Shown here in pieces: positions 1 through 64,000 of a stretch of DNA of 64,000 nt (positions are counted from its first letter, which is position 1; each line of letters starts with the position of its first letter). A program made the position numbers and the translations under genes. The notes below the pieces were generated by a model. It was not told the DNA's origin, did not search any database, and saw only the letters and a list, made by a program, of their open reading frames with translations. This DNA is from Bacteroidota bacterium (GTDB taxonomy: Bacteria > Bacteroidota > Ignavibacteria > UBA10030 > UBA8401), in contig JAJYOK010000018.1 of assembly GCA_021796215.1 (NCBI GenBank), positions 1 through 64,000 on the forward strand, read 5' to 3'.

Positions 1-128
1 ATCTTAAAACATAAGGACAGTGGCATTTCGCTGCTGCTTTCGCACATCACAGTTGCGCGGCAGCTCCGGAATCACACCGGACTTCCCTATTCTTTCCCAA
101 TGCGCTAATAGACAACATCGGGAACACC
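1..128 (-). promoter_or_regulatory. Cobalamin riboswitch, 3' part cut by window edge
   Basis: Read on the minus strand this stretch carries the core of a cobalamin (AdoCbl) riboswitch: an AGGGAAGTCCGGTG block, a matching CCGGAGCTG, then CGCAACTGTGA, and GCCACTGTCC at 18-24. The P2-like pairing TTCCCGATG / CATTGGGAA lies near 90-125. The conserved B12 box that closes the structure should lie just outside the left edge. It starts about 65 bp downstream of the stop of the membrane protein at 194-733, so it must control a separate minus-strand gene beyond the window, expected to be another B12 uptake or synthesis gene. Confidence 0.85.
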
Positions 129-193
129 GTAAAAATTGTAAAAGAACTTTTACGCCAGAGGCGCATCAGCCTTTGGCTGATTAATTTATTCCG

Positions 194-733
194 TTAAGAA
201 TGAACAACAGGCGTTTCTTCTGCCTGAAACTTTTTCATCGCAAACAAAACCAGTTCATACAAGCCGAACAACACTGCAACGAAGAAAACATCGCCTTCAA
301 CTGTGCCGCGGAAAAACGGAATCGCCGCCGTGTAGCATTCAATCAATCCTGCAAACGATTTCGGATACATTGAGGCGGGCAATGCCCATACGCCGAAGTT
401 CGTCACGACAAAAAAGAGAATTGATCCGGTAAGCGTTCCTCCGAGAATAAACAGCGGCTTTTTGTGATTCTTCAGCCATAAGCCGATGACAGCGATAAGA
501 AGAAAACTTCCGTACACCCAAATCATCTCGCTGTAGAAGCCGAGAAAATAATCGCTGAGCACCATTGCCGCCAGTGGTACAATAAATGCAAGGCGGCGCT
601 CCAAATAGACACCGCTGAACAACGCCATTGCGGCAATCGGCGTGAAGTTTGCCGGATGCGGAAGCAGGCGCGACAATGCGGCAAGCAAAACAAAAAGCAC
701 TGCTACAATTATTTTAGATGTTTTGGTATTCAT
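194..733 (-). CDS. Cobalamin-riboswitch-controlled six-TM membrane protein (DUF6580-like, putative S-component/transporter)
   Basis: A 179-residue integral membrane protein with about six hydrophobic segments (roughly residues 5-22, 28-42, 48-65, 70-88, 93-118, 150-170). The start at 733 is chosen because AGGAGG lies six to seven bases upstream; an in-frame extension to 793 would run through the riboswitch terminator. It resembles the uncharacterised DUF6580 putative transport family, and its size and TM number fit substrate-binding S components of ECF transporters. Expression is predicted to be shut off by cobalamin through the riboswitch at 872-1122 and the terminator at 783-814, so cobalamin, a precursor or cobalt is the likely cargo (inference). 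No energising ECF genes are seen here. The family call is from memory of motifs, not a search. Confidence 0.8.
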   Translation of the reverse strand: MNTKTSKIIVAVLFVLLAALSRLLPHPANFTPIAAMALFSGVYLERRLAFIVPLAAMVLSDYFLGFYSEMIWVYGSFLLIAVIGLWLKNHKKPLFILGGTLTGSILFFVVTNFGVWALPASMYPKSFAGLIECYTAAIPFFRGTVEGDVFFVAVLFGLYELVLFAMKKFQAEETPVVHS

Positions 734-782
734 ACAGCCTCCTGTCTTTATATTGAAAATTGAAGACTCGAAAATTGAAAAT

Positions 783-814
783 AAAAAACCCAACCTTCGG
801 CTTCGAAAATTGGG
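783..814 (-). terminator. Intrinsic terminator, riboswitch expression platform
   Basis: On the minus strand an 11-bp stem (CCCAATTTTCG / CGAAGGTTGGG, two G-U pairs) with loop AAGC is followed at once by six T. It sits between the riboswitch aptamer and the ribosome-binding site of the membrane protein gene, the usual place for a transcription-attenuation platform. Confidence 0.8.
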
Positions 815-871
815 GTAAAAATAAATTCATCGCTGGAATAAAGCGGTGCACCTCTTTCCTCGAAGGTTGTC

Positions 872-1122
872 ACGCACGATAACGGCAGGTCTCCTGGCTC
901 TCCCACCTGCCGGTTGGCAGGTTCTCTTTTTCGTCTTCCCGTTCCGACTTTATCGTCACAGTGACTTTTGAAGAATTTCTCTCCCGGCTTGTCGGGAAAG
1001 AATGGGACTACAGTTGCGGGTCAGCTTCCGATTGAATCCCGTTTGCATTTACGGCAAACGGAAGAACGGAATTCCCTTTTCATGGCGCTATCGGCGCCAC
1101 ACCATTATCGTTTATACAAAGA
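872..1122 (-). promoter_or_regulatory. Cobalamin riboswitch
   Basis: The minus strand holds the complete cobalamin riboswitch signature: B12 box GAGCCAGGAGACCTGCC at 884-900, CCCGCAACTGTAG, GTCACTGTG, GGGAAGACG and an AAGGGAATTCCG block. P1 closes by pairing CCATTATCG at 1112-1120 with CGATAACGG at 877-885 (plus-strand readings). The aptamer is about 245 nt, at the long end for the class, because of two extra hairpins. It precedes the membrane protein gene 194-733 and is followed by an intrinsic terminator, predicting repression when cobalamin is bound. Confidence 0.93.
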
Positions 1123-1330
1123 ACACGTTCTACATTTACAATATACATTCTCATTGAAGCGGTGTCAAGGGAAAAATTTTAAGGAAAAAGGTGTTTGCCT
1201 TGCTTTGCAAAAGACCTTACTAATCAAAACTTTTTGTTAAGGAAACTCCATATCACGCAGTTAAACAAACAAGTTGTTCCCTTCGTTCACACATCCCGAC
1301 AACATCGGGGTCGCCTTTTGTTTGCATCGT

Positions 1331-1366
1331 GCCGTCATGTAGTTAGTGCTGCATGACGGCTTTTTT
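1331..1366 (+). terminator. Plus-strand intrinsic terminator facing a convergent gene
   Basis: GCCGTCATG pairs with CATGACGGC across a 12-base loop and is followed by six T on the plus strand. It lies immediately beyond the stop of the minus-strand lipoprotein gene (1368). The T-run is only on the plus side, although no plus-strand gene is evident upstream. A second hairpin (CCCGA-CAACA-TCGGG) is at about 1298-1312. Confidence 0.6.
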
Positions 1367-1367
1367 A

Positions 1368-2558
1368 TTATGGTGTCCCTTGCACTACAACGTACACCTG
1401 TGGACTTACTTCTGTCGGGAGAAACAATTTCCCCGAAGAGGTTTTTATCATTTTTTGCTGAATACCGAAATGCATATCGTCATTCGGCAAGCCGGGTATA
1501 ACAATCTTCTGGAAATCTGTTCCATTCCATTGATAGAAATTATACCGTGTGCCGAAAATCCACACATCGTTTGGTGAATAGGCATTAATATCAACCCCTG
1601 TTCTCCCATTTTGTTTTAAAGGGAGACCAAGTGTTGCCAAATCTATTTTTGAAAATTCCAATAGTTGACCTTTCGCTTGCAACCGATATGAGTCCTGACC
1701 AATAACATATAAGGTCAACGAATCCGTAATGTTGCATCGAAGTGGAAATACATCTCCGACATATTCTTCATTTGTAATCGGAAGAACTTGTTGTGTAGAA
1801 TCCTGTGTGTCGAATAACTTTCTCCATAATTCACCGTCATATTTCCATACTTGATCATACGATTCTCCCGTTACAAGATTATTATATCCTACGATGTAAA
1901 TCTCCTTTTTTGAAACTCCTGAAATTTTCAAAAAATTGAAATCCGAAGGTAACTTTGAATACACCCACTCAGCATCATAGCCATCTTTTGCATACACCAT
2001 TCCGTTATCTCCCACGGCAATAAAATATCCGTTGCCGTCGGTCCACACAGAACGGAGTTCACCTATTAAGTCGTACTCGGACCGATTCCATTTTTTTGTA
2101 TTGTTATCAAATTCCGCAATAGCGGGTTTCGATACGGCACCACCCATGGTGTCACCATATAAGCGATAACCAACTGCAACCATAATATGATTATCCCCGA
2201 TAACATCGTCGGCTTTCATAAGAATGTCCAGGAAATCAACTTTTTCATTCCAAGAATTTCCATTCCAATGGAAGCCAACATAACTGTCGGTCTGTCCATT
2301 AACATTAAGCCCTTGCATATTTCCCATCACCCAAGCATCGGAGTCCGAAAAAGCCCACACTCCGCCTACTTCTGAAGGGTACCACGCCACAGTATCCAAT
2401 CGCCATGCAAAATTGCGATTGCCTGCAGGGTATTCGCATGTAGTAGGCTCCGGCGGCGCAACAGCTGGCGGCTTTCCTTTCGGACAACCGAAATAGACAA
2501 AGGAAAAAAAAATAAGAAAAGGAAGCAAATAAAGATTGCTTCGTGTGATACGATGCAT
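1368..2558 (-). CDS. Secreted beta-propeller-like lipoprotein, function unknown
   Basis: A 396-residue exported protein. The N-terminus is a signal peptide ending in FGC (Cys25), a weak but plausible lipobox. The mature part has repeated W/G-rich blades with motifs such as DSDAWVMG, FHWNGNSW, TDGNGYFIAVGDNG, YSPNDVWIFG and FYQWNGTDF, the spacing seen in propeller folds (YCF48/Kelch-like). It is a paralogue of the lipoprotein at 38575-39708, which shares the HWDGNGW and DIWAVG type blades. No catalytic residues are recognised. It is monocistronic, flanked by a plus-strand terminator at its 3' end and a 340-bp non-coding stretch upstream. A cell-surface binding or structural role is a guess. 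Confidence 0.8.
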   Translation of the reverse strand: MHRITRSNLYLLPFLIFFSFVYFGCPKGKPPAVAPPEPTTCEYPAGNRNFAWRLDTVAWYPSEVGGVWAFSDSDAWVMGNMQGLNVNGQTDSYVGFHWNGNSWNEKVDFLDILMKADDVIGDNHIMVAVGYRLYGDTMGGAVSKPAIAEFDNNTKKWNRSEYDLIGELRSVWTDGNGYFIAVGDNGMVYAKDGYDAEWVYSKLPSDFNFLKISGVSKKEIYIVGYNNLVTGESYDQVWKYDGELWRKLFDTQDSTQQVLPITNEEYVGDVFPLRCNITDSLTLYVIGQDSYRLQAKGQLLEFSKIDLATLGLPLKQNGRTGVDINAYSPNDVWIFGTRYNFYQWNGTDFQKIVIPGLPNDDMHFGIQQKMIKTSSGKLFLPTEVSPQVYVVVQGTP

Positions 2559-2718
2559 TACTGTCTTCTCCCACGTTTGAAATAGTGTCGAAAAGTGGAT
2601 CGAAAAGCGCTCATACAGTAAACAAAGAAAACTTTTTTGTCAACAAAAATTGGTTGACCGTAGAGGTTGACTTTTAAGGCATGTATTTCGTCACAACCGG
2701 CGTCCGTCTTATCTTAAT

Positions 2719-2857
2719 CATGTTACGCAAAAGCCAAAAAAGACACACGTCATTCCCGCATGTTTAGGCGGGAATCCAATCAATGGATGCCCGACAAAAA
2801 ACACTCGGGCATGACGACCTTATTATTTTAGGGGCTTTTTGCAAAGTGCTTAACATG
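2719..2857. repeat. MITE-like element with imperfect terminal inverted repeats and internal REP palindromes
   Basis: The 139-bp stretch begins CATGTTACGCAAAAGCC and ends with the inverted counterpart GGGGCTTTTTGC...TAACATG. Inside lies the palindrome CATTCCCGC / GCGGGAAT and a second pair GCCCGA / TCGGGC. The CATTCCCG...GGGAAT core recurs at 29169-29212, 33920-33935 and 61493-61574. It fills most of the 340-bp gap between 2559 and 2898; the rest of that gap shows nothing recognisable. No target-site duplication was seen. Confidence 0.45.
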
Positions 2858-2898
2858 ACTTACTTATTTTTCCTCTTCAACGAGGAGTGCTTCTTGTT

Positions 2899-3263
2899 CT
2901 ATTCTGTTCCAGACACGGCTTTCGTGTGAATAGCAGATTTGATGTTCACCCCCAAGGCAGCCATTTCAGTTTTATGGATAATACGGTACTCTTGCATCGT
3001 TACCCTGTGAATTTCTTGAACAGTCTCGCCCCATAATCTTCTCGTAAGCCAACGCAAGCGCACAAAAAACGGCAGGGGTAATCCGTGAGAAGCAAAAATT
3101 CTTTTAGGAACACTACTTTCCGCTCTGCAACATAAAGCATGAGGGGAATTTTTTGCTCCCGTAAAAAAGTCTTTCGAAGCGTTTCCGGAGAGACATCGAG
3201 CAATTCTGCCGCGTCTAAATTTGATTTGACTTCTGCCAGATGAGTATTAATGAACTGTCTCAC
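2899..3263 (-). pseudogene. Orphan AraC-type HTH domain, frameshifted near its end
   Basis: Residues 1-87 from a GTG at 3263 match the AraC double-HTH pattern: a first helix pair (AAELLDVSPETLRKTF) and the motif REDYGARLFKKFTG that precedes the GxxxxEYR end of the family. The frame stops at 3000 right after FTG, but the next frame continues with VTMQEYRIIHK and stays open to TAG at 2899, so one base appears to be missing around 3002. No N-terminal sensing domain is present. The strong AGGAGG upstream lies about 20 nt from the GTG, too far, so the true start is uncertain. Most likely a decaying regulator; a sequencing error is possible. Confidence 0.6.
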
Positions 3264-3443
3264 CTCATCGGTGTTTATAGCTCCTCCTTTACCAAAATAT
3301 TTACCCTATATACCGCCGAAAAGCATCAGCACCATCATAGGATTTTTTTCACTCTTATTCAAGACTCATGTGAAGATGGGCATAGCTAATTTCTTTTCTC
3401 TGATATTTTCAATATATTTTGCCATTCATTGTTTGACAAAATC

Positions 3444-4910
3444 ATGGCATCACAGAGACGCAACGATTTCCTCATTCCGCTGTTAACCGTCCTCTCGGAT
3501 ATTTTTACAATCGAGGGCGCTTTTTTTCTGTCGTACTGGCTCCGTTTCTATTCGCCACTCACGGAATATTTCGAAGTCGTTCGCGGCATTCCGCCGTTAG
3601 AAGGATACATTTACAGCTCGTTTGTTTTTATTCCGGCGTGGCTCCTCATCTTTCGCTCACGAAATCTGTACGGCGCACGGCGCAACACGCACTTCAGCGA
3701 CGAGTTTTTTGCTCTCACGCGTGTCGTCACAATCGGAATGCTCATCTTCATGAGCGCGACTTTTTTTTACCGGGAGTTTTCGTATTCGCGCGGAGTATTT
3801 ATTCTTCTCTGGCTCACTTCCATTGCAACGGTGAGCGCTGGTAGATTTCTTGTGATGACATTTGAACGGCTGCTGTACCGCAAAGGGAAAGAATTAAAAA
3901 CAGTTGTCATTGTCGGAAACAATTCCACCGCAAATCAAATTTATTCTCTCCTGAACTCTGACCCGTCGCTCGGCTATGAAGTGGCAGGTTATTATGCCGA
4001 AATGGAATATGCTGGAAGTGGTGCTAAAAGCGACAACGCAGAAGGCAGCAAAGAAGCGGGCGATTTTTCCAGCCTTTACGGAGCAAAATATTTAGGACCC
4101 ATTGGAAATCTGCCGGCAGATATTTCGCGGTACCGCCTTCAAGCCGCGCTTATTGCATTGTCGTACCGCGAACATCCGCAGTTGGTTGATTTGATCCGCG
4201 ATGCCGAAGGATTGAACATCGAATTGATGATGGTCCCCGACATGCTCGATATGATGACGAGCCGCGTGCGCATTCAGGAGATCGAAGGAATCCCGTTCAT
4301 CAAAGTGAAAGAAATTCCGTTGACAACATGGAACCGGATTACGAAGCGCACATTCGATCTTCTTTTTTCGTTCCTCATTCTCGTCATCACTCTGCCCTTT
4401 ACTCTTCTCATTGCGCTTATCATAAAGCTGACATCGAAAGGCCCTGTATTCTACATTCAAGAACGTATCGGCTTGGACGGTATCACATTTCCGGTGATCA
4501 AATTCCGCACAATGCGCACCGATGCCGAAGTCCAAACCGGGCCTGTGCGTGCAAAAAAAGGAGACCCGCGCGTTACAACAATCGGCAGAATTCTCCGCCG
4601 GACAAGTTTAGACGAGCTTCCGCAATTATGGAATGTGCTGATCGGGCAAATGAGCATTGTCGGACCGAGGCCTGAGCGGCCGTACTTCGTCAACCAATTC
4701 AAGCATAAAATTCCGCGTTACCTTGAACGCCATCGGATGAAAACAGGGATGACCGGCTGGGCGCAGGTAAACGGCATGCGCGGCGACGCGCCGATTGACG
4801 AGCGGACAAAATACGATGTATATTATATTGAAAATTGGTCGCTCGTTTTCGACATGAAAATTATTTTGAAAACAATCCGTGCAGTGATATTCGGAAAGGA
4901 TGCATACTAA
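3444..4910 (+). CDS. Undecaprenyl-phosphate sugar phosphotransferase (WcaJ/WbaP-type)
   Basis: A 488-residue polyprenyl glycosylphosphotransferase that transfers a sugar-1-phosphate to undecaprenyl phosphate, the first step of exopolysaccharide or O-antigen assembly at the inner membrane. The N-terminal half has about four TM segments, then a CoA-binding-like domain (TVVIVGNNSTANQI). A TM hairpin (about 300-320) precedes the bacterial sugar transferase domain with KFRTMRTDAE, LDELPQLWNVLIGQMSIVGP and MTGWAQVNGMRG. The ATG at 3444 gives the start; an in-frame TTG at 3429 is an alternative. The insert around residues 185-210 is Ser/Gly/Ala-rich. No other polysaccharide genes are adjacent except a small membrane protein. 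Confidence 0.92.
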   Translation: MASQRRNDFLIPLLTVLSDIFTIEGAFFLSYWLRFYSPLTEYFEVVRGIPPLEGYIYSSFVFIPAWLLIFRSRNLYGARRNTHFSDEFFALTRVVTIGMLIFMSATFFYREFSYSRGVFILLWLTSIATVSAGRFLVMTFERLLYRKGKELKTVVIVGNNSTANQIYSLLNSDPSLGYEVAGYYAEMEYAGSGAKSDNAEGSKEAGDFSSLYGAKYLGPIGNLPADISRYRLQAALIALSYREHPQLVDLIRDAEGLNIELMMVPDMLDMMTSRVRIQEIEGIPFIKVKEIPLTTWNRITKRTFDLLFSFLILVITLPFTLLIALIIKLTSKGPVFYIQERIGLDGITFPVIKFRTMRTDAEVQTGPVRAKKGDPRVTTIGRILRRTSLDELPQLWNVLIGQMSIVGPRPERPYFVNQFKHKIPRYLERHRMKTGMTGWAQVNGMRGDAPIDERTKYDVYYIENWSLVFDMKIILKTIRAVIFGKDAY

Positions 4911-4912
4911 AA

Positions 4913-5230
4913 ATGATCCCGCTGTTGGTTTTTTATTTTCACACTGTCGCGGCAGTATACATATTCACACAGCAATATCAGGAAGAAGGCTTCGGCGCGG
5001 GCGTGCTTGCCGTCGGATTCATGGCGCTGATTTTTTCCATCGGCTGGAGTATCAGTACATTTCTTTTGAAACTGGTCATCAGTCCAAAAGGTTTCGGCTT
5101 TTTCTTTGATAGAGATGCTTTGTCGCTTCTCCTGTTGGCAATCTGCGAAGGGGGATTTTATTACGCGTTTTTATCCCGAAGGGATTTTCAATCGGGGAAG
5201 AAGAAAAAAGCTACTTCAGGCGGAAATTGA
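4913..5230 (+). CDS. Small three-TM membrane protein, unknown
   Basis: A 105-residue protein starting at the ATG two bases after the sugar transferase stop, so the two are almost surely co-transcribed. It has three hydrophobic segments (about 3-20, 30-57, 72-92) and a Lys-rich cytoplasmic tail (GKKKKATSGGN). No family is recognised. Its last 20 bases overlap the 3' end of the convergent tonB-like gene. Confidence 0.65.
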   Translation: MIPLLVFYFHTVAAVYIFTQQYQEEGFGAGVLAVGFMALIFSIGWSISTFLLKLVISPKGFGFFFDRDALSLLLLAICEGGFYYAFLSRRDFQSGKKKKATSGGN

Positions 5231-6008
5231 ACGTCACCACACATCGCTGCTCAATTTGCGGGTCGGAACTGCTGAGCGGTTCGAACATCCACAAACGAAC
5301 TTCTTTAATTGCTGCATTTTCCAGACGCGTGTCCCCTTTTTGCAAAGGCTGAGCAGACTTCACTGCACCGGACGGAAGCACAACAACGCGCAATTTGATT
5401 TGCGCTCCAACTTTTACTCCGGAAGGATACTTCGGCAAATCACCCGATGCTAAATTACGCTGACCACCTCCGCTCCACTGAATATCATACGACACATTTG
5501 ATGCAATAGAATTTCCCACTCCGCCTGCGTTGAACGGTGCCGCAATGTCCGAACCTGTCGCCATGCCCGGCTTGCCCGGGGCATTGTCTTTTCCTCCCGG
5601 AAAACCAAGTTTTGTCGTGTTCGGCGCCGGTTCGCGTTGAGCGTTCGCAACACTTTTTGTTCCTCCAAATGTTGTGACCGGATTTTCGTTCGCTTCTATT
5701 TTTTTTGTGGCAGGCATGTTGACCGTTTCATCAGGAAGACCGACATTCTGCCGGATCGGCAAATTAACTCCGGCGCCGGTCGCAATCACGCCTTCCCGTC
5801 CGGAGGGCGGTGGCGTACTTCCTTCCGGTACAACCTCACCCTTAGGCATCGGCCCAAGTGATGAAGCAATTCCGCCGCCGAATGAAAATTCAACAAATTC
5901 TTGCTGTTGCGAAGATGGCTGCGACAAACGAATATAAAGCAACATTGTCACAAGTCCCGCATGAAATACGATCGAGCCTATCCACCCTAATGTTAATTCC
6001 CGGGTCAT
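5211..6008 (-). CDS. TonB family energy-transducing protein
   Basis: A 265-residue periplasm-spanning protein: an N-terminal TM anchor (GWIGSIVFHAGLVTMLLYI), a long Pro/Gly/Asn-rich linker (about 40-185) and a C-terminal TonB-like domain (KVGAQIKLRVVVLPSGAV ... VTFNFRLK). The start MTRELTLGW at 6008 avoids overlap with exbD, whose stop is at 6019. It is the last gene of a six-gene envelope operon and is expected to couple ExbB/ExbD proton flow to an outer-membrane partner, perhaps the barrel at 7905-9608. The C-terminal domain is divergent, and a TolA-like role is possible. Confidence 0.85.
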   Translation of the reverse strand: MTRELTLGWIGSIVFHAGLVTMLLYIRLSQPSSQQQEFVEFSFGGGIASSLGPMPKGEVVPEGSTPPPSGREGVIATGAGVNLPIRQNVGLPDETVNMPATKKIEANENPVTTFGGTKSVANAQREPAPNTTKLGFPGGKDNAPGKPGMATGSDIAAPFNAGGVGNSIASNVSYDIQWSGGGQRNLASGDLPKYPSGVKVGAQIKLRVVVLPSGAVKSAQPLQKGDTRLENAAIKEVRLWMFEPLSSSDPQIEQRCVVTFNFRLK

Positions 6009-6018
6009 TGTAACACCA

Positions 6019-6432
6019 TCATCGCGCCGCTTGCGTCGGAGATTCCGTAGCAATCATAAAACGCTGCGCGCCGACACCTTTAGCAATGTCAATCAGATCC
6101 ACCGCACTCTGCAGCGACACAGATTTATCAGCGCGAACAACAATAACATGGGTGCGGTCACGATCAAGAATAGGAATCAACTTCTGTGCAAGCGTTGTCT
6201 TTGTCACTTCTTCCGAGCCTAAATAGATTCTGCCGTCATTTGTCAGCGTCACAATCGTCTGGCGATCTGCCTGCACTTCGCCGGTCTGCATCTTCGGTAC
6301 CTGTACTTTGATGCCGGGCGTGACAACAAACGACCATGAAAGAAGAAAGAAAATGAGCCACTGCATCACCATGTCGGCAAACGACGCATAATTGAATGCC
6401 GGATTGAATTTATTTCGCGTTTGAAATTTCAT
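6019..6432 (-). CDS. ExbD/TolR-family biopolymer transport protein
   Basis: A 137-residue ExbD-type protein with a short cytoplasmic tail, one TM helix (about 20-40) and a periplasmic domain (TIVTLTNDGRIYLG, VIVVRADKSVSLQSAVDLIDIAKGVGAQRFMIAT). The catalytic TM Asp of the family is at FADMVMQWLIFFLL (Asp20). It forms the proton channel with ExbB encoded 13 bp upstream. Confidence 0.92.
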   Translation of the reverse strand: MKFQTRNKFNPAFNYASFADMVMQWLIFFLLSWSFVVTPGIKVQVPKMQTGEVQADRQTIVTLTNDGRIYLGSEEVTKTTLAQKLIPILDRDRTHVIVVRADKSVSLQSAVDLIDIAKGVGAQRFMIATESPTQAAR

Positions 6433-6445
6433 CGTGCATCACCGC

Positions 6446-7153
6446 TCATTCCTTCGGTTCAAAAAATTCATCCTCTTCATTGAAAACCGTTCTGATCGGC
6501 TTTGATGACTTCGCTCCGTCTGTCGGTCCATTCGAAATACTTGCACCCTGTTTGAAGAAACCAAGAAATTCATCCGTTGCCGTTTCAAGCGAAAAAGCTA
6601 TTTGGTTCACCCTGCCGACAAAATAATTGTACAACGCGAGCGACGGAATACCGACAGCAAGACCGAACGCACTGGACAGCATCGCTTCCCAAATTCCGCC
6701 GGCAAGATTTCCTGAATTGACATTCCCGCCCAACAGTTCGATTGCGCGGAATGCATTGATCATGCCGACAACCGTTCCAAGAAATCCGAGCATGGGGCTG
6801 ACGCCGGCAATGTTTGCAAGAATGCCGAGCCGGTTTTCTAAACGAAAGATTTCTTCCTTCCCTGCTGTTTCAATCGCTTCGCGTACTGCATCGGGTCCAT
6901 CACTAATGCTTGCAATGCCTTTCCGCAGAACATTCGGCACAGTGGCATTGCTTTGCGAGCACGCAGTAATTGCTCCAACGGTATCGTTGCGGGAAAGAGC
7001 GCTCCGCAATTTCAGCATCAACGGTTTCGGATCAAACTTCGCTTTTTGCAAAACGACAAAGCGCTCGATCATGATCACCACAGCAATGATAGAGCAGAGA
7101 AGGATCGGCCACACCATGATGCCGCCCTTCAAAAACAAATCAAGAATACTCAT
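6446..7153 (-). CDS. MotA/TolQ/ExbB proton channel family protein
   Basis: A 235-residue inner-membrane protein with three TM helices: residues about 10-32, 110-130 and 150-175. The conserved ExbB block includes RLGILANIAGVSPMLGFLGT, the family's core. It is the proton-conducting partner of the ExbD protein downstream and drives the TonB-like protein. The C-terminal extension is charged (NEEDEFFEPKE). Start ATG with AAAGGATAAG just upstream. Confidence 0.93.
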   Translation of the reverse strand: MSILDLFLKGGIMVWPILLCSIIAVVIMIERFVVLQKAKFDPKPLMLKLRSALSRNDTVGAITACSQSNATVPNVLRKGIASISDGPDAVREAIETAGKEEIFRLENRLGILANIAGVSPMLGFLGTVVGMINAFRAIELLGGNVNSGNLAGGIWEAMLSSAFGLAVGIPSLALYNYFVGRVNQIAFSLETATDEFLGFFKQGASISNGPTDGAKSSKPIRTVFNEEDEFFEPKE

Positions 7154-7193
7154 TACTTATCCTTTCCCAAAGGGATTCCTTCAGAACAAAAAA

Positions 7194-7826
7194 TTAATCT
7201 TGTAAACGTACAACCCAATAGCGGCTTTCAAGCATTTGAGCAAATTTTTCCGCTGAATTTTTTGCCGCAACTGAACTCGGATACCGCCCGATATACACGC
7301 GGTAATAGCTGCCTTCGCCTTTTACATTTGCTTTTTGAACAAATGCAGGAAATCCTGCCCGCGTCAGAACGTCAGCTTGAATGCGTGCTTTTTGCTCCGT
7401 TGTCCACGACGACACCTGAACAGAATATTTTCCACCAGCTGTCATCGGAATTTTCGGCACCGAAGAAGATGCGTAACCTGATGAATTTGAATTCCATGAC
7501 GGCCGTTCTGATTTTTTCGTTGTCGCTGCCAATTCTTTGCCGGGCTCGACGAGCGCCTGAGTATCAGTCGGAGCGGTTGTGAGAGACGCAGTCGCGGCTG
7601 TTTGCATTTGTGCCGGAGGCGGCGTAGCTTTTTTACCCCACAAGTGAACAACACCTGTTGCATTCAAAACAAAAACGAGAACAGCAAGCACCACGACACC
7701 GCCAACGCCATAAAGCACGGGTTGAATACCTTTGTTTCCCTGATCAACCGCAGGCCTTACTCCCGGACGCATACCGCCGCCCGGTGCAAGTGGAGCATTC
7801 GTACCTTTCAAATTGAGATTAGGCAT
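7194..7826 (-). CDS. SPOR-domain inner-membrane protein
   Basis: A 210-residue bitopic protein. A Gly/Pro-rich cytoplasmic tail precedes a TM helix (VLYGVGGVVVLAVLVFVLNA), a Thr/Ala-rich linker, and a C-terminal SPOR domain (KYSVQVSSWTTEQKARIQAD ... YYRVYIGRYPSSVAAKNSA) that would bind denuded peptidoglycan glycan strands. The ATG at 7826 is preferred over a TTG at 7835 because AGGAGG is nine bases upstream. Lying between the barrel and exbB genes, it may localise the complex to septal or growing peptidoglycan. Confidence 0.85.
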   Translation of the reverse strand: MPNLNLKGTNAPLAPGGGMRPGVRPAVDQGNKGIQPVLYGVGGVVVLAVLVFVLNATGVVHLWGKKATPPPAQMQTAATASLTTAPTDTQALVEPGKELAATTKKSERPSWNSNSSGYASSSVPKIPMTAGGKYSVQVSSWTTEQKARIQADVLTRAGFPAFVQKANVKGEGSYYRVYIGRYPSSVAAKNSAEKFAQMLESRYWVVRLQD

Positions 7827-7904
7827 TGCTGACAACCTCCTTCCAGATAATGAATGAAAATTTGAGTTTCTCAGCCTCAGGCTGATCCGCCTTTGGCGGA
7901 GTTG

Positions 7905-9608
7905 TCACCACGTGTACGTCAGACCAAGAGCAACGTACAATGTCCTTTCCAGATATCCATCCCACACATAATAATGCTGATCAAAAAGATTGCTGACCTG
8001 CATGAAAATTCTCACATCACGATGCACTGCATACTCTGCCCGACCTCCGGCAGAAACATAACCTGCGTTTGAACGCGTGCGAGCAAAATCATTCCACTGC
8101 TTTGAAATATACTCCGCATATCCTTCAACTGCAATCCCAAAATTAAAATTATGCCGGTACACGCCTCCCGCCCTCAACGCTGGGAGGTACGGAAGCATAT
8201 TCGAGGAATCCTTTGCAGCGCCGGAAGTTAATGTCACGGAAGCGGTCAATGAATTTTGGTCCGAAATTCTATACCCAGCCTGCATATCCAGAGTTGTCAG
8301 ATGCACTGACGGAACATATACAACTGCCCACGTGCGTGCGGCGCTGTTTTCAAGGAAACTCGTGTAATGCCGTACGAGCTTATAGGAAAGTGATGCGACA
8401 CCGCGCAAGCGATCATTCAATTGAACTTCTGCTCCGCCGTTGATAGCAAATCGAACATCGTTCGGCTCAATTGACACGGCGTTGGTAATGTACGGATTCA
8501 CGCCGAATAATGAGCGAAGCGTTGTGCGTTCAACAGTTGGGCTTACGCCGGCAAATAACGTTGTCTGGTCGTTCAAAAAATAACGCAGTTCAATTTGCGG
8601 ATAGAACCTTCCGCTGCCGCCTGAAAAATTTCCGCGGTAAAAAAACTGCTGAATGCGCGCCGATGCCTGTAATGAAGGCACCAACATTGTGCGTCCTGTA
8701 ACGCGTAATGCGAACCATTGCGGCGCATGCGGTGCCGCGCTCGATGGCGTCAGCACACTGGTCATTGTGCTCGCAACATATTCTACATTTCCGAACAATT
8801 GATAATTCTCATACTGCGCAGAAGCGTTACCGCTGATGCCGACTTCGCTTTCTCCTGCAGTTGAAGAATCGTGTACCGAATATCCTCTTCCGAAAATGTT
8901 TCCGGAATAAGAAATTCCCTGCGAAAAAATATTTTCGTCACCGGTTTTGCCGCTGATGCCCACATTCATCCGCACGTCATTGACAGAACGTGCTTGCGCG
9001 GGAACGACCGAGCCGTACGCGCGATACGTTCGTCCGAGAAAACTCACGCCGCCATTCAATTGGTCGCCGCCAATCAGTCCGAATGCAGTCGGCACACTGT
9101 AATCGCCGCTCAGGTCTATGCCCGCCTTTTGGTGGTTGGCATTCGCAACATGCCCGTCACTCGTAAGATATTGAGCGTGAAAAAGTATTCCGCCTTCGTC
9201 ATAATTTTTCCCGAACCATCCTTCAATAAACGGAGTCGTGTACGCTCCGAATCCCGCTAAAATTTTTCCGTTCATTTGCAGTGCCGACGCGCTGAAATTT
9301 TTATCCTCTTTTTGTCCGATATCGGTCATAGCAGATTTTTTCACATTGTCCGGCGAAAGCGGTTTTGCAACATAAACCATATTTTCGTCATCGGCGTTTT
9401 TTGTGGAAGGAGGAAGGTCAATCGCCTCGTTTCCTGTGATGACAAATTCCGGCAAACTTATTTTCGGAAGAGGCGCTTGTGTAGAATCAGGAACGGCAAC
9501 TTCGCGCGACGCCGGTTCTTTTTTCTCCTGTGAAAAAGAAATCGAGCCGGCACTTAACAATACGGCAATAATCATCCCGCCAATAAACATGATCTTTTGT
9601 TTCATCAC
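7905..9608 (-). CDS. Outer-membrane beta-barrel, plugless TonB-dependent-receptor-like
   Basis: A 567-residue protein with an N-terminal signal peptide, a Pro-rich periplasmic stretch containing PKISLPEFVITGNEAIDLP (about 48-66), and a long series of amphipathic beta strands that ends in the aromatic pattern LGLTYTW typical of outer-membrane barrels. Strands such as NDQTTLFAGVSPTVERTTL resemble the TonB-dependent receptor barrel, but no plug domain is seen. The short periplasmic motif could act as a TonB box for the TonB protein of the same operon (inference). The start overlaps the stop of the TPR gene by four bases (ATGA), showing translational coupling. Confidence 0.82.
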   Translation of the reverse strand: MMKQKIMFIGGMIIAVLLSAGSISFSQEKKEPASREVAVPDSTQAPLPKISLPEFVITGNEAIDLPPSTKNADDENMVYVAKPLSPDNVKKSAMTDIGQKEDKNFSASALQMNGKILAGFGAYTTPFIEGWFGKNYDEGGILFHAQYLTSDGHVANANHQKAGIDLSGDYSVPTAFGLIGGDQLNGGVSFLGRTYRAYGSVVPAQARSVNDVRMNVGISGKTGDENIFSQGISYSGNIFGRGYSVHDSSTAGESEVGISGNASAQYENYQLFGNVEYVASTMTSVLTPSSAAPHAPQWFALRVTGRTMLVPSLQASARIQQFFYRGNFSGGSGRFYPQIELRYFLNDQTTLFAGVSPTVERTTLRSLFGVNPYITNAVSIEPNDVRFAINGGAEVQLNDRLRGVASLSYKLVRHYTSFLENSAARTWAVVYVPSVHLTTLDMQAGYRISDQNSLTASVTLTSGAAKDSSNMLPYLPALRAGGVYRHNFNFGIAVEGYAEYISKQWNDFARTRSNAGYVSAGGRAEYAVHRDVRIFMQVSNLFDQHYYVWDGYLERTLYVALGLTYTW

Positions 9609-12600
9609 ATCCGCTCGATACTTTGCAATTTTTTCTGCGCCTGGTTTACAAGTTCTTCTTCTTTCGATTGCTGAACGACGTAGTTATATGCTTCGCGCGC
9701 TTTCTGAAGCTGATTCGTCTGCACATAGCAATCGCCTAAATTCAAATATGATTTCGCAATCCATGTCGCGGCGGAAGGAAACACGTATCTGATTCGCATA
9801 TAGGCAAGGATTGCTTCGGGGAAATTTTTCATCCCTTGATTCGCCACGCCGCTTCCGAACTGCGCTTCCGCGCCAAGTTCGTCTGTCCGGCTCACTGCAA
9901 CTGCTTTGAAATATTCCAGTGCTTTCGCAAACTGGCCTGCATCAATATTCATCCACGCAAGAGAAATTTTGCTTCGGTCAGCGGCGATAGATTTCGGATA
10001 TTTTGCAATTGTCGCTTCAAATTTTTTAATAGCGGCATCGTGTTGGTTTGTTGACTTCAACACAAGCGCCTGCTGATATGATGCCTCCGGCGCTTCGTCG
10101 GAGCGAGGGTAATCACTTTCAATTTTTGCAAATGCGGCAAGTGCTTCGTCAGGCTTCCCTTGCTTGGCATACATGCCGCCTTGTTCGAATAACCCTGCGC
10201 TCGCAAATTTTCCGGACGGATATTTTGCCGACAACGTGCGGTACGCCTCGAACGCTGCAGGATAATTGTTGATGGCGGCTAAGCTTTTCGCCATCCAGTA
10301 CTGCGCATCCGGCGCAAGCTTGCTCGACGGAAATTTTTGCAGAAAATCCTGATATGCCTGGATCGCATCGTTGAATTTTTGTTCGCCGTAATATAATTCA
10401 GCTTTCTTGAAGTACAATTCATCCCCCATACGTGCACCGGGATTTTGCTTCACATAGTCATCAATCACGTGAATTGCTTCGAGCGGTTTGTCGAGCAGCG
10501 TGTAACAATATTGGATGCCGTTCACTGCATCGCTGGCATACGAAGATTTCGGATACCGCGTAACAATATTTTGGTACGATTCAATGGCGCGCTGATATTG
10601 CTGAAGGTTGTAATATGCATCGCCCATACTGTAATACGCGCGCGGAACAATTTCGCTCGCCGGATACGTTGACGCAACTTTTTGAAATCCAGAAATCGCT
10701 TGCTCATATTTTTTCTGCTGGAAATAAATCCATCCAATCCCGTATTGTGCATCATCGGCGAGATCGGAGTGCGGGAATTTCGCGATCAGATTTTGAAATT
10801 GCTCCACTGCCTGATCGAACTTGCCGGCTTTGAAACTCGACTGTGCAAGTTGATAGTACGCGTAATCAATTCCACCGGCGTTCGGAAATAATTTAATTGC
10901 CTGATTATACGCAACAGCAGCATTGGAAAAATCTTTCAGATAGTAATATGAATCGCCGAGCCGCAATTGAATATCAAGGCGATACGCCGGCAGCGTTTCT
11001 CCGCGCGCTAGCTGTTCAAACACGTGCGCCGCGTTTTCATACTTTCCTTCCTTAAAATAGCTCCACGCCAAGCCGTATTTTCCGTCCTCATATTTCGGCT
11101 GGTCCGATCCTTCTTTCACAAACTGTGCGTAATTTGTTTCCGCATCGCCGTATTTTCCTGCCTGAAAATATGACTCTGCCAGCCAGAACTTTGCTTCTAC
11201 ATTTTTATCATGCGAAGGGTATTGCTTCAGATATGAAGCGAATGCCGACGCCGCTTCATCAAATTTTTTCAGCTTGAACAGCGACCACGCCTCCTGAAAT
11301 GCCGCATCGCCGCCGAGGGATTGATCCGGGCCGGAAATCTGATTTGCCGTCCGAAATGCCGTGACCGCTTCGTTGTAATTTTGCAGTGCAAGATACGATT
11401 CACCCCTCATCCGGTATGCATCGGCTGCAACATCGCCTTTCGGATATTTCTCCACAACTTGTTTGAAGAAAGAATTCGCTTTTTCGTAATTCTTCTGATT
11501 GTAAAAAATCATTCCCGATTCATATAATGCGTTGTCGGAATATTGGCCATCGGGACGGGTTTGCACAACCCGCGCAAACAGATCGAGAGCGCGTGGAAGA
11601 TCGTGTTCAAGCTGAACTGTCTGCGCTTCACGGTATAACGCACTGTGGGCAATTTCGTCGTTACCGGAAACGAGCGAGGCAAATATTCCTTCCGCTCTCT
11701 GAAGCTCATTCGTCTTTAAATAAGTCCAGCCGATGGAATATTCAACTTCACGCACCATTGCACTCGATGGAAAATCTTTTAGAAATTCTTCGTACGCCGC
11801 ACGGGCATTGGCATACTGTCCGAGATTGTAATACGATTCGCCAAGCAAGTATTGCGCACGCGCCGCTTCGGCAGTATCGGCAATATATTTTCTCGCGCCG
11901 GTCAGATATTTTGCACTCTGCTCATAATCGCCGGATTTGAAATAGCAATCGCCGATGCGCACGGTGGTTGCCGAATACAGATCGCTTTCCTTTTTCTCAT
12001 CCAGCAAGCGCTGATACGCCGCAATAGCTTTCGTATATTCTTTTTCCTGTTCCGCAGTCCAGCCGATAGAATAGAGAGCGTAATCGGCAAGATGACCGTT
12101 CGGATATTTCTCTGCGCTGAGCGTGTAAAACTTCATCGCAGAATTCCTGTCGCCGGATTTTAGATATGCTTCGCCTTCCCAATATGCCGCTTCACCGGCT
12201 GTTTCCTTTTCAGGAAATTTTTGCAGCACTTCATCGTAATACGGAATCGCCTGCGTATATTTTTTCTGGCGAAAATATGAATCGCCTAAACGAAACAGCG
12301 CATCGGAAAAAAGTTTGTGGCGCGGAAATTCCAGCGTGAACGTTTTGTAAATCGGAATAGCTTCCGCATAATCTCCCGCAGAAAAACGGCACTCACCGGA
12401 AAGAAACATTGCATCCGGCCGTTTTAAACTGTTGGGATAGTTGGAAAGAAATTTTTGGAACTGGTCATACGCCAATTGATACAGCTTGTCTTTGTATAAG
12501 CCATAGCCAAAGGCATAATCTTGTTCTTCCTGAACATCGGATGCGGCATTTTGTGCAAAAACTGGAAGAACAGTTGGTTCGATGAACAGGAGGAAGAACG

Positions 12601-12628
12601 CAACGATAAATGAAAGCTTCCTCAACAT
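9605..12628 (-). CDS. Large periplasmic TPR protein (YbgF/BamD-like repeats)
   Basis: A 1007-residue exported protein: signal peptide (1-26), then roughly 25 tetratricopeptide repeats of the outer-membrane assembly type, with signatures like GDYAEAIPIYKTFTLEFP and QQYQRAIESYQNIVTRYP. A usual TPR lipoprotein of this class has three to six repeats, so this is an unusually long solenoid, expected to span much of the periplasm as a scaffold. It is the first gene of the barrel-SPOR-ExbB-ExbD-TonB operon; the 289-bp divergent gap upstream (12629-12917) must hold its promoter, but no clear motif was seen. It lacks a lipobox Cys. Confidence 0.88.
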   Translation of the reverse strand: MLRKLSFIVAFFLLFIEPTVLPVFAQNAASDVQEEQDYAFGYGLYKDKLYQLAYDQFQKFLSNYPNSLKRPDAMFLSGECRFSAGDYAEAIPIYKTFTLEFPRHKLFSDALFRLGDSYFRQKKYTQAIPYYDEVLQKFPEKETAGEAAYWEGEAYLKSGDRNSAMKFYTLSAEKYPNGHLADYALYSIGWTAEQEKEYTKAIAAYQRLLDEKKESDLYSATTVRIGDCYFKSGDYEQSAKYLTGARKYIADTAEAARAQYLLGESYYNLGQYANARAAYEEFLKDFPSSAMVREVEYSIGWTYLKTNELQRAEGIFASLVSGNDEIAHSALYREAQTVQLEHDLPRALDLFARVVQTRPDGQYSDNALYESGMIFYNQKNYEKANSFFKQVVEKYPKGDVAADAYRMRGESYLALQNYNEAVTAFRTANQISGPDQSLGGDAAFQEAWSLFKLKKFDEAASAFASYLKQYPSHDKNVEAKFWLAESYFQAGKYGDAETNYAQFVKEGSDQPKYEDGKYGLAWSYFKEGKYENAAHVFEQLARGETLPAYRLDIQLRLGDSYYYLKDFSNAAVAYNQAIKLFPNAGGIDYAYYQLAQSSFKAGKFDQAVEQFQNLIAKFPHSDLADDAQYGIGWIYFQQKKYEQAISGFQKVASTYPASEIVPRAYYSMGDAYYNLQQYQRAIESYQNIVTRYPKSSYASDAVNGIQYCYTLLDKPLEAIHVIDDYVKQNPGARMGDELYFKKAELYYGEQKFNDAIQAYQDFLQKFPSSKLAPDAQYWMAKSLAAINNYPAAFEAYRTLSAKYPSGKFASAGLFEQGGMYAKQGKPDEALAAFAKIESDYPRSDEAPEASYQQALVLKSTNQHDAAIKKFEATIAKYPKSIAADRSKISLAWMNIDAGQFAKALEYFKAVAVSRTDELGAEAQFGSGVANQGMKNFPEAILAYMRIRYVFPSAATWIAKSYLNLGDCYVQTNQLQKAREAYNYVVQQSKEEELVNQAQKKLQSIERM

Positions 12629-12917
12629 AACCTCAATTTCCCCGTCGGGTTTATTTCAAGTAAAGGTTTCAATCAAACTAATTAACCTTAGTAATTTAAC
12701 ATAAGGTATAGCTCATGTCAAGTGGAATGGAGAAAAAGGACATAGTACGAATCTACTCCGTAGGGCAAAGCGTCGTCTTGACCTACAATTGTGAAAAATA
12801 ACATGGCTATTGCAAATGTAAACGAAGTTATGTACAATTCTTCGGGTTAATTGAGCGGGTTGCCTGCAAAATTGATAACCCTAAAATCTATAGCTACAAT
12901 AATTCAAGGGAAAAGCA

Positions 12918-13421
12918 ATGAACGCAAAAAAGTTCAGAATCACCGTTTCACTCACCGTTTTGTTACTTTTTCTTTCTCTTTCGTCGCATGCTCAAGACAG
13001 CCTTTCCGCCAAAAAGCCGCTGATATATTCAACCGTTGGATTTCAAATAAGTCAGGTTTCAGGAATCGGTATTTCGTACGGAAGAAACATGGAAAACAAT
13101 TTCCGCTTTCGCATCACCGGCGGTGTGCTTACGACCGGAAGTAGCACATATTTTTCCTTCGGCACAGACTATGAATTTGAACTGACAAAAAACAAACCGT
13201 ACCGGGTTTTTATAGGTCCAGCCTTAGGGACATGGGGTGTTTCAACAGAGCCGCCACATTTCAACATAGCGTTAGGAACGGGAATTGAAACGCCACTCAT
13301 GGGTGGAAATACAATTATCGAAAATATTACTTCAGGTGTAGAAATTTATTACCCAACTTTTTTCACTTTATCGAAGACGATCGGCATTGCTGGAGGAGTT
13401 TTTATTTCATATAATTTTTAG
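12918..13421 (+). CDS. Small outer-membrane beta-barrel-like protein
   Basis: A 167-residue exported protein: signal peptide ending SHAQ at about 26, followed by alternating hydrophobic strands (YSTVGFQISQVSGIGISYG, RFRITGGVLTTGSST, VFIGPALGTWGVS) and a terminal Phe (FISYNF), as in eight-stranded OmpW/OmpX-like barrels. No close family is recognised. It is divergent from the TPR operon and stands alone. Confidence 0.7.
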   Translation: MNAKKFRITVSLTVLLLFLSLSSHAQDSLSAKKPLIYSTVGFQISQVSGIGISYGRNMENNFRFRITGGVLTTGSSTYFSFGTDYEFELTKNKPYRVFIGPALGTWGVSTEPPHFNIALGTGIETPLMGGNTIIENITSGVEIYYPTFFTLSKTIGIAGGVFISYNF

Positions 13422-13477
13422 AACTCTTTGACACCTTTTTACCAATCCGCCGTGTTTCGTCTTTCGGCGAAAACACT

Positions 13478-14158
13478 TTATCGCGGTGCATTTTCAATCA
13501 CAACAACAAATTCCCCTTTTTTCTCCAGCTTTGTCAGCGTGTCATACAACTGCGGTGCGGTGCCGTGAAAGATTTCTTCGTCCGGCAATGTGAGATCGAA
13601 CGCAACGCACAACCGGCGCTCGCTTCCGAAAACATCTGAAATATCTTTGAGCAATGCCTGCAAACGGTACGGCGTATCCATCAGCACAATGGTGCGGCGC
13701 TCACGGCGCAGCTGCTGAAGTTCTGCAATCCGCCGCGGCCGTTTCGGCGAAAGCCATCCGTAGTACACAAACTGATCAATCGAAAATCCGGAAACTGTCA
13801 GCGCGGGCATCAGCGACGATGCACCCGGAATCGGCACGACTTTGATTCCGGCATCAATGGCTTTGCGTACGAGAAGCTGTCCGGGATCGGAAAACACCGG
13901 CGTTCCGCAATCGGAAATCAGTGCAATGTTCTTTCCTTTTTTGAGATGATCAAGAATGTGAAATGTCGCAGCGGCTTCGTTATGCTCGTTCAGACTTTCA
14001 ACCGGCTTTTCAATTCCAAAATTATGAAGAAGCCTTCCTCCTTCTTTTCGCTCTTCGAACACAACAACATCGGCATGCTTTAATATCTCAAGCGCGCGGA
14101 ACGTCATGTCCGCAAAATTTCCGATTGGCGTTGCAACCAAATAGAGCGTGCCGCTCAC
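13478..14158 (-). CDS. rsmI: RsmI-like 16S rRNA 2'-O-methyltransferase (short form)
   Basis: A 226-residue tetrapyrrole-methylase-fold SAM methyltransferase with the RsmI hallmarks LYLVATPIGNFADMTFRALE, ALISDCGTPVFSDPG and VPIPGASSLMPALTVSG; the family methylates the 2'-O of C1402 in 16S rRNA. Differences: the usual AEDTRxTxxLL block reads FEERKEGGRLLHNFGI, SDAGTP reads SDCGTP, and the C-terminal helical domain of about 50 residues is missing. It may therefore be a related subfamily with another target. Its start overlaps the stop of the PerM gene by four bases. Confidence 0.8.
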   Translation of the reverse strand: MSGTLYLVATPIGNFADMTFRALEILKHADVVVFEERKEGGRLLHNFGIEKPVESLNEHNEAAATFHILDHLKKGKNIALISDCGTPVFSDPGQLLVRKAIDAGIKVVPIPGASSLMPALTVSGFSIDQFVYYGWLSPKRPRRIAELQQLRRERRTIVLMDTPYRLQALLKDISDVFGSERRLCVAFDLTLPDEEIFHGTAPQLYDTLTKLEKKGEFVVVIENAPR

Positions 14159-15501
14159 TGTTTACTCCCGGTTGAAAACCCCTTCGGGGCGGAATCTTCC
14201 GGCAGCGGATTTTCAGCTTCAGTAAGATTCTCGAGGATTGTTGAGATCTGAGTGCCGGCTTTTCTCTTCTTCTCCCATTCTTTTACAATCAAAATAACGA
14301 TTGCGGTTGTTGGAACGGCAATCAGCAGTCCAATGAAGCCGAGAAAATACGAGAACATTAGCAGAGAAAGAATGAGAAGAACAGGATGCATGCCGACTTT
14401 CGAGCCGATGATTTTCGGCGACAGAACTGCCGCTTCGAAAACATGAAGGAAAGCAATTGTTGCGGCGGCAAGGATAACATGCGCCATGACCGGCGGGCCG
14501 CTGAAAAATGCGACGATAACGGATAAGACAAGCATGATGATCAAGCCGAAGTACGGAATCAAATCCAATACGCCGGCAACAATACCAAGCACCAGCGGAT
14601 ATTGAATGCCGAAGATCCAGAAAAACAATGTCACGGCGGTCGCATTGATGATTGCCACTGTGATGGCGCCGCGGAGATATCGCCCGAGCAGTTCATCAAT
14701 AAGCCCGTAATATCTTTTCGCATCGTCCCTCTTTGCTTTCGGAATAAACATTTTTGCGCGATGCTTGATGAGCGGAAAATCTTTCAGCACATAAAATGTT
14801 AAGAACGGAATGATCACCAGATTGACAATGCGCGACACCACAGTGGAAAGTCCGCTTACCAAACCGAGCGTTCCTTCCAGCAATCCCTTAATAATATTTT
14901 CCAGCCGCGGCATAAAACTTGTCGAAAGCGTCTGCCGCAATTGACTGGTTGAAATTCCGTACTTATTCAACGTCTCAACAAAATTTGCGCTCAGAATCCA
15001 GCTTGTCAGTTGTGCAACAATACTGTTAACGGCAATAAGCATTCCTTCGAATTGTTGAAACGCCAGCGGCAGCACCAGAAACAAGACTACCGTGAGAAGT
15101 CCGATAAAAAAAAGGAGGATGATGAGCGACGAGACCCAGCGCCGAAGTTTCCATTGTTCGGCTTTCGTCACCAGCGGATGAAACAGGTATGCAATCAGCA
15201 GGGCAACGATGAATGGAGCAAGAATGCCTTTCACCGCATCAAGAAGCCACAATGCAAAAAGAATCACTGCAAGTCTGATGACGTTGCGCGCGAGTTTGTT
15301 TGAGCGGATCGGATACAATAAAAAGAGAATTGAGCCGAGCATCACGAACGGCGAAAAAATTGATTGCACCGCATAGACGAGATACAACAGCAGCAGCAAT
15401 CCGCCGACGAACAGCACAATTTCAAATTTTCGGACTTCCGCGTCGGGCTGAACCGATGCCTCAGTGCCGATCTCTAAATGTTTGCGTGCGTCTTTTCCCA
15501 T
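14155..15501 (-). CDS. AI-2E family transporter / PerM-like permease
   Basis: A 448-residue polytopic membrane protein of the PerM/AI-2E transporter family: pairs of TM helices at about 28-110, the family core (GVLDLIPYFGLIIMLVLSVI) and a C-terminal block (SPKIIGSKVGMHPVLLILSL). The substrate is unknown; several family members act as Na+/H+ antiporters or uncharacterised exporters rather than AI-2 carriers. The polar N- and C-terminal tails are cytoplasmic. It lies in a run with dut and rsmI. Confidence 0.88.
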   Translation of the reverse strand: MGKDARKHLEIGTEASVQPDAEVRKFEIVLFVGGLLLLLYLVYAVQSIFSPFVMLGSILFLLYPIRSNKLARNVIRLAVILFALWLLDAVKGILAPFIVALLIAYLFHPLVTKAEQWKLRRWVSSLIILLFFIGLLTVVLFLVLPLAFQQFEGMLIAVNSIVAQLTSWILSANFVETLNKYGISTSQLRQTLSTSFMPRLENIIKGLLEGTLGLVSGLSTVVSRIVNLVIIPFLTFYVLKDFPLIKHRAKMFIPKAKRDDAKRYYGLIDELLGRYLRGAITVAIINATAVTLFFWIFGIQYPLVLGIVAGVLDLIPYFGLIIMLVLSVIVAFFSGPPVMAHVILAAATIAFLHVFEAAVLSPKIIGSKVGMHPVLLILSLLMFSYFLGFIGLLIAVPTTAIVILIVKEWEKKRKAGTQISTILENLTEAENPLPEDSAPKGFSTGSKQ

Positions 15502-15548
15502 ATGTGCCCTTGTGTGTAGAAAAAAACAGGTTCCGGAGAAATTTCTCT

Positions 15549-16004
15549 TTACTTCGTTCCTGTGTGCCCAAATCCGCCGGCGCCGCGGTTTGTCTCTTCA
15601 AGTGCCGGCACTTCGCGCCATTCCACCTTCGCGTACTGGGCAATCACCATTTGTGCAATGCGGTCGCCGCGATGAATGATAAATTCTGATGTTCCGAAAT
15701 TTGTAAGAACGATTTTTATTTCTCCGCGATAATCCGAATCAATTGTTCCGGGCGCATTAAGAATTCCGATCTGATGTTTCACCGCCAAGCCGCTGCGGGG
15801 GCGTATCTGCGCTTCAAATCCGACCGGAAGCTCGATCGCAAGCCCGGTCGGCACAAGCGCAGTTTCACCGGCATGAAGAATCATGTCGCGCTCAATTGCA
15901 GCGCACAAATCCATGCCTGCCGACCCTTCTGTAGCATACGATGGCAGCGGAAGATCGCCGGAAGATGATGCAACGCGGGAAATTTTAACCTGAAGTGTGG
16001 ACAA
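15549..16004 (-). CDS. dut: Deoxyuridine 5'-triphosphate nucleotidohydrolase
   Basis: A 151-residue trimeric dUTPase that hydrolyses dUTP to dUMP and pyrophosphate, keeping uracil out of DNA. All five motifs are present: [35 protein letters not shown] (catalytic Asp), [11 protein letters not shown] and the C-terminal [10 protein letters not shown]. The start is a TTG at 16004 with AAAGG just upstream. Confidence 0.96.
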
Positions 16005-16090
16005 TGGCGCCTTTCAAAAAATTAATTGTTCCGAGGGAATACCTTTGGCACAAAATGTACGGATGGAATGAAAAAGATGCAATCGTTCGT

Positions 16091-16630
16091 TCATTTCACC
16101 ACTTTCAATTCGAATGTTAAATTGCGAAGCGGAAAAATATTCGCCAAACGATTTTCATAGAAATCCTTTTTCCGATTAGCGAATGAACGAAGCACTTTGT
16201 CAAACCAATGTCCGGCAGGAAGTCCGTGTTCAAATTCCACGGAAAGCAACTCGTACCGCGACACGGAGTACCGGAATCCGCTGTTCGCAGTCCCTTCGAT
16301 AAAATAATCGAACGAGTGAACGCCGAAAAAATGTTTATGCGTTGGATCGGTGTTGGCGTTGCGATGGGAGTAAAACGGAACGATGATAGTCATCCGCGCC
16401 TGCGGCTTTGCAATGCGGTGAAGCTCTTCCATAACTTTCACCACATCATCTAAATGCTCCAACACATTGTCGCAAACGATCTCATCGAAATGATTTTCCG
16501 GGAAAGGGTACGGCATGATATTCAAATCGTGAATCACATCGGCATTCGAGCGCGGATTGATATCAATGCCGACAGTTTCGGCGCGTTTTCGCAAACCGCA
16601 ACCGACATCAAGTATGAGCGGCGATGACAT
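16091..16630 (-). CDS. Class I SAM-dependent methyltransferase
   Basis: A 179-residue methyltransferase of the Methyltransf_11 type. Motif I is LILDVGCGLRKRAETVGIDI, the acidic end of strand 2 is GIDINP, and motif IV is FDEIVCDNVLEHLDD. Substrate unknown. It begins 12 bp after the DUF58 gene and is in the same direction; the pairing gives no clear clue to function. Confidence 0.85.
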   Translation of the reverse strand: MSSPLILDVGCGLRKRAETVGIDINPRSNADVIHDLNIMPYPFPENHFDEIVCDNVLEHLDDVVKVMEELHRIAKPQARMTIIVPFYSHRNANTDPTHKHFFGVHSFDYFIEGTANSGFRYSVSRYELLSVEFEHGLPAGHWFDKVLRSFANRKKDFYENRLANIFPLRNLTFELKVVK

Positions 16631-16641
16631 ATGAGAATGCG

Positions 16642-17559
16642 TCAGCCTATCCTTTGGCGTTTGTTGAGATATTGAAACAGCGCCGTATCGAACTGTGTTG
16701 CTGTGTCCATCAAAACATAATCAATCAAATTTTCGCGGCACTCACGCTTGTAATGTTCCAAAAATTCGCGCATTTCTTTTTGGTACGCACGCTGAATGTG
16801 GTATGGCTGCGTCATCAGCTCTTCTGCCGTTTCCAAATCCTTGAACAATGCATCGCTGCCGAATGCGAACGACCTCTCAAGCGGGTCGAGAACATGAAGC
16901 ACAAGCACTTCATGGTTGTTGTGGCGAAAATGTTTGAGCGCCGTCATCACCTCGGCGGGATTATCCAGCAAATCGCTGATCACAATCACCAAGCCGCGCC
17001 GTTTAATTTGCTCCGCAATGTGATGAAGCGACGCCGCAGTACCGGTGGTGTTTCCTGCGTTCAATTTTTCCAGTTCCAATAAGATACGGCGCAAATATGC
17101 TTTCGTCGCGTGAGGAGGAAGCGTAAACCGGACGCGCGCGTCGTACACCGATAACCCAACCGCATCGCGCTGCTGGACCATCAGATACGCCAGCGCCGCA
17201 GAAAGAAACGATGCGTACGTCAGCTTTGAAATTCTTTTCTCGTTTTTCTTTTCTTGAATTTCCGACGCGAACGACATGGAAGCACTTGCATCAAGCAAAA
17301 TGTATGATTTAAGATTTGTTTCTTCTTCGTACTGCTTGATGTAATAGCGATCGGTCTTGCCGTACACTTTCCAGTCAATGCTGCGGATTTCATCGCCCGG
17401 CATGTACTGGCGATGCTCGGCAAATTCCACACTGAAGCCGTGGTACGGACTTTTGTGCAAGCCGGTAATGAAACCTTCGACAACAAGACGCGCACGAAGT
17501 TCCATGTTCGCGAGCTTCGAAACAACATCCGGCTGAAGATATTTAAGCGCTTGTTCCAT
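16642..17559 (-). CDS. DUF58 domain protein with vWA-like fold
   Basis: A 305-residue DUF58 protein. The hallmark GDEIRSIDWKVYGKTDRYYI (about 54-73) is followed by the vWA-like metal site LLDASASMSF (DxSxS). DUF58 proteins are usually encoded next to MoxR ATPases and BatA/BatB-type vWA proteins; none is present here. There is no TM segment, so it is a soluble form. Confidence 0.88.
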   Translation of the reverse strand: MEQALKYLQPDVVSKLANMELRARLVVEGFITGLHKSPYHGFSVEFAEHRQYMPGDEIRSIDWKVYGKTDRYYIKQYEEETNLKSYILLDASASMSFASEIQEKKNEKRISKLTYASFLSAALAYLMVQQRDAVGLSVYDARVRFTLPPHATKAYLRRILLELEKLNAGNTTGTAASLHHIAEQIKRRGLVIVISDLLDNPAEVMTALKHFRHNNHEVLVLHVLDPLERSFAFGSDALFKDLETAEELMTQPYHIQRAYQKEMREFLEHYKRECRENLIDYVLMDTATQFDTALFQYLNKRQRIG

Positions 17560-17573
17560 TGAGCGTGATTTTT

Positions 17574-18125
17574 TTACGGCTTCCCCAAAGGAGCTTTCAG
17601 AATTTTTTTCTTTTTCGCTGGCTTTGGCTCCGACGCCATCTGCTGTTTCAACACTTCGCCGGGAGTCTTGCCGATAGTTTCCAGTTCAAATTGCGCCGAT
17701 GCCGTAAGATCGTGATGCGGATATTTTTCAACGAACGCTTGATACGCAACACGCGCGCTGTCGTGCATATTCAAATTGTTGTTGTAGATAAATCCGATGA
17801 GAAACATTGCCACCGGAGTTTGATTGAGATCGGGATATTTCTGAACGAATTCTTTGTACAACTCAATTGCGTGCGGGTAATCTTTTTTTCCATCGCGGTA
17901 GGATTCGGCGAGCATGTACAATGCCGGGGCAGATAATCTGCCGTTCGGATATTCCTGAAGTATCGTATTACACACTTGAATAGTGGAATCAACATTCTGA
18001 TTATTTCGCGCCTGCATAAGACGGTTCCATAATTCTGTTTCGGAAGGCTTACCGCAACCGGCAAGAAAAATGACGGAAGAAAAAACAGCAAGAAGAAAGA
18101 ACTTTCCCAAAGGGATTTTCAACAT
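17574..18125 (-). CDS. TPR outer-membrane lipoprotein (BamD/YfiO-like)
   Basis: A 183-residue lipoprotein with a clear lipobox LAGC (Cys24) and three to four TPR units (QVCNTILQEYPNGRLSAPAL, AIELYKEFVQKYPD, ARVAYQAFVEKYPHHDLTAS) of the BamD type, ending in a Lys-rich tail. BamD proper is longer (about 240 residues), so it is BamD-like rather than certain BamD. It lies between rsmB and the DUF58 gene. Confidence 0.82.
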   Translation of the reverse strand: MLKIPLGKFFLLAVFSSVIFLAGCGKPSETELWNRLMQARNNQNVDSTIQVCNTILQEYPNGRLSAPALYMLAESYRDGKKDYPHAIELYKEFVQKYPDLNQTPVAMFLIGFIYNNNLNMHDSARVAYQAFVEKYPHHDLTASAQFELETIGKTPGEVLKQQMASEPKPAKKKKILKAPLGKP

Positions 18126-18202
18126 ACGAACTCCTTAATTTGCAAATGACGATAACAAAATACTTCAGTTAAGATAATGAAAGCTGAGCGAAAATAAAAT
18201 TG

Positions 18203-19552
18203 TTACGCAGTACGTTGAAGCACAGCAGCAAAAAAACCGTCGGTGCCGTGAAGATGTGGAAAAAGCTTCATGAATCCTCCCGTTACAAGCGAAGTCCCAA
18301 AGGAATTTTGAACAAGATTGTACCGCTCCAGAATTTTTGCCGGCTGGAGAAGCGTAAACTCCGGATGCGATTGTAAAAAAGATTCTACTACATCTTCATT
18401 TTCCGCGTTCATAAACGTGCATGTGGCATAGACAAGTCTGCCGTTCGGTTTAACACACTGTGCATACTGCGAAAGAATGCTGAGCTGCTTCGCATGAAGT
18501 TCCGTAACTGTTTGCTCGGTTACACTCCATTTCAATCCCGGATTGCGGCGAATCGTACCCAGTCCGCTGCATGGTGCATCAATCAAAACATTGTCGGCAA
18601 ATCCGATTAATTCTGACGGTACGTCGTCGGCAACAACAGAGCGAATGCGGATCGTATCTACACCGCTGCGGCGTACGCGTTTTCGTAATCCGTCTAAACG
18701 AAAAGTATTCACATCGAGCGCAAAAATTTCTCCTCGATTTTTCATCAGCGCAGCAAGCTCCAGCGACTTTCCACCGCCGCCTGCGCACGCATCAACGACT
18801 TTTGACGACGGCTTCGGATCAACCAGCAACGGAAGCAATTGGCTTCCTTCATCCTGCACTTCGAACAAGCCGTCGCGGAACGATTTCAATTGGAAAATAT
18901 TTATCCGCTTCGCAACGCGCAATCCAAATGGAGAAAATTGTGTACGCTCCGTTTTCACACCTTCCTTTTCCAGCGCAAGTTGACAATCTTCAACTGTTGT
19001 TTTTAACATATTGACGCGAAGCGTGAGCGGCGCGGGCGTGTTCAACGCGGAGCACAGTCGCACAGTTTCATCAATGCCGAATTGCTTTATCCATTCCTGC
19101 ACAATCCATTCCGGAAATGAAAATTCAATCGCAAGCTGTTCTGCCGTGTCAGAAGAAAATTTTTTCTCGGCAAAAATTGAAACTCCCGCCTTCAGCATTT
19201 CTCCGATGTTTTTGCCGGGCATTTCAGAAGCATCTTCCCGCACCGCGCCGATTTCTTCGCCGTTAAAAAGGACAAGGTAGAGCAAAAGAAGCTGAATCGA
19301 AGATGGCGCTGAAAGCGGCTGCGTGTTTTGATTAATGGGAATCTGTACCTGAATTGCGCGATGGATCCATTCAAGGGTCTTCTTGAATCGCAGCATCCCA
19401 TATGTCGTCTCAGCAATGAAACGGCGGTCGTGAGAGCCGAGATACTTGCGGGAGCGAAAAAATTGATCAATTACTGAATCGGCGGGCTTCGCTTGACGAA
19501 AAATGAGGTCGTACACTTCAACCGTATGACCGAAAAGTGAGGTGCGTTTCAC
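18203..19552 (-). CDS. rsmB: 16S rRNA m5C967 methyltransferase
   Basis: A 449-residue RsmB. The N-terminal NusB-like RNA-binding domain (about 1-150) is followed by the m5C methyltransferase domain with SAM motif VVDACAGGGGKSLELAALM, the DAPCSGLGTIRRNP motif (Cys of motif IV) and the catalytic TC motif VYATCTFMNAENEDVV. It methylates C967 in 16S rRNA. It begins three bases after the asparaginase gene. Confidence 0.94.
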   Translation of the reverse strand: MKRTSLFGHTVEVYDLIFRQAKPADSVIDQFFRSRKYLGSHDRRFIAETTYGMLRFKKTLEWIHRAIQVQIPINQNTQPLSAPSSIQLLLLYLVLFNGEEIGAVREDASEMPGKNIGEMLKAGVSIFAEKKFSSDTAEQLAIEFSFPEWIVQEWIKQFGIDETVRLCSALNTPAPLTLRVNMLKTTVEDCQLALEKEGVKTERTQFSPFGLRVAKRINIFQLKSFRDGLFEVQDEGSQLLPLLVDPKPSSKVVDACAGGGGKSLELAALMKNRGEIFALDVNTFRLDGLRKRVRRSGVDTIRIRSVVADDVPSELIGFADNVLIDAPCSGLGTIRRNPGLKWSVTEQTVTELHAKQLSILSQYAQCVKPNGRLVYATCTFMNAENEDVVESFLQSHPEFTLLQPAKILERYNLVQNSFGTSLVTGGFMKLFPHLHGTDGFFAAVLQRTA

Positions 19553-19555
19553 TCT

Positions 19556-20461
19556 TTAGACTTCCACAACAGAATAGTTCATTTCAGAAGTCCGGTAGGC
19601 GCGTGCCATGCGCGGCGTGTTGAATGCAATACCCGGAATACCGCGGTGATTCAAAAGAATGATTCCTCCAAACCCGTCCGCTTTTTTCGCAAGACGTTCG
19701 ATCGCGTTCGACGCTGCCGCCGAAGAATCGGCTCCGTTATGTTCCAATAAATCAATCGCGGTTTTCGCAAGCACAACTTTGATGATCGCTTCGCCCCAGC
19801 CGGTGCATGACGCTCCGCCGACAGCGCTGTCCGCGTACGTTCCGCAGCCAATCAGCGGCGAATCGCCGACGCGCCCCGGATATTTGTTTTGTGTTCCGCC
19901 GGTTGACGTTCCTGACACAATCACTCCGGCACTGTCAAGCGCGACTGCACCAACAGTGTCATGCGAAGTTTTTTTGCGGAATGATTCTTTCGTGGAAAAC
20001 CCTTTTTGCCCTTGCAGCTTGCGCCAGCGTTCCAATTCTCTTCCGGTAAGAAGATCGTCGCTGCTGCATTGTTGGATTCCGTGTTCACTGGCAAACCGAA
20101 CTGCACCATTTCCGGCGAGCAGAATATGCTCGCTCTCGTCCATAATTTTCCGTGCAAGAGAAATCGGATTACGAATGTTTTGAACGGCGGCAACGGCGCC
20201 TGCACGGAATGTTGTTCCATGCATAATGCTTGCATCAAGTTCAATTTCACCGATCGCATTCACATGCGAGCCGCGGCCTGCATCAAACGTTGGATCATCT
20301 TCCAAACTCATGATCGCTTTCTCCACCGCTTCAACAGCGCTGCCGCCATTGGAAAGCATTTCCCATCCGATCGCCAGTGCCTTCTCAACTCCGACACGAT
20401 TGGCATCAACTAACTCATCGGGAATGTCCCACGCGCCGCCATGAACAATAAATGCAATCAT
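19556..20461 (-). CDS. Isoaspartyl peptidase / L-asparaginase (Ntn-hydrolase)
   Basis: A 301-residue plant-type asparaginase. This family self-cleaves before a Thr that becomes the nucleophile; here SHDTVGAVALD gives Thr at about residue 168. The substrate pocket sequences GTSTGGTQNKYPGRVGDSPL and GCGTYADSAVGGAS and the N-terminal FIVHGGAWDIPDE fit. There is no signal peptide, so it is cytosolic. It hydrolyses isoaspartyl dipeptides and asparagine; the pcm gene in this window handles the same damaged residue. Confidence 0.93.
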   Translation of the reverse strand: MIAFIVHGGAWDIPDELVDANRVGVEKALAIGWEMLSNGGSAVEAVEKAIMSLEDDPTFDAGRGSHVNAIGEIELDASIMHGTTFRAGAVAAVQNIRNPISLARKIMDESEHILLAGNGAVRFASEHGIQQCSSDDLLTGRELERWRKLQGQKGFSTKESFRKKTSHDTVGAVALDSAGVIVSGTSTGGTQNKYPGRVGDSPLIGCGTYADSAVGGASCTGWGEAIIKVVLAKTAIDLLEHNGADSSAAASNAIERLAKKADGFGGIILLNHRGIPGIAFNTPRMARAYRTSEMNYSVVEV

Positions 20462-20680
20462 GATTATTATCCGCTTTTACATTACATAGGAAGAATAAAA
20501 AGAGGGGGATTTACTTTCAATTACTTTCCGCACAATTTTTCCCCTGTGCTCCTCAACAATATTTTTACAGAATGCTCGCTGGCTTTCCATACCGCACAAA
20601 AATAGCCAAATCTAGGAGGAATAGCAAGAAACAGTGGTGCAGAAAAAGGAATGGCTTTTTAACAGAAGGGAATTTTTATA

Positions 20681-20938
20681 TCAATGGAAACTTTCGTTAT
20701 GAGCAAAACGGACCACATGTCCGCACTTCGGGCAGCGTAATTCATGTTTTTCAATTTCACTGAATCCGCTTTCAATCCTTCTGAGCACAAATAGAATTCC
20801 TATTGCGACAGCAAAAAATATTTCGATTTGTGCATAGAACAGCGTTGCGCCAAAAATAACAATAATTGCCGCTGTTGCAATATATAACTTCGTGAGATTT
20901 TTTTGGCTAAAACGACTCCCGCATTCCGGACAACTCAT
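20681..20938 (-). CDS. Small membrane protein with zinc ribbons at both ends
   Basis: An 85-residue protein starting with MSCPECGSRF (CxxC), two TM helices (about 19-55), and ending with RCPKCGHVVRF (CxxC). The two CxxC pairs could form one cytosolic zinc ribbon. Function unknown. It stands alone between two non-coding stretches (20462-20680 and 20939-21179) in which nothing else was recognised. Confidence 0.65.
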   Translation of the reverse strand: MSCPECGSRFSQKNLTKLYIATAAIIVIFGATLFYAQIEIFFAVAIGILFVLRRIESGFSEIEKHELRCPKCGHVVRFAHNESFH

Positions 20939-21179
20939 GTATTTCTTACCTCTTTTAAAGATTTAACTGTGCCACGAGACTTTTATTTAATGTAGGTGCA
21001 GTATTAATAAGATAGTGTGACTTCCATCAACAAAAGGGTGAGATAAAAATTTTTAATGCTAAGCTGAACTGCTTACTATATATATCTTTACAGTTGAGCT
21101 TCTACGCAGAAAAATTTTTACTTAAATCGAGGATATTAACAAACAATTAACTAAAGAGGTAAAATACATCCCATGTTTT

Positions 21180-21230
21180 GTCGGGGCGGGGAGATTCGAA
21201 CTCCCGACCATGGCGCCAAGAGGCGCCACA
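21180..21230 (-). pseudogene. 3' half of tRNA-Pro (direct-repeat copy)
   Basis: The minus strand carries an intact tRNA-Pro 3' end: T arm GGGAGTTCGAATCTCCC and acceptor CGCCCCGA. The 30 bp at 21180-21209 repeat exactly at 21485-21514, the 3' end of the complete tRNA-Pro. The 5' half is missing; instead of an anticodon arm there is the palindrome TGGCGCC-TCTT-GGCGCCA. The sequence upstream of that is the end of the GIY-YIG gene. This is the far boundary of an apparent insertion into the tRNA locus. Confidence 0.85.
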
Positions 21231-21232
21231 GT

Positions 21233-21484
21233 CTAATCAGCCTGAGCTTCTGTAACCGCTTCTAAATATCTTGCTGCTCCCCTTGCTTTAATTTTCTGCT
21301 CTTCTCTCATTGCATCAGCCCGTGTGGGAAATTCATTTTTGAAGACTAATTCCCACGGCATGCCGGCTCGCGTTGCTTTTGATTCACCTGAATTGTGTTC
21401 CCGCAATCTGTTTTTCAGATCACCGGAATGACCGATATAAAAACGAGAGGTTTTTAAACTTAGAAGAATATAAGTGTAATACAT
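21233..21484 (-). CDS. GIY-YIG nuclease domain protein inserted in a tRNA locus
   Basis: An 83-residue single-domain GIY-YIG endonuclease (URI/UPF0213 type). The motif YTYILLSLKTSRFYIGHSGD carries the paired tyrosines, then RLREHN (catalytic Arg region) and MREEQKIKARG (catalytic Glu). The ATG at 21484 begins two bases past the end of the tRNA-Pro gene, and the TAG at 21233 falls just before a second copy of the tRNA 3' half, so the ORF is flanked by 30-bp direct repeats. Such proteins are usually followed by little else; no transposase or integrase is nearby. It may be the enzyme that moves the unit, or a passenger. Confidence 0.85.
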   Translation of the reverse strand: MYYTYILLSLKTSRFYIGHSGDLKNRLREHNSGESKATRAGMPWELVFKNEFPTRADAMREEQKIKARGAARYLEAVTEAQAD

Positions 21485-21485
21485 G

Positions 21486-21560
21486 TCGGGGCGGGGAGAT
21501 TCGAACTCCCGACCTCTTGGTCCCGAACCAAGCGCTCTAACCGGGCTGAGCCACGCCCCG
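21486..21560 (-). tRNA. tRNA-Pro(CGG)
   Basis: A complete cloverleaf on the minus strand: acceptor CGGGGCG/CGCCCCG with discriminator A, D arm GCTC...GAGC, anticodon arm CTTGG-TTCGGGA-CCAAG with anticodon CGG, and T arm GGGAG-TTCGAAT-CTCCC. CCA is not encoded. Its 3' 30 bp are duplicated 305 bp downstream past the GIY-YIG gene; its 5' half and leader are duplicated upstream in two tRNA-like units. Confidence 0.96.
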
Positions 21561-21782
21561 AATAAACTATCAAACCTAATTTGTCACTGTCAAAGAGCAT
21601 TGAGCGTGACTTCGAACCCGTAACCTTGGCGCCACAAGCGCCACGCTCTAACCGGGCTGAGCCACGCCCCGAATAAACTATCAAACTTAATTTGCCACTA
21701 TCAAAGAACATTGAGCGTGACTTCGAACCCGTAACCTTGGCGCCACAAGCGCCACGCTCTAACCGGGCTGAGCCACGCCCCG
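21561..21782 (-). repeat. Two tandem 111-bp units, each a tRNA-Pro-like pseudo-copy plus spacer
   Basis: Units 21561-21671 and 21672-21782 are identical except for four substitutions, all inside the spacer of about 40 bp; the tRNA-like part is unchanged. Each begins (minus strand) with the exact first 28 bases or so of tRNA-Pro, has an intact D arm, then an anticodon arm TGGCG-CTTGTGG-CGCCA in place of the Pro arm, and a 3' half that no longer pairs with the acceptor or forms a T stem. The spacer TTTGATAGTTTATT precedes the true tRNA-Pro as well, so the period of 111 bp includes it. Confidence 0.88.
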
Positions 21783-21801
21783 AAACAGAATTATTTTTCA
21801 G

Positions 21802-21874
<73 letters not shown>

Positions 21875-21942
21875 CCTTCGTGCAGAGTCAATATACGAAT
21901 GAATTAAAAGTTTGTCAACGAAATTGTCTTTCCTTCATTCGA

Positions 21943-22884
21943 TCATTTAACCGTTTCAATTATACGTGCCGCAATCTGAGGAATCTCTTCGTTCTGTTCA
22001 ATTTCAAACCAATGGATACTTTTTTCGCGGCGAAACCATGTCATTTGCCGCTTCGCGTAACGGCGCGTATTCTGCTTCATCAATTCAACCATGCGTCCGT
22101 ACGACAGTTCACCGCGAAGGTAGGCGAATGCTTCTTTGTATCCAACCGTTTGCAATGCTTTGAACCGCTCATCATAGCCGGCGGCAAGCAATCGTTTCAC
22201 TTCATCAAGAAATCCTTCATTTAACATTCGATCAACACGAGTATTGATGCGCTCGTACAAGATACTACGCTGCCAGTGAAGTCCGACGAATGTCGCTTCA
22301 AATTCAGACGCGTGTTTCTGTTCGGCGTGATGCTGCGAAATCGGCTTCCCTGTTGCATAGAAAATTTCTAATGCGCGAATGACGCGCCGGATTTTTGAAG
22401 GTGGAGCTTTTGCAGCAGAATTCGGATCAACTTGGTTAAGCTCATGCCAGAGCGCTTCGGCACCTTCTTTCTCCGCGCGTACTTCAAGTTCATCGCGGAT
22501 TTCTTTTATCATGCCGGGACCCGAAAAGATTCCGTTCACGAGTGCCTGCACGTACAATCCAGTTCCTCCGACGACAATCGGTAATTTCTTTTTTTTCACA
22601 ATTCCGGCGATAATTGCTTTTCCTTGCACGGCAAAATCGCCAGCCGTAAAATGTTCGCTCGGCAAAAGTAGATTGATAAAATGATGCGGCACTTTTGTCA
22701 GTTCCTCTGATAACGGCTTTGCTGTTCCGATATCCAGCATTCGATAAACCTGCCGTGAATCGGCAGAAACAATTTCGCTCGGAACACGTTCAGCAATTGA
22801 CAATGCAAGCGATGTCTTACCCGACGCAGTTGGGCCAACAATCACAAGAATTTTCGGTAGAGAAGATGAATCGGAAGAATTCAT
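21943..22884 (-). CDS. miaA: tRNA dimethylallyltransferase
   Basis: A 313-residue MiaA that adds a dimethylallyl group to A37 of tRNAs reading UNN codons. The P-loop VGPTASGKTSLALSIAE (about 16-32), VSADSRQVYR, VGGTGLYVQALVNG and the C-terminal TRRYAKRQMTWFR are all present. It is the last protein gene of the folP-cdaA-GT2-pcm run and is followed by tRNA genes. Confidence 0.95.
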   Translation of the reverse strand: MNSSDSSSLPKILVIVGPTASGKTSLALSIAERVPSEIVSADSRQVYRMLDIGTAKPLSEELTKVPHHFINLLLPSEHFTAGDFAVQGKAIIAGIVKKKKLPIVVGGTGLYVQALVNGIFSGPGMIKEIRDELEVRAEKEGAEALWHELNQVDPNSAAKAPPSKIRRVIRALEIFYATGKPISQHHAEQKHASEFEATFVGLHWQRSILYERINTRVDRMLNEGFLDEVKRLLAAGYDERFKALQTVGYKEAFAYLRGELSYGRMVELMKQNTRRYAKRQMTWFRREKSIHWFEIEQNEEIPQIAARIIETVK

Positions 22885-22911
22885 ACAATGGCAGCCGCAG
22901 CAAAAAAACTG

Positions 22912-23559
22912 CTACGCTCCTCCATTCGCCCACGCGTTTTTCCCCACCAGCGGCACAAACTTAAAACCGGATATTTCCTGTTGAGTAAATTCAGCGCCAA
23001 GCCGGCGAATCACCAGCAGCTTTTGTATTTCGCGGTCGCCGACTGGGATGACAAGCCTGCCGCCGTCTGCAAGCTGGTCTTTCAACGGTTGAGGAATATC
23101 CGGCGCACCTGCGGTAACGATAATGGCATCGAACGGTGCAAACTCCGACCATCCGACCGAGCCGTCTCCACCTTTTGATGCAATGCGAAGATTAAAGCGT
23201 TCAAACATTTTTCGAGCACGTGTAACAAGAAGAAGGTGGCGTTCAATGGTAAACACGCGGCAGCCCATCATTGCCAAAATTACCGCTTGATATCCTGAAC
23301 CGGTACCGACTTCCAGCACTTTTTCGCCGCGCTTTAATTCAAGCGCTTGTGTCATGAACGCTACGGTGTAAGGCTGAGAAATCGTTTGCTCTTGTCCGAT
23401 CGGAAGGGCGGAATCTTCATACGCGCGATTAACAAACGGCATATCAACGAAAAAATGGCGCTCGACCCGGCTCATAGCGGCAAGCACTTTTTCATCCCAT
23501 ATTCCCTTCTGCCTCAGCACATCAACCATCTCTGCGCGTTCGGTTTCAAATCGTTTCAC
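22912..23559 (-). CDS. pcm: Protein-L-isoaspartate O-methyltransferase
   Basis: A 215-residue PCMT, which methylates L-isoaspartyl residues to begin repair of aged proteins. The family motifs ALPIGQEQTISQPYTVAFM, VLEVGTGSGYQAVILA and FDAIIVTAGAPDIPQPL are intact. Start is a GTG at 23559 with AAGGGA upstream. Cytosolic. Confidence 0.95.
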   Translation of the reverse strand: MKRFETERAEMVDVLRQKGIWDEKVLAAMSRVERHFFVDMPFVNRAYEDSALPIGQEQTISQPYTVAFMTQALELKRGEKVLEVGTGSGYQAVILAMMGCRVFTIERHLLLVTRARKMFERFNLRIASKGGDGSVGWSEFAPFDAIIVTAGAPDIPQPLKDQLADGGRLVIPVGDREIQKLLVIRRLGAEFTQQEISGFKFVPLVGKNAWANGGA

Positions 23560-23586
23560 TTTGAAAATCCCTTCGGTGCTGCATTC

Positions 23587-24261
23587 CTAATAATCATGAA
23601 ACAAAACTCTGATAAAATTCATTGTTGTCGCCGCATGTGTCATGTGGCTTTGTTCTCCGGCGTAGATTGTGCGAATAGGAATAGAGCCGAAACGAAATCC
23701 GCGCGCCGCTGCTTTAATCAGGAATTCCGTTTCTGCCTCGAATCCTGTTGATTCAAGCCGCACTTCCTCCAACACTCGCTTGCCGATAAGTCGAAATCCT
23801 GACTGGCTGTCCGCAATGCGCGCGCCGGTTCTCGCTTTCACAAGTGAAGTGGTGATTGTGTTTGACAAAACACGATGCATCGGCATTCCGCGTTTGTCAT
23901 GAAGTCTGCTGCCAATGAGAACATCAAATTTACCCGATGCAAACACCAGCAGAAAATCGGGAATCGAGTGCGGATCGTGTTGAAGATCGGCATCCATCGT
24001 CAGCACAGCATCAATGGTACGTTTCACTGCTGCATCAAATCCGGTTTGCAGCGCCGCGCCTTTGCCCCGATTCCTTTCATGCCGGATCACAGCGCATCCT
24101 TTTGACTCAGCGACTGCCGCCGTTGCATCGCTTGAGCCGTCATCCACAACAATAACGCCGTCTGCCGGAATGTAACGTTGTGCTTCATCAAGAAGTCTCC
24201 CTATGGTGCGTTCAGCGTTGAGCGCGGGAATAATGAGAGCAAAACGTCTGGCTTGATTCAT
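23587..24261 (-). CDS. Family 2 glycosyltransferase (DPM/dolichol-phosphate-mannose-synthase-like)
   Basis: A 224-residue GT2 enzyme: FALIIPALNAERTIGRLLDE, then IVVDDGSSDATAA (first Asp pair), RNRGKGAALQTG, and TMDADLQHDP (DxD metal site). No C-terminal TM segments, so it is the soluble polyprenyl-phosphate sugar transferase type. The start at 24261 (MNQARRF) avoids the 40-base overlap with cdaA that the longer frame would need. Confidence 0.9.
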   Translation of the reverse strand: MNQARRFALIIPALNAERTIGRLLDEAQRYIPADGVIVVDDGSSDATAAVAESKGCAVIRHERNRGKGAALQTGFDAAVKRTIDAVLTMDADLQHDPHSIPDFLLVFASGKFDVLIGSRLHDKRGMPMHRVLSNTITTSLVKARTGARIADSQSGFRLIGKRVLEEVRLESTGFEAETEFLIKAAARGFRFGSIPIRTIYAGEQSHMTHAATTMNFIRVLFHDY

Positions 24262-24278
24262 TTCAGTTGTACGCGGAA

Positions 24279-25094
24279 TTACTGCTCTGCGCTCATGACA
24301 CGCGAGAAGTTTTTCCATGAACGTTCAAGCGACAGCACCAATCGCTCGCGCAGCTGTGTGCGAAGTTCATGCGGAGTCAGCTTACTGCTAAGCACACCAT
24401 CTTCAGCAATGGAAATTGTTCCCGTCTCTTCGGAAACAACGACCGCCACAGCATCCGCCTGTTCAGAAACTCCGAGTGCAGACCGATGGCGCATTCCAAG
24501 CACAGTATCGCCGACGCGCGTCGTAGCAGAAAGCGGAAGTGTGCAGCGTGCGGCTTCAATGGTTCGATCTTTAATAATGACAGCGCCGTCGTGCAGCGGA
24601 GATTTCGGATTAAAGATAGAAATCAAAAGCGAGCGACTGACCAGCGCCTGCAAGGAAATTCCGGATTCAATGAATGTGCGCAACCCTGTCCCGCGCACGA
24701 TGATCATCAATGCGCCTTGCTTCTTCTTTGAAAGTTCGACGGCGGCGCTCGCAATTTCTTCAATGGATTCATCAACATCTAAATTGAGAAACATCCGGAC
24801 AATTTTATTCCGCGCTACGATTGAAAGCAACCTTCGAATCTCCGGCTGAAAAAGAACGATGAAGGCAATGACCCAGATATCTGTCAACGTGTGCAGCAGC
24901 CATCCCATCGCTTTCAAGTTGATTGCCTGAGCGATGAATGAGAATGCAAAAATCAGCATCAGCCCGACAAAAATCTGCGTTGCAATGGTTCCGCGCATGA
25001 CCAGATAAAGCCGGTAAAAGATAAACGATACCAGCGCGATATCTACGAGGTCAATCAGCGAAACCGTTACAAAGCCGATGTGAAAGAGTTCCAT
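24279..25094 (-). CDS. cdaA: Diadenylate cyclase CdaA
   Basis: A 271-residue membrane diadenylate cyclase that makes the second messenger c-di-AMP from two ATP. Three TM helices (about 10-30, 40-57, 68-83) precede the DAC domain, whose catalytic motifs DGA (169-171, in HDGAVII) and RHR (202-204, in GMRHRSALG) are intact. It follows folP by 14 bp. No CdaR or GlmM gene is adjacent. The start MELFHIGFV is chosen over a 71-residue upstream extension that would overlap folP. Confidence 0.95.
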   Translation of the reverse strand: MELFHIGFVTVSLIDLVDIALVSFIFYRLYLVMRGTIATQIFVGLMLIFAFSFIAQAINLKAMGWLLHTLTDIWVIAFIVLFQPEIRRLLSIVARNKIVRMFLNLDVDESIEEIASAAVELSKKKQGALMIIVRGTGLRTFIESGISLQALVSRSLLISIFNPKSPLHDGAVIIKDRTIEAARCTLPLSATTRVGDTVLGMRHRSALGVSEQADAVAVVVSEETGTISIAEDGVLSSKLTPHELRTQLRERLVLSLERSWKNFSRVMSAEQ

Positions 25095-25108
25095 GTTCGA
25101 TAGAAAAA

Positions 25109-26002
25109 TTATGCCGCCCGGCAAATTGCGTCGGCGACCAGTGCGACGCGCTTCATTTCTTTGACATCGTGTACGCGCACAATATTCGCGCCGTTCACGA
25201 TAGAAACCGCGACCGCCGCTGCCGTTCCTTCCAACCGTTGATCCGCCGGAAGTTCGAGAACGTTGCCAATGAAACCTTTCCGCGAAGGGCCGATAAGAAT
25301 CGGGCAACCGAGTTCCTTCAATGCGTGCAGAGACCGAAGCAATGTAAGATTATGCTCTGTGGTTTTTCCAAACCCGATACCGGGGTCAATAATAATCTGT
25401 TCAATGCCGGCAGCACGTGCGGCGGCGATGCTTTCAGATAAATAATCCTTGATTTCCTGCAAAAGATTTTCGTACACCGGATGCTGCTGCATTGTTTTCG
25501 GTGTGCCTTTGATATGCATTGCAACGAGTGTTGCACGGTGGCGCGCTGTTGTTTCTGCCATACACGAATCAAATTTCAAACCGCTGATGTCGTTCACGAT
25601 AACAGCGCCGGCTCGCAATGCCGCATCGGCAACATCAGATTTATATGTGTCTATCGAAATCGGGACGTCAGACTTTTTCGAAATCATTTCAATCACAGGT
25701 ATCACGCGGCGCATTTCTTCTTCCGCAGAAACCATGTCAGCACCTTCGCCATAAACGCCTTTCGGGCGCGTAGATTCGCCGCCGACATCAACAATGTCCG
25801 CACCGTCTTCAATCATTTGCAGCGCATGGTCAGCCGCGCGATCCGGATCGAGATACTTTCCTCCGTCGGAAAATGAATCGGGCGTAACATTGAGAATTCC
25901 CATAATAAACGTTCGCCGGGAAAAATCAAACCGCTTCTTGCCGATTGTGAAAACGCCCGGCGATTGAATTTCAGCAGCGGCAGAACGAATTGACGGTTGC
26001 AT
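25109..26002 (-). CDS. folP: Dihydropteroate synthase
   Basis: A 297-residue DHPS of folate synthesis joining p-aminobenzoate to dihydropterin pyrophosphate. The signatures IMGILNVTPDSFSDGGKYLD, GGESTRP, IIDPGIGFGKTTEHN and GPSRKGFIG are complete. It is preceded by an intrinsic terminator at 26060-26084, so it likely begins its own transcription unit with cdaA and the following genes. Confidence 0.96.
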   Translation of the reverse strand: MQPSIRSAAAEIQSPGVFTIGKKRFDFSRRTFIMGILNVTPDSFSDGGKYLDPDRAADHALQMIEDGADIVDVGGESTRPKGVYGEGADMVSAEEEMRRVIPVIEMISKKSDVPISIDTYKSDVADAALRAGAVIVNDISGLKFDSCMAETTARHRATLVAMHIKGTPKTMQQHPVYENLLQEIKDYLSESIAAARAAGIEQIIIDPGIGFGKTTEHNLTLLRSLHALKELGCPILIGPSRKGFIGNVLELPADQRLEGTAAAVAVSIVNGANIVRVHDVKEMKRVALVADAICRAA

Positions 26003-26059
26003 TTTCCCTACAGGATTATTGTTGTCAGAATATATAGAAATGAAGAACGATTCGCAACG

Positions 26060-26084
26060 AAAAAGCCCTCGTTTATGGGAGGGC
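26060..26084 (-). terminator. Intrinsic terminator after the small basic protein
   Basis: On the minus strand GCCCTC-CCATAAAC-GAGGGC is followed by five T (TTTTTCG). It lies ten bases after the stop of the 34-residue ORF (26094) and before folP. Four T on the other side make weak bidirectional use possible. Confidence 0.8.
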
Positions 26085-26093
26085 TTTTCAATA

Positions 26094-26198
26094 TTATGAA
26101 ACCTTTTTCTTTTGCGAGCGCATCGCTTTAAGCTTTTCTTTTGCCTTTCGCATGCGCTTGCGATGCTTCTTCAACACATTGTAGCCTTTCTTGTTCAT
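26094..26198 (-). CDS. 34-residue Lys/Arg-rich protein, ribosomal-subunit-like (AURKAIP1/COX24-type)
   Basis: MNKKGYNVLKKHRKRMRKAK followed by EKLKAMRSQKKKVS: over half of the residues are basic. A Shine-Dalgarno AAAGGAGA lies ten bases upstream of ATG and an intrinsic terminator follows the stop, so it is a genuine monocistronic gene that standard length cutoffs miss. Composition and the KKHRKRMRK core match the tiny ribosome-associated proteins of the AURKAIP1/COX24 (bS22-like) type in other bacteria; that assignment is by resemblance only. Confidence 0.75.
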   Translation of the reverse strand: MNKKGYNVLKKHRKRMRKAKEKLKAMRSQKKKVS

Positions 26199-26231
26199 AG
26201 ATAGAGTTCTCCTTTGAAGGTGATAGTTGAT

Positions 26232-26410
26232 TTATGGTTCACTGCATGAATGATAAAACCCACATGTCGGACAAACTAATTTGCACTTCCGGCTGTCGAG
26301 TCTCGCTGCAGCGGGATTCCGCAATTGACACAATACTGCCAATAATGCCTCTCATTTGTTTGCACGATGCCTGCTTTTCTCTCATCAAGCAGAGAGGGAT
26401 TGGCGTAATC
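26232..26410 (-). pseudogene. Frameshifted zinc-ribbon ORF remnant
   Basis: In one minus-strand frame ERHYWQYCVNCGIPLQRDST ends at a stop; in the next frame CKLVCPTCGFYHSCSEP runs to TAA at 26232. Together they give a two-CxxC zinc ribbon broken by one base near 26295. No start codon with a ribosome-binding site was found upstream. Either a decayed small zinc-ribbon gene or a sequencing error. Confidence 0.4.
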
Positions 26411-26441
26411 ATTCTCGAAATATCTTTAACACTGGATTTAT

Positions 26442-27731
26442 TCATTGCACTTTGGATTTTCTTCGTTCCTGTTTAAGGCGTTCTATCTCTTTTTTGATAA
26501 TTTGATAGTCTGAAAATTTTGCAGTGTCAACTTCTATTTTCAGAAGATATTTTTCATACGCCTGAATTGAAGAGCGAAGGTCATGGCTTTCTTCCAACGT
26601 AATTGCAAGATAGCGAAGTGCCGCTTTATTTTCAGGATTGAACTCGAGTACATGTTGATATGCTTCAGAAGCTTTTTTCCATAACCGTTTAGTGAAATAG
26701 AACGCCGCAAGATTATTATAAATATATGAAATTGCTATGGGTTGCATTGCTTGAATGGCTTTTTCGTACGCCTCCTCAACCCCTTTAACAGAATCCACCT
26801 TCTCAAAAACATGCGCTAAGTTAAGACAATACTGTACATTAGTACTGTCCAAAGAGATCGCTTGATTGTATTCCGCTATTGAAGAATCATAATTCTCTTG
26901 TGAAAAATAAGTGTACCCTAACTATGCATGATAAATTGCATTAAGGGAGTCGAAAGAAATAGCTTTCTGAAAATATGCTGCCGCGCTGTCAAGCCCTCCC
27001 ATTCTCCTGTAACATTCCCCAATCTGAAACATCACGTCTTCATTGTTAGACTTCAGCGCCAGTGCTTGCTGATAATAATTACGAGCAGTAGGGAAGTCTT
27101 TTTTTGAATTGCTGTAATTTGCGAGAGCAACGAGGCTCGGGAAAAACTGCTGGTTCAACGCATAGGATCTCTGTATAAAAACTATTCCTGAATCGGTATT
27201 TCCCATTCTTTTCAGTGCATCACCCAAATAAAATAAGCTGAGAAAGTCTTTCGGGTCTTTTTGCACAAGAAATGAAAAAATCTCCGCTTCCTTCTTTTCA
27301 TTCTTTTTTTTGAGGTTGTAAACAATTCCCAATTGAAAATACGCAGGCAAGTACGTGCTGTCTAGGTGGGAACAAGTTTCAAACTGGTTTAACGCTTCAT
27401 CATAAAATCCAGCTTGCTTCAATGCACATCCAAACTGATATCTCCATTGTGTATTCATCGAATCATTTTCGATTGCTTTACGAAAAAACACTTTCGACTG
27501 CTGAAAATCATAAATTGCCGCACTGCTCATACCGCCATAAAAATATGTTTTAGGGGGTAGTGAAAGCGAATCATTTTGATGAATAAGATCAATGACCTTT
27601 GAATACAGTCCTTCAGAATAATATTTCGACGAAAGTTGTTCGAGCGAATCTGTACTTCCATCGAGCGAATACAAAGCAAACGAAAAACAAATCTGCAGCA
27701 AAACGATAACGACAAATCTCCAGACTTTCAT
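26442..27731 (-). pseudogene. Exported TPR protein interrupted by an in-frame TAG
   Basis: From ATG at 27731 (signal peptide VWRFVVIVLLQICFSFALYS) the frame encodes six to seven TPRs, e.g. QLGIVYNLKKKNEKKEAEIF and ALALKSNNEDVMFQIGECYR. At 26922-26924 a TAG interrupts it after AIYHA, and the same frame continues with LGYTYFSQENYDSSIAEYNQ and further TPRs to the stop at 26442. The TAG falls in the middle of a repeat where Gln or Leu is expected, so one base change (CAG or TTG to TAG) would explain it. Without it the protein is 429 residues. Either a fresh nonsense mutation, suppression, or an error. Confidence 0.8.
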
Positions 27732-27781
27732 CGTTCCCTCGTTTTCGATTTCAAAAACTGTTGCAGCGTTTTAGTTCACTT

Positions 27782-28408
27782 TCAACCCGGAAGATAACCG
27801 TCATTCATAATCAACTCTTTCCGTTTCTCTTCCGATGAAAGCAACGGCACCGCTGCTTCAAGATGGTGGACAAGCATTGCAAGCCGCCCGTTTTCCGATT
27901 GCATTGAAAGAAACGTCTGGCGCTGTTCCAGATCGAACCCTGCTTTCTGCACCATGACAAAAGACAGGAGCTTGCTCCGCTCTGTTGCTGCATCAATTTC
28001 GCTTATTCTTCCTTTGAATGCAACTCTGATCATCTGATTGTACAATCCGATCGCTTTCTGCCGCATTGGGTCGTCCATTTTTTCTTCACGGTCGAACATG
28101 AACGACACTACGCCGACATAATACGGCGAGGTTGTCTCTACGGTTTTATCAAGATGGTAGCGGCGCTTTCCTTCAACGATGATATCCAGTCTGCCGTCAT
28201 CGTACCGTTTCACAATCTCATCAACAACAGCCGTGCAGCCGATCGGGTGCAACGTTCCGTTGTCGAACAGATTGATGCCGAATTCAGAATCCTGATCAAC
28301 GCATTCTGCAATGAGAATTTTATAACGCTGCTCGAAAATATGAAGCGGAAGACGCGCGTCCGGAAAAAGGACTGCGTGCAGCGGAAAGATGGGAAGCAAC
28401 TGGCTCAT
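27782..28408 (-). CDS. Lon N-terminal (LON substrate-binding) domain protein
   Basis: A 208-residue stand-alone LON_substr_bdg domain: LLPIFPLHAVLFPDARLPLH and LHIFEQRYKILIAECVDQ at the N-terminus, RRYHLDKTVETTSPYY in the middle, helical C-terminus. No AAA or protease domain follows, so it is not a protease. Stand-alone forms are widespread and of unknown role. It is 15 bp after the superoxide dismutase gene. Confidence 0.9.
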   Translation of the reverse strand: MSQLLPIFPLHAVLFPDARLPLHIFEQRYKILIAECVDQDSEFGINLFDNGTLHPIGCTAVVDEIVKRYDDGRLDIIVEGKRRYHLDKTVETTSPYYVGVVSFMFDREEKMDDPMRQKAIGLYNQMIRVAFKGRISEIDAATERSKLLSFVMVQKAGFDLEQRQTFLSMQSENGRLAMLVHHLEAAVPLLSSEEKRKELIMNDGYLPG

Positions 28409-28423
28409 GTCTCAAAGGGATGA

Positions 28424-29032
28424 TTACACTTTTTCAAACCGCGCAACAACATCGTCCCAGTTCACAACATTCCAGAATGCGTTGAGATAATCGCCGCGGC
28501 GGTTTTGGTATTTCAAATAGTACGCATGTTCCCACACATCGCATCCAAGCAGCGGGCGCTGGCCGTCCGACATCGGGTTATCCTGATTCGGCGTTGAAAC
28601 AACAGCAAGTTTACCATCTTTCCCGATTACAAGCCATGCCCAGCCGGAACCGAATCTGCCAAGTCCCGCTTTCGTAAATTGTTCTTTGAATGAAGCAAGT
28701 GAGCCGAAAGCGCCATTGATTGCGGTAATCAATTTTCCGGATGACGGCTCTTTCACTCCTTTTTTCAGCTGCTGCCAGAACATGGTATGGTTCACATGTC
28801 CGCCGCCGTTGTTGCGCACCGCGGTACGGATCGCTTCAGGTATAGTGTTGAGCGATTTCAATAATTCGTCGGCAGATTTTTTTTCAAGATCGGCATTCCC
28901 TGTTAAGGCGTTGTTCAGATTCGTGACGTACGTGCCGTGATGCTTGTCGTGATGAATTTCCATCGTCTTCGCATCAATAAACGGTTCAAGCGCGTCAAAT
29001 GAGTACGGAAGTTTGGGTAGTTCGTGTGCCAT
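28424..29032 (-). CDS. Superoxide dismutase (Fe/Mn family)
   Basis: A 202-residue Fe/Mn SOD that removes superoxide. The metal ligands lie in [13 protein letters not shown] (His27), [11 protein letters not shown], and [13 protein letters not shown] (Asp and His); [15 protein letters not shown] is the family's second signature. It has AAGGAG upstream of ATG. Lying at the end of the SUF cluster, it may be co-regulated with Fe-S assembly under oxidative stress (inference). Which metal it uses cannot be told from sequence alone. Confidence 0.95.
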
Positions 29033-29168
29033 GGCAGCATTCTCCTTCTATTAAAATTCGTGAAACAGCAATAATGAATTAATGGTGACCACTTCCCCCT
29101 GCGAAAAATTCGTACTAAAGCTACACAAGAAAAAAACTGCTCACTGATCGCCATGTCCGAATATTTCT

Positions 29169-29212
29169 GTCGGGCATCCATTATTGGATTCCCGCTTTCG
29201 CGGGAATGGCGC
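29169..29212. repeat. REP-like palindromic repeat
   Basis: CCATTATTGGATTCCCGCTTTCGCGGGAATGG contains the CCCGC-TTTC-GCGGG hairpin and shares the ATGGATTCCCG/CGGGAATG core with copies at 2751-2790, 33909-33935 and 61493-61574. It sits between the SufT-like and sod genes and could form an mRNA hairpin. Confidence 0.6.
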
Positions 29213-29237
29213 CAGGTAATTGCAAAAAAAAATTTCG

Positions 29238-29624
29238 TCAATACATATTCAGCGCGAGCTTTGCTTCTTCAGACATCATGCTCGGATCCCAGCGCGGCTC
29301 CCAGACCACATTCACCTGCACCGATGTCACGCCTTTTACCTGTTCGACTTTTTCTTTCACTTCGGGCGGAAGGCTTTGCGCCGCCGGACATCCCGGTGAT
29401 GTCAATGTCATGTTGATGACCGCTGCGCCTTCTTTGTTCACATCCACAGTGTAAATCAATCCGAGTTCGTAAATGTTCACCGGAATTTCCGGATCGAAGC
29501 AGGTTTTCAGCGCTTCGACAATTTGATCTTTAACGATGAGCAATTCAAAAGTATTGAATTCAGACCTGTCCGCCGCCTGTTTGGCGGAATTGCCCGGCGT
29601 TTGAGAAATATTTTCATTTTCCAT
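29238..29624 (-). CDS. DUF59/MIP18-family Fe-S assembly protein (SufT-like)
   Basis: A 128-residue protein with the DUF59 core IVEALKTCFDPEIPVNIYEL and the conserved Cys of LTSPGCPAAQSLP. Members (SufT, PaaD-like, MIP18) help deliver Fe-S clusters to client enzymes. A Ser/Asn/Gln-rich N-terminal tail of about 28 residues precedes it. The start MENENIS is chosen from the downstream ATG; the longer GTG frame is possible. It follows sufU. Confidence 0.92.
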   Translation of the reverse strand: MENENISQTPGNSAKQAADRSEFNTFELLIVKDQIVEALKTCFDPEIPVNIYELGLIYTVDVNKEGAAVINMTLTSPGCPAAQSLPPEVKEKVEQVKGVTSVQVNVVWEPRWDPSMMSEEAKLALNMY

Positions 29625-29735
29625 ATTCAATCCAATTTTTAATTCAGTCACAAACCTCGAAGACGCAAAAAAAGAGGCGGATTGATGGATTACCGGATTG
29701 TTGCAAAATAAACAATCCAGTGATCCATTTATCCA

Positions 29736-30212
29736 TCAATCCTTTTTAGAATCCTCTGTTGAAACAACTGCCTTGCCCTCGGAGTTCAATGCGCCGTGCA
29801 ATGCGTGCCACGCCAGGCTTGCGCATTTAATGCGCGCAGGAAATTCTGCAACGCCGGCAAGCGCACCGAGACAGCCAAGTTCCTCGATATTTGCTTCATT
29901 ATTATCGTGAACATCACGCGTGACAAGCGCGTGAAACTTCGTGAACAATTCCTCCGCTTCTTTTTTCGTGACGCCTTTCACCGCCGTCGTCATCATTGAC
30001 GCCGAGGCTTTCGAGATTGCACAGCCAGCTCCCTGAAATCCAATATCTTTGATGAGATCGCCGTCCATGTTTAAATAGATCGTGTAATGATCGCCGCACA
30101 ACGGATTGTAACCTTCGACCAATTTATCGGCGTTCTCGATCTTCTTAAAATTTCTCGGATTTCTGTTATGATCAAGAATCAATTCCTGATACAATTCATT
30201 GAGGCCGCTCAT
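29736..30212 (-). CDS. sufU: SufU-type Fe-S scaffold / sulfur-acceptor protein
   Basis: A 158-residue IscU-like protein with the three metal/sulfur Cys: NPLCGDHYTIYLN (Cys39, Asp41), GFQGAGCAISKASASMM, and FPARIKCASLAWHAL. The 18-20-residue insert between the second and third Cys and the missing LPPVK motif mark it as SufU, the partner of SufS, which accepts persulfide sulfur at a zinc site. Its start overlaps the sufS stop by four bases. Confidence 0.93.
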   Translation of the reverse strand: MSGLNELYQELILDHNRNPRNFKKIENADKLVEGYNPLCGDHYTIYLNMDGDLIKDIGFQGAGCAISKASASMMTTAVKGVTKKEAEELFTKFHALVTRDVHDNNEANIEELGCLGALAGVAEFPARIKCASLAWHALHGALNSEGKAVVSTEDSKKD

Positions 30213-31477
30213 GCGCCAAAAATCTCCTTCACTTTTCTAAGTCCGCGGGCAAGCGCATCAACCTCTCCAATTGTATTGTAGAACGCGAATGATGCGCGCG
30301 CCGTCGCCGGAATACCGAACCGCTGCATCACGGGCTGCGTGCAGTGATGTCCCGTTCGCACCGCAATTCCTTCCTGATCTAAAATTGTTCCGACGTCGTG
30401 TGCATGAACTGTGCCGAACACAAAAGAAATCACTCCCGCTTTTTCTTTCGCTGTGCCGATGATGCGCACACCTTCAATGTTTGAAAGGGCTTCTGTCGCA
30501 TATTTCAGAAGCTCTTTTTCGTACGCAGTGATCGCTTCAAAGCCGACACCGGTAACATAATCAATGCCGGTTCCCATGCCGATGACATCGGCAATATTCG
30601 GAGTGCCCGCTTCAAATTTGTACGGAAGAACATTGTACGTCGTTTTCTCAAACGTGACGGAACTGATCATGTCGCCGCCGCCTTGATATGGCGGCATCTG
30701 CTCGAGATATTTTGTCTTGCCGTACAGCGCGCCGATGCCCGTAGGACCAAAAACCTTGTGTCCGGAAAAAACAAAGAAGTCACAATCGAGGTCGTGCACA
30801 TCAACTTTCAGATGGCTCGCTGCCTGCGCGCCGTCAACCAACACAGGAATTCCCCGTTCATGTGCGCGCTGAATAATTTTTTTGATCGGATTGATCGTTC
30901 CGAGTGAATTTGAAACATAAACGACGGAAATAAATTTCGTCCGGTCGTTCAGCAGCTTTTCATATTCGTCAAGCAGCAGTTCGCCGCGGTCGTTCATCGG
31001 TATGACGCGCAGCTTCGCTCCTTTTTCTTCGCACAAAAGCTGCCACGGAACAATGTTCGAATGATGTTCCATCGCCGAAATGATGATCTCGTCATCCTTA
31101 CCGATAAATTTTCTTCCGTACGTATCCTTCACCAGATTGATGCCCTCGGTGGTGCCGCGGACAAAAATAATTTCGCGTGAGTCGGCAGCATTAAGGAACA
31201 ATTTTACTTTGCCGCGCGCCTTTTCATATTCATACGTCGCAATCTCGCTCAGATAGTGAACGCCGCGGTGAATATTCGCATTCTGGCCGACGTAATACCG
31301 CGTCAACGTGTCTATGACAGCTTGCGGTTTTTGGCTTGTCGCGGCATTGTCAAGATAGACAAGCGGCTTTCCGTGAACTTTTTGTTTGAGGATCGGAAAG
31401 TCTTCACGAATGCGCTGCACATCAAACGACGGTGCAGTCTCGATTTCAGTTACTGCGGATTGTGATTGCGTTTTCAT
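30209..31477 (-). CDS. sufS: Group II cysteine desulfurase SufS
   Basis: A 422-residue PLP enzyme that releases sulfur from cysteine for Fe-S assembly. The PLP Lys lies in FFVFSGHKVFGPTGIGALYG and the catalytic Cys in RTGHHCTQPVMQRFG, both group II (SufS) type; the first half has LVYLDNAATSQKP. An N-terminal extension of about 20 residues precedes the fold. It overlaps the sufD stop by one base, showing translational coupling. Confidence 0.95.
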   Translation of the reverse strand: MKTQSQSAVTEIETAPSFDVQRIREDFPILKQKVHGKPLVYLDNAATSQKPQAVIDTLTRYYVGQNANIHRGVHYLSEIATYEYEKARGKVKLFLNAADSREIIFVRGTTEGINLVKDTYGRKFIGKDDEIIISAMEHHSNIVPWQLLCEEKGAKLRVIPMNDRGELLLDEYEKLLNDRTKFISVVYVSNSLGTINPIKKIIQRAHERGIPVLVDGAQAASHLKVDVHDLDCDFFVFSGHKVFGPTGIGALYGKTKYLEQMPPYQGGGDMISSVTFEKTTYNVLPYKFEAGTPNIADVIGMGTGIDYVTGVGFEAITAYEKELLKYATEALSNIEGVRIIGTAKEKAGVISFVFGTVHAHDVGTILDQEGIAVRTGHHCTQPVMQRFGIPATARASFAFYNTIGEVDALARGLRKVKEIFGA

Positions 31478-32895
31478 TATGAATGAGATTCGTCCTGCTG
31501 AAAGTCCCTTTGGGAAAAATCCGCCGCGGCGGAATGAACAATTTCAGGAAGCTCCGACATCACCACGTTGTCAGCAAGCTTCGCGATAATCAGAGTATCA
31601 ACATAATGACGAAGCTCTGCGTTATTGATATACTTCGTCACTTCAGCCGCAAAACCGGTGGTGAGGATGCCGCGCGCCGCTTCTTCACCAATGCCCCTAC
31701 TCTTCACGTAAAATAACGACATCGGATCCATTCCGCCGACAGTTGCACCGTGCGTACATTTCACATCATCGGCAAAAATTTCAAGCTGCGGTTTCGTATC
31801 AACGGTCGCACGGTCGGATAACAAAAGGTTTTTGTTGGTTTGCTTCGAATCCGTTTTTTGCGCAATCTGCCGCACAAATATTTTTCCGTTGAACACCGCG
31901 CGTGAATTTCCGGTAACGATTCCTTTGACTACTTCGCGGCTCGAACATTCCGGTTGTGTATGATCAATGATCGTGTGATGGTCAATCAATTGTTCGCCTG
32001 CCGTAATATACAGCCCGTCAAGCATGGACTCACAGTGTTCGCCGGCAATTTCAATATTTAAATCGTTGCGGGCAATTCTTGATCCCAGCGCAAGGCTGAA
32101 TCCGGTAAACCGGCTTTCTTTTTCCTGCATTACCTGCATCGTTCCGACATGGAATGCGTTGACGCCTTCGCGCTGTTCTTTCACAAAATCTAGCGCGGCG
32201 TTTTGTCCGACAAAAATTTCAGTCACCGCATCTGACAATGAAACACTTTCTTGGGCAGAAGCGTACGTTTCAACAACTGTTGCATGTGCGCCTTCTTCAA
32301 GAAGAATTAAATTGCGCGGGTATGACACGAGCGGAGTGCCGTCATCTGCCTGCGAAGAATACATTAAAATCTGAATCGGCACTTCAACATGTATATCTTT
32401 CGGAATGCGCAAAAGCACGCCGTCGCGAAGGTACGCCGTGTTCAGCGCAGCAAACACGCTGCGGTCGCTCGGCACATGCTTGTTCAAAAATTGTTTCAGC
32501 ATCTCCGGAAATTTTGCCGCTGCCTTTTCCAGGCTTTCAATTTCTACAGCCGGGGGAAGCGCTGACAAATTTGAAAGTGAGGATGAAAAACGTCCGTTTA
32601 CAACTGCCACGTACGATTTTGCGCTCTCTGAATAAACGTACGGTGAAAGCTTCTCTCTCGTCACGCTCACACGATAATGTTCGGACGCGTAACGGAACGG
32701 TACTTTCAAAAGCGGCACAATGTTGGTGAAGCGCCAATCTTCATGACGCAGCGTCGGGAAACCGAGAGCGGAAAAATTTGACATTCCCGCGGCACGAACA
32801 TCTTTCATCCACGCCGGTGCTGATGATGCACCGTTCGAGCTGAACGCTTCAAAGTCCGATTGGTAGTACTGAATTTCTTTTAATTCTTTCGGCAT
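31477..32895 (-). CDS. sufD: Fe-S cluster assembly protein SufD
   Basis: A 472-residue SufD of the SufBCD scaffold. The beta-helix core and C-terminal signature (KCTHGATVGGMDPMSLFYVK and SRGIGEEAARGILTTGFAAE) are characteristic. The N-terminus has the SufD pattern LGFPTLRHEDWRFTNIVPLL. It is preceded by two palindromes (32923-33009) that separate it from sufC. Confidence 0.94.
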   Translation of the reverse strand: MPKELKEIQYYQSDFEAFSSNGASSAPAWMKDVRAAGMSNFSALGFPTLRHEDWRFTNIVPLLKVPFRYASEHYRVSVTREKLSPYVYSESAKSYVAVVNGRFSSSLSNLSALPPAVEIESLEKAAAKFPEMLKQFLNKHVPSDRSVFAALNTAYLRDGVLLRIPKDIHVEVPIQILMYSSQADDGTPLVSYPRNLILLEEGAHATVVETYASAQESVSLSDAVTEIFVGQNAALDFVKEQREGVNAFHVGTMQVMQEKESRFTGFSLALGSRIARNDLNIEIAGEHCESMLDGLYITAGEQLIDHHTIIDHTQPECSSREVVKGIVTGNSRAVFNGKIFVRQIAQKTDSKQTNKNLLLSDRATVDTKPQLEIFADDVKCTHGATVGGMDPMSLFYVKSRGIGEEAARGILTTGFAAEVTKYINNAELRHYVDTLIIAKLADNVVMSELPEIVHSAAADFSQRDFQQDESHS

Positions 32896-32922
32896 AATTT
32901 TTTCAGAGATTTTTTACCTTTT

Positions 32923-33009
32923 GTGAATGTCTGACAGCGCTTTTTGCTGTCTGACATTTCACGGCTTAAGAGCAGATGTCAGACGGCTGAAAAAATGCCG
33001 TCAGATATC
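32923..33009. repeat. Two adjacent palindromes between sufC and sufD (TGTCTGAC family)
   Basis: First copy: AATGTCTGACAGC and GCTGTCTGACATT around a GCTTTTT loop (32926-32958), pairing except the central base. Second: GATGTCAGACGGC and GCCGTCAGATATC around TGAAAAAAT (32975-33009). The same family recurs as a pair between sufB and the sufA-like gene (35408-35493). They leave about 120 bp without coding capacity and may be mRNA processing sites, attenuators or a mobile REP pair. Confidence 0.75.
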
Positions 33010-33018
33010 GCCCCGCCA

Positions 33019-33774
33019 TTACGCAACAGCGGCGGCATCTTTCACAGAGTCGTAGCCGCTTGCTTCAAGCTCCAATGCCAATTCCTTAGTTCCCGACTTC
33101 ACGATGCGCCCGTTCACCAGCACATGAACGAAATCCGGAACAATGTAATTCAACAGGCGCTGGTAGTGCGTGACAACGATTGCTGCGTTGTCGGGGCGTT
33201 TTAATTTGGTGACTCCGTCGGCAACAATTTTCAATGCATCAATATCCAATCCGGAATCGGTTTCGTCAAGAATCGCTAGCTTCGGCTCAAGCACCGCCAT
33301 TTGGAGAATTTCATTTCTCTTTTTTTCTCCGCCGGAAAATCCTTCGTTGACCGGGCGATTGATGAAGCTCGAATCCATTTCCACAAGCTTCATCTTCTCT
33401 TTGAGCAGCTTCAAAAACTGCATCGCATCGAGCGGCTCAAGTCCGCGATGCTTACGAATTTCATTCAACCCGGCTTTTAAAAAATAGCTGTTGCTCACGC
33501 CCGGAATTTCCACCGGATATTGAAATGCGAGAAAAAGTCCTTCCTGTGCCCGTTCTTCCGGATCGAGATCGAACAAATTCTTCCCGTCAAAGATGACTTC
33601 GCCTTCCGTCACCTCGTATGCCGGATGTCCGGCAAGAACCTGTGCAAGCGTGCTTTTTCCGGAACCGTTCGGTCCCATAATTGCATGCACTTCGCCGGCG
33701 TGCACCGACAAATCTATGCCTTTAAGAATTTCTTTTCCTGCAACGTTCGCGTGGAGATTTTTAATTTCTATCAT
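33019..33774 (-). CDS. sufC: SufC ATPase
   Basis: A 251-residue ABC-type ATPase of the SufBCD complex. Walker A GPNGSGKSTLAQ, the Suf-type signature FSGGEKKRNEILQMA, and Walker B LAILDETDSGLDIDAL are all intact. It drives the conformational change that lets SufB/SufD build a cluster. The 180-bp gap to sufB contains a REP-like fragment. Confidence 0.96.
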   Translation of the reverse strand: MIEIKNLHANVAGKEILKGIDLSVHAGEVHAIMGPNGSGKSTLAQVLAGHPAYEVTEGEVIFDGKNLFDLDPEERAQEGLFLAFQYPVEIPGVSNSYFLKAGLNEIRKHRGLEPLDAMQFLKLLKEKMKLVEMDSSFINRPVNEGFSGGEKKRNEILQMAVLEPKLAILDETDSGLDIDALKIVADGVTKLKRPDNAAIVVTHYQRLLNYIVPDFVHVLVNGRIVKSGTKELALELEASGYDSVKDAAAVA

Positions 33775-33904
33775 TTGAGTTTTTTGAGTTTAAAGTTTCA
33801 AGTTTAAGGTTTTTGGAGGTTCAAGATTTGTGCTTAGAGTACCTCGCTTTGAATTTTCCATATTCCATTTTACATTTCAAGCATCAAATTGAAGCCAAGT
33901 CAAA

Positions 33905-33935
33905 AAAATGGACTCCGTTTTCGCGGGAATGACGC
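33905..33935. repeat. REP-like fragment
   Basis: ATGGACTCCGTTTTCGCGGGAATGACG matches the arm of the dispersed REP-like family; lone half, with the other arm absent. It lies in the 179-bp gap between sufB and sufC, which is otherwise A/T-rich with short GTTTAAG/TTTCAAG repeats. Confidence 0.5.
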
Positions 33936-33953
33936 TAACCAGTTATACACACA

Positions 33954-35387
33954 CTATCCAACACTTCCTTCAAGACTGATGCCGAGCAATTTTTGCGCTT
34001 CAACGGCAAATTCCATCGGCAAATTCTTAAAGACTTCTTTTGCAAAACCATTGACGATCATTGAAATTGCATTTTCCGTATCAATGCCTCGCTGTTTGCA
34101 ATAAAAAAGCTGATCTTCACCAATCTTTGACGTGGACGCTTCGTGCTCAACACTCGATGACGTATTCCGCACTTCGATGTACGGAAAAGTATTCGCGCTG
34201 CATTTGTTGCCGATGAGCATGGAATCGCACTGCGTATAATTGCGTGCGTTCGTTGCATTTGGCACAACTTTAATTTGTCCTCGGTATGTGTTATTCCCTT
34301 GCCCCGCAGAAATTCCTTTCGAAATGACCGTGCTCTTGGTGTTCTTTCCGATGTGCGTCATCTTCGTTCCGGTATCTGCATTTTGGTGATTGTTGACAAC
34401 GGCAACCGAATAAAATTCTCCGATAGAATTGTCGCCGAGCAAAATCACGCTCGGATATTTCCATGTGATCGCGGAACCGGTCTCAACCTGCGTCCACGAG
34501 ATTTTGGAATTTTTTCCTGCACACTTGCCGCGCTTCGTAACAAAATTATAGATGCCGCCAAGCCCTTGTTTATTTCCCGCATACCAGTTCTGCACTGTCG
34601 AATATTTGATCTGCGCATCGTCGAGAGCAACAAGCTCGACAACCGCCGCGTGCAGCTGATTCGTATCGCGGATCGGCGCGGTGCATCCTTCAAGATAGCT
34701 GACATACGCGCCTTCTTCTGCAACGATCAATGTGCGCTCGAATTGTCCTGTCTCCGCAGCATTGATTCGGAAATATGTCGAAAGCTCCATCGGACAACGG
34801 ACGCCCTTCGGAATGAAACAAAATGAACCATCAGTAAACACGGCAGAATTCAGCGCAGCAAAAAAATTATCCGTTGGCGGAACGACCGAGCCGAGATATT
34901 TTTGCACAAGATCGGGATGTTTTTGAATCGCTTCGGACATCGAGCAGAAAATAATTCCCTGCTTCGCAAGCGTTTCCTGAAACGTCGTCGCAACAGAGAC
35001 GCTGTCAAACACAGCATCAACGGCAACGCCGCTTAATCGCTTTTGTTCGTTCAGCGAGATGCCAAGCTTTTCGTACGTCTCAAGAATTTCCTTATCCACT
35101 TCTTCAATGCTGTTTGCCTTCGGATTTTTCTTCGGAGCGGAATAATAGCTTATGCTTTGATAATCAATCTTCGGGTACGTGAAATTCGGCCAATGCGGCT
35201 CTTCCATGGTCAGCCAATGACGGAACGCCTTCAGCCGCCAGTTCAACATAAATTCTGGCTCGCCCTTTTTTTGCGAAATAAGACGAATGATATCTTCGTT
35301 CAATCCCGCCGGCACAGTATCCGTGGCAACATCGGTCACGAATCCGTACTTGTATTCTTTATTTACGAGAACTTCCATTGAATCCAT
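33954..35387 (-). CDS. sufB: Fe-S cluster assembly protein SufB
   Basis: A 477-residue SufB, the core scaffold on which Fe-S clusters are built. Signature segments include [60 protein letters not shown] and the C-terminal [27 protein letters not shown]. It lies downstream of the sufA-like gene with paired palindromes between. Confidence 0.96.
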
Positions 35388-35407
35388 AACAGTCTCCGAT
35401 TACAAGG

Positions 35408-35493
35408 TGATGTCTGACGGCGTCTTTCAGCCGACTGGCATCTTAATTTTACTTTCGCTCAATGTCAGACAGCATAAAGCGCTGTCAGACATT
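35408..35493. repeat. Two adjacent palindromes between sufA-like and sufB genes (TGTCTGAC family)
   Basis: GATGTCTGACGGC / GCCGACTGGCATC (35409-35442) and AATGTCAGACAGC / GCTGTCAGACATT (35461-35488), the second followed by six T on the plus strand. Same family and same pairwise arrangement as at 32923-33009. Confidence 0.75.
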
Positions 35494-35495
35494 TT

Positions 35496-35876
35496 TTATA
35501 CTCCAAAAGAATTTCCGCAGCCGCATGTCTTGGCCGCCTGCGGATTGTTGAACACGAATCCTCGCCCGTTCAATCCGTCGGTGAAATCAAGCACAGTGCC
35601 GGAAAGGTAAAACAAGCTTTTCGGATCAACGAACACTTTGATGCCTCGCAGCTCGAATACCTGATCTTTTTCTTTTGGATTTTCATCGAACGCAAGCACG
35701 TACGTCAATCCGGAACAGCCGCCGCCTTTCACACCAAGGCGCAATCCGTGGGTTTCAGGAATATTGTTCGACGCTTTGATATTCTTAATTTCACTTGCCG
35801 CTTTTTCCGTCAATACAATTTCATTGACCGGTTGTGCTTCCGGCTGTGGACCTTGTGCGGTGAGAACTTCCGACAT
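35496..35876 (-). CDS. A-type Fe-S carrier (SufA/ErpA/IscA family)
   Basis: A 126-residue A-type carrier with the three ligand Cys in GVKGGGCSGLTYVLAF and KTCGCGNSFGV. The N-terminal 20 residues are variable and Gln/Pro-rich. It likely hands clusters from SufBCD to targets. The start MSEVLTAQG is preferred to an 18-residue upstream extension. Confidence 0.93.
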   Translation of the reverse strand: MSEVLTAQGPQPEAQPVNEIVLTEKAASEIKNIKASNNIPETHGLRLGVKGGGCSGLTYVLAFDENPKEKDQVFELRGIKVFVDPKSLFYLSGTVLDFTDGLNGRGFVFNNPQAAKTCGCGNSFGV

Positions 35877-36015
35877 CACTCTTCTCCTTTGTTTGATATT
35901 TTTAATTGCTGGATTATTGGATGCATGCATTGTTGGAATAGCGCGTTACGAAAAAACACCAATTTATCCATCAATCCATTCATCCGTTTCTACTTCTGTT
36001 TTTCGTTCTAATTCC

Positions 36016-36297
36016 TTACGACGCTTTCTTCGCGGTGAACTCAGGATAATGCAGAACCCATCCTTGCGAATTCACCTTGCGCAGAATATTTTGTTTTTCA
36101 AAACTTTGCGCAACTTCCCGCGCAATGCTTTCCGCTTCGGTATATGTCACGTGAATCTTCTTGCTGTTGAGATATTCTATCACGCCGTAATGAATATCAC
36201 GAAAGAAAATATTCGACATGTGGTACAGCGGAAACTTCGACTTCAGAAAATGAATGAACTCAACCTGGTTATTGAATATTGTCGTTGACTTTTTCAT
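36016..36297 (-). CDS. Unknown 93-residue protein in the SUF cluster
   Basis: A 93-residue soluble, mixed alpha/beta protein with a basic C-terminus (YPEFTAKKAS). It has no Cys, no TM and no recognised motif. It lies between the IscS-type desulfurase (14 bp upstream) and the SufA-like carrier (140 bp downstream) in the same direction, so it should be part of the Fe-S assembly transcript. Possible roles include a desulfurase adaptor; none is proven. Confidence 0.75.
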   Translation of the reverse strand: MKKSTTIFNNQVEFIHFLKSKFPLYHMSNIFFRDIHYGVIEYLNSKKIHVTYTEAESIAREVAQSFEKQNILRKVNSQGWVLHYPEFTAKKAS

Positions 36298-36311
36298 CAG
36301 GAGCTTTCGTT

Positions 36312-37520
36312 TTATTCTATTTCAACTGTCCGTTCACGCTCTGCAATCAGGCGCGCCGGAGATTTTCTCCGGATTTCTTCAACTGCTTTCGTTACTTTTT
36401 CTGCAGCATACCGCACTTCTTCTTCGGTTGTAAATCTTCCAAGCCCGAAACGGACAGAGCATCGTGCGTGCTCGTCATCCAGACCGATGGCTTTCAAAAC
36501 ATGCGAAACTTTTCCTGCCTCGAAATCTGCCGATGTACAAGCTGAACCGGAAGAAATCGCAACATCGTTCCGAAGCGCCAACATCAAATCATCTGCAGGA
36601 ACATTAGAAAAAGTCACGTTCAGATTGTTGTGCAAACGCAATGCCGGATGACCGTTGACACGCGCTTCTTCGATGTTCATGAAGCGGTGTTCCAACATGT
36701 TGCGAAGCCGGGAAATCCGCGCCGATTCATTCTCCAAATTTTCTACCGCTAGCTGCATCGCTTTCCCGAATCCGACTATTGCCGGTACATTAAGTGTACC
36801 GGATCGCATTCCGCGTTCGTGTCCGCCGCCGTCAATTTGCGGCAAAAGTTTGACGTAAGGATTTTTCGAGCGAACATAGAGCGCTCCGATTCCTTTCGGT
36901 CCGTAAATTTTATGTGCAGAAAACGACATCAGATGAATATTCATCGCCTGCACATCAACTGGAATTTTTCCAACCGCCTGCGTTGCATCGGTGTGGAAAA
37001 TAATTCCATGCTCAGTGCACAATTTCCCGATCCCGGCAATTGGTGCAAGCGTTCCGATTTCGTTGTTCGCCATCATCACTGAAACGAGAATCGTTTTCTC
37101 GTTGATCGCTCTAAGAACGTCATCCACATTCACTAAACCATTACCGTCAACAGGCAAGTACGTAACGTCAAATCCACTTCCCTCCAACCGACGACACACA
37201 TCAAGCACAGAGCGATGCTCGGTTTGAGTGGTGATGATATGATTTCCGTGCGAACGGAAATTCTCAACGACTCCTTTTAAAGCAAGATTGTTCGATTCCG
37301 TTGCACCGCTTGTAAAAATGATCTCGTTGGCATCGGCGTTGATCGTCCGCGCAATAATTCGCCGCGCGTGTTCAACGGCTTCTTCCGTCGTCCAGCCGAA
37401 CGAGTGCTGCTTGCTTGCCGCATTACCGAAGTGCGTCGTGAAGTACGGCATCATAGCATCAACAACCCGTTGATCAACAGGTGTGGTTGCGTGATAATCC
37501 ATGTAAATCGGTAGTTTCAT
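36312..37520 (-). CDS. Group I cysteine desulfurase (IscS/NifS)
   Basis: A 402-residue PLP desulfurase. N-terminus IYMDYHATTPVDQRVVDAM; PLP Lys in MSFSAHKIYGPKGIGALYV; catalytic Cys in ISSGSACTSADFEAGKVSHV. This long flexible Cys loop is the group I (IscS/NifS) form, in contrast with the group II SufS encoded 5 kb downstream. It may feed tRNA thiolation and other sulfur transfers besides Fe-S. It is separated from the Rrf2 gene by a 33-bp perfect palindrome. Confidence 0.95.
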   Translation of the reverse strand: MKLPIYMDYHATTPVDQRVVDAMMPYFTTHFGNAASKQHSFGWTTEEAVEHARRIIARTINADANEIIFTSGATESNNLALKGVVENFRSHGNHIITTQTEHRSVLDVCRRLEGSGFDVTYLPVDGNGLVNVDDVLRAINEKTILVSVMMANNEIGTLAPIAGIGKLCTEHGIIFHTDATQAVGKIPVDVQAMNIHLMSFSAHKIYGPKGIGALYVRSKNPYVKLLPQIDGGGHERGMRSGTLNVPAIVGFGKAMQLAVENLENESARISRLRNMLEHRFMNIEEARVNGHPALRLHNNLNVTFSNVPADDLMLALRNDVAISSGSACTSADFEAGKVSHVLKAIGLDDEHARCSVRFGLGRFTTEEEVRYAAEKVTKAVEEIRRKSPARLIAERERTVEIE

Positions 37521-37527
37521 TTTTCTG

Positions 37528-37560
37528 AGATGGACTCCACCTCAGAGGTGGAGTCCATCT
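37528..37560. repeat. 33-bp perfect palindrome between rrf2 and the desulfurase gene
   Basis: The arms AGATGGACTCCACCTC and GAGGTGGAGTCCATCT pair over 16 bp with a single central A. It lies between the Rrf2 regulator stop (37567) and the desulfurase start (37520). A T4 run follows on the plus strand only. It could be a mRNA-stabilising hairpin, an operator for a dimeric regulator or a REP relative (ATGGACTCC is also at 33909). Confidence 0.85.
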
Positions 37561-37566
37561 TTTTCG

Positions 37567-37968
37567 CTAAACAATCTCAGACACTTTCATTGTCTTGAAC
37601 ACTTGCTCGATATTCAACTGAATCTTGCCGAGCGGATTCTTAATTGTGCAGTTATCATAAATTGAACAGCTCTCCGGACTTTCGGCAATGCATTGCGTCA
37701 GCGCCGGAAGCCTTCCTTCGATTGAATCAATCACTGTAGAAATCGAAATCTCCGAAGCGCCGCGGGCAAGCGTGTAACCGCCGTTCACGCCTTGATGTGA
37801 AACAATGAGTCCGCTTTTTGCGAGCCGCTGAAGCACTTTCGCTAACAACTCGTATGGAATCTTATAGCGGTCGGCAATTTCTTTAGCGGTCGAAATTGTA
37901 CCTCGCGATGCGGCAATGTGGCGAATCGCAATGAGACCGTATTCGACTTTTTTCGACAGCTTAAGCAT
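37567..37968 (-). CDS. Rrf2-family Fe-S sensing transcription regulator (IscR-like)
   Basis: A 133-residue Rrf2 winged helix protein. The HTH lies at AKEIADRYKIPYELLAKVLQ; the wing is VNGGYTLAR. Cys93, Cys101 and Cys107 (QCIAESPESCSIYDNC) match the spacing region of the IscR [2Fe-2S] ligands, so it probably senses Fe-S status. As first gene of the SUF cluster it is expected to control it. Confidence 0.93.
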   Translation of the reverse strand: MLKLSKKVEYGLIAIRHIAASRGTISTAKEIADRYKIPYELLAKVLQRLAKSGLIVSHQGVNGGYTLARGASEISISTVIDSIEGRLPALTQCIAESPESCSIYDNCTIKNPLGKIQLNIEQVFKTMKVSEIV

Positions 37969-38134
37969 AAATATTTATACCCGACTGATTGGGTCTGATT
38001 TCCTTCCAAAAAAATAGCTTTCAAAAGTTAAACACCCGGCAACGAATTTTCGTTTCATTCCGGCTTTGAAAGCGACTGTAAAATAAGAGAATTGGTGAAG
38101 AATGTCAATACAAGAACGACGGAATTATTCCCAT
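37969..38134. other. Non-coding upstream of the SUF cluster
   Basis: About 165 bp with no gene; it must contain the promoter and operator of the Rrf2-led cluster. No confident -10/-35 or IscR box was identified. Together with the repeat array that follows, the gap up to 38574 is about 600 bp. Confidence 0.5.
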
Positions 38135-38367
38135 TTTGAACCCGATGGTTGGGCATCGGTTACCCGATCTGCTGGGGAGACGCAGGCAAATTGTCGCGTC
38201 GGCTACTTCGTCGTTCGGATTGCCAACCCGGCAGGTGGGATTCGGAACCCCAATGTTCGCCTCCGCAACCCGATCAGATGGGGTCTGGAACCCCGGAGTT
38301 CGCTTCCGTGACCCCAATGTTCGCAACAGTCACTCCATTAGATGGGGTCGTAAACCCAAGCATTCGC
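38135..38367. repeat. Degenerate 21-bp tandem repeat array, 11 units
   Basis: On the minus strand 11 units of 21 bp (two of 22) follow a pattern like GCGAACATTGGGGTTCCGAAT, with conserved GGGGT and flanking CC/GA. Neighbours differ by 30-50 percent. Read through, they give heptapeptide-like products (ANIGVPN, PTCRVGN, PNDEVAD), so an ORF can be called across them, but no start, signal or codon pattern supports translation. One more weak unit may lie at 38368-38388. It is not a CRISPR: there are no unique spacers. Confidence 0.75.
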
Positions 38368-38519
38368 TACGCCGATCCCCATGTCTTCACATCCGGCCCT
38401 ACGGATTTGGCTTGTTTTGGGGAGTTTTCTTGAAACGCCATAAAAACCTGCCCGTTAGTCCTCCAAGAAGAAGTGGAACTTCTCACACTATGTGTTCCAA
38501 ACGGAGCTTTGCACTTACA

Positions 38520-38554
38520 CCCCGGTGTCACCAGCGCCGGGGTTTTTAGTTTTT
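38520..38554 (+). terminator. Plus-strand intrinsic terminator near the second lipoprotein gene
   Basis: CCCCGG-TGTCACCAGCG-CCGGGG is followed by TTTTTAGTTTTTTT on the plus strand. It lies 20 bp beyond the 3' end of the convergent lipoprotein gene (38575). No plus-strand gene is apparent upstream, as at 1331-1366. Confidence 0.6.
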
Positions 38555-38574
38555 TTGAGCTTGCACCTCCTTTG

Positions 38575-39708
38575 TTACCTTCTTTTCAAGATCATCACAA
38601 CAGCGCTTCCGTTGTAGAAGCCTGCTGCCGCAATCGTGTTGTTCTTCATATCCACCGACAGCCAATCGTAGTTACTGTTCACATCATACGGCATCCCTAA
38701 TTGCTGCCACGAACTGCCGTTGAAGTGCTGCAAGGTATTCCTATCTCCGGCGATGACCATGTCGTTCCCGGCATTGCCTCTCATTTTGTTTATCACTCCA
38801 CGATACTGTCCATAGCTGTTGCCGTAAAGATAATTTCCTGGCAGTGTCTTCACAAAATCGCATTTCCCCGAGACATACTCATACAGCAAGCTTGCTCCAA
38901 AATAGACTGTGTTGTTCCCGTCAACCCAAACGATTGATGCTACTCCGGAAAAATACGGATGGAATATTTGACTGGTGTCATCAATATTTTTTCCTTCTTC
39001 AAGAGTCTGCCACGTATCATTGTCCCCTTTCAAGAGAATGCCATCGTTGGTGTGGGGGTCTCCGCCAACGGCATAAATTTCTTTGCCGTCCTTCGAGTAA
39101 ATGTCGCCCAAATCTAAACCCGTCCCACTCGAAAGTTTTGTCCATGAACCCGTGGAGTATTTTGCGATGAATCCATTGGTGCCGATGAGATAGATCTGGC
39201 CGTTTGCCCCCCACATTTTTCCTAAGTTACGCTGACTATAGCCTAATGGCATACATACAGGTTCGAAATTTTCGCCGTTCCAGTGTACCAAAGAGACATC
39301 ACAACTAATCCAAATGTCATCTGACGAAAATGGAAATATGCCATTTGCAGTGTATGGACCGGAGCCTTGTTGATTCCCGTTTTCGTCACACAATGGAAAC
39401 ATAATACTTTCGAGTGTCCACCCATTTCCATCCCAGTGTGCTGCGTTATACATTGTATAGCCATTTACATTTGTATCAGCAACATAAATTATTCCCACTG
39501 CCCAAATATCACTATCATTCACAATTGCTACGTCACGGAACAAACTCGATCCCGCCTGTCCACCAAATGTGTAAGTAGTAAATGTAAAGTTGTGGGAGCT
39601 TGTGTCTACTCCGTTATTCGGCGGTATAATGTTGTTGTTTTTCCGGCAGTCGGTGCCGGAGAAGAGAAGAAAAAAAAGTGTGAGCGTGGTGTAAAGATGT
39701 TTTGTCAT
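38575..39708 (-). CDS. Secreted beta-propeller-like lipoprotein, function unknown
   Basis: A 377-residue exported protein, start MTKHLYTTL at 39708. The signal peptide is followed by Cys21 (SGTDC, a weak lipobox) and a Asn-rich linker. Repeated blades carry W-G signatures: DSDIWAVG, AAHWDGNGWTLES, SDDIWISCDVSLVHWNGE, KYSTGSWTKLSSG, GSSWQQLG. Paralogue of 1368-2558. No enzyme motif is seen. Confidence 0.8.
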   Translation of the reverse strand: MTKHLYTTLTLFFLLFSGTDCRKNNNIIPPNNGVDTSSHNFTFTTYTFGGQAGSSLFRDVAIVNDSDIWAVGIIYVADTNVNGYTMYNAAHWDGNGWTLESIMFPLCDENGNQQGSGPYTANGIFPFSSDDIWISCDVSLVHWNGENFEPVCMPLGYSQRNLGKMWGANGQIYLIGTNGFIAKYSTGSWTKLSSGTGLDLGDIYSKDGKEIYAVGGDPHTNDGILLKGDNDTWQTLEEGKNIDDTSQIFHPYFSGVASIVWVDGNNTVYFGASLLYEYVSGKCDFVKTLPGNYLYGNSYGQYRGVINKMRGNAGNDMVIAGDRNTLQHFNGSSWQQLGMPYDVNSNYDWLSVDMKNNTIAAAGFYNGSAVVMILKRR

Positions 39709-39758
39709 ACAGTGATCTTTTGAAGTAAATCGTAAGACTATGAAAAAAAGTAATCTGC

Positions 39759-40409
39759 TCACACTGAAATTGTTAAATGCGATCCGTGGCGAAAAGTAAT
39801 ATTCCCCCGCGTTGCATCTATCAATTGTTTCACCATGGCATCGGCTGAGCTTTCACGAATGGCAATGGTCAGAGTAACGTCTTCGTCGTACAGCGTATCG
39901 AGTATCTTTGCATCTTGTCCGCCGTCTTTTGTGCGGAGAAGCGAGGAAAGAGAATTCATCACATTGCTTGTTTCTGCATAGAGAAATGTGACTTTGAATT
40001 CTTGTGCCAGAAGTTTTACCTGTACATCCGCCGCCTGCAAAGCCATTTGCGCCGCTTCAAAATATGCCCTTCCAAGTCCGCCTATGCCTAATTTTGTTCC
40101 GCCGAAATAGCGCGTCACAATAACAAGCACATCCGAAATATTCTTTGCCTGAATTGCAGAAAATATTTTTACGCCCGCCGTACCTGCCGGCTCGCCGTCG
40201 TCGGAGTAACGAAATACGGCGCGCTCAATGCCCAATACATAGGCGAAGCAGTGGTGCGTCGCATCGAAATATTTTTTTCTTGCCAATTGTAACTCGCGCT
40301 CGGCATCCTCTTTCTGTCCGATGGGAATTGCGGCAGCAATGAACTTCGAACCTTCAACTTTCAGCGTTGCGGCTGCCGACTTCTTAATAGAACAATATTC
40401 ATCATTCAT
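39759..40409 (-). CDS. YigZ/IMPACT-family protein
   Basis: A 216-residue UPF0029 protein. The N-terminal Impact domain contains KVEGSKFIAAAIP, ATHHCFAYVLG, FRYSDDGEPAGTAG and VTRYFGGTKLGIGGLGRAY, the diagnostic motif. A C-terminal ferredoxin-like domain (DUF1949) follows. Function in bacteria is unclear, linked to translation factors. Start MNDEYCSIK at 40409. Confidence 0.92.
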   Translation of the reverse strand: MNDEYCSIKKSAAATLKVEGSKFIAAAIPIGQKEDAERELQLARKKYFDATHHCFAYVLGIERAVFRYSDDGEPAGTAGVKIFSAIQAKNISDVLVIVTRYFGGTKLGIGGLGRAYFEAAQMALQAADVQVKLLAQEFKVTFLYAETSNVMNSLSSLLRTKDGGQDAKILDTLYDEDVTLTIAIRESSADAMVKQLIDATRGNITFRHGSHLTISV

Positions 40410-40554
40410 AAAAAATTTCAGCAGAAAATATTGCCGGAGTTTGTTGAACCAATGTATAGTTTTTGTTGTTGGACTGCAAGCAAACAGGCAGGTATTTTGG
40501 AATTCCAAATTTTTTATCGTACGTTCAAAAAGGCGAAAAAGGAACTATCAACAA

Positions 40555-41709
40555 ATGAAAATCGGAATTACATGTTACCCGACATACGGCGGAAGCGGAG
40601 TTGTTGCAACCGAACTCGGCAAAGCATTAGCGAAGCGCGGCCATCAGGTTCACTTCATCAGCTATGCGCTTCCGTCGCGGCTTCACAGTGGCTTCGATAC
40701 GAACATTTTTTATCACGAAGTAGAAATGTCGTCGTATCCGTTGTTCGAATTCCCCTTATACACACCGGCACTTGCGAGCAAAATGGTCGAAGTGACAAAA
40801 TTCGAGAAACTTGACCTTCTCCATGTGCATTACGCAATTCCTCATGCGATCAGTGCGTTTCTTGCCAAACAAATGATGAACGGCAGCAGCAACGTACGCA
40901 CTATCACGACGCTGCACGGAACAGATATTACGCTCGTCGGTCTCGAGCCGAGTTTTCTTTCCGTGATGAAATTCAGCATAGAGCAAAGCGATGCCGTTAC
41001 TGCCGTATCGCGCTTTCTCAAAGAAAAAACCGCGACGAACTACGGAATTGACAAAAAAATTGAAGTGATCCCGAATTTTGTTGACGTAAAAACATTCAGG
41101 CGCATGCCGAATTCTGCCTTTCGAAAAAGAATCGCGCCAAACGGCGAGAAAGTGATCGTGCATACCTCAAACTTCCGCACTGTTAAACGGGTGCCGGACG
41201 TTATCCGCGTTTTCAAAAATATTCTTGAAAAAATGAGCGCCAAACTGGTTCTTGTCGGCGACGGGCCCGACCGCTCGAACAGCGAACTTCTCTGCCGCGA
41301 GCTCGGTATTTTTCAGGATGTGAAATTTCTCGGCAAGCAGGAAGACTTAGTAGAAATTCTTTCCGCCGCAGACCTTTTCCTGATACCAAGCCAATCGGAA
41401 AGCTTCGGACTTTCGGCGCTTGAGGCGATGGCGTGCGAAGTGCCGGTCATTTCTTCAAGTGTCGGCGGATTGCCGGAGCTGATTGTTCATGGTGAAACGG
41501 GATTCATTGCCGAGATCGGCGATGTTGAACGAATGGCGAAGTATGCGATCGATTTGCTGACGAACGAAACCAAACACGCGATATTTGCAAAGGCGGGGCG
41601 CGAACGCGCGGTGAATAATTTCAACACCGATTATATTGTGGACCAGTACGAAAAAGTGTACGAGCAACTGCTTCAGCCAAAAAACGGAGTGCCTCTGGCA
41701 CAGAAGTAA
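40555..41709 (+). CDS. bshA: N-acetylglucosaminyl L-malate synthase BshA
   Basis: A 384-residue GT4 enzyme of bacillithiol synthesis, joining UDP-GlcNAc to L-malate. KIGITCYPTYGGSGVVATEL, LHVHYAIPHAISAFLAKQ, TITTLHGTDITLVG and SQSESFGLSALEAMA are typical. ATG at 40555 is preceded by AAGGA. The 145-bp divergent gap to yigZ carries its promoter. BshB/BshC are not in this window. Confidence 0.94.
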   Translation: MKIGITCYPTYGGSGVVATELGKALAKRGHQVHFISYALPSRLHSGFDTNIFYHEVEMSSYPLFEFPLYTPALASKMVEVTKFEKLDLLHVHYAIPHAISAFLAKQMMNGSSNVRTITTLHGTDITLVGLEPSFLSVMKFSIEQSDAVTAVSRFLKEKTATNYGIDKKIEVIPNFVDVKTFRRMPNSAFRKRIAPNGEKVIVHTSNFRTVKRVPDVIRVFKNILEKMSAKLVLVGDGPDRSNSELLCRELGIFQDVKFLGKQEDLVEILSAADLFLIPSQSESFGLSALEAMACEVPVISSSVGGLPELIVHGETGFIAEIGDVERMAKYAIDLLTNETKHAIFAKAGRERAVNNFNTDYIVDQYEKVYEQLLQPKNGVPLAQK

Positions 41710-41712
41710 AAT

Positions 41713-42462
41713 TTATTTCCACATCTCCCACAAATACCGGACAAGGAACGGCATTCCGTAAAAGAATGCTTGTGAAAGCATCGGTGTAAGTAAGCTCCGC
41801 GTTTTATAGTATACCATTCCTGTGTAAAATCCAATCAAGGCAGCGAAGAGATACTCAATTCCTGAATTACCGTATACAAGCACATTACTTCTGCCGACTG
41901 TAAATAAGGCGGTCGACGCAATCACCGAAAACGGAATCTCAATCTTATTTATAGTAATGACATCCTTCCAGTACTTCGCAAGCAGCGTCTGGCAGAATCC
42001 GTGAAAGAATATTTCGTCGGCAACTGCCGTTGCAAGCCACTCGAAAACGATCCAGCCAATTATTGTTGAAGGGTTTGCGCCAACAAGATATGCCGGTATT
42101 TTTTCACCCTGAACAAGCGGCACAACGACCACAACACCGATAATCATCAACGCCATAAGATAGAACCGCCACAGCACGTACATTGATTGCCGGATATTCA
42201 ATGCATTGATGCCGTAGATCCACAAATTGCCGCGCGAAAAAATCGCGATGGCAATCATTCCCACAGCAAACTCCGAAAGATGGTGTTCAAAAAGACGAAC
42301 GAGAATAGACGAGAGATGAAGATGAAACGGAATCAAAAAAGATGAAAAATGAAACGATGAAAGCCATGCAATCAAAGCGTACGTAATGAAAAAGAGCGCG
42401 AACAATCCGATTCTCTTTGCAAGAATATTGGCGGAAAAAGTGTGCGTGCGGTCGTTTTGCAT
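41713..42462 (-). CDS. CPBP-family intramembrane protease
   Basis: A 249-residue polytopic membrane protein with about seven TM helices. The CPBP motif appears as VADEIFFHGF (usually EExxFRG) and the second conserved site as AALIGFYTGMVYYKTRSL. The first Glu of the glutamate pair is Asp here and the Arg is His, so activity is uncertain. It ends three bases from bshA, convergent. Confidence 0.75.
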   Translation of the reverse strand: MQNDRTHTFSANILAKRIGLFALFFITYALIAWLSSFHFSSFLIPFHLHLSSILVRLFEHHLSEFAVGMIAIAIFSRGNLWIYGINALNIRQSMYVLWRFYLMALMIIGVVVVVPLVQGEKIPAYLVGANPSTIIGWIVFEWLATAVADEIFFHGFCQTLLAKYWKDVITINKIEIPFSVIASTALFTVGRSNVLVYGNSGIEYLFAALIGFYTGMVYYKTRSLLTPMLSQAFFYGMPFLVRYLWEMWK

Positions 42463-42491
42463 GTTGGTTATGAATTGGCTACTTTTGCATC

Positions 42492-42938
42492 ATGATGGAA
42501 GATTTGCATACACATCTGCGCAAAGAACTTGTTCACATTTTTACCGAGCGCGGCTATGAAATTCTCGGGGCGAAATCCTTCGAAGGATTTACACCCGCGC
42601 CGTTTTTACCGAATGACGGATACGGCGACCAGGAGAAAAAGCAGCCGGATGTTTTCGCTCTCGACCCGGCAGAAGAACGGTTTGTCATCGGTTTAGTGAA
42701 AACAGGAATACACGATCTTGAAACTCAAGCAGCGCTGACGGAATACGATGTGTTTTTCGACCATGTGAATCCCGGCAATAAAAAAAGATCGCTCGTCTAT
42801 TTTATGATGCCCGCGTCCTATGTCGCGGATTTCACCGCGATGATCACGCATTACATTCACCGCGATTATTGGGAAAACATGGTCATCGTTTCTTCCCAGC
42901 CAGAAGCTGATCAGCTTTCGCCTGAAAAAAAAGAATAG
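42492..42938 (+). CDS. Unknown 148-residue protein, possible PD-(D/E)XK-like fold
   Basis: A soluble protein whose QPDVFALDPAEERFVIGLVK segment has the D-x(n)-V-x-V-K spacing of PD-(D/E)XK nuclease-like folds (Asp53 and Lys70 region), though no Glu/Gln precedes the Lys in the usual position. The rest (YDVFFDHVNPGNKKRSLVYF) is not recognised. It abuts the helicase gene stop-to-stop. Function unknown. Confidence 0.65.
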   Translation: MMEDLHTHLRKELVHIFTERGYEILGAKSFEGFTPAPFLPNDGYGDQEKKQPDVFALDPAEERFVIGLVKTGIHDLETQAALTEYDVFFDHVNPGNKKRSLVYFMMPASYVADFTAMITHYIHRDYWENMVIVSSQPEADQLSPEKKE

Positions 42939-45173
42939 TTACAACACACGAAGGCGTGCATATTTCAGCATCAAATTCTTCGTGCCGACGCTATCGAACA
43001 ACACAACGGCTTTCGCCGATTCTCCTTTTCCCGCCAGCTGCACGACTTTTCCTTTCCCAAACGACTCATGCTCCACACGAACGCCCACATGCAGGTGGAC
43101 AGCTTCTTGTGATTCATCTTCATAGTTTGGCGATTCATCGTGAGCGAAATCATCGGCACCGGCTTTCGGCTGAATGTTATGACGGCGCGTGCTATTTTCG
43201 AAAATGCTCGTGCGCCGGGCATGAGAAGAAACATTCATGCGCGCTCGTTCAAACGAAAGCAAGGATTCATCAATTTCAGAAAGAAAACGGGAAACGATAG
43301 GATATGTCAACTCGCCGAAACGGTATCTCATGCGTGTATGTGACAGAAACAGCCTGGACATTGCACGCGTGATACCGACATAAAACAACCGCCGTTCTTC
43401 TTCCATTTCCGCCATATCGGGCGCGGCTTGATACAACGGGAACAATCCTTCTTCGAGACCTGCAATAAACACAACCGGAAATTCCAACCCCTTGGCAGCA
43501 TGCAGCGTCATCATTGTCACCGCATTCTGTTGGCTTGTTTCTTCGTCAACCGGCGAAACGAGCGCGACTTCTTCGAGAAAACTTTCCAGCGTGGCTTCAG
43601 GGTTATTTGCTGCGTGCTCAGTTATTGCGGAAAGCAATTCCTGAATATTTTCCCACCGCGACAGGGATTCCGGCGTCGCTTCTTCTTTATATCGTTTTAA
43701 GATACCGAGCTCATCAACCAATGAGCGCGCTACTTCACTCGCAGACATTTCTGTGCGCAAGTCTCTGAATTTTTCAATGAATGAAACAAATTGGGAAAGT
43801 GTATTCTTTGTGCGCTCGCTGATCTCGGAAATTTGCTGCGCGCGCCGCAGCGCCTCAAACAATGTAACGGAACCCGGCGGAAAACTTTGCGCGTAGGCTT
43901 GTACGCGTTCGAGCGTTGTCTCCCCTATGCCTCGAGTCGGATAGTTAATAATGCGCAGCAAGCTTTCTTCATCTTTTAGATTCACGATCACACGAAGATA
44001 AGCGAGCACGTCTTTAATTTCTTTCCGCTTGTAGAATTCCACACCGCCGACAATGACATACGAAATTCCGCTGCGGCGCAACGCATCTTCAAGCGAGCGG
44101 GATTGTGCGTTTGTTCGGTAGAGAATACAAAAATCTTTTAAATCGAGTTTTTGTTTTGCACATTCTTCCTGCACATGCGATGCAATGCGGATGCCTTCAT
44201 CCTTATCGTCTTCCGCTTCGATAACAACAATGGAATCGCCTGCCGCGTTATCCGTCCACAGCGTTTTATGAATTTGATTCCGATTATTTTTGATAACAGA
44301 ATCTGCTGCCGCGAGAATCTTTTTTGTGGAACGGTAATTTTGTTCAAGGCGGAATACTTTGGAGTCCGGATAATCGCGTTCGAAATCGAGAATGTTGCGG
44401 ATGTCGGCGCCGCGAAACGAATAAATACTCTGCGCATCATCGCCAACAACGCAAAGATTGCGAAACTTCTGTGCGAGCATATTAATCAGCACATACTGCG
44501 CACGGTTTGTATCCTGATATTCATCTACGAGGAGATAACGGAAACGGTACTGATATTTTTCAAGCGTGCGCGTGTTGCGCTGAAATAATTCAATCGGTTT
44601 CAGCAGCAAGTCGTCAAAATCCATGGCATTGCTGTTGAAAAGCTTCTTTTGATATTCAGTGAACACCTGAGCCGTTTTCACTTCAAACGGATCTTTTGCC
44701 GCCGTATCGTACTGTTCAGGAGAAACCAGCTGGTTCTTCGCCCCGCTGATGCGCGATTGTATCGCCCGCGGATTAAATTGCTGTGCGGAAATATTCTGCG
44801 ACGCCATAATCGCTTTGATAACATTCAACTGATCTTCCGCATCATAAATCGTAAAACTGCGGTCATAGCCGATGGCTTCGCACTCGTGACGGAGAATCCG
44901 TGCAAAAATGGAGTGAAATGTCCCGGCCCAAATGTTCGCTGCCTGCACGCCGACAAGTTTTTCAATGCGGCTTTTCATTTCTTTCGCCGCTTTGTTAGTA
45001 AATGTCAGGGCAAGAATTTCGTACGGCTGGACGTGATTCTGGATGAGATAAGCAACGCGGTACGTCAGCACACGCGTCTTCCCGCTTCCCGCACCGGCAA
45101 CGATCATCACCGGTCCGTCCTTCGCCGCCACCGCCTCGCGTTGAACGGAGTTAAGTTGTTGCAACAAATTCAT
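42939..45173 (-). CDS. UvrD/PcrA-type superfamily 1A DNA helicase
   Basis: A 744-residue 3'-5' helicase. Walker A VAGAGSGKTRVLTYRVAYL, motif Ia TFTNKAAKEMKSRI, DExx box LLVDEYQDTNRAQ, QNYRSTKKIL, MTLHAAKGLEFPVVFIAG and VGITRAMSRLFLSHT are complete. The C-terminal tail has a PcrA-like basic linker and a Tudor-like end (GVRVEHESFGKGKVVQLAGK). Acts in nucleotide excision repair and replication restart. Confidence 0.95.
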   Translation of the reverse strand: MNLLQQLNSVQREAVAAKDGPVMIVAGAGSGKTRVLTYRVAYLIQNHVQPYEILALTFTNKAAKEMKSRIEKLVGVQAANIWAGTFHSIFARILRHECEAIGYDRSFTIYDAEDQLNVIKAIMASQNISAQQFNPRAIQSRISGAKNQLVSPEQYDTAAKDPFEVKTAQVFTEYQKKLFNSNAMDFDDLLLKPIELFQRNTRTLEKYQYRFRYLLVDEYQDTNRAQYVLINMLAQKFRNLCVVGDDAQSIYSFRGADIRNILDFERDYPDSKVFRLEQNYRSTKKILAAADSVIKNNRNQIHKTLWTDNAAGDSIVVIEAEDDKDEGIRIASHVQEECAKQKLDLKDFCILYRTNAQSRSLEDALRRSGISYVIVGGVEFYKRKEIKDVLAYLRVIVNLKDEESLLRIINYPTRGIGETTLERVQAYAQSFPPGSVTLFEALRRAQQISEISERTKNTLSQFVSFIEKFRDLRTEMSASEVARSLVDELGILKRYKEEATPESLSRWENIQELLSAITEHAANNPEATLESFLEEVALVSPVDEETSQQNAVTMMTLHAAKGLEFPVVFIAGLEEGLFPLYQAAPDMAEMEEERRLFYVGITRAMSRLFLSHTRMRYRFGELTYPIVSRFLSEIDESLLSFERARMNVSSHARRTSIFENSTRRHNIQPKAGADDFAHDESPNYEDESQEAVHLHVGVRVEHESFGKGKVVQLAGKGESAKAVVLFDSVGTKNLMLKYARLRVL

Positions 45174-45307
45174 GAAATCGAAAAAAACGTTTAAGAGATT
45201 AAGTGAGGGAAAAAATACATAATAAAAGAAAGGGAAGCAAACGAAGTTGAACAGTACACCGCAGACGTACGAAGGAAGAAAATAAAACAGCGTTAAGGAG
45301 TGAACGA

Positions 45308-45817
45308 TTACAAAATGATCGCGCCTTCAAGACGAAGCAAGAATTCTTTTGTTTTTATTCCGGAGCCATAACCGCCGAGTGAACCGTCATGTCCGATCAC
45401 ACGATGGCACGGCACAACAATCGGCAGCGGGTTGCTGCCATTCGCTCTTCCGACAGCGCGGAAACCGCGCGGCACACCGACGCGGCGCGCCAGTTGTTTA
45501 TAAGTAATGGTCGAGCCGTAGGGAATTTTCCCCAGTTCCTTCCATACACGCTGCTGAAACGGGCTGCCTATCTGATCAAGCGGAACGGAAAACTTTGCAA
45601 GCTTCCCGTTAAAATATCGCGCGAGCTGGTCAATGATTTCTTTGTTGCGGCTCTTGTTTTCTACAACTTCATCATCGTCAAAATGTTCGGCGAGCCAGCG
45701 AAAAAAATCTTTTTTTGATTCTTTCGGTATGCTTACTTTGCAAATCCCGTTATCAGTAGATGCAACGTAAATCGGGCCGATTTTCGAATCGAACGACGTA
45801 CAGTATACTTTTGCCAT
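45308..45817 (-). CDS. ogt: Methylated-DNA--protein-cysteine methyltransferase
   Basis: A 169-residue O6-alkylguanine-DNA alkyltransferase. The acceptor Cys is in IVVPCHRVIGHDGSLGGYGS and the DNA-binding helix in YGSTITYKQLARRVGVPRG. It repairs O6-alkyl-G by a suicide transfer. Start MAKVYCTSF at 45817. Confidence 0.95.
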   Translation of the reverse strand: MAKVYCTSFDSKIGPIYVASTDNGICKVSIPKESKKDFFRWLAEHFDDDEVVENKSRNKEIIDQLARYFNGKLAKFSVPLDQIGSPFQQRVWKELGKIPYGSTITYKQLARRVGVPRGFRAVGRANGSNPLPIVVPCHRVIGHDGSLGGYGSGIKTKEFLLRLEGAIIL

Positions 45818-45936
45818 AACTGATTGAGAAAAGGATGACGTGACAACGTGCCACAATGAATTGAACGCAAAAATATAAGAAAGTTCAGAATGGAGCGCAA
45901 GCCCGAGGAGTTCTTTCGAAGCGGAATTTGTAAAGG

Positions 45937-45972
45937 AAAAAAGAAAGCGGGATACCTTCCGATCCCGCTTTC
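45937..45972 (-). terminator. Intrinsic terminator after the secreted propeller gene
   Basis: On the minus strand GAAAGCGGGAT-CGGAAGGT-ATCCCGCTTTC (11-bp stem) is followed by TTTTTT. It lies about 95 bp after the stop of the propeller gene (46066). Confidence 0.85.
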
Positions 45973-46065
45973 ATTAATGGAAACGTGCGTTTGTTCAACC
46001 TGCCTCCCGGACAGTTTTAGATACTACGCTTCCAAATAAACTCGACATTCCCCTAATTAAACACG

Positions 46066-47326
46066 CTATTTCAAAAGCAGCATCGACTTCGTTTCAACAA
46101 TATTGCCTGTTTGTAATCGATAAAAATAAACTCCGCTCACGACATCGTTCGCATCCCATGTCGTGGAATAATTTCCTGCGCTCAATTGTTCATTGAGCAA
46201 TGTTGCAACTTTTCTTCCCAATGCGTCATACACGGTCAACGATGCGAATCCTGAAACTTGAAGTTTGAATCGAATCGTAGTTGCAGGGTTAAATGGATTA
46301 GGATAGTTTTGAGAGAGATTAAATAAAGTCGGAATATTCTTTCCAATCTCTTTCACACCTGTTGTTGCTTCTGTTCGGAAAATTAACCCATCGTTTGTTC
46401 CGGCAAAAAATAGTTCCACTAGAATCAATAGCAAGAGATCTGACGTAGGCGCTCCCTAATCCAGAAGTATCAATCAGCCAATTATCTCCATTATCTTTTG
46501 ATTGATAAACGCCACCGTATGTGCCTACAAAAATATTTCCGGCCCCATCAATCTTAAGAGCATAGGTATAGGTCCATGTTAAACCGGTATTGCATTGCGT
46601 CCATGTCTCTCCATTATCTGTTGTTCTGAATACTCCGCCGCCGTCTGTTCCGGCAAATAGAGTTCCGCGGGAATTACAGGCAAGAGCGCGTACTCTAAGA
46701 TCAGTCAGACCAGTATCGTTTTGTGTCCATGTGGTTCCGCCATCTGTTGAGCGATAGACACCGCCGCTCCATATACCGGCAAAAAGATCGCCACTTGAAT
46801 TTGCCGTAAGAGCTAACACATCATTCGCCGGCAATCCCGAATTCTTTGATTGCCAACTTGCACCACTATTTGTAGAAAGATAAAGTTCTCCGCCAGCCAT
46901 TCCTGCATACAAAGAATCACCTGAATTGACAAACAGTGATCTCATTACTTTATTAATCGGCCCTTTTTGCACCCACGTAGAACCATCATCCGTTGAAAGA
47001 TAAAGCCCGCCACCGTCTGTTCCTGCAAACAGATCGCCGTTAGAATTCTTAGCAAGAGACCAAATTGATTCGGTCGTTACACTTCGTATCCACGTATCTC
47101 CATTATCTGTTGAACGGAAAATTCCCTGGGAGGAGTTGTTGCCATATGATCCGACAAAAATATCTTTGTTTTGTTTTATAACAATGGCATACAAACTTCC
47201 GCCCTTCGGTCCCTTTGTTGAGAGCCAGGAGTTCTGAGAATACGCTTCATGGCCAAAAACAACCATCAACAATAAACCGAAGACAGCGAATTTCATTGAG
47301 CGTACATTTGTAAATATTTTATCCAT
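46066..47326 (-). pseudogene. T9SS-exported beta-propeller (YCF48-like), frameshifted in a T6 run
   Basis: From MDKIFTNVR (47326) a signal peptide leads into seven to eight propeller blades with the FAGTDGGGVFRTTDNGETW repeat. At the T6 run (plus-strand AAAAAA, 46405-46410) the frame breaks after SSGTIF: one T fewer gives the correct continuation AGTNDGLIF. The continuation carries the Por secretion sorting domain (NLSQNYPNPFNPATTIRFKL ... GVYFYRLQTG). Whole product about 419 residues. Phase variation at the homopolymer, decay, or an error are all possible. Confidence 0.85.
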
Positions 47327-47422
47327 AAAATCCGCCTTTGAAATAATCCGTTTTTTGCACCGCATCATTCTCAACGTGTATTGTTTCCATGGTTCAAACG
47401 AAACATTTTTGCAATAACGCTC

Positions 47423-49543
47423 TCATTTTATCAAGATCATTTTTTTCGTTACCTCAAAATTTCCCGACTGCAGCCGATAGAAATAAATCCCGCCAGATAA
47501 TTTTTCCGCATTAAATGCTGTTTTGTATGCACCGGAGCTTTTCGATTCGTTCACAAGTGTTGCCACTTCTCTGCCAAGAATATCATAAACTTTTAATGTT
47601 ACTAATCCATTGTTCGGAACTCTGAATTCAATCACCGTGCTCGGATTAAATGGATTGGGGTAATTTTGAGAGAGTTCAAATTTTTCAGGCATTATATGTT
47701 GAACATCTTCTTTCACCGCCGTCGGCCGTGTCGTTCTAAAAACTCCGTTCGGTGTTCCGGCGTATATTGACGTAGAAGACATCGCCAACACTTTTACTTG
47801 TTTATCACCAATTCCCGTGCTGACATCACTCCAGTTTGTTCCGCCATTTGTCGTTTTGAATACTCCTTTTGAAGATGAAGAAGCAAAAACCGTCCCCGGC
47901 ATTGGAATAGCGTACGATGTAATATCCCAATCACTTAACCCGCTGTTTACCGCTGTCCATGTATTTGCGCTATCAGTAGATTTGTAAATTCCTTTAACAG
48001 AAGAAGTTTTCATTGTAGCATACATAACACCGGGGCTTTCGAGCGCGACACGAATCGGGCCGCCAAGCTCAATACCAATGGAAACCAACGAACGGCCTGC
48101 CCACGTTGCTCCGCCATCGACGCTTTTGTTTATAACCGACGTGCGAGAATAAAGAACTCCCTGGCTTTCCATTAATAAATCGTTCACCGAAGCAGTGCTG
48201 TTCAACAATCTGCTCCATGATGTTCCACCATCCGTTGTTTTTGAAATCCCTCCGTACGTCATGCCGGCAAGAACAGTTCCGGGTTGAAGAATCAATAACG
48301 TATTAACCTCGGTTGACATTGAAGTGACACTGACATCGTTCCATGTTGAACCATCATCGGTTGTTTTATAGATGTTGCCGTCTGTTCCGCCAACGTACAA
48401 TGTTCCGGGGCTTTCGATTGCTATTGCATTAATATATTTATTCGAAAAGGTTTTGCTCAGCTCAGCCCAAGTCGCCCCATTGTCAGAAGTTTTGAAGACA
48501 CCAATGCCGCGGCTAATAACATACAATGTTGAATTTTTTTCGCTCCACGCCATGTTCGTAACAATGTACTTGTTGGCGCTTTGCGCTTGCCATGTCGTAC
48601 CACCATCGGTTGTTTTATAAATTCCGTCGGAGTAATCATTCAACCCAGCGTACATTGTACCGGCAATATCTGATGCAACATAATTCACCCGGCCGGATGA
48701 CAAACCGGTGAGAGACCAATTTGCACCTCCATCGGTTGTCTTATACACCCCACCGCCAAACGTTCCTGCATACACAACTCCTGCACTTTCGAGCGCAAGG
48801 CTGGTAATTGCCGGATTAGCCGGAATGCCATTGTTTACTGCAGACCAATTTGCGCCGCCATCGGTTGATTTGAATATTCCTTTGCCCGCTCCAGCATATA
48901 AAGTTGTCGAAGATTCCATCACCAGAGATGTGATTGTGGAATCCGTTATTCCATTTTTCGCGGGCAGCCATGTAGCGCCGCCATCGGTAGATTTGTAAAC
49001 GCCATATCCATTGTTGGCAGCGTACAGAGTATTCGCTGCAACTGAGATAACAGTGTTGCTTCCCAAATAATTAAATGATAATGCACTCCAGTTCACGCCG
49101 CCATTCGTAGATTTATAAATGCTTCCGAACGACCCTGCATACATTGTCGTTGCGCTTTCAATTGCTAGCGAATTACCGCCAACAGAAAGTGCTGACTGCT
49201 TGCTCCACGAAACGCCGCTGTTTGTGCTTTTATACAAATAACCCCCGAGTGCATACACGGTTCCGGTCGGCCCCACTCCAAAACAATCTATCGCGATAGT
49301 TTTTGTGCTGTCCATAACTGCGCGATTCCACGTAGCACCGCCATCGGTACTTCTGAATGCACCTTTTTCAGTAACACCGTCGGCATTCACGTCTGCATAA
49401 ATAGTATGAGGTGTCGTTGTTTTATCAATGAATAATGCGCGAGTGCTTCCGCCGCCACTCGGCCCGCCAATGGATACCCATTGTGCAAGTGAAATTGCAG
49501 AAAGTGTGATAAAAAGAAATGTGGTAACAAGTAATTTTTTCAT
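47423..49543 (-). CDS. T9SS-exported beta-propeller protein (YCF48/BNR-like)
   Basis: A 706-residue secreted protein. Signal peptide (1-20), about 15 blades with the YKSTDGGATW repeat (sialidase/YCF48-like), and a C-terminal type IX sorting domain with ELSQNYPNPFNPSTVIEFRV and YDILGREVATLVNE, ending GGIYFYRLQSG. The substrate is unknown; BNR/YCF48 motifs alone do not make it a sialidase. GGAGG lies seven bases before ATG. Adjacent to a paralogous gene. Confidence 0.92.
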   Translation of the reverse strand: MKKLLVTTFLFITLSAISLAQWVSIGGPSGGGSTRALFIDKTTTPHTIYADVNADGVTEKGAFRSTDGGATWNRAVMDSTKTIAIDCFGVGPTGTVYALGGYLYKSTNSGVSWSKQSALSVGGNSLAIESATTMYAGSFGSIYKSTNGGVNWSALSFNYLGSNTVISVAANTLYAANNGYGVYKSTDGGATWLPAKNGITDSTITSLVMESSTTLYAGAGKGIFKSTDGGANWSAVNNGIPANPAITSLALESAGVVYAGTFGGGVYKTTDGGANWSLTGLSSGRVNYVASDIAGTMYAGLNDYSDGIYKTTDGGTTWQAQSANKYIVTNMAWSEKNSTLYVISRGIGVFKTSDNGATWAELSKTFSNKYINAIAIESPGTLYVGGTDGNIYKTTDDGSTWNDVSVTSMSTEVNTLLILQPGTVLAGMTYGGISKTTDGGTSWSRLLNSTASVNDLLMESQGVLYSRTSVINKSVDGGATWAGRSLVSIGIELGGPIRVALESPGVMYATMKTSSVKGIYKSTDSANTWTAVNSGLSDWDITSYAIPMPGTVFASSSSKGVFKTTNGGTNWSDVSTGIGDKQVKVLAMSSTSIYAGTPNGVFRTTRPTAVKEDVQHIMPEKFELSQNYPNPFNPSTVIEFRVPNNGLVTLKVYDILGREVATLVNESKSSGAYKTAFNAEKLSGGIYFYRLQSGNFEVTKKMILIK

Positions 49544-49662
49544 TGTTCCTCCTAAATAAAGTTTTTGGTTGCGATTACTTTTTCATCAAAATAAATCGCC
49601 GAAGAAGTAATCACAATAACGCATTTGCGTCATTTCTAGTACGGAACAAAAAAAAGAATGAT

Positions 49663-50316
49663 TTACTTCAGCAGTCCTTGTTTGATTGCTTTTGCAACTG
49701 CTTCGCTGCGGGAATGAACGTGGAGTTTTTCGTAGATATTGCGGATATGATTGCGGACCGTTTCCGGTGAGATAAAGATTTTTTCTGCAATTTTTTTATA
49801 ATTGAATCCCTGCACCAAAAGCCCGAGAACTTCTTGCTCGCGCACCGAAATTTGAATATCAGAATCATCGGCCTCCTCAGCGCGGGATTTGAACGCTTCC
49901 AATACACGTCGCGCGACAAATGGCGTCATCGACGTTCCTCCATGCATCGCTTCCTGAATAGCTTCTAAAATTTTTTGAGAAGATGTTTGCTTTAATAAAT
50001 ATCCATCGGCTCCGGCGAAAATTGCCTGCATAATCTTATCGTCGTCGGTAAAATTCGTCAGCATAATAACGCGCGGCGGGTTCGCACGCTTTTTCAAATC
50101 ACGCACGCCGTCAATACCAGACCGGTCAGGCAAACCGATATCCATTAAAACAATGTCGGTGGCTACAATGTTTGCAATCGCCTCTTTCACCGTTTCATAC
50201 GCGCCGGTCAATTCAAAACCCTTCGCGGATCTTATGACATCACAAACGATCTCACGATATGTTGCATGATCTTCAACAATGGCAACGCGAATATTTTTTC
50301 TTTTTAACGAAGGCAT
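49663..50316 (-). CDS. NarL/FixJ-family response regulator
   Basis: A 217-residue regulator. Receiver: Glu15/Asp16, phospho-acceptor Asp59 in IVLMDIGLPDRSG, and Lys at GYLLKQTSS. LuxR-type HTH at the C-terminus: ISVREQEVLGLLVQG and KIFISPETVRNHIRNIYEKL. It is co-oriented with, and 36 bp downstream of, the sensor kinase, its likely partner. The two propeller genes lie directly downstream as possible targets (inference). Confidence 0.94.
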   Translation of the reverse strand: MPSLKRKNIRVAIVEDHATYREIVCDVIRSAKGFELTGAYETVKEAIANIVATDIVLMDIGLPDRSGIDGVRDLKKRANPPRVIMLTNFTDDDKIMQAIFAGADGYLLKQTSSQKILEAIQEAMHGGTSMTPFVARRVLEAFKSRAEEADDSDIQISVREQEVLGLLVQGFNYKKIAEKIFISPETVRNHIRNIYEKLHVHSRSEAVAKAIKQGLLK

Positions 50317-50352
50317 GTAGTTTGTGAAATTTTGGTTTTTCCAACCTTAGAT

Positions 50353-53300
50353 TCAATGACGCAACTGCGCTATTTTTACCTGCACTGAAACTTCTGTTCC
50401 CTTGTCTTTGGTCGATGTAATCTGCAAGATTGCGCCTATCTTTTCCGCGCGTATGTGCATGTTTTTTAATCCATGACCGCCCATCGTTTTTTCTTTGGAA
50501 GAAGATGTATCAATTCCTTTTCCGTTATCACGAATGGATAAATAAAATACTGCATCTTCAAACCATGAAAGAAGTTCAACAGAAGAGGCACCTGAATATT
50601 TAATAATATTATTCATCGCTTCTTTGAAAATGAGATACAAATTTTTCTGAACATCTTCGTTCACTACAACATCCGGCGGTATAACACAAAACGCTAAATG
50701 ACATTCCAATGAATGATCTTGACACCATTGCGAGGAGAGATCGCCGATTCTGTCGACAAGATTTTTCAATGTTTCGTGTCCCGGTGAAAGCGACCATACT
50801 ACTTCTTCCATAGATTGCTTTGCTTCGGATGATAACGCTGAAAGTTTTTCAATTGCATTTTCGAAATCACGAAGACGTTTCTTCGGACGGCTGCGGACCG
50901 TCTCGGAATACAGCGAAATACTGCTCAGCGTTGACGCAACTTCATCGTGCAGGTCCCGCGCGATTTGTTCACGTGTATGCTGGCGCTCTTCCATCAATGC
51001 CCTCTCGTATTCAAGCTGTGCAATCCGCTCTTTAAGCTTTCTGCGCGAAACATACCAGGCACCGCCGGAAATGCTTCCGATAAATCCGAAAGCCGCAAAG
51101 AGTCTGAACCACATCGTTGACCACCATGGCGGTGAAATTATTATTCTGATTGATGCGCCTTGTTCATTCCAAACGCCGTCGTTGTTTGTTCCCTTTACCC
51201 TGAAAACATAATTCCCCGGATCAATGTGTGTGTACCGGGCAAATCGTTTATTTTTCGTTTGCACCCAGTCGGACTCAAGTCCTTCCAGTTTATAGGCGTA
51301 CAGATTGTTGGAAGGCGCAACAAAAGAAAGAGAAGAAAATTCAAAAGAGAAAAAATTCTGGGTATAGGAAAGATACACTATCGAATCCCGCAGCAATTCA
51401 GATTGATCTTCATCAAATATTTTAAATTGCGTTACAGCCATTGGCGGGATGAATGTGCTGCCCTGAACACTGTCGGGATAAAATTCTACAAATCCGTTAT
51501 TTCCGCCTACATAAAGTTTTCCGCTGCGTCCACGATGATACGCATTTTGATTGAATTCATTCACCATAATGCCGTCGTTTTTCGTATAGTGATGAAATGT
51601 TTCTTGGCGTGGAGAGAATCGCGATAAACTGTTCCCTGTACTCAACCACAAATTTCCGTGATCGTCTTCAAGAATGCCATAGACCAAATCTGTTTTTAAT
51701 CCTTCTTCTTCTCTAAAATGAATGAAACGCACTGAATCACCGTTCCGCTCCACTTTATTTAAGCCGCCTCCAAATGTTGCAATCCACAAAGTTTTATCTG
51801 CCGCTTCGTAGATGCATGAAACAACATTATTGCTCAATGAAAACGGATCGGAAGGATTTGAAAAGAATCTCCGTGACGTTTCATTTTTCGTATCATACCG
51901 TATAACGCCCCCTTCATTCGTCCCGATCCACAGATATTCGTCAGACGTCCTGCACAAACACATGGAAGTGTAGAGATACATTCTGTATGAAGCAGAATCG
52001 GCAAATAATCTTTTGAATTTTTTTGATCTGAGATTATACTTCACCAACCCGAATGAAGTTCCCCACCACATTGATGAATCATTTTCGGAAAGTGAAGAAT
52101 ACACAAAGTTTGCGCCGGGAGCTTTTGCTGTAACCGAATCATAGATGCGTTCCAGAGGTTTCTGATCTGAATGCCAGCAATACATTCCATCGCGCGTCCC
52201 GATCCAAATTCTGCCGCGGTTGTCCTCGGACATTGAAACCGGCTGGAGAGAAGAAAATTTCTGAAATGATGTTTCCCCATTCGCACGCCGAAATAATCCG
52301 GCGTGTGTCGCAACCCAGGTTCTGCCGGAGCGATCCTCAAGAATTGACCACACGTCTCCTTCTCCCAACGAATGCGGATCATGTACATCATGTTTAACAA
52401 CGTGAAAGTTTTTCTCTGAGAGAATTGCTTTGTTCAACCCGCTGGCTGTTCCAACCCAGAGAATATTTTCGTCATCCTCGTAGATCGAAAGAACGCCATT
52501 ATTGCTGATGCTTGAGGGGTTCAAAGGATCGTGATTGTAAAGGTTGACAGTAACGATTGTGGGGCTCTTATTTGAAGAATATTCTATACCAAGCCTGTAC
52601 AGCCCTGCATCACTTCCGAGCCAGCAATTTCCTAATTTATCAAAATATAATTTTCTGAATGCTATCTTCGACAATTGGCCTTGATGTTGACTCGCAATAG
52701 GAACAGGTTGGATCGCATTTTTTTCTTTATCAAAATAACAGATCCCAAGCCGCTCACCGCCGCACCATAGAACGCCTCTGGTGTCTTTGCACATCCAGGA
52801 AAACAACCGCTTATCCGACATTTCCACATTAATTGGAATAGCAGTACACTTTCCGGTTTCTGTATCCAGAATGAAAACCCTTCTAAGAGTCATGATCCAG
52901 AGTGTCGCTGTGCTATCAACAAATACTCCCTGAATTTGATCCGTAAATCGTCCGTCAGTCGGAATGAAATATCGTTTAACAGAGTTGTGTTTCGGTGAAT
53001 ATGCAAACAGACTTGATACAAAGGAAACGTAAAGCGTTCCATTGGAATCTTCGCAAAATCCCCGTGCGTCTCCCAGCACCGGAAATTGGTTTTTGATGAT
53101 CGAAGAAAAATGCTGTATTTGAAAAGTCTTTGGATTGATAATATCAAGATCGCTCGCTTGATATCGGACAAGCAGTTTCCCGGAAGAAAATGATTTTATA
53201 GTCCAAACATTATTTGCGGAGAGAGATGATGAATCGGAAGCACGGTGTTTCAATATTTGAAAAGTGTAACCATCGTAACGATTTAATCCATCGAGCGTTC

Positions 53301-53523
53301 CTACCCAAAGAAATCCATCTTTGTCACGTGTTACATCAAAAACAGTGTTTTGTGACAAGCCGTCCTCGGTGGTAATGTGCTGGAAGTCTAATTCCTGACC
53401 GAAGGATTGCAACGTACAAAATATCAATGTGGCGAGATATCGAGACATGGGTGAAATTACAAGAAACGAAAACAGGGCGCAAGTACACGAAAAAAGACGT
53501 TCAATGAACGCCTTTTGATTCAT
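50353..53523 (-). CDS. Ligand-binding propeller sensor histidine kinase (reg_prop, Y_Y_Y, HisKA_3)
   Basis: A 1056-residue sensor of the two-component-hybrid/SusR-like architecture. After a signal peptide, about 14 reg_prop blades (GLWVGTLDGLNRYDG-like, e.g. GFLWVGTLDGLNRYDGY) form two propellers, then a Y_Y_Y domain (YAYKLEGLESDWVQT), one TM helix (about 810-830), a HisKA_3 dimerisation region with His in IARDLHDEVASTLSSI (about 860), and a HATPase (MNNIIKYSG, DNGKGID, GGHGLKNM). No receiver is fused, so it should act through the adjacent regulator. The start at 53523 is uncertain; MSRYLATL at 53448 would also give a signal peptide. Confidence 0.93.
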   Translation of the reverse strand: MNQKAFIERLFSCTCALFSFLVISPMSRYLATLIFCTLQSFGQELDFQHITTEDGLSQNTVFDVTRDKDGFLWVGTLDGLNRYDGYTFQILKHRASDSSSLSANNVWTIKSFSSGKLLVRYQASDLDIINPKTFQIQHFSSIIKNQFPVLGDARGFCEDSNGTLYVSFVSSLFAYSPKHNSVKRYFIPTDGRFTDQIQGVFVDSTATLWIMTLRRVFILDTETGKCTAIPINVEMSDKRLFSWMCKDTRGVLWCGGERLGICYFDKEKNAIQPVPIASQHQGQLSKIAFRKLYFDKLGNCWLGSDAGLYRLGIEYSSNKSPTIVTVNLYNHDPLNPSSISNNGVLSIYEDDENILWVGTASGLNKAILSEKNFHVVKHDVHDPHSLGEGDVWSILEDRSGRTWVATHAGLFRRANGETSFQKFSSLQPVSMSEDNRGRIWIGTRDGMYCWHSDQKPLERIYDSVTAKAPGANFVYSSLSENDSSMWWGTSFGLVKYNLRSKKFKRLFADSASYRMYLYTSMCLCRTSDEYLWIGTNEGGVIRYDTKNETSRRFFSNPSDPFSLSNNVVSCIYEAADKTLWIATFGGGLNKVERNGDSVRFIHFREEEGLKTDLVYGILEDDHGNLWLSTGNSLSRFSPRQETFHHYTKNDGIMVNEFNQNAYHRGRSGKLYVGGNNGFVEFYPDSVQGSTFIPPMAVTQFKIFDEDQSELLRDSIVYLSYTQNFFSFEFSSLSFVAPSNNLYAYKLEGLESDWVQTKNKRFARYTHIDPGNYVFRVKGTNNDGVWNEQGASIRIIISPPWWSTMWFRLFAAFGFIGSISGGAWYVSRRKLKERIAQLEYERALMEERQHTREQIARDLHDEVASTLSSISLYSETVRSRPKKRLRDFENAIEKLSALSSEAKQSMEEVVWSLSPGHETLKNLVDRIGDLSSQWCQDHSLECHLAFCVIPPDVVVNEDVQKNLYLIFKEAMNNIIKYSGASSVELLSWFEDAVFYLSIRDNGKGIDTSSSKEKTMGGHGLKNMHIRAEKIGAILQITSTKDKGTEVSVQVKIAQLRH

Positions 53524-53661
53524 TTATGAGCTATCCGAAAAACTTCCATATCAGTCATAGTAAAAGCCAGACATAATGCGCCTCAAAGGTCACATTCCGG
53601 CTGCACTCGATTTAACTCTTAGTGATATATAGAAGAACAATTTTTTCAGAAATTCTAACGA

Positions 53662-55653
<1,992 letters not shown>

Positions 55654-55682
55654 TGGATACCCTCCTCAAAATATCACATAAT

Positions 55683-55737
55683 AAAAAATGCTGTGAACCT
55701 CTTGCCAGTACAACATTCGGCAAGCATGGACGTTCAC
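55683..55737 (-). terminator. Intrinsic terminator after the LysE-type gene
   Basis: On the minus strand GTGAAC pairs with GTTCAC and the inner TTGCC with GGCAA, followed by AGCATTTTTTATT. It overlaps the last bases of the LysE gene and separates it from acs. Confidence 0.7.
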
Positions 55738-56351
55738 GAAATCAATTTATAACCCATCACGAGACTGATGGTAAGCAGAATCACGCCGAAAACACGTGTA
55801 ATCCGCTGGATAATGGGCTTATCCAATTTCATTTTTTGCCGCTCAACCAATTCGAGCAAAATAAAAAACCACGTTGTTGTTCCGATGCCTGTTCCTAATG
55901 CAAAAAATGAATTATTGTATGTTGATGAAACTAAAATGTGATAGCCATGAATAATACCGGCAACTGTTATCCAATAGGCAAGAAAGGAAGGATTAGAAAG
56001 GTACAGCAAAACGCCGAGAATGAAGTAGCGTTTGAATCCCGGCGAATCTTCACTCCTCTTTAATTTCGCCTCCGCAATTTTGAAAAAGGTGGTCTTAATA
56101 CCGAAGAAAAGAAAAATAAGAAACGTTGCTATCTGAAGAATCTGTACAAGGTGTGGGTTGGTCATAAGAGAGGATATTCCGAACATTGCGGCTCCGCAGT
56201 AAACGATATCCATAAATCCCGAGCCCGTTCCAATCATTAATCCTTGACCCGTCTTGTTGGAAAGCCCTTTCATCATTACTGCAAGATTAATCGGGCCGAC
56301 CGGAATCGAAGAAGCGAAGCCGACAACAAATCCAAGTATGAGACCAATCAT
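55734..56351 (-). CDS. LysE/RhtB-family amino-acid exporter
   Basis: A 205-residue membrane protein with about six TM helices. The family's N-terminal motif is FASSIPVGPINLAVMMKGLS and the second helix has LMIGTGSGFMDIVYCGAAMF. Substrate not predictable. It is one gene with its own terminator. Confidence 0.88.
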   Translation of the reverse strand: MIGLILGFVVGFASSIPVGPINLAVMMKGLSNKTGQGLMIGTGSGFMDIVYCGAAMFGISSLMTNPHLVQILQIATFLIFLFFGIKTTFFKIAEAKLKRSEDSPGFKRYFILGVLLYLSNPSFLAYWITVAGIIHGYHILVSSTYNNSFFALGTGIGTTTWFFILLELVERQKMKLDKPIIQRITRVFGVILLTISLVMGYKLIS

Positions 56352-56501
56352 TACACTTTCATTGCTCCACAGGAGTCCATTTGGGACTGATTCAAGAATA
56401 CTTGTCCGCCATCTTTTTGGGCGGAGTGGTTATACTGGAGTAGAAAAGCGAGAAAATTTAATAATAGAAGATAAAGAATTGCGGGAAAATTGCAAATAAA
56501 T

Positions 56502-57503
56502 TTACGCCGGAAGCGTAACGTCCTTTTCTTCCATCAACAGAAGTGTTTCATCGTTGAAGAGCAAAAGCCGCTTCACAATCGCTTCGATATCGGTCAACCC
56601 CATCAATTCCATTCTGACTTTTGAAACATTCGGAAGTCCGCGCAGGTAACCGGAATAATGTTTTCTCATTTCAAACATGCCGGTTCGGTCGCCTTTGTAC
56701 TGCACCGACAATTTCAAATGCTCAATGCACAAACGAACGCGCTCTTCCACAGTAACGTGCGTCTGCACTTGTCCCGTTTGCATGAATTCCTTTGCCTGCT
56801 TAAATATCCATGGGTTTTCAATTGCACCGCGCCCGATCATCACACCGTCGCATCCGGTTTCCGCAAAAGCGCGCTGTACATCTTCCGGCGTAAAAATATT
56901 CCCGTTCACGATGACAGGAATTTTCACCGCCTCTTTAATTTTTGGAATCCAAGAATAATCCGGATCGCCTTTGTGTCCTTGCGCCCGTGTCCGGCAATGT
57001 ACAGTCAACGCTTGCGCGCCGATTCCTTCAATCATTTTAGCGACATCAACAATGCGAATCGAATGCTCATCCCAGCCGAGCCGCGTTTTTACCGTTACCG
57101 GCTTGCTCGTCGTCTTGATGACGGAAGAAACGATCCGTTCCATCTTCGGCAAATCTCTCAACAACCCTGCGCCTGCGCCGTGCAACGCGACATTCTTCAC
57201 CCAGCAGCCCGCGTTGATATCAATGATATCCGGATTCATCTCATCTGCCATACGCGCCGCGCCTTCCATCGAAGATTCTTCGCCGCCGTAAATTTGAATT
57301 CCGAACGGACGCTCGTCTTCGCTAAAGACCATTTTGCGTTTCGTCTTTTCGGAATTCCGCACAAGTCCTTCAGAGTTGACGAATTCCGTGTACAAAATGT
57401 CTGCACCGAGCCGTTTGCAGACAAGACGGAACGGAAGATCGGACACGTCTTCCATCGGTGCCAGCACAATTGCATTCGCTATGTCAATCGTTCCAATCTT
57501 CAT
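56502..57503 (-). CDS. dus: tRNA-dihydrouridine synthase (DusB-like)
   Basis: A 333-residue FMN enzyme that reduces uridine in the D loop of tRNA. NAIVLAPMEDVSDLPFRLVC, the catalytic Cys in INAGCWVKNVALHGAGAGLL, TVKTRLGWDEHSI, CRTRAQGHKGDPDYSWI and VMIGRGAIENPW are found. The Cys is followed by Trp where most relatives have Pro (GCP). Start MKIGTIDIAN at 57503 leaves one base to the dehydrogenase stop. Confidence 0.93.
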   Translation of the reverse strand: MKIGTIDIANAIVLAPMEDVSDLPFRLVCKRLGADILYTEFVNSEGLVRNSEKTKRKMVFSEDERPFGIQIYGGEESSMEGAARMADEMNPDIIDINAGCWVKNVALHGAGAGLLRDLPKMERIVSSVIKTTSKPVTVKTRLGWDEHSIRIVDVAKMIEGIGAQALTVHCRTRAQGHKGDPDYSWIPKIKEAVKIPVIVNGNIFTPEDVQRAFAETGCDGVMIGRGAIENPWIFKQAKEFMQTGQVQTHVTVEERVRLCIEHLKLSVQYKGDRTGMFEMRKHYSGYLRGLPNVSKVRMELMGLTDIEAIVKRLLLFNDETLLLMEEKDVTLPA

Positions 57504-57504
57504 T

Positions 57505-58521
57505 TCAGAGTGAATGAATTTTCTCGATAATCGCATCAGCCATTGCTTTCGTCCCGACAGTTGACGACGGATTCAAATCGCGTGTAACGTATTTACTCTC
57601 TTTCACAACTGCGGCAATCGCTTTCTCAATTTTCACCGCACGCTCCGATTCACCAAGGTGATGAAGCATCATTGCTCCGGCGAGAATAATTGCGCTTGGG
57701 TTGGCAATGTTTTTCTCCGCAATGTCCGGCGCGCTGCCGTGCACCGCCTCGAAAATTGCCGCGCTGCTTCCGATATTTGCACCCGGCGCTAATCCCAATC
57801 CGCCGACCAAACCGGAACAGAGATCGGAAAGAATATCGCCGAATAAATTCGTCGTGACGATCACATCGAACTGATTCGGGTTCAATACCAACTGCATCGC
57901 CATATTATCCACGATGCGGTCTTCCGCTTCAATGTCCGGATATTGCGCCGCCACCTCGCGCGCGACATCAAGAAACAATCCGCCGGAAAATTTCATGATG
58001 TTCGCTTTGTGGACGATGGTAACTTTTTTTCTGTGGTGCTTTCGCGCGTACTCGAACGCCGCACGAACGATGCGCTCCGAACCGAACCGTGTGACAATAC
58101 CGATCGTCTCCGCCGCACTTTTCTGTGCATCAACATAATGCTCGATGCCGGAATAAAATTCTTCGATGTTCTCGCGGAACATTACAAGGTCAACATTCTT
58201 GTACCGCGATGGCGCGCCTTCGTACGATTTCGCAGGGCGCAGATTAATATAGAGATCAAATTCTTTTCTCAGCGCAACATTGACGCTGCGGAATCCCTTT
58301 CCCATATGTGTCGTCAGCGGGCCCTTCAGGGCGACTTTATTCTTATGGATCGAATCTATCGTTGCCTGCGGAAGCGGATCGCGGAATTGATCCATTGCCC
58401 CAATTCCGGCTGCTGCAAATTCCCATGTTATTTGTGCGCCGGTAGCTTCAATAACGCGTGTCGCTGCTTCGCTGATACTGGGACCAATCCCGTCGCCGGG
58501 AATAAGTGTAATTATGTGCAT
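57505..58521 (-). CDS. NAD-dependent isocitrate/3-isopropylmalate dehydrogenase family
   Basis: A 338-residue enzyme. IITLIPGDGIGPSISEAATR, VMFRENIEEFYSGIEHYVD, the Tyr/Lys active site region TIVHKANIMKFSGGLF, and AVHGSAPDIAEKNIANPSA are those of the family. The sequence RENIEEFYSGIE (not the IPMDH RELTGG pattern) favours NAD-isocitrate dehydrogenase or a homoisocitrate type. It is next to dus and divergent from the patatin gene. Confidence 0.93.
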   Translation of the reverse strand: MHIITLIPGDGIGPSISEAATRVIEATGAQITWEFAAAGIGAMDQFRDPLPQATIDSIHKNKVALKGPLTTHMGKGFRSVNVALRKEFDLYINLRPAKSYEGAPSRYKNVDLVMFRENIEEFYSGIEHYVDAQKSAAETIGIVTRFGSERIVRAAFEYARKHHRKKVTIVHKANIMKFSGGLFLDVAREVAAQYPDIEAEDRIVDNMAMQLVLNPNQFDVIVTTNLFGDILSDLCSGLVGGLGLAPGANIGSSAAIFEAVHGSAPDIAEKNIANPSAIILAGAMMLHHLGESERAVKIEKAIAAVVKESKYVTRDLNPSSTVGTKAMADAIIEKIHSL

Positions 58522-58698
58522 GAGTACCTGATGATTGTGTCGGTCGAAGACCTCGCCGCTTTCTGGCGGAAGGTTTATGAAAAGATACGAAAAACGGTGC
58601 GGAGTTCAAAAGTCGGGGCATAATGATGAGTGCTTCAGCGTTGTTTTTCCCTGCCATTTTTTGTACTTTGTGAATGTTTATTCACCATATCCCATTGC

Positions 58699-61455
58699 AT
58701 GAATTACACAGTATCGCGCTTAATAGCTGGTCTTTTTTTCATCTCGTTTTTTCTTTTCCCTTTTGCTTCTCTGGCAGTCGCGCAAAGCACCATCGTTATC
58801 CGTCCGCCGCTTGAAGAATACCGGAAAACTTCCAGAGATATTATCCCGTTTCGTCAATTAAAGAGACCGAAAATTGCGCTCGTGCTCAGCGGAGGCGGGG
58901 CGCGCGGCATTGCACAGATCGGCGTTCTGAAAGCGTTGGAAAAGCATCATATTCCGATTGACGCCATTATCGGCACAAGCATGGGAAGCATTATCGGCGG
59001 ATTGTACGCCGCCGGTTACTCCACCAATCAATTGCAAGCGCTTGTGGATACGACAAACTGGTCAGATATTCTTTCGCTTACTGATGAAAGCGACCGAAAA
59101 GATCTTTTTATCGGACAAAAACAAGAGCTTGATAAAAACCTCTTGACGATCCGTTTTTCCGGACTGAAGCCGGTCATTCCTTCTTCCCTTTCCAGCGGAC
59201 AACGTCTGACAAACTTCCTCAATGAATTGGTCTTGCAAGGCATCTATCACGCGAGAGAAAGCTTTGATAATTTGAAAGTTCCGTTTCGCGCTGTCGCCAC
59301 CGATCTTATTTCTGGAAAACGAATCGTGCTGAACTCCGGCAATCTTACCGAAGCGATGCGCGCAAGCATTTCTGTGCCGCTGTTGTACAGTACTGTCAAT
59401 ACCGACAGCATGGAATTGACCGACGGCGGATTGCTTTCCAACATTCCCGTAGAAGTTGCGCAAGCAATGAATATGGATATTATCATCGCCGTGGATGTTG
59501 TCAGTCCGTTGCGCGGTGCGAACCAATTGAATGCACCGTGGGAAGTGGCAGATCAAATCATCAACATTATGGCGCAGCGCGCAAACAAAGAATCGCTGCA
59601 GAAAGCAACCATCGTCATAAGACCTAAGCTGGGAGATCATCTCGCGGCAGATTTCTCGAACCTCGACACAATGATTCAGGCAGGAATGAAGGCAGCGGAA
59701 GCAGAGATTCCCTCTCTTCTCGACAGCATTGCCAAAAAACAAAGTGAAACGTATTACAACGGTCCCGATGAATCGCAGCTCGCGTTTAAAATTTCCGACG
59801 TTCATTTCCAGGAAGATCACATCCCGTTGGCGATCAAACAAGATTTCGATTCACTTATTCATCAGAATAAAGTTTCTCTGGGAACGATCAAAGAAAAGAT
59901 CTCCACACTGTACTCCCTTGGTGATTACAACGATGCCCGTGCCGAATTGACAATGCATGATTCCTCTGCATCGCTTGCAGTTATCGTTCATCCAAACCCA
60001 GTTCTTAAAAATGTTCGCATCGTTGGGAACAGCGTCATGCCGGCCGATTCTCTTCTCCAATATTTTATTCCTTTGAAAGATAAAATCATCAACGTTGCAG
60101 AATCGCGCGCCGCATTGGAAGACATCTTGTCGTTGTACCGTGACAACGGCTACTCACTGGCGCGCATTCAATCGGCGGCATTCGATACGCTTTCCGGAAC
60201 GCTGACACTCACCGTTGACGAAGGCATCATTCGACACATGACGATCAAAGGGACAACGATCTCCCGCGATTGGGTGATTTGGCGTGAACTGCCATTCAAG
60301 GCGGGAAATATTTTTACTGTTTCGGAAGCGGAACAAGGTATCAGCAACCTCATCGCGACAAATCTTTTCGATCAGGTGCTGATAGATATCGGCTATATCG
60401 GCTCAACGCCGGATATTATTATCCGCGCCACCGAGCGGCAGGCAGAAGTAGCACGCTTCGGCTTCCGGTACGACAACGAGCGAAACGTGCAGCCCTCATT
60501 CGAGCTCCGCGATCAGAATTTTCTCGGCACCGCAACGGAAATCGGCGCAAGCTTTGCGGGCGGCTTGCGAAACCGCGATTACCTTCTTCAATTCCGTGCA
60601 AACAGAATTTTTAACAGCTATTTTACTTTCGATCTGAACGGCTATTACCGATTGAAAGACATTAATACCTACGGAGACGATCCTACGGTGCAAAATGCAA
60701 CAGAATTCAACCGTCTGCGGACAGGCGAATACCGCCAGATCAAATACGGCGCGTCGTTTTCATTAGGACGCCAGGTAGAACGGCTTGGAAATGTTACGGC
60801 GGAATACAGAGTTGAAACGGATCAAATCAAATTTCAAAACGGAACAGGATACACGCCGGATAAATTTGAAGTCGAAGCGTTCCGCCTTCACTCAACCGTT
60901 GACACGCAAGACCGTTTTCCTTTTCCGACCTCCGGCTCGCTGATGAATCTCGAATGGGAAACAGCGACATCATACATCGGCGGCGAAGTGGGCTATTCAA
61001 AAATATTCCTCTCGTACGAATGGTTCAATACGTACTTCGGCACGCAAACCATTCATCCGAAAATAATGTTCGGTTTCGGCGACGAGACCTTGCCGCTGAC
61101 ACAGCAATTTTCTCTTGGCGGCGAAAATTCTTTCTACGGATTGTATGAAGACGACCGCCGCGGCAGACAAATTTTTGCTGCAAATGTGGAATACCGCGCT
61201 CTCCTTCCGTTCAAGCTTTTGTGGGATACGTATTTCAAAATCCGGTACGATTTCGGCTCCATCTGGCCCCATCAAACGGATATTCGCTGGCGCGACTTGC
61301 ATCACGGCGTTGGATTAGGAATCGCCGTTGATACACCGATTGGCCCCGCAAGCATTTCTATCGGAAGAAGCTTTTACCTGCTTAACGATCTTCCCAATCG
61401 TCCGCTCAGCTTGGGACCGATTGTCGGATATTTCTCCCTGGGATATCCGCTGTAG
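58699..61455 (+). CDS. Patatin-POTRA-barrel protein (PlpD-like, type Vd)
   Basis: A 918-residue outer-membrane protein. Signal peptide; patatin domain with GGGARGIAQIGVLKALEKH, catalytic Ser in IIGTSMGSIIGGL and Asp in LTDGGLLSNIPVE; POTRA-like repeats (about 440-600); and a C-terminal BamA-type 16-stranded barrel ending GYFSLGYPL. Known relatives (PlpD) present or release a phospholipase at the cell surface by type Vd secretion. Start MNYTVSRLIAG chosen over a GTG at 58630. Confidence 0.93.
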   Translation: MNYTVSRLIAGLFFISFFLFPFASLAVAQSTIVIRPPLEEYRKTSRDIIPFRQLKRPKIALVLSGGGARGIAQIGVLKALEKHHIPIDAIIGTSMGSIIGGLYAAGYSTNQLQALVDTTNWSDILSLTDESDRKDLFIGQKQELDKNLLTIRFSGLKPVIPSSLSSGQRLTNFLNELVLQGIYHARESFDNLKVPFRAVATDLISGKRIVLNSGNLTEAMRASISVPLLYSTVNTDSMELTDGGLLSNIPVEVAQAMNMDIIIAVDVVSPLRGANQLNAPWEVADQIINIMAQRANKESLQKATIVIRPKLGDHLAADFSNLDTMIQAGMKAAEAEIPSLLDSIAKKQSETYYNGPDESQLAFKISDVHFQEDHIPLAIKQDFDSLIHQNKVSLGTIKEKISTLYSLGDYNDARAELTMHDSSASLAVIVHPNPVLKNVRIVGNSVMPADSLLQYFIPLKDKIINVAESRAALEDILSLYRDNGYSLARIQSAAFDTLSGTLTLTVDEGIIRHMTIKGTTISRDWVIWRELPFKAGNIFTVSEAEQGISNLIATNLFDQVLIDIGYIGSTPDIIIRATERQAEVARFGFRYDNERNVQPSFELRDQNFLGTATEIGASFAGGLRNRDYLLQFRANRIFNSYFTFDLNGYYRLKDINTYGDDPTVQNATEFNRLRTGEYRQIKYGASFSLGRQVERLGNVTAEYRVETDQIKFQNGTGYTPDKFEVEAFRLHSTVDTQDRFPFPTSGSLMNLEWETATSYIGGEVGYSKIFLSYEWFNTYFGTQTIHPKIMFGFGDETLPLTQQFSLGGENSFYGLYEDDRRGRQIFAANVEYRALLPFKLLWDTYFKIRYDFGSIWPHQTDIRWRDLHHGVGLGIAVDTPIGPASISIGRSFYLLNDLPNRPLSLGPIVGYFSLGYPL

Positions 61456-61492
61456 CGGCAACTTTGCGAAATGACGGAAGAACGTCATTCCC

Positions 61493-61574
61493 GAATGTTT
61501 TTATCGGGAATCTAACTGCAGGAAACGACTCAAATAATGGATTCCTGCCTACCGCAGGCAGGCGCGGGAATGAC
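61493..61574. repeat. REP-like dispersed palindromic repeat
   Basis: GTCATTCCCGAATGTTTTTA followed by TCGGGAATC, then ATGGATTCCTGCC and GCGCGGGAATGAC. Same cores as at 2751-2790 and 29169-29212. It fills most of the 200-bp gap between the patatin and the aldolase genes. Confidence 0.6.
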
Positions 61575-61657
61575 TCTCCTCTAAATTTTGGTTCCTAAAA
61601 AACATTTTGCGTAACTTCAGCCAGCAATTGCATAGAATTTTTGAAAACAAAATCAAA

Positions 61658-62824
61658 ATGAAAACAGCGCCGCGAAGAAAATCTGACCTCGAAACCCCAT
61701 GCCTGATACTCGATAGCGATATCGTCGGACAAAATCTTCAGAAGATGCAGCAATTTGCCGATAGCAAGGGAAAGAAGCTTCGTCCTCATGCAAAAACTCA
61801 CAAGTGTACAACTCTTGCAAAAAAACAAATCGAACGCGGAGCAATAGGTGTTTGTGCGGCAAAAGTATCCGAAGCAGAAAAATTAGCCGCGGCAGGAATA
61901 GAAGGAATCCTGATAACCGGTCCCGTCGTCACTCCGCAGCAAATTAAAAAAGTAGTCGGGCTTCGTTCTCTCTCCCCTTCGCTGATGGTCACGGTTGACC
62001 ATGAAGAGAATATCAAAAACCTGAGCGCAGCATTGCGGCAGAGCAATCTTATTCTCGACGTCTTGCTCGATATTGATGCGGGATTAAAAAGGACAGGAAC
62101 ACCGCCGTCCAACGCACTTACACTTGCCGGAAAAATTCTCTCGGAGAAAAATCTTCGTCTCCGCGGAATACAAGCGTATGCAGGACACATTCAGCACATC
62201 ATTCCTTATGAAGAAAGGAAAAAAGCTTCCTACAAATGTTTTGAAGAAGTGATTCCCGTTTTCAATACGCTGAAAAAAGAAATCGAAGGCTTCACAATCT
62301 TTAGCGCATCGGGAACCGGAACGATTGGAATAGACAGCAATATTCCCGAAATAACCGAGCATCAGGTCGGCTCCTATGTTTGTATGGATGCCGAATATCT
62401 TCCGGTTGAAAACCCCTTGGGTGTTGAGTTATCAAAGAACGGCAAAGATTCGATTTCCTTTAATGCCGCCCTTCGCTTGCTGACAACAGTGGTAAGCGTA
62501 AACCAAAAAGGATTTGTTACTGTTGATGCCGGTTTGAAATCACTCTACAGTGATGGAGCCGTTCCGCAAATCTTCACACGGGAATTTGCCGGCCAGCCAA
62601 AGGTTGATTCGTCTATGGCGGGGATGAAATATGATTGGTTCGGAGATGAATACGGAAAAATAATTTATGCGGAAGATTCTAAAGCCCCGGCATTAGGCAC
62701 GGTCTTTGAACTTATTGTTTCACATTGCGATCCCACCATTAACCTCTTCGACCGATTCTATATTACAAAAGGCAGCGAAGTTGTAGATACATGGGAAATT
62801 GATTTGCGGGGTTGCAGCCAATAA
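61658..62824 (+). CDS. D-threonine aldolase / D-serine deaminase-like (DSD1 family)
   Basis: A 388-residue PLP enzyme of the alanine-racemase fold III type. PLP Lys in LRPHAKTHKCTTLAKKQIER (about residue 45), SASGTGTIG for the phosphate, the metal-site HCD motif in VSHCDPTINLFD. Substrate (D-threonine, D-serine or 3-hydroxyaspartate) cannot be fixed from the sequence. Start MKTAPRRKSD at 61658. The downstream gap (62825-63038) carries the CTGATCCGCC/GGCGGA short repeat also found near 7870. Confidence 0.9.
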   Translation: MKTAPRRKSDLETPCLILDSDIVGQNLQKMQQFADSKGKKLRPHAKTHKCTTLAKKQIERGAIGVCAAKVSEAEKLAAAGIEGILITGPVVTPQQIKKVVGLRSLSPSLMVTVDHEENIKNLSAALRQSNLILDVLLDIDAGLKRTGTPPSNALTLAGKILSEKNLRLRGIQAYAGHIQHIIPYEERKKASYKCFEEVIPVFNTLKKEIEGFTIFSASGTGTIGIDSNIPEITEHQVGSYVCMDAEYLPVENPLGVELSKNGKDSISFNAALRLLTTVVSVNQKGFVTVDAGLKSLYSDGAVPQIFTREFAGQPKVDSSMAGMKYDWFGDEYGKIIYAEDSKAPALGTVFELIVSHCDPTINLFDRFYITKGSEVVDTWEIDLRGCSQ

Positions 62825-63038
62825 TGCAGCCGCAGGCTTTTCTGCCAATGGCTGATCCGCCTCTGGCGGAATGGCGAAACAAAAAAAGTTTTTTAAACAA
62901 ATGTTTTTGTCGCCGCTGTACTTTATTCTCTTCACTCTTTACTTATTAAAGAGGTTAGGCGGCGCCTTTGGTTTCAGTGTGCCTGACGACCCCAATCGTT
63001 CCCCGAATCTAAGCGATCTGCATAAGTCGAAGAATGCA

Positions 63039-64000
63039 TTATCGTGCGGGGAAGTCGCGCATGTACGGCGTGATGTTGTTTGCAATTGTGCTAAACTCCG
63101 CTTCCGTTAGCGGGAGTCGACGGAATGCGGCCCAGCCTGCCTTCGGATACGTGGCGGGGCTGGCAGCCGCGTCCGAGCCGTACAACACCCGCCCGACGCC
63201 GATCTGACGAATGCGCGTGGCGATGTGTTGGAGCTCATTCGGAGACATTGCGGGTTGTACCACTGTCGCGACATCGAACCACACGTTCTGCATGCGCGCG
63301 TCATGCCGCGCGATCGCGTCAGTGAACACGCTTAGTGCCGAATCTGTTGGCGCATCGTAGCCACCAGATCCTGCAAGATGTGCAATCTGTACGGGAACGT
63401 CAGGCGCTGCTGGCAAGAGCTCATTGAGGAAGACGCGTGCCTCATAAGCACCATATCGTCGGTCTTTGTCGAACGACGTATGCAAATGTACTACGATGGG
63501 CATCCGAAGGCGGTTCGCAGCCTCAAAGATTTCCCGGAGCTGCGCGACGTCATTGGGGTTGTCGAGGTCAACGTCGGAATTACCGAAATGCAGCTTGAGT
63601 CCATAATGCAGTTCAGGATCTTTGGAGCAACGCGTCAGTTCCTTAAGCGCGTAGGACTTGAGTGGATTGAAGCTGCAGAATGCTCGCAAGCGGTCGGGAT
63701 ACTGCGCTACCTGCTGCGCCGTCCAGTTGTTCTCCGCCTTCACGTGTTCATATTCATTGTCGACCGGCGCACGGCTTGCCTTACCCCATGTGTACGCAAC
63801 CGACAGTACGAGCGCACGCTGAATCCCGGCGGAATCAAGCAGGGCAATGAGCTTGCTCGCGCTAATGCCCGATGCACTCGAATCGCCTGTGACCAGTGCG
63901 GCTGCTGCCGGACTGAATAGATGCTGGTGGTAGTCGATCACCGGGGTTTGAGCAAATAGCATCGTGGGAATGATGCACCCGAGAGCCAGTAGAGTGAAGA
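63039..64000 (-). CDS. Exported amidohydrolase-family protein (5' end outside window)
   Basis: At least 320 residues; the frame is open to the right edge, and just upstream of MLFAQ it reads FTLLALGCIIPT, a signal peptide, so the 5' end lies beyond 64000. The metal sites VIDYHQHLFSP (HxH), LKLHFGN, VVHLHTS, VQIAHLAGSGG and VLYGSDAAASP are those of COG2159/amidohydrolase 2 enzymes. Reading by eye, the gene is clearly GC-richer than its neighbours, suggesting recent transfer. Substrate unknown. Confidence 0.88.
   Translation of the reverse strand, partial: FTLLALGCIIPTMLFAQTPVIDYHQHLFSPAAAALVTGDSSASGISASKLIALLDSAGIQRALVLSVAYTWGKASRAPVDNEYEHVKAENNWTAQQVAQYPDRLRAFCSFNPLKSYALKELTRCSKDPELHYGLKLHFGNSDVDLDNPNDVAQLREIFEAANRLRMPIVVHLHTSFDKDRRYGAYEARVFLNELLPAAPDVPVQIAHLAGSGGYDAPTDSALSVFTDAIARHDARMQNVWFDVATVVQPAMSPNELQHIATRIRQIGVGRVLYGSDAAASPATYPKAGWAAFRRLPLTEAEFSTIANNITPYMRDFPAR

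Follow-up and report, generated by a model that had tools for sequence, protein, structure and literature searches.

Free-standing GIY-YIG endonucleases that act on tRNA genes have been described in T-even phages, where SegB cuts within tRNA genes at the motif RAWTSGAAC. SegB also drives a recombination-dependent tandem amplification of the tRNA together with segB, in which the 5' end of the tRNA and the 3' end of segB are joined at a microhomology (PMC13096335). A related logic is known from the mORFs of fungal mitochondria, one of which is a GIY-YIG enzyme. In mORFs an endonuclease ORF sits at a host gene, a duplicated end restores that gene, and its native end comes to lie on the far side of the ORF (PMC3630166).

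The locus analysed here lies in a 64,000-nucleotide stretch of DNA (the window) from a 3.37-Mb Bacteroidota draft genome (G000), of which MAG DBS2-5.bin30 is a congener. It resembles SegB in its GIY-YIG fold, in the placing of a free-standing ORF beside a tRNA gene, in the overlap of the ORF end with tRNA sequence and in the formation of arrays. As for SegB, the ORF lies outside any intron or intein and beside its candidate target, and empty alleles are found in close relatives. The SegB motif also fits the T-loop strand GATTCGAAC. Unlike SegB, these units reside in cellular chromosomes, encode a single domain of 80-100 aa, form one lineage per tRNA type and are accompanied by broken tRNAs that bear palindromes. 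Kinship with the SegB family beyond the GIY-YIG domain was not found in searches of phage records and PHROG, and the protein has no C-terminal domain; this comparison was made through those searches and domain content.

The architecture of the units matches that of mORFs, in that the host gene would be restored and a displaced end lies beyond the ORF, although here the two copies are near-identical and either could be the one borne by the element. They differ from mORFs in their hosts, which are bacterial tRNA genes rather than organelle protein genes, and in their hairpin inserts and tandem arrays. Dispersed, GC-rich hairpins of short and set length, single or double, are known as the double-hairpin elements (DHEs) of organelles and the repeats of Neisseria; the palindromes seen here, by contrast, are concentrated in pseudo-tRNA loops next to a nuclease ORF. 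A search of literature outside the subscription journals gave no description of chromosomal GIY-YIG units associated with tRNAs. Each ingredient has precedent, the combination in cellular bacterial chromosomes was not found described, and it is a real possibility that the units form a class of their own. Based on comparative sequence analysis, we consider it probable (roughly two chances in three) that the unit represents a minimal GIY-YIG mobile element, free-standing and resident at tRNA genes, which would spread and amplify by cut-and-repair.

The tRNA-Pro(CGG) unit and its nuclease

On the minus strand the site reads, from 5' to 3', tRNA-Ala(GGC), two pseudo-copies of tRNA-Pro, the intact tRNA-Pro(CGG), the GIY-YIG ORF and a displaced pseudo-tRNA-Pro (Table 1). 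The original prediction had placed exact 30-bp repeats of the tRNA 3' end on either side of an 83-residue GIY-YIG ORF at a tRNA-Pro gene, with no integrase. All of this was borne out: the exact direct repeat is 31 nt long (21179-21209 and 21484-21514, spacing 305), and no integrase is present among the ORFs listed for 18-25 kb of the window. Its account of the site was correct in coordinates and incomplete in content, since the copy continues past the repeat to about 21247 as a longer pseudo-tRNA bearing a palindrome, and the two pseudo-copies upstream of the gene had been missed.

Table 1. Features of the tRNA-Pro(CGG) site, in window coordinates.
Feature	Position	Strand	Remarks
Intact tRNA-Pro(CGG), host gene	21485..21560	-	ARAGORN; Rfam RF00005 67.4 bits
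GIY-YIG nuclease ORF, 83 aa	21233..21484	-	ATG adjoins tRNA 3' end; Pfam GIY-YIG 2.9e-15
Displaced pseudo-tRNA-Pro, tRNA positions 10-76	21180..21247	-	Last 30-31 nt equal intact tRNA 3' end
Palindrome TGGCGCC-AAGA-GGCGCCA of downstream pseudo-tRNA, in place of anticodon arm	21211..21228	.	Perfect
Upstream pseudo-tRNA-Pro copy 1, 111-bp tandem unit	21601..21669	-	Palindrome 21627-21643
Upstream pseudo-tRNA-Pro copy 2, 111-bp tandem unit	21712..21780	-	Palindrome 21738-21754
tRNA-Ala(GGC), neighbour, outside the unit	21801..21874	-	8 bp from tRNA-Pro in congener without unit

The displaced copy and the nuclease gene are interlocked: the pseudo-tRNA overlaps the end of the ORF by 15 nt, and the TAG that stops the ORF matches the D-loop GGTTAG of that copy. 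The upstream pseudo-copies derive from the 5' part of tRNA-Pro, each carrying the palindrome TGGCGC-N5-GCGCCA and each scoring 24.1 bits, which is under the tRNA cut-off. In all three copies a palindrome of the form TGGCGC(C)...(G)GCGCCA substitutes for the anticodon arm. ORFs at four other loci (L087, L104, L107 and L111) also run into tRNA sequence, with C-termini such as RGVAQPG (tRNA-Pro) and AELADALDSKSS (tRNA-Leu).

The 83-aa ORF belongs to the GIY-YIG nuclease superfamily, as is evident from its domain and its conserved catalytic residues: among 31 relatives Y5, Y16, G18 and R26 are invariant and E62 nearly so. An AlphaFold model of the protein (mean pLDDT 94.8) gave UPF0213 BH0048, Slx1 and I-TevI catalytic domains as the best folds in Foldseek, and in contrast to I-TevI there is no separate DNA-binding domain. 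The closest solved structures, both by sequence (1e-7) and by fold, are those of the UPF0213/URI proteins (PDB 1zg2 and 1ywl), which are deposited under no other name than hypothetical UPF0213 protein. To our knowledge, no tRNA-gene duplication has been reported for UPF0213/URI proteins. Sequence comparison indicates that the ORF is under purifying selection, with a dN/dS of 0.13 between the window ORF and its orthologue in the congener G001, and of 0.07-0.28 over seven ORF pairs.

Recurrence, empty sites and arrays

Twelve GIY-YIG matches were obtained in G000. With UvrC excluded, and the Ser(CGA) unit that is split between two contigs counted once, these correspond to ten distinct single-domain loci, seven of which abut tRNA genes for four amino acids: Pro(CGG), Pro(GGG), Asn, Ser(GGA), Ser(TGA), Leu(CAA) and Ser(CGA). 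As the stretches within 300 bp of any of the 46 tRNA genes add up to only about 0.9% of the genome, placement of the GIY-YIG loci at tRNAs exceeds what chance would give. Recurrence at other tRNAs was one of two tests that the original prediction had set for itself, and the arrangement was found at many different tRNAs; a chance repeat could be rejected on the same ground. The ORF is broken in the Ser(TGA) unit and has an in-frame TGA in the Ser(CGA) unit. All seven units carry a partial copy of their own adjacent tRNA, with palindrome inserts in the copies, and two layouts occur, tRNA-ORF-pseudo-tRNA (3' type) and pseudo-tRNA-ORF-tRNA (5' type).

Solo pseudo-copies with no ORF lie beside seven more tRNA genes of G000, most of them with a palindrome: Thr-CGT (L137), Val-GAC (L144), Asp (L148), Pro-TGG (L150), Ala-CGC (L151), Val-CAC (L154) and Gly-CCC (L141). 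From their sequence, these may be decayed or non-autonomous units. A segment of about 127 bp from the Ser(CGA) GIY-YIG ORF is common to the end of contig C36 and the start of contig C17, and the two contigs therefore probably adjoin, the assembly having broken at the unit. The three GIY-YIG ORFs of G000 that lie away from tRNAs (L001, L002 and L006) represent other subfamilies, of the types FVYILASKRNGTLYIG.. and ..SRRLPVKLVFAEEF..ERQIKGW, the first of which also has dispersed repeats in its flanks.

Comparison with two congeners, G001 and G002, showed the matching loci to be occupied or empty in a patchwork, so that the empty sites looked for in close relatives do exist. When the flanks of a unit were joined, they were 85% identical to the empty allele in G001 for the Asn unit (351 bp), 90% to that in G002 for the Pro-GGG unit (375 bp) and 77% to that in G001 for the Leu unit (309 bp). 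Conversely, the Ser-GGA unit of G001, which is of 5' type (339 bp), has joined flanks 87% identical to the empty allele in G000. At tRNA-Pro(CGG), G001 carries two tandem ORFs with a palindrome-bearing pseudo-tRNA between them. G002 has no unit there, and 13 nt of the ORF start persist after the tRNA, which marks this site as a loss rather than one that was never occupied.

Longer arrays were found in other genomes. In G151, a single 3.67-Mb contig, three 317-bp units with a 300-nt repeat core of 100% identity stand at tRNA-Pro(CGG); each consists of a pseudo-tRNA, with TCCCGACAGGTCGGGA for its anticodon arm, and an ORF, and one intact tRNA ends the array. G074 carries eight GIY-YIG units of about 364 bp (L228:600-3500). 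The G074 array adjoins what seems to be a tRNA (anticodon CAT) reduced to its 3' half, which gives the impression that an island has split the gene.

The ORF tree is built on few columns and its deep forks are unsure, so that label counts are its usable result. tRNA-associated ORFs cluster on it, with 12 changes against 36.8 after shuffling. Over 40 family rows, the tRNA-type label requires 14 changes for 12 states (minimum 11, shuffled 29.5) and the amino-acid label 8 (minimum 6), while the genome label requires 29 against 31 when shuffled. These counts tie the ORF lineages to tRNA type and not to the host genome. Flanking genes reveal family-wide synteny at the Pro(GGG) and Ala(GGC) sites, which could reflect either vertical descent with possible loss or homing to the same site. 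Related ORFs of one clade at Pro(CGG) and Ser tRNAs are found in non-syntenic neighbourhoods.

Proposed cut-and-repair, palindromes and competing explanations

In the cut-and-repair model, the nuclease would cut a cognate, unoccupied tRNA gene, and the break would be mended by recombination from an occupied copy, with the tRNA halves (the intact tRNA on one side, the pseudo-tRNA on the other) serving as homology arms. Such repair would insert the ORF, regenerate one functional tRNA and leave pseudo-tRNAs behind, and arrays could grow by repeated cutting or repair, or by unequal recombination. Least certain is the part played by the palindromes, which may either label the target within the pseudo-copy or abolish it, such that the copy would be neither cut nor used as a tRNA. 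One point against a mobile element is that the tRNA of the occupied allele stays intact and should be cut anew by a nuclease whose specificity is for the tRNA alone. The synteny at Pro(GGG) and Ala(GGC), the units of the family with no detectable tRNA copy, the lack of a separate DNA-binding domain such as that of I-TevI and the negative searches for a viral or plasmid carrier also weigh on that side. The minimal tRNA-targeted homing unit originally proposed is supported in its direction by the recurrence and the empty sites; homing in the strict sense, with cleavage of an empty allele followed by copying, is a putative step. The picture also needs amending, in that the copy is a palindrome-interrupted pseudo-tRNA, which can be placed on either side (3' or 5') of the intact gene, and in that tandem amplification is possible.

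A stem of at least 7 bp is present in 17 of 44 pseudo-copies; the corresponding share of background windows is 0.9%, and all 42 intact tRNAs lack such a stem. Inserts of at least 8 nt fall in the D-loop (23), the anticodon arm (19), the T-loop (13) and elsewhere (23), have recurrent lengths of 20, 22, 28 and 30 nt, and are often double hairpins. We considered whether palindromes always interrupt the T-loop cut motif, and rejected this because the T-loop is intact in the 3' copy of the window and inserts occur in D- and anticodon loops as well. Dispersed GC-rich palindromes of 15-20 nt, of the TCAGCCTTTGGCTGA and CCTGCC..GGCAGG types, also lie in the window at 165-181, 7871-7885 and 61544-61562, and genome-wide. 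Counted by pattern across G000, TCCGCC-N-GGCGGA occurs 45 times versus 2 for the reversed pattern, and a 7-bp-arm version of the window palindrome occurs 6 times versus 0 for its reversal, and three of these six are at most 70 bp from a tRNA gene or a copy of one. In the genomes compared, similar palindromes are likewise dispersed in greater numbers than reversed controls, and this excess correlates with the number of GIY-YIG ORFs (rho 0.57, p 0.005), a relation that is indicative only, as it was taken over 22 related genomes.

These palindromes suggest a different element, in which the GIY-YIG protein is a nuclease of single strands or hairpins and the dispersed palindromes are its real substrates. 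tRNA genes would then be struck because their single strands fold into hairpins, and the tRNA copies would be by-products. Ssn proteins, a family of GIY-YIG single-strand nucleases in Neisseria with a repeat target, offer a parallel, and the fold is like that of Slx1, which acts on branched DNA. The set palindrome sizes in the D-, anticodon and T-loops of pseudo-tRNAs, the genome-wide excess of TCCGCC-N-GGCGGA and the way this excess tracks GIY-YIG number are all in keeping with such a role. However, the ORF clades follow tRNA type and palindrome sequences vary inside a clade, the dispersed palindromes far outnumber the ORFs, and shared ancestry among the genomes makes the correlation weak evidence. 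We regard a palindrome-directed nuclease as unlikely. An ordinary resident gene, co-transcribed with tRNAs and passed on vertically beside tRNA fragments left by slippage or recombination, seems less probable again. It would agree with the purifying selection, with the constant orientation of the ORF on the tRNA strand and with the synteny at Pro(GGG) and Ala(GGC). Its difficulty is that almost every site shows presence and absence inside one genus, that the genome label does no better than random on the ORF tree, that one ORF clade occupies non-syntenic tRNAs, and that the copies come from the adjacent tRNA and carry palindromes.

The exact direct repeat of the tRNA 3' end does resemble attL and attR, as would be left by an integrase-driven island that had decayed to one ORF. 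We rejected this explanation as having very little chance of being correct, because no integrase is present among the ORFs listed around the unit (18-25 kb), the unit keeps a constant, tiny size of about 305-375 bp at unrelated tRNAs, and 5'-type units duplicate the tRNA 5' end, unlike att sites. Tandem arrays of the ORF also speak against it.

Distribution and implications

The 22 genomes of the family hold 103 GIY-YIG places, of which 42 are no more than about 420 bp away from a tRNA; all 42 are on the tRNA strand. A profile made from 31 tRNA-associated ORFs matched in 90 of 148 Bacteroidota genomes, with up to 21 matches per genome. Of 42 distinct loci sampled over the phylum, 37 have a tRNA no further than 330 bp away, every one on the same strand as the tRNA, a fraction that applies to the subfamily represented by this profile. 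The other five comprise three loci where the contig ends, the array next to a tRNA 3' half and a locus at RNase P RNA. A scan with a single protein placed ORFs beside tRNAs in Neomarinimicrobiota, Lentisphaerota, Verrucomicrobiota and several CPR lineages, with partial tRNA copies in several; the reach into CPR rests on the 23 matches of this limited sample. For some units of the family (for example L061 and L050) a tRNA copy was not detectable. No viral or plasmid carrier of the protein was found: there was no match among 50,697 phage records at E 1e-5, and PHROG homing-endonuclease matches were weak.

Beyond the mobility of the single unit, we propose tentatively, and at somewhat less than even odds, that these loci make up an undescribed and widespread class of mobile element that consists solely of a single-domain GIY-YIG nuclease, a host pseudo-tRNA and a loop palindrome. 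Such a class would comprise per-tRNA lineages with nuclease-driven spread, would build arrays at essential structured-RNA genes (mostly those of tRNAs, with one example in the P3 loop of RNase P RNA) and would use the palindromes as marks of immunity or target. If so, few of the autonomous mobile units known would be as small as its members (about 305-375 bp), which would be settled at essential genes without disabling them. They would be spread in Bacteroidota and, by the limited sample, in CPR, Verrucomicrobiota, Lentisphaerota and Neomarinimicrobiota. The class would account for many small GIY-YIG ORFs near tRNAs, for tRNA fragments and some false tRNA calls, and for part of the load of short palindromes in these genomes. 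It would also provide a testable cellular counterpart to phage SegB.

Two loci in this wider set deserve separate mention. In a Verrucomicrobia MAG (L182:1720-1812), ARAGORN labels a hairpin-bearing pseudo-tRNA-Pro as a 93-nt tRNA-Ala(AGC), and GIY-YIG units can thus create false tRNA annotations. In G086 (L247:805-1115), RNase P RNA is interrupted by a relative of the ORF between perfect 24-nt inverted arms (809-832 and 1089-1112), the insert standing directly before the conserved GAGGAAAGTCCGG, apparently in the P3 loop.
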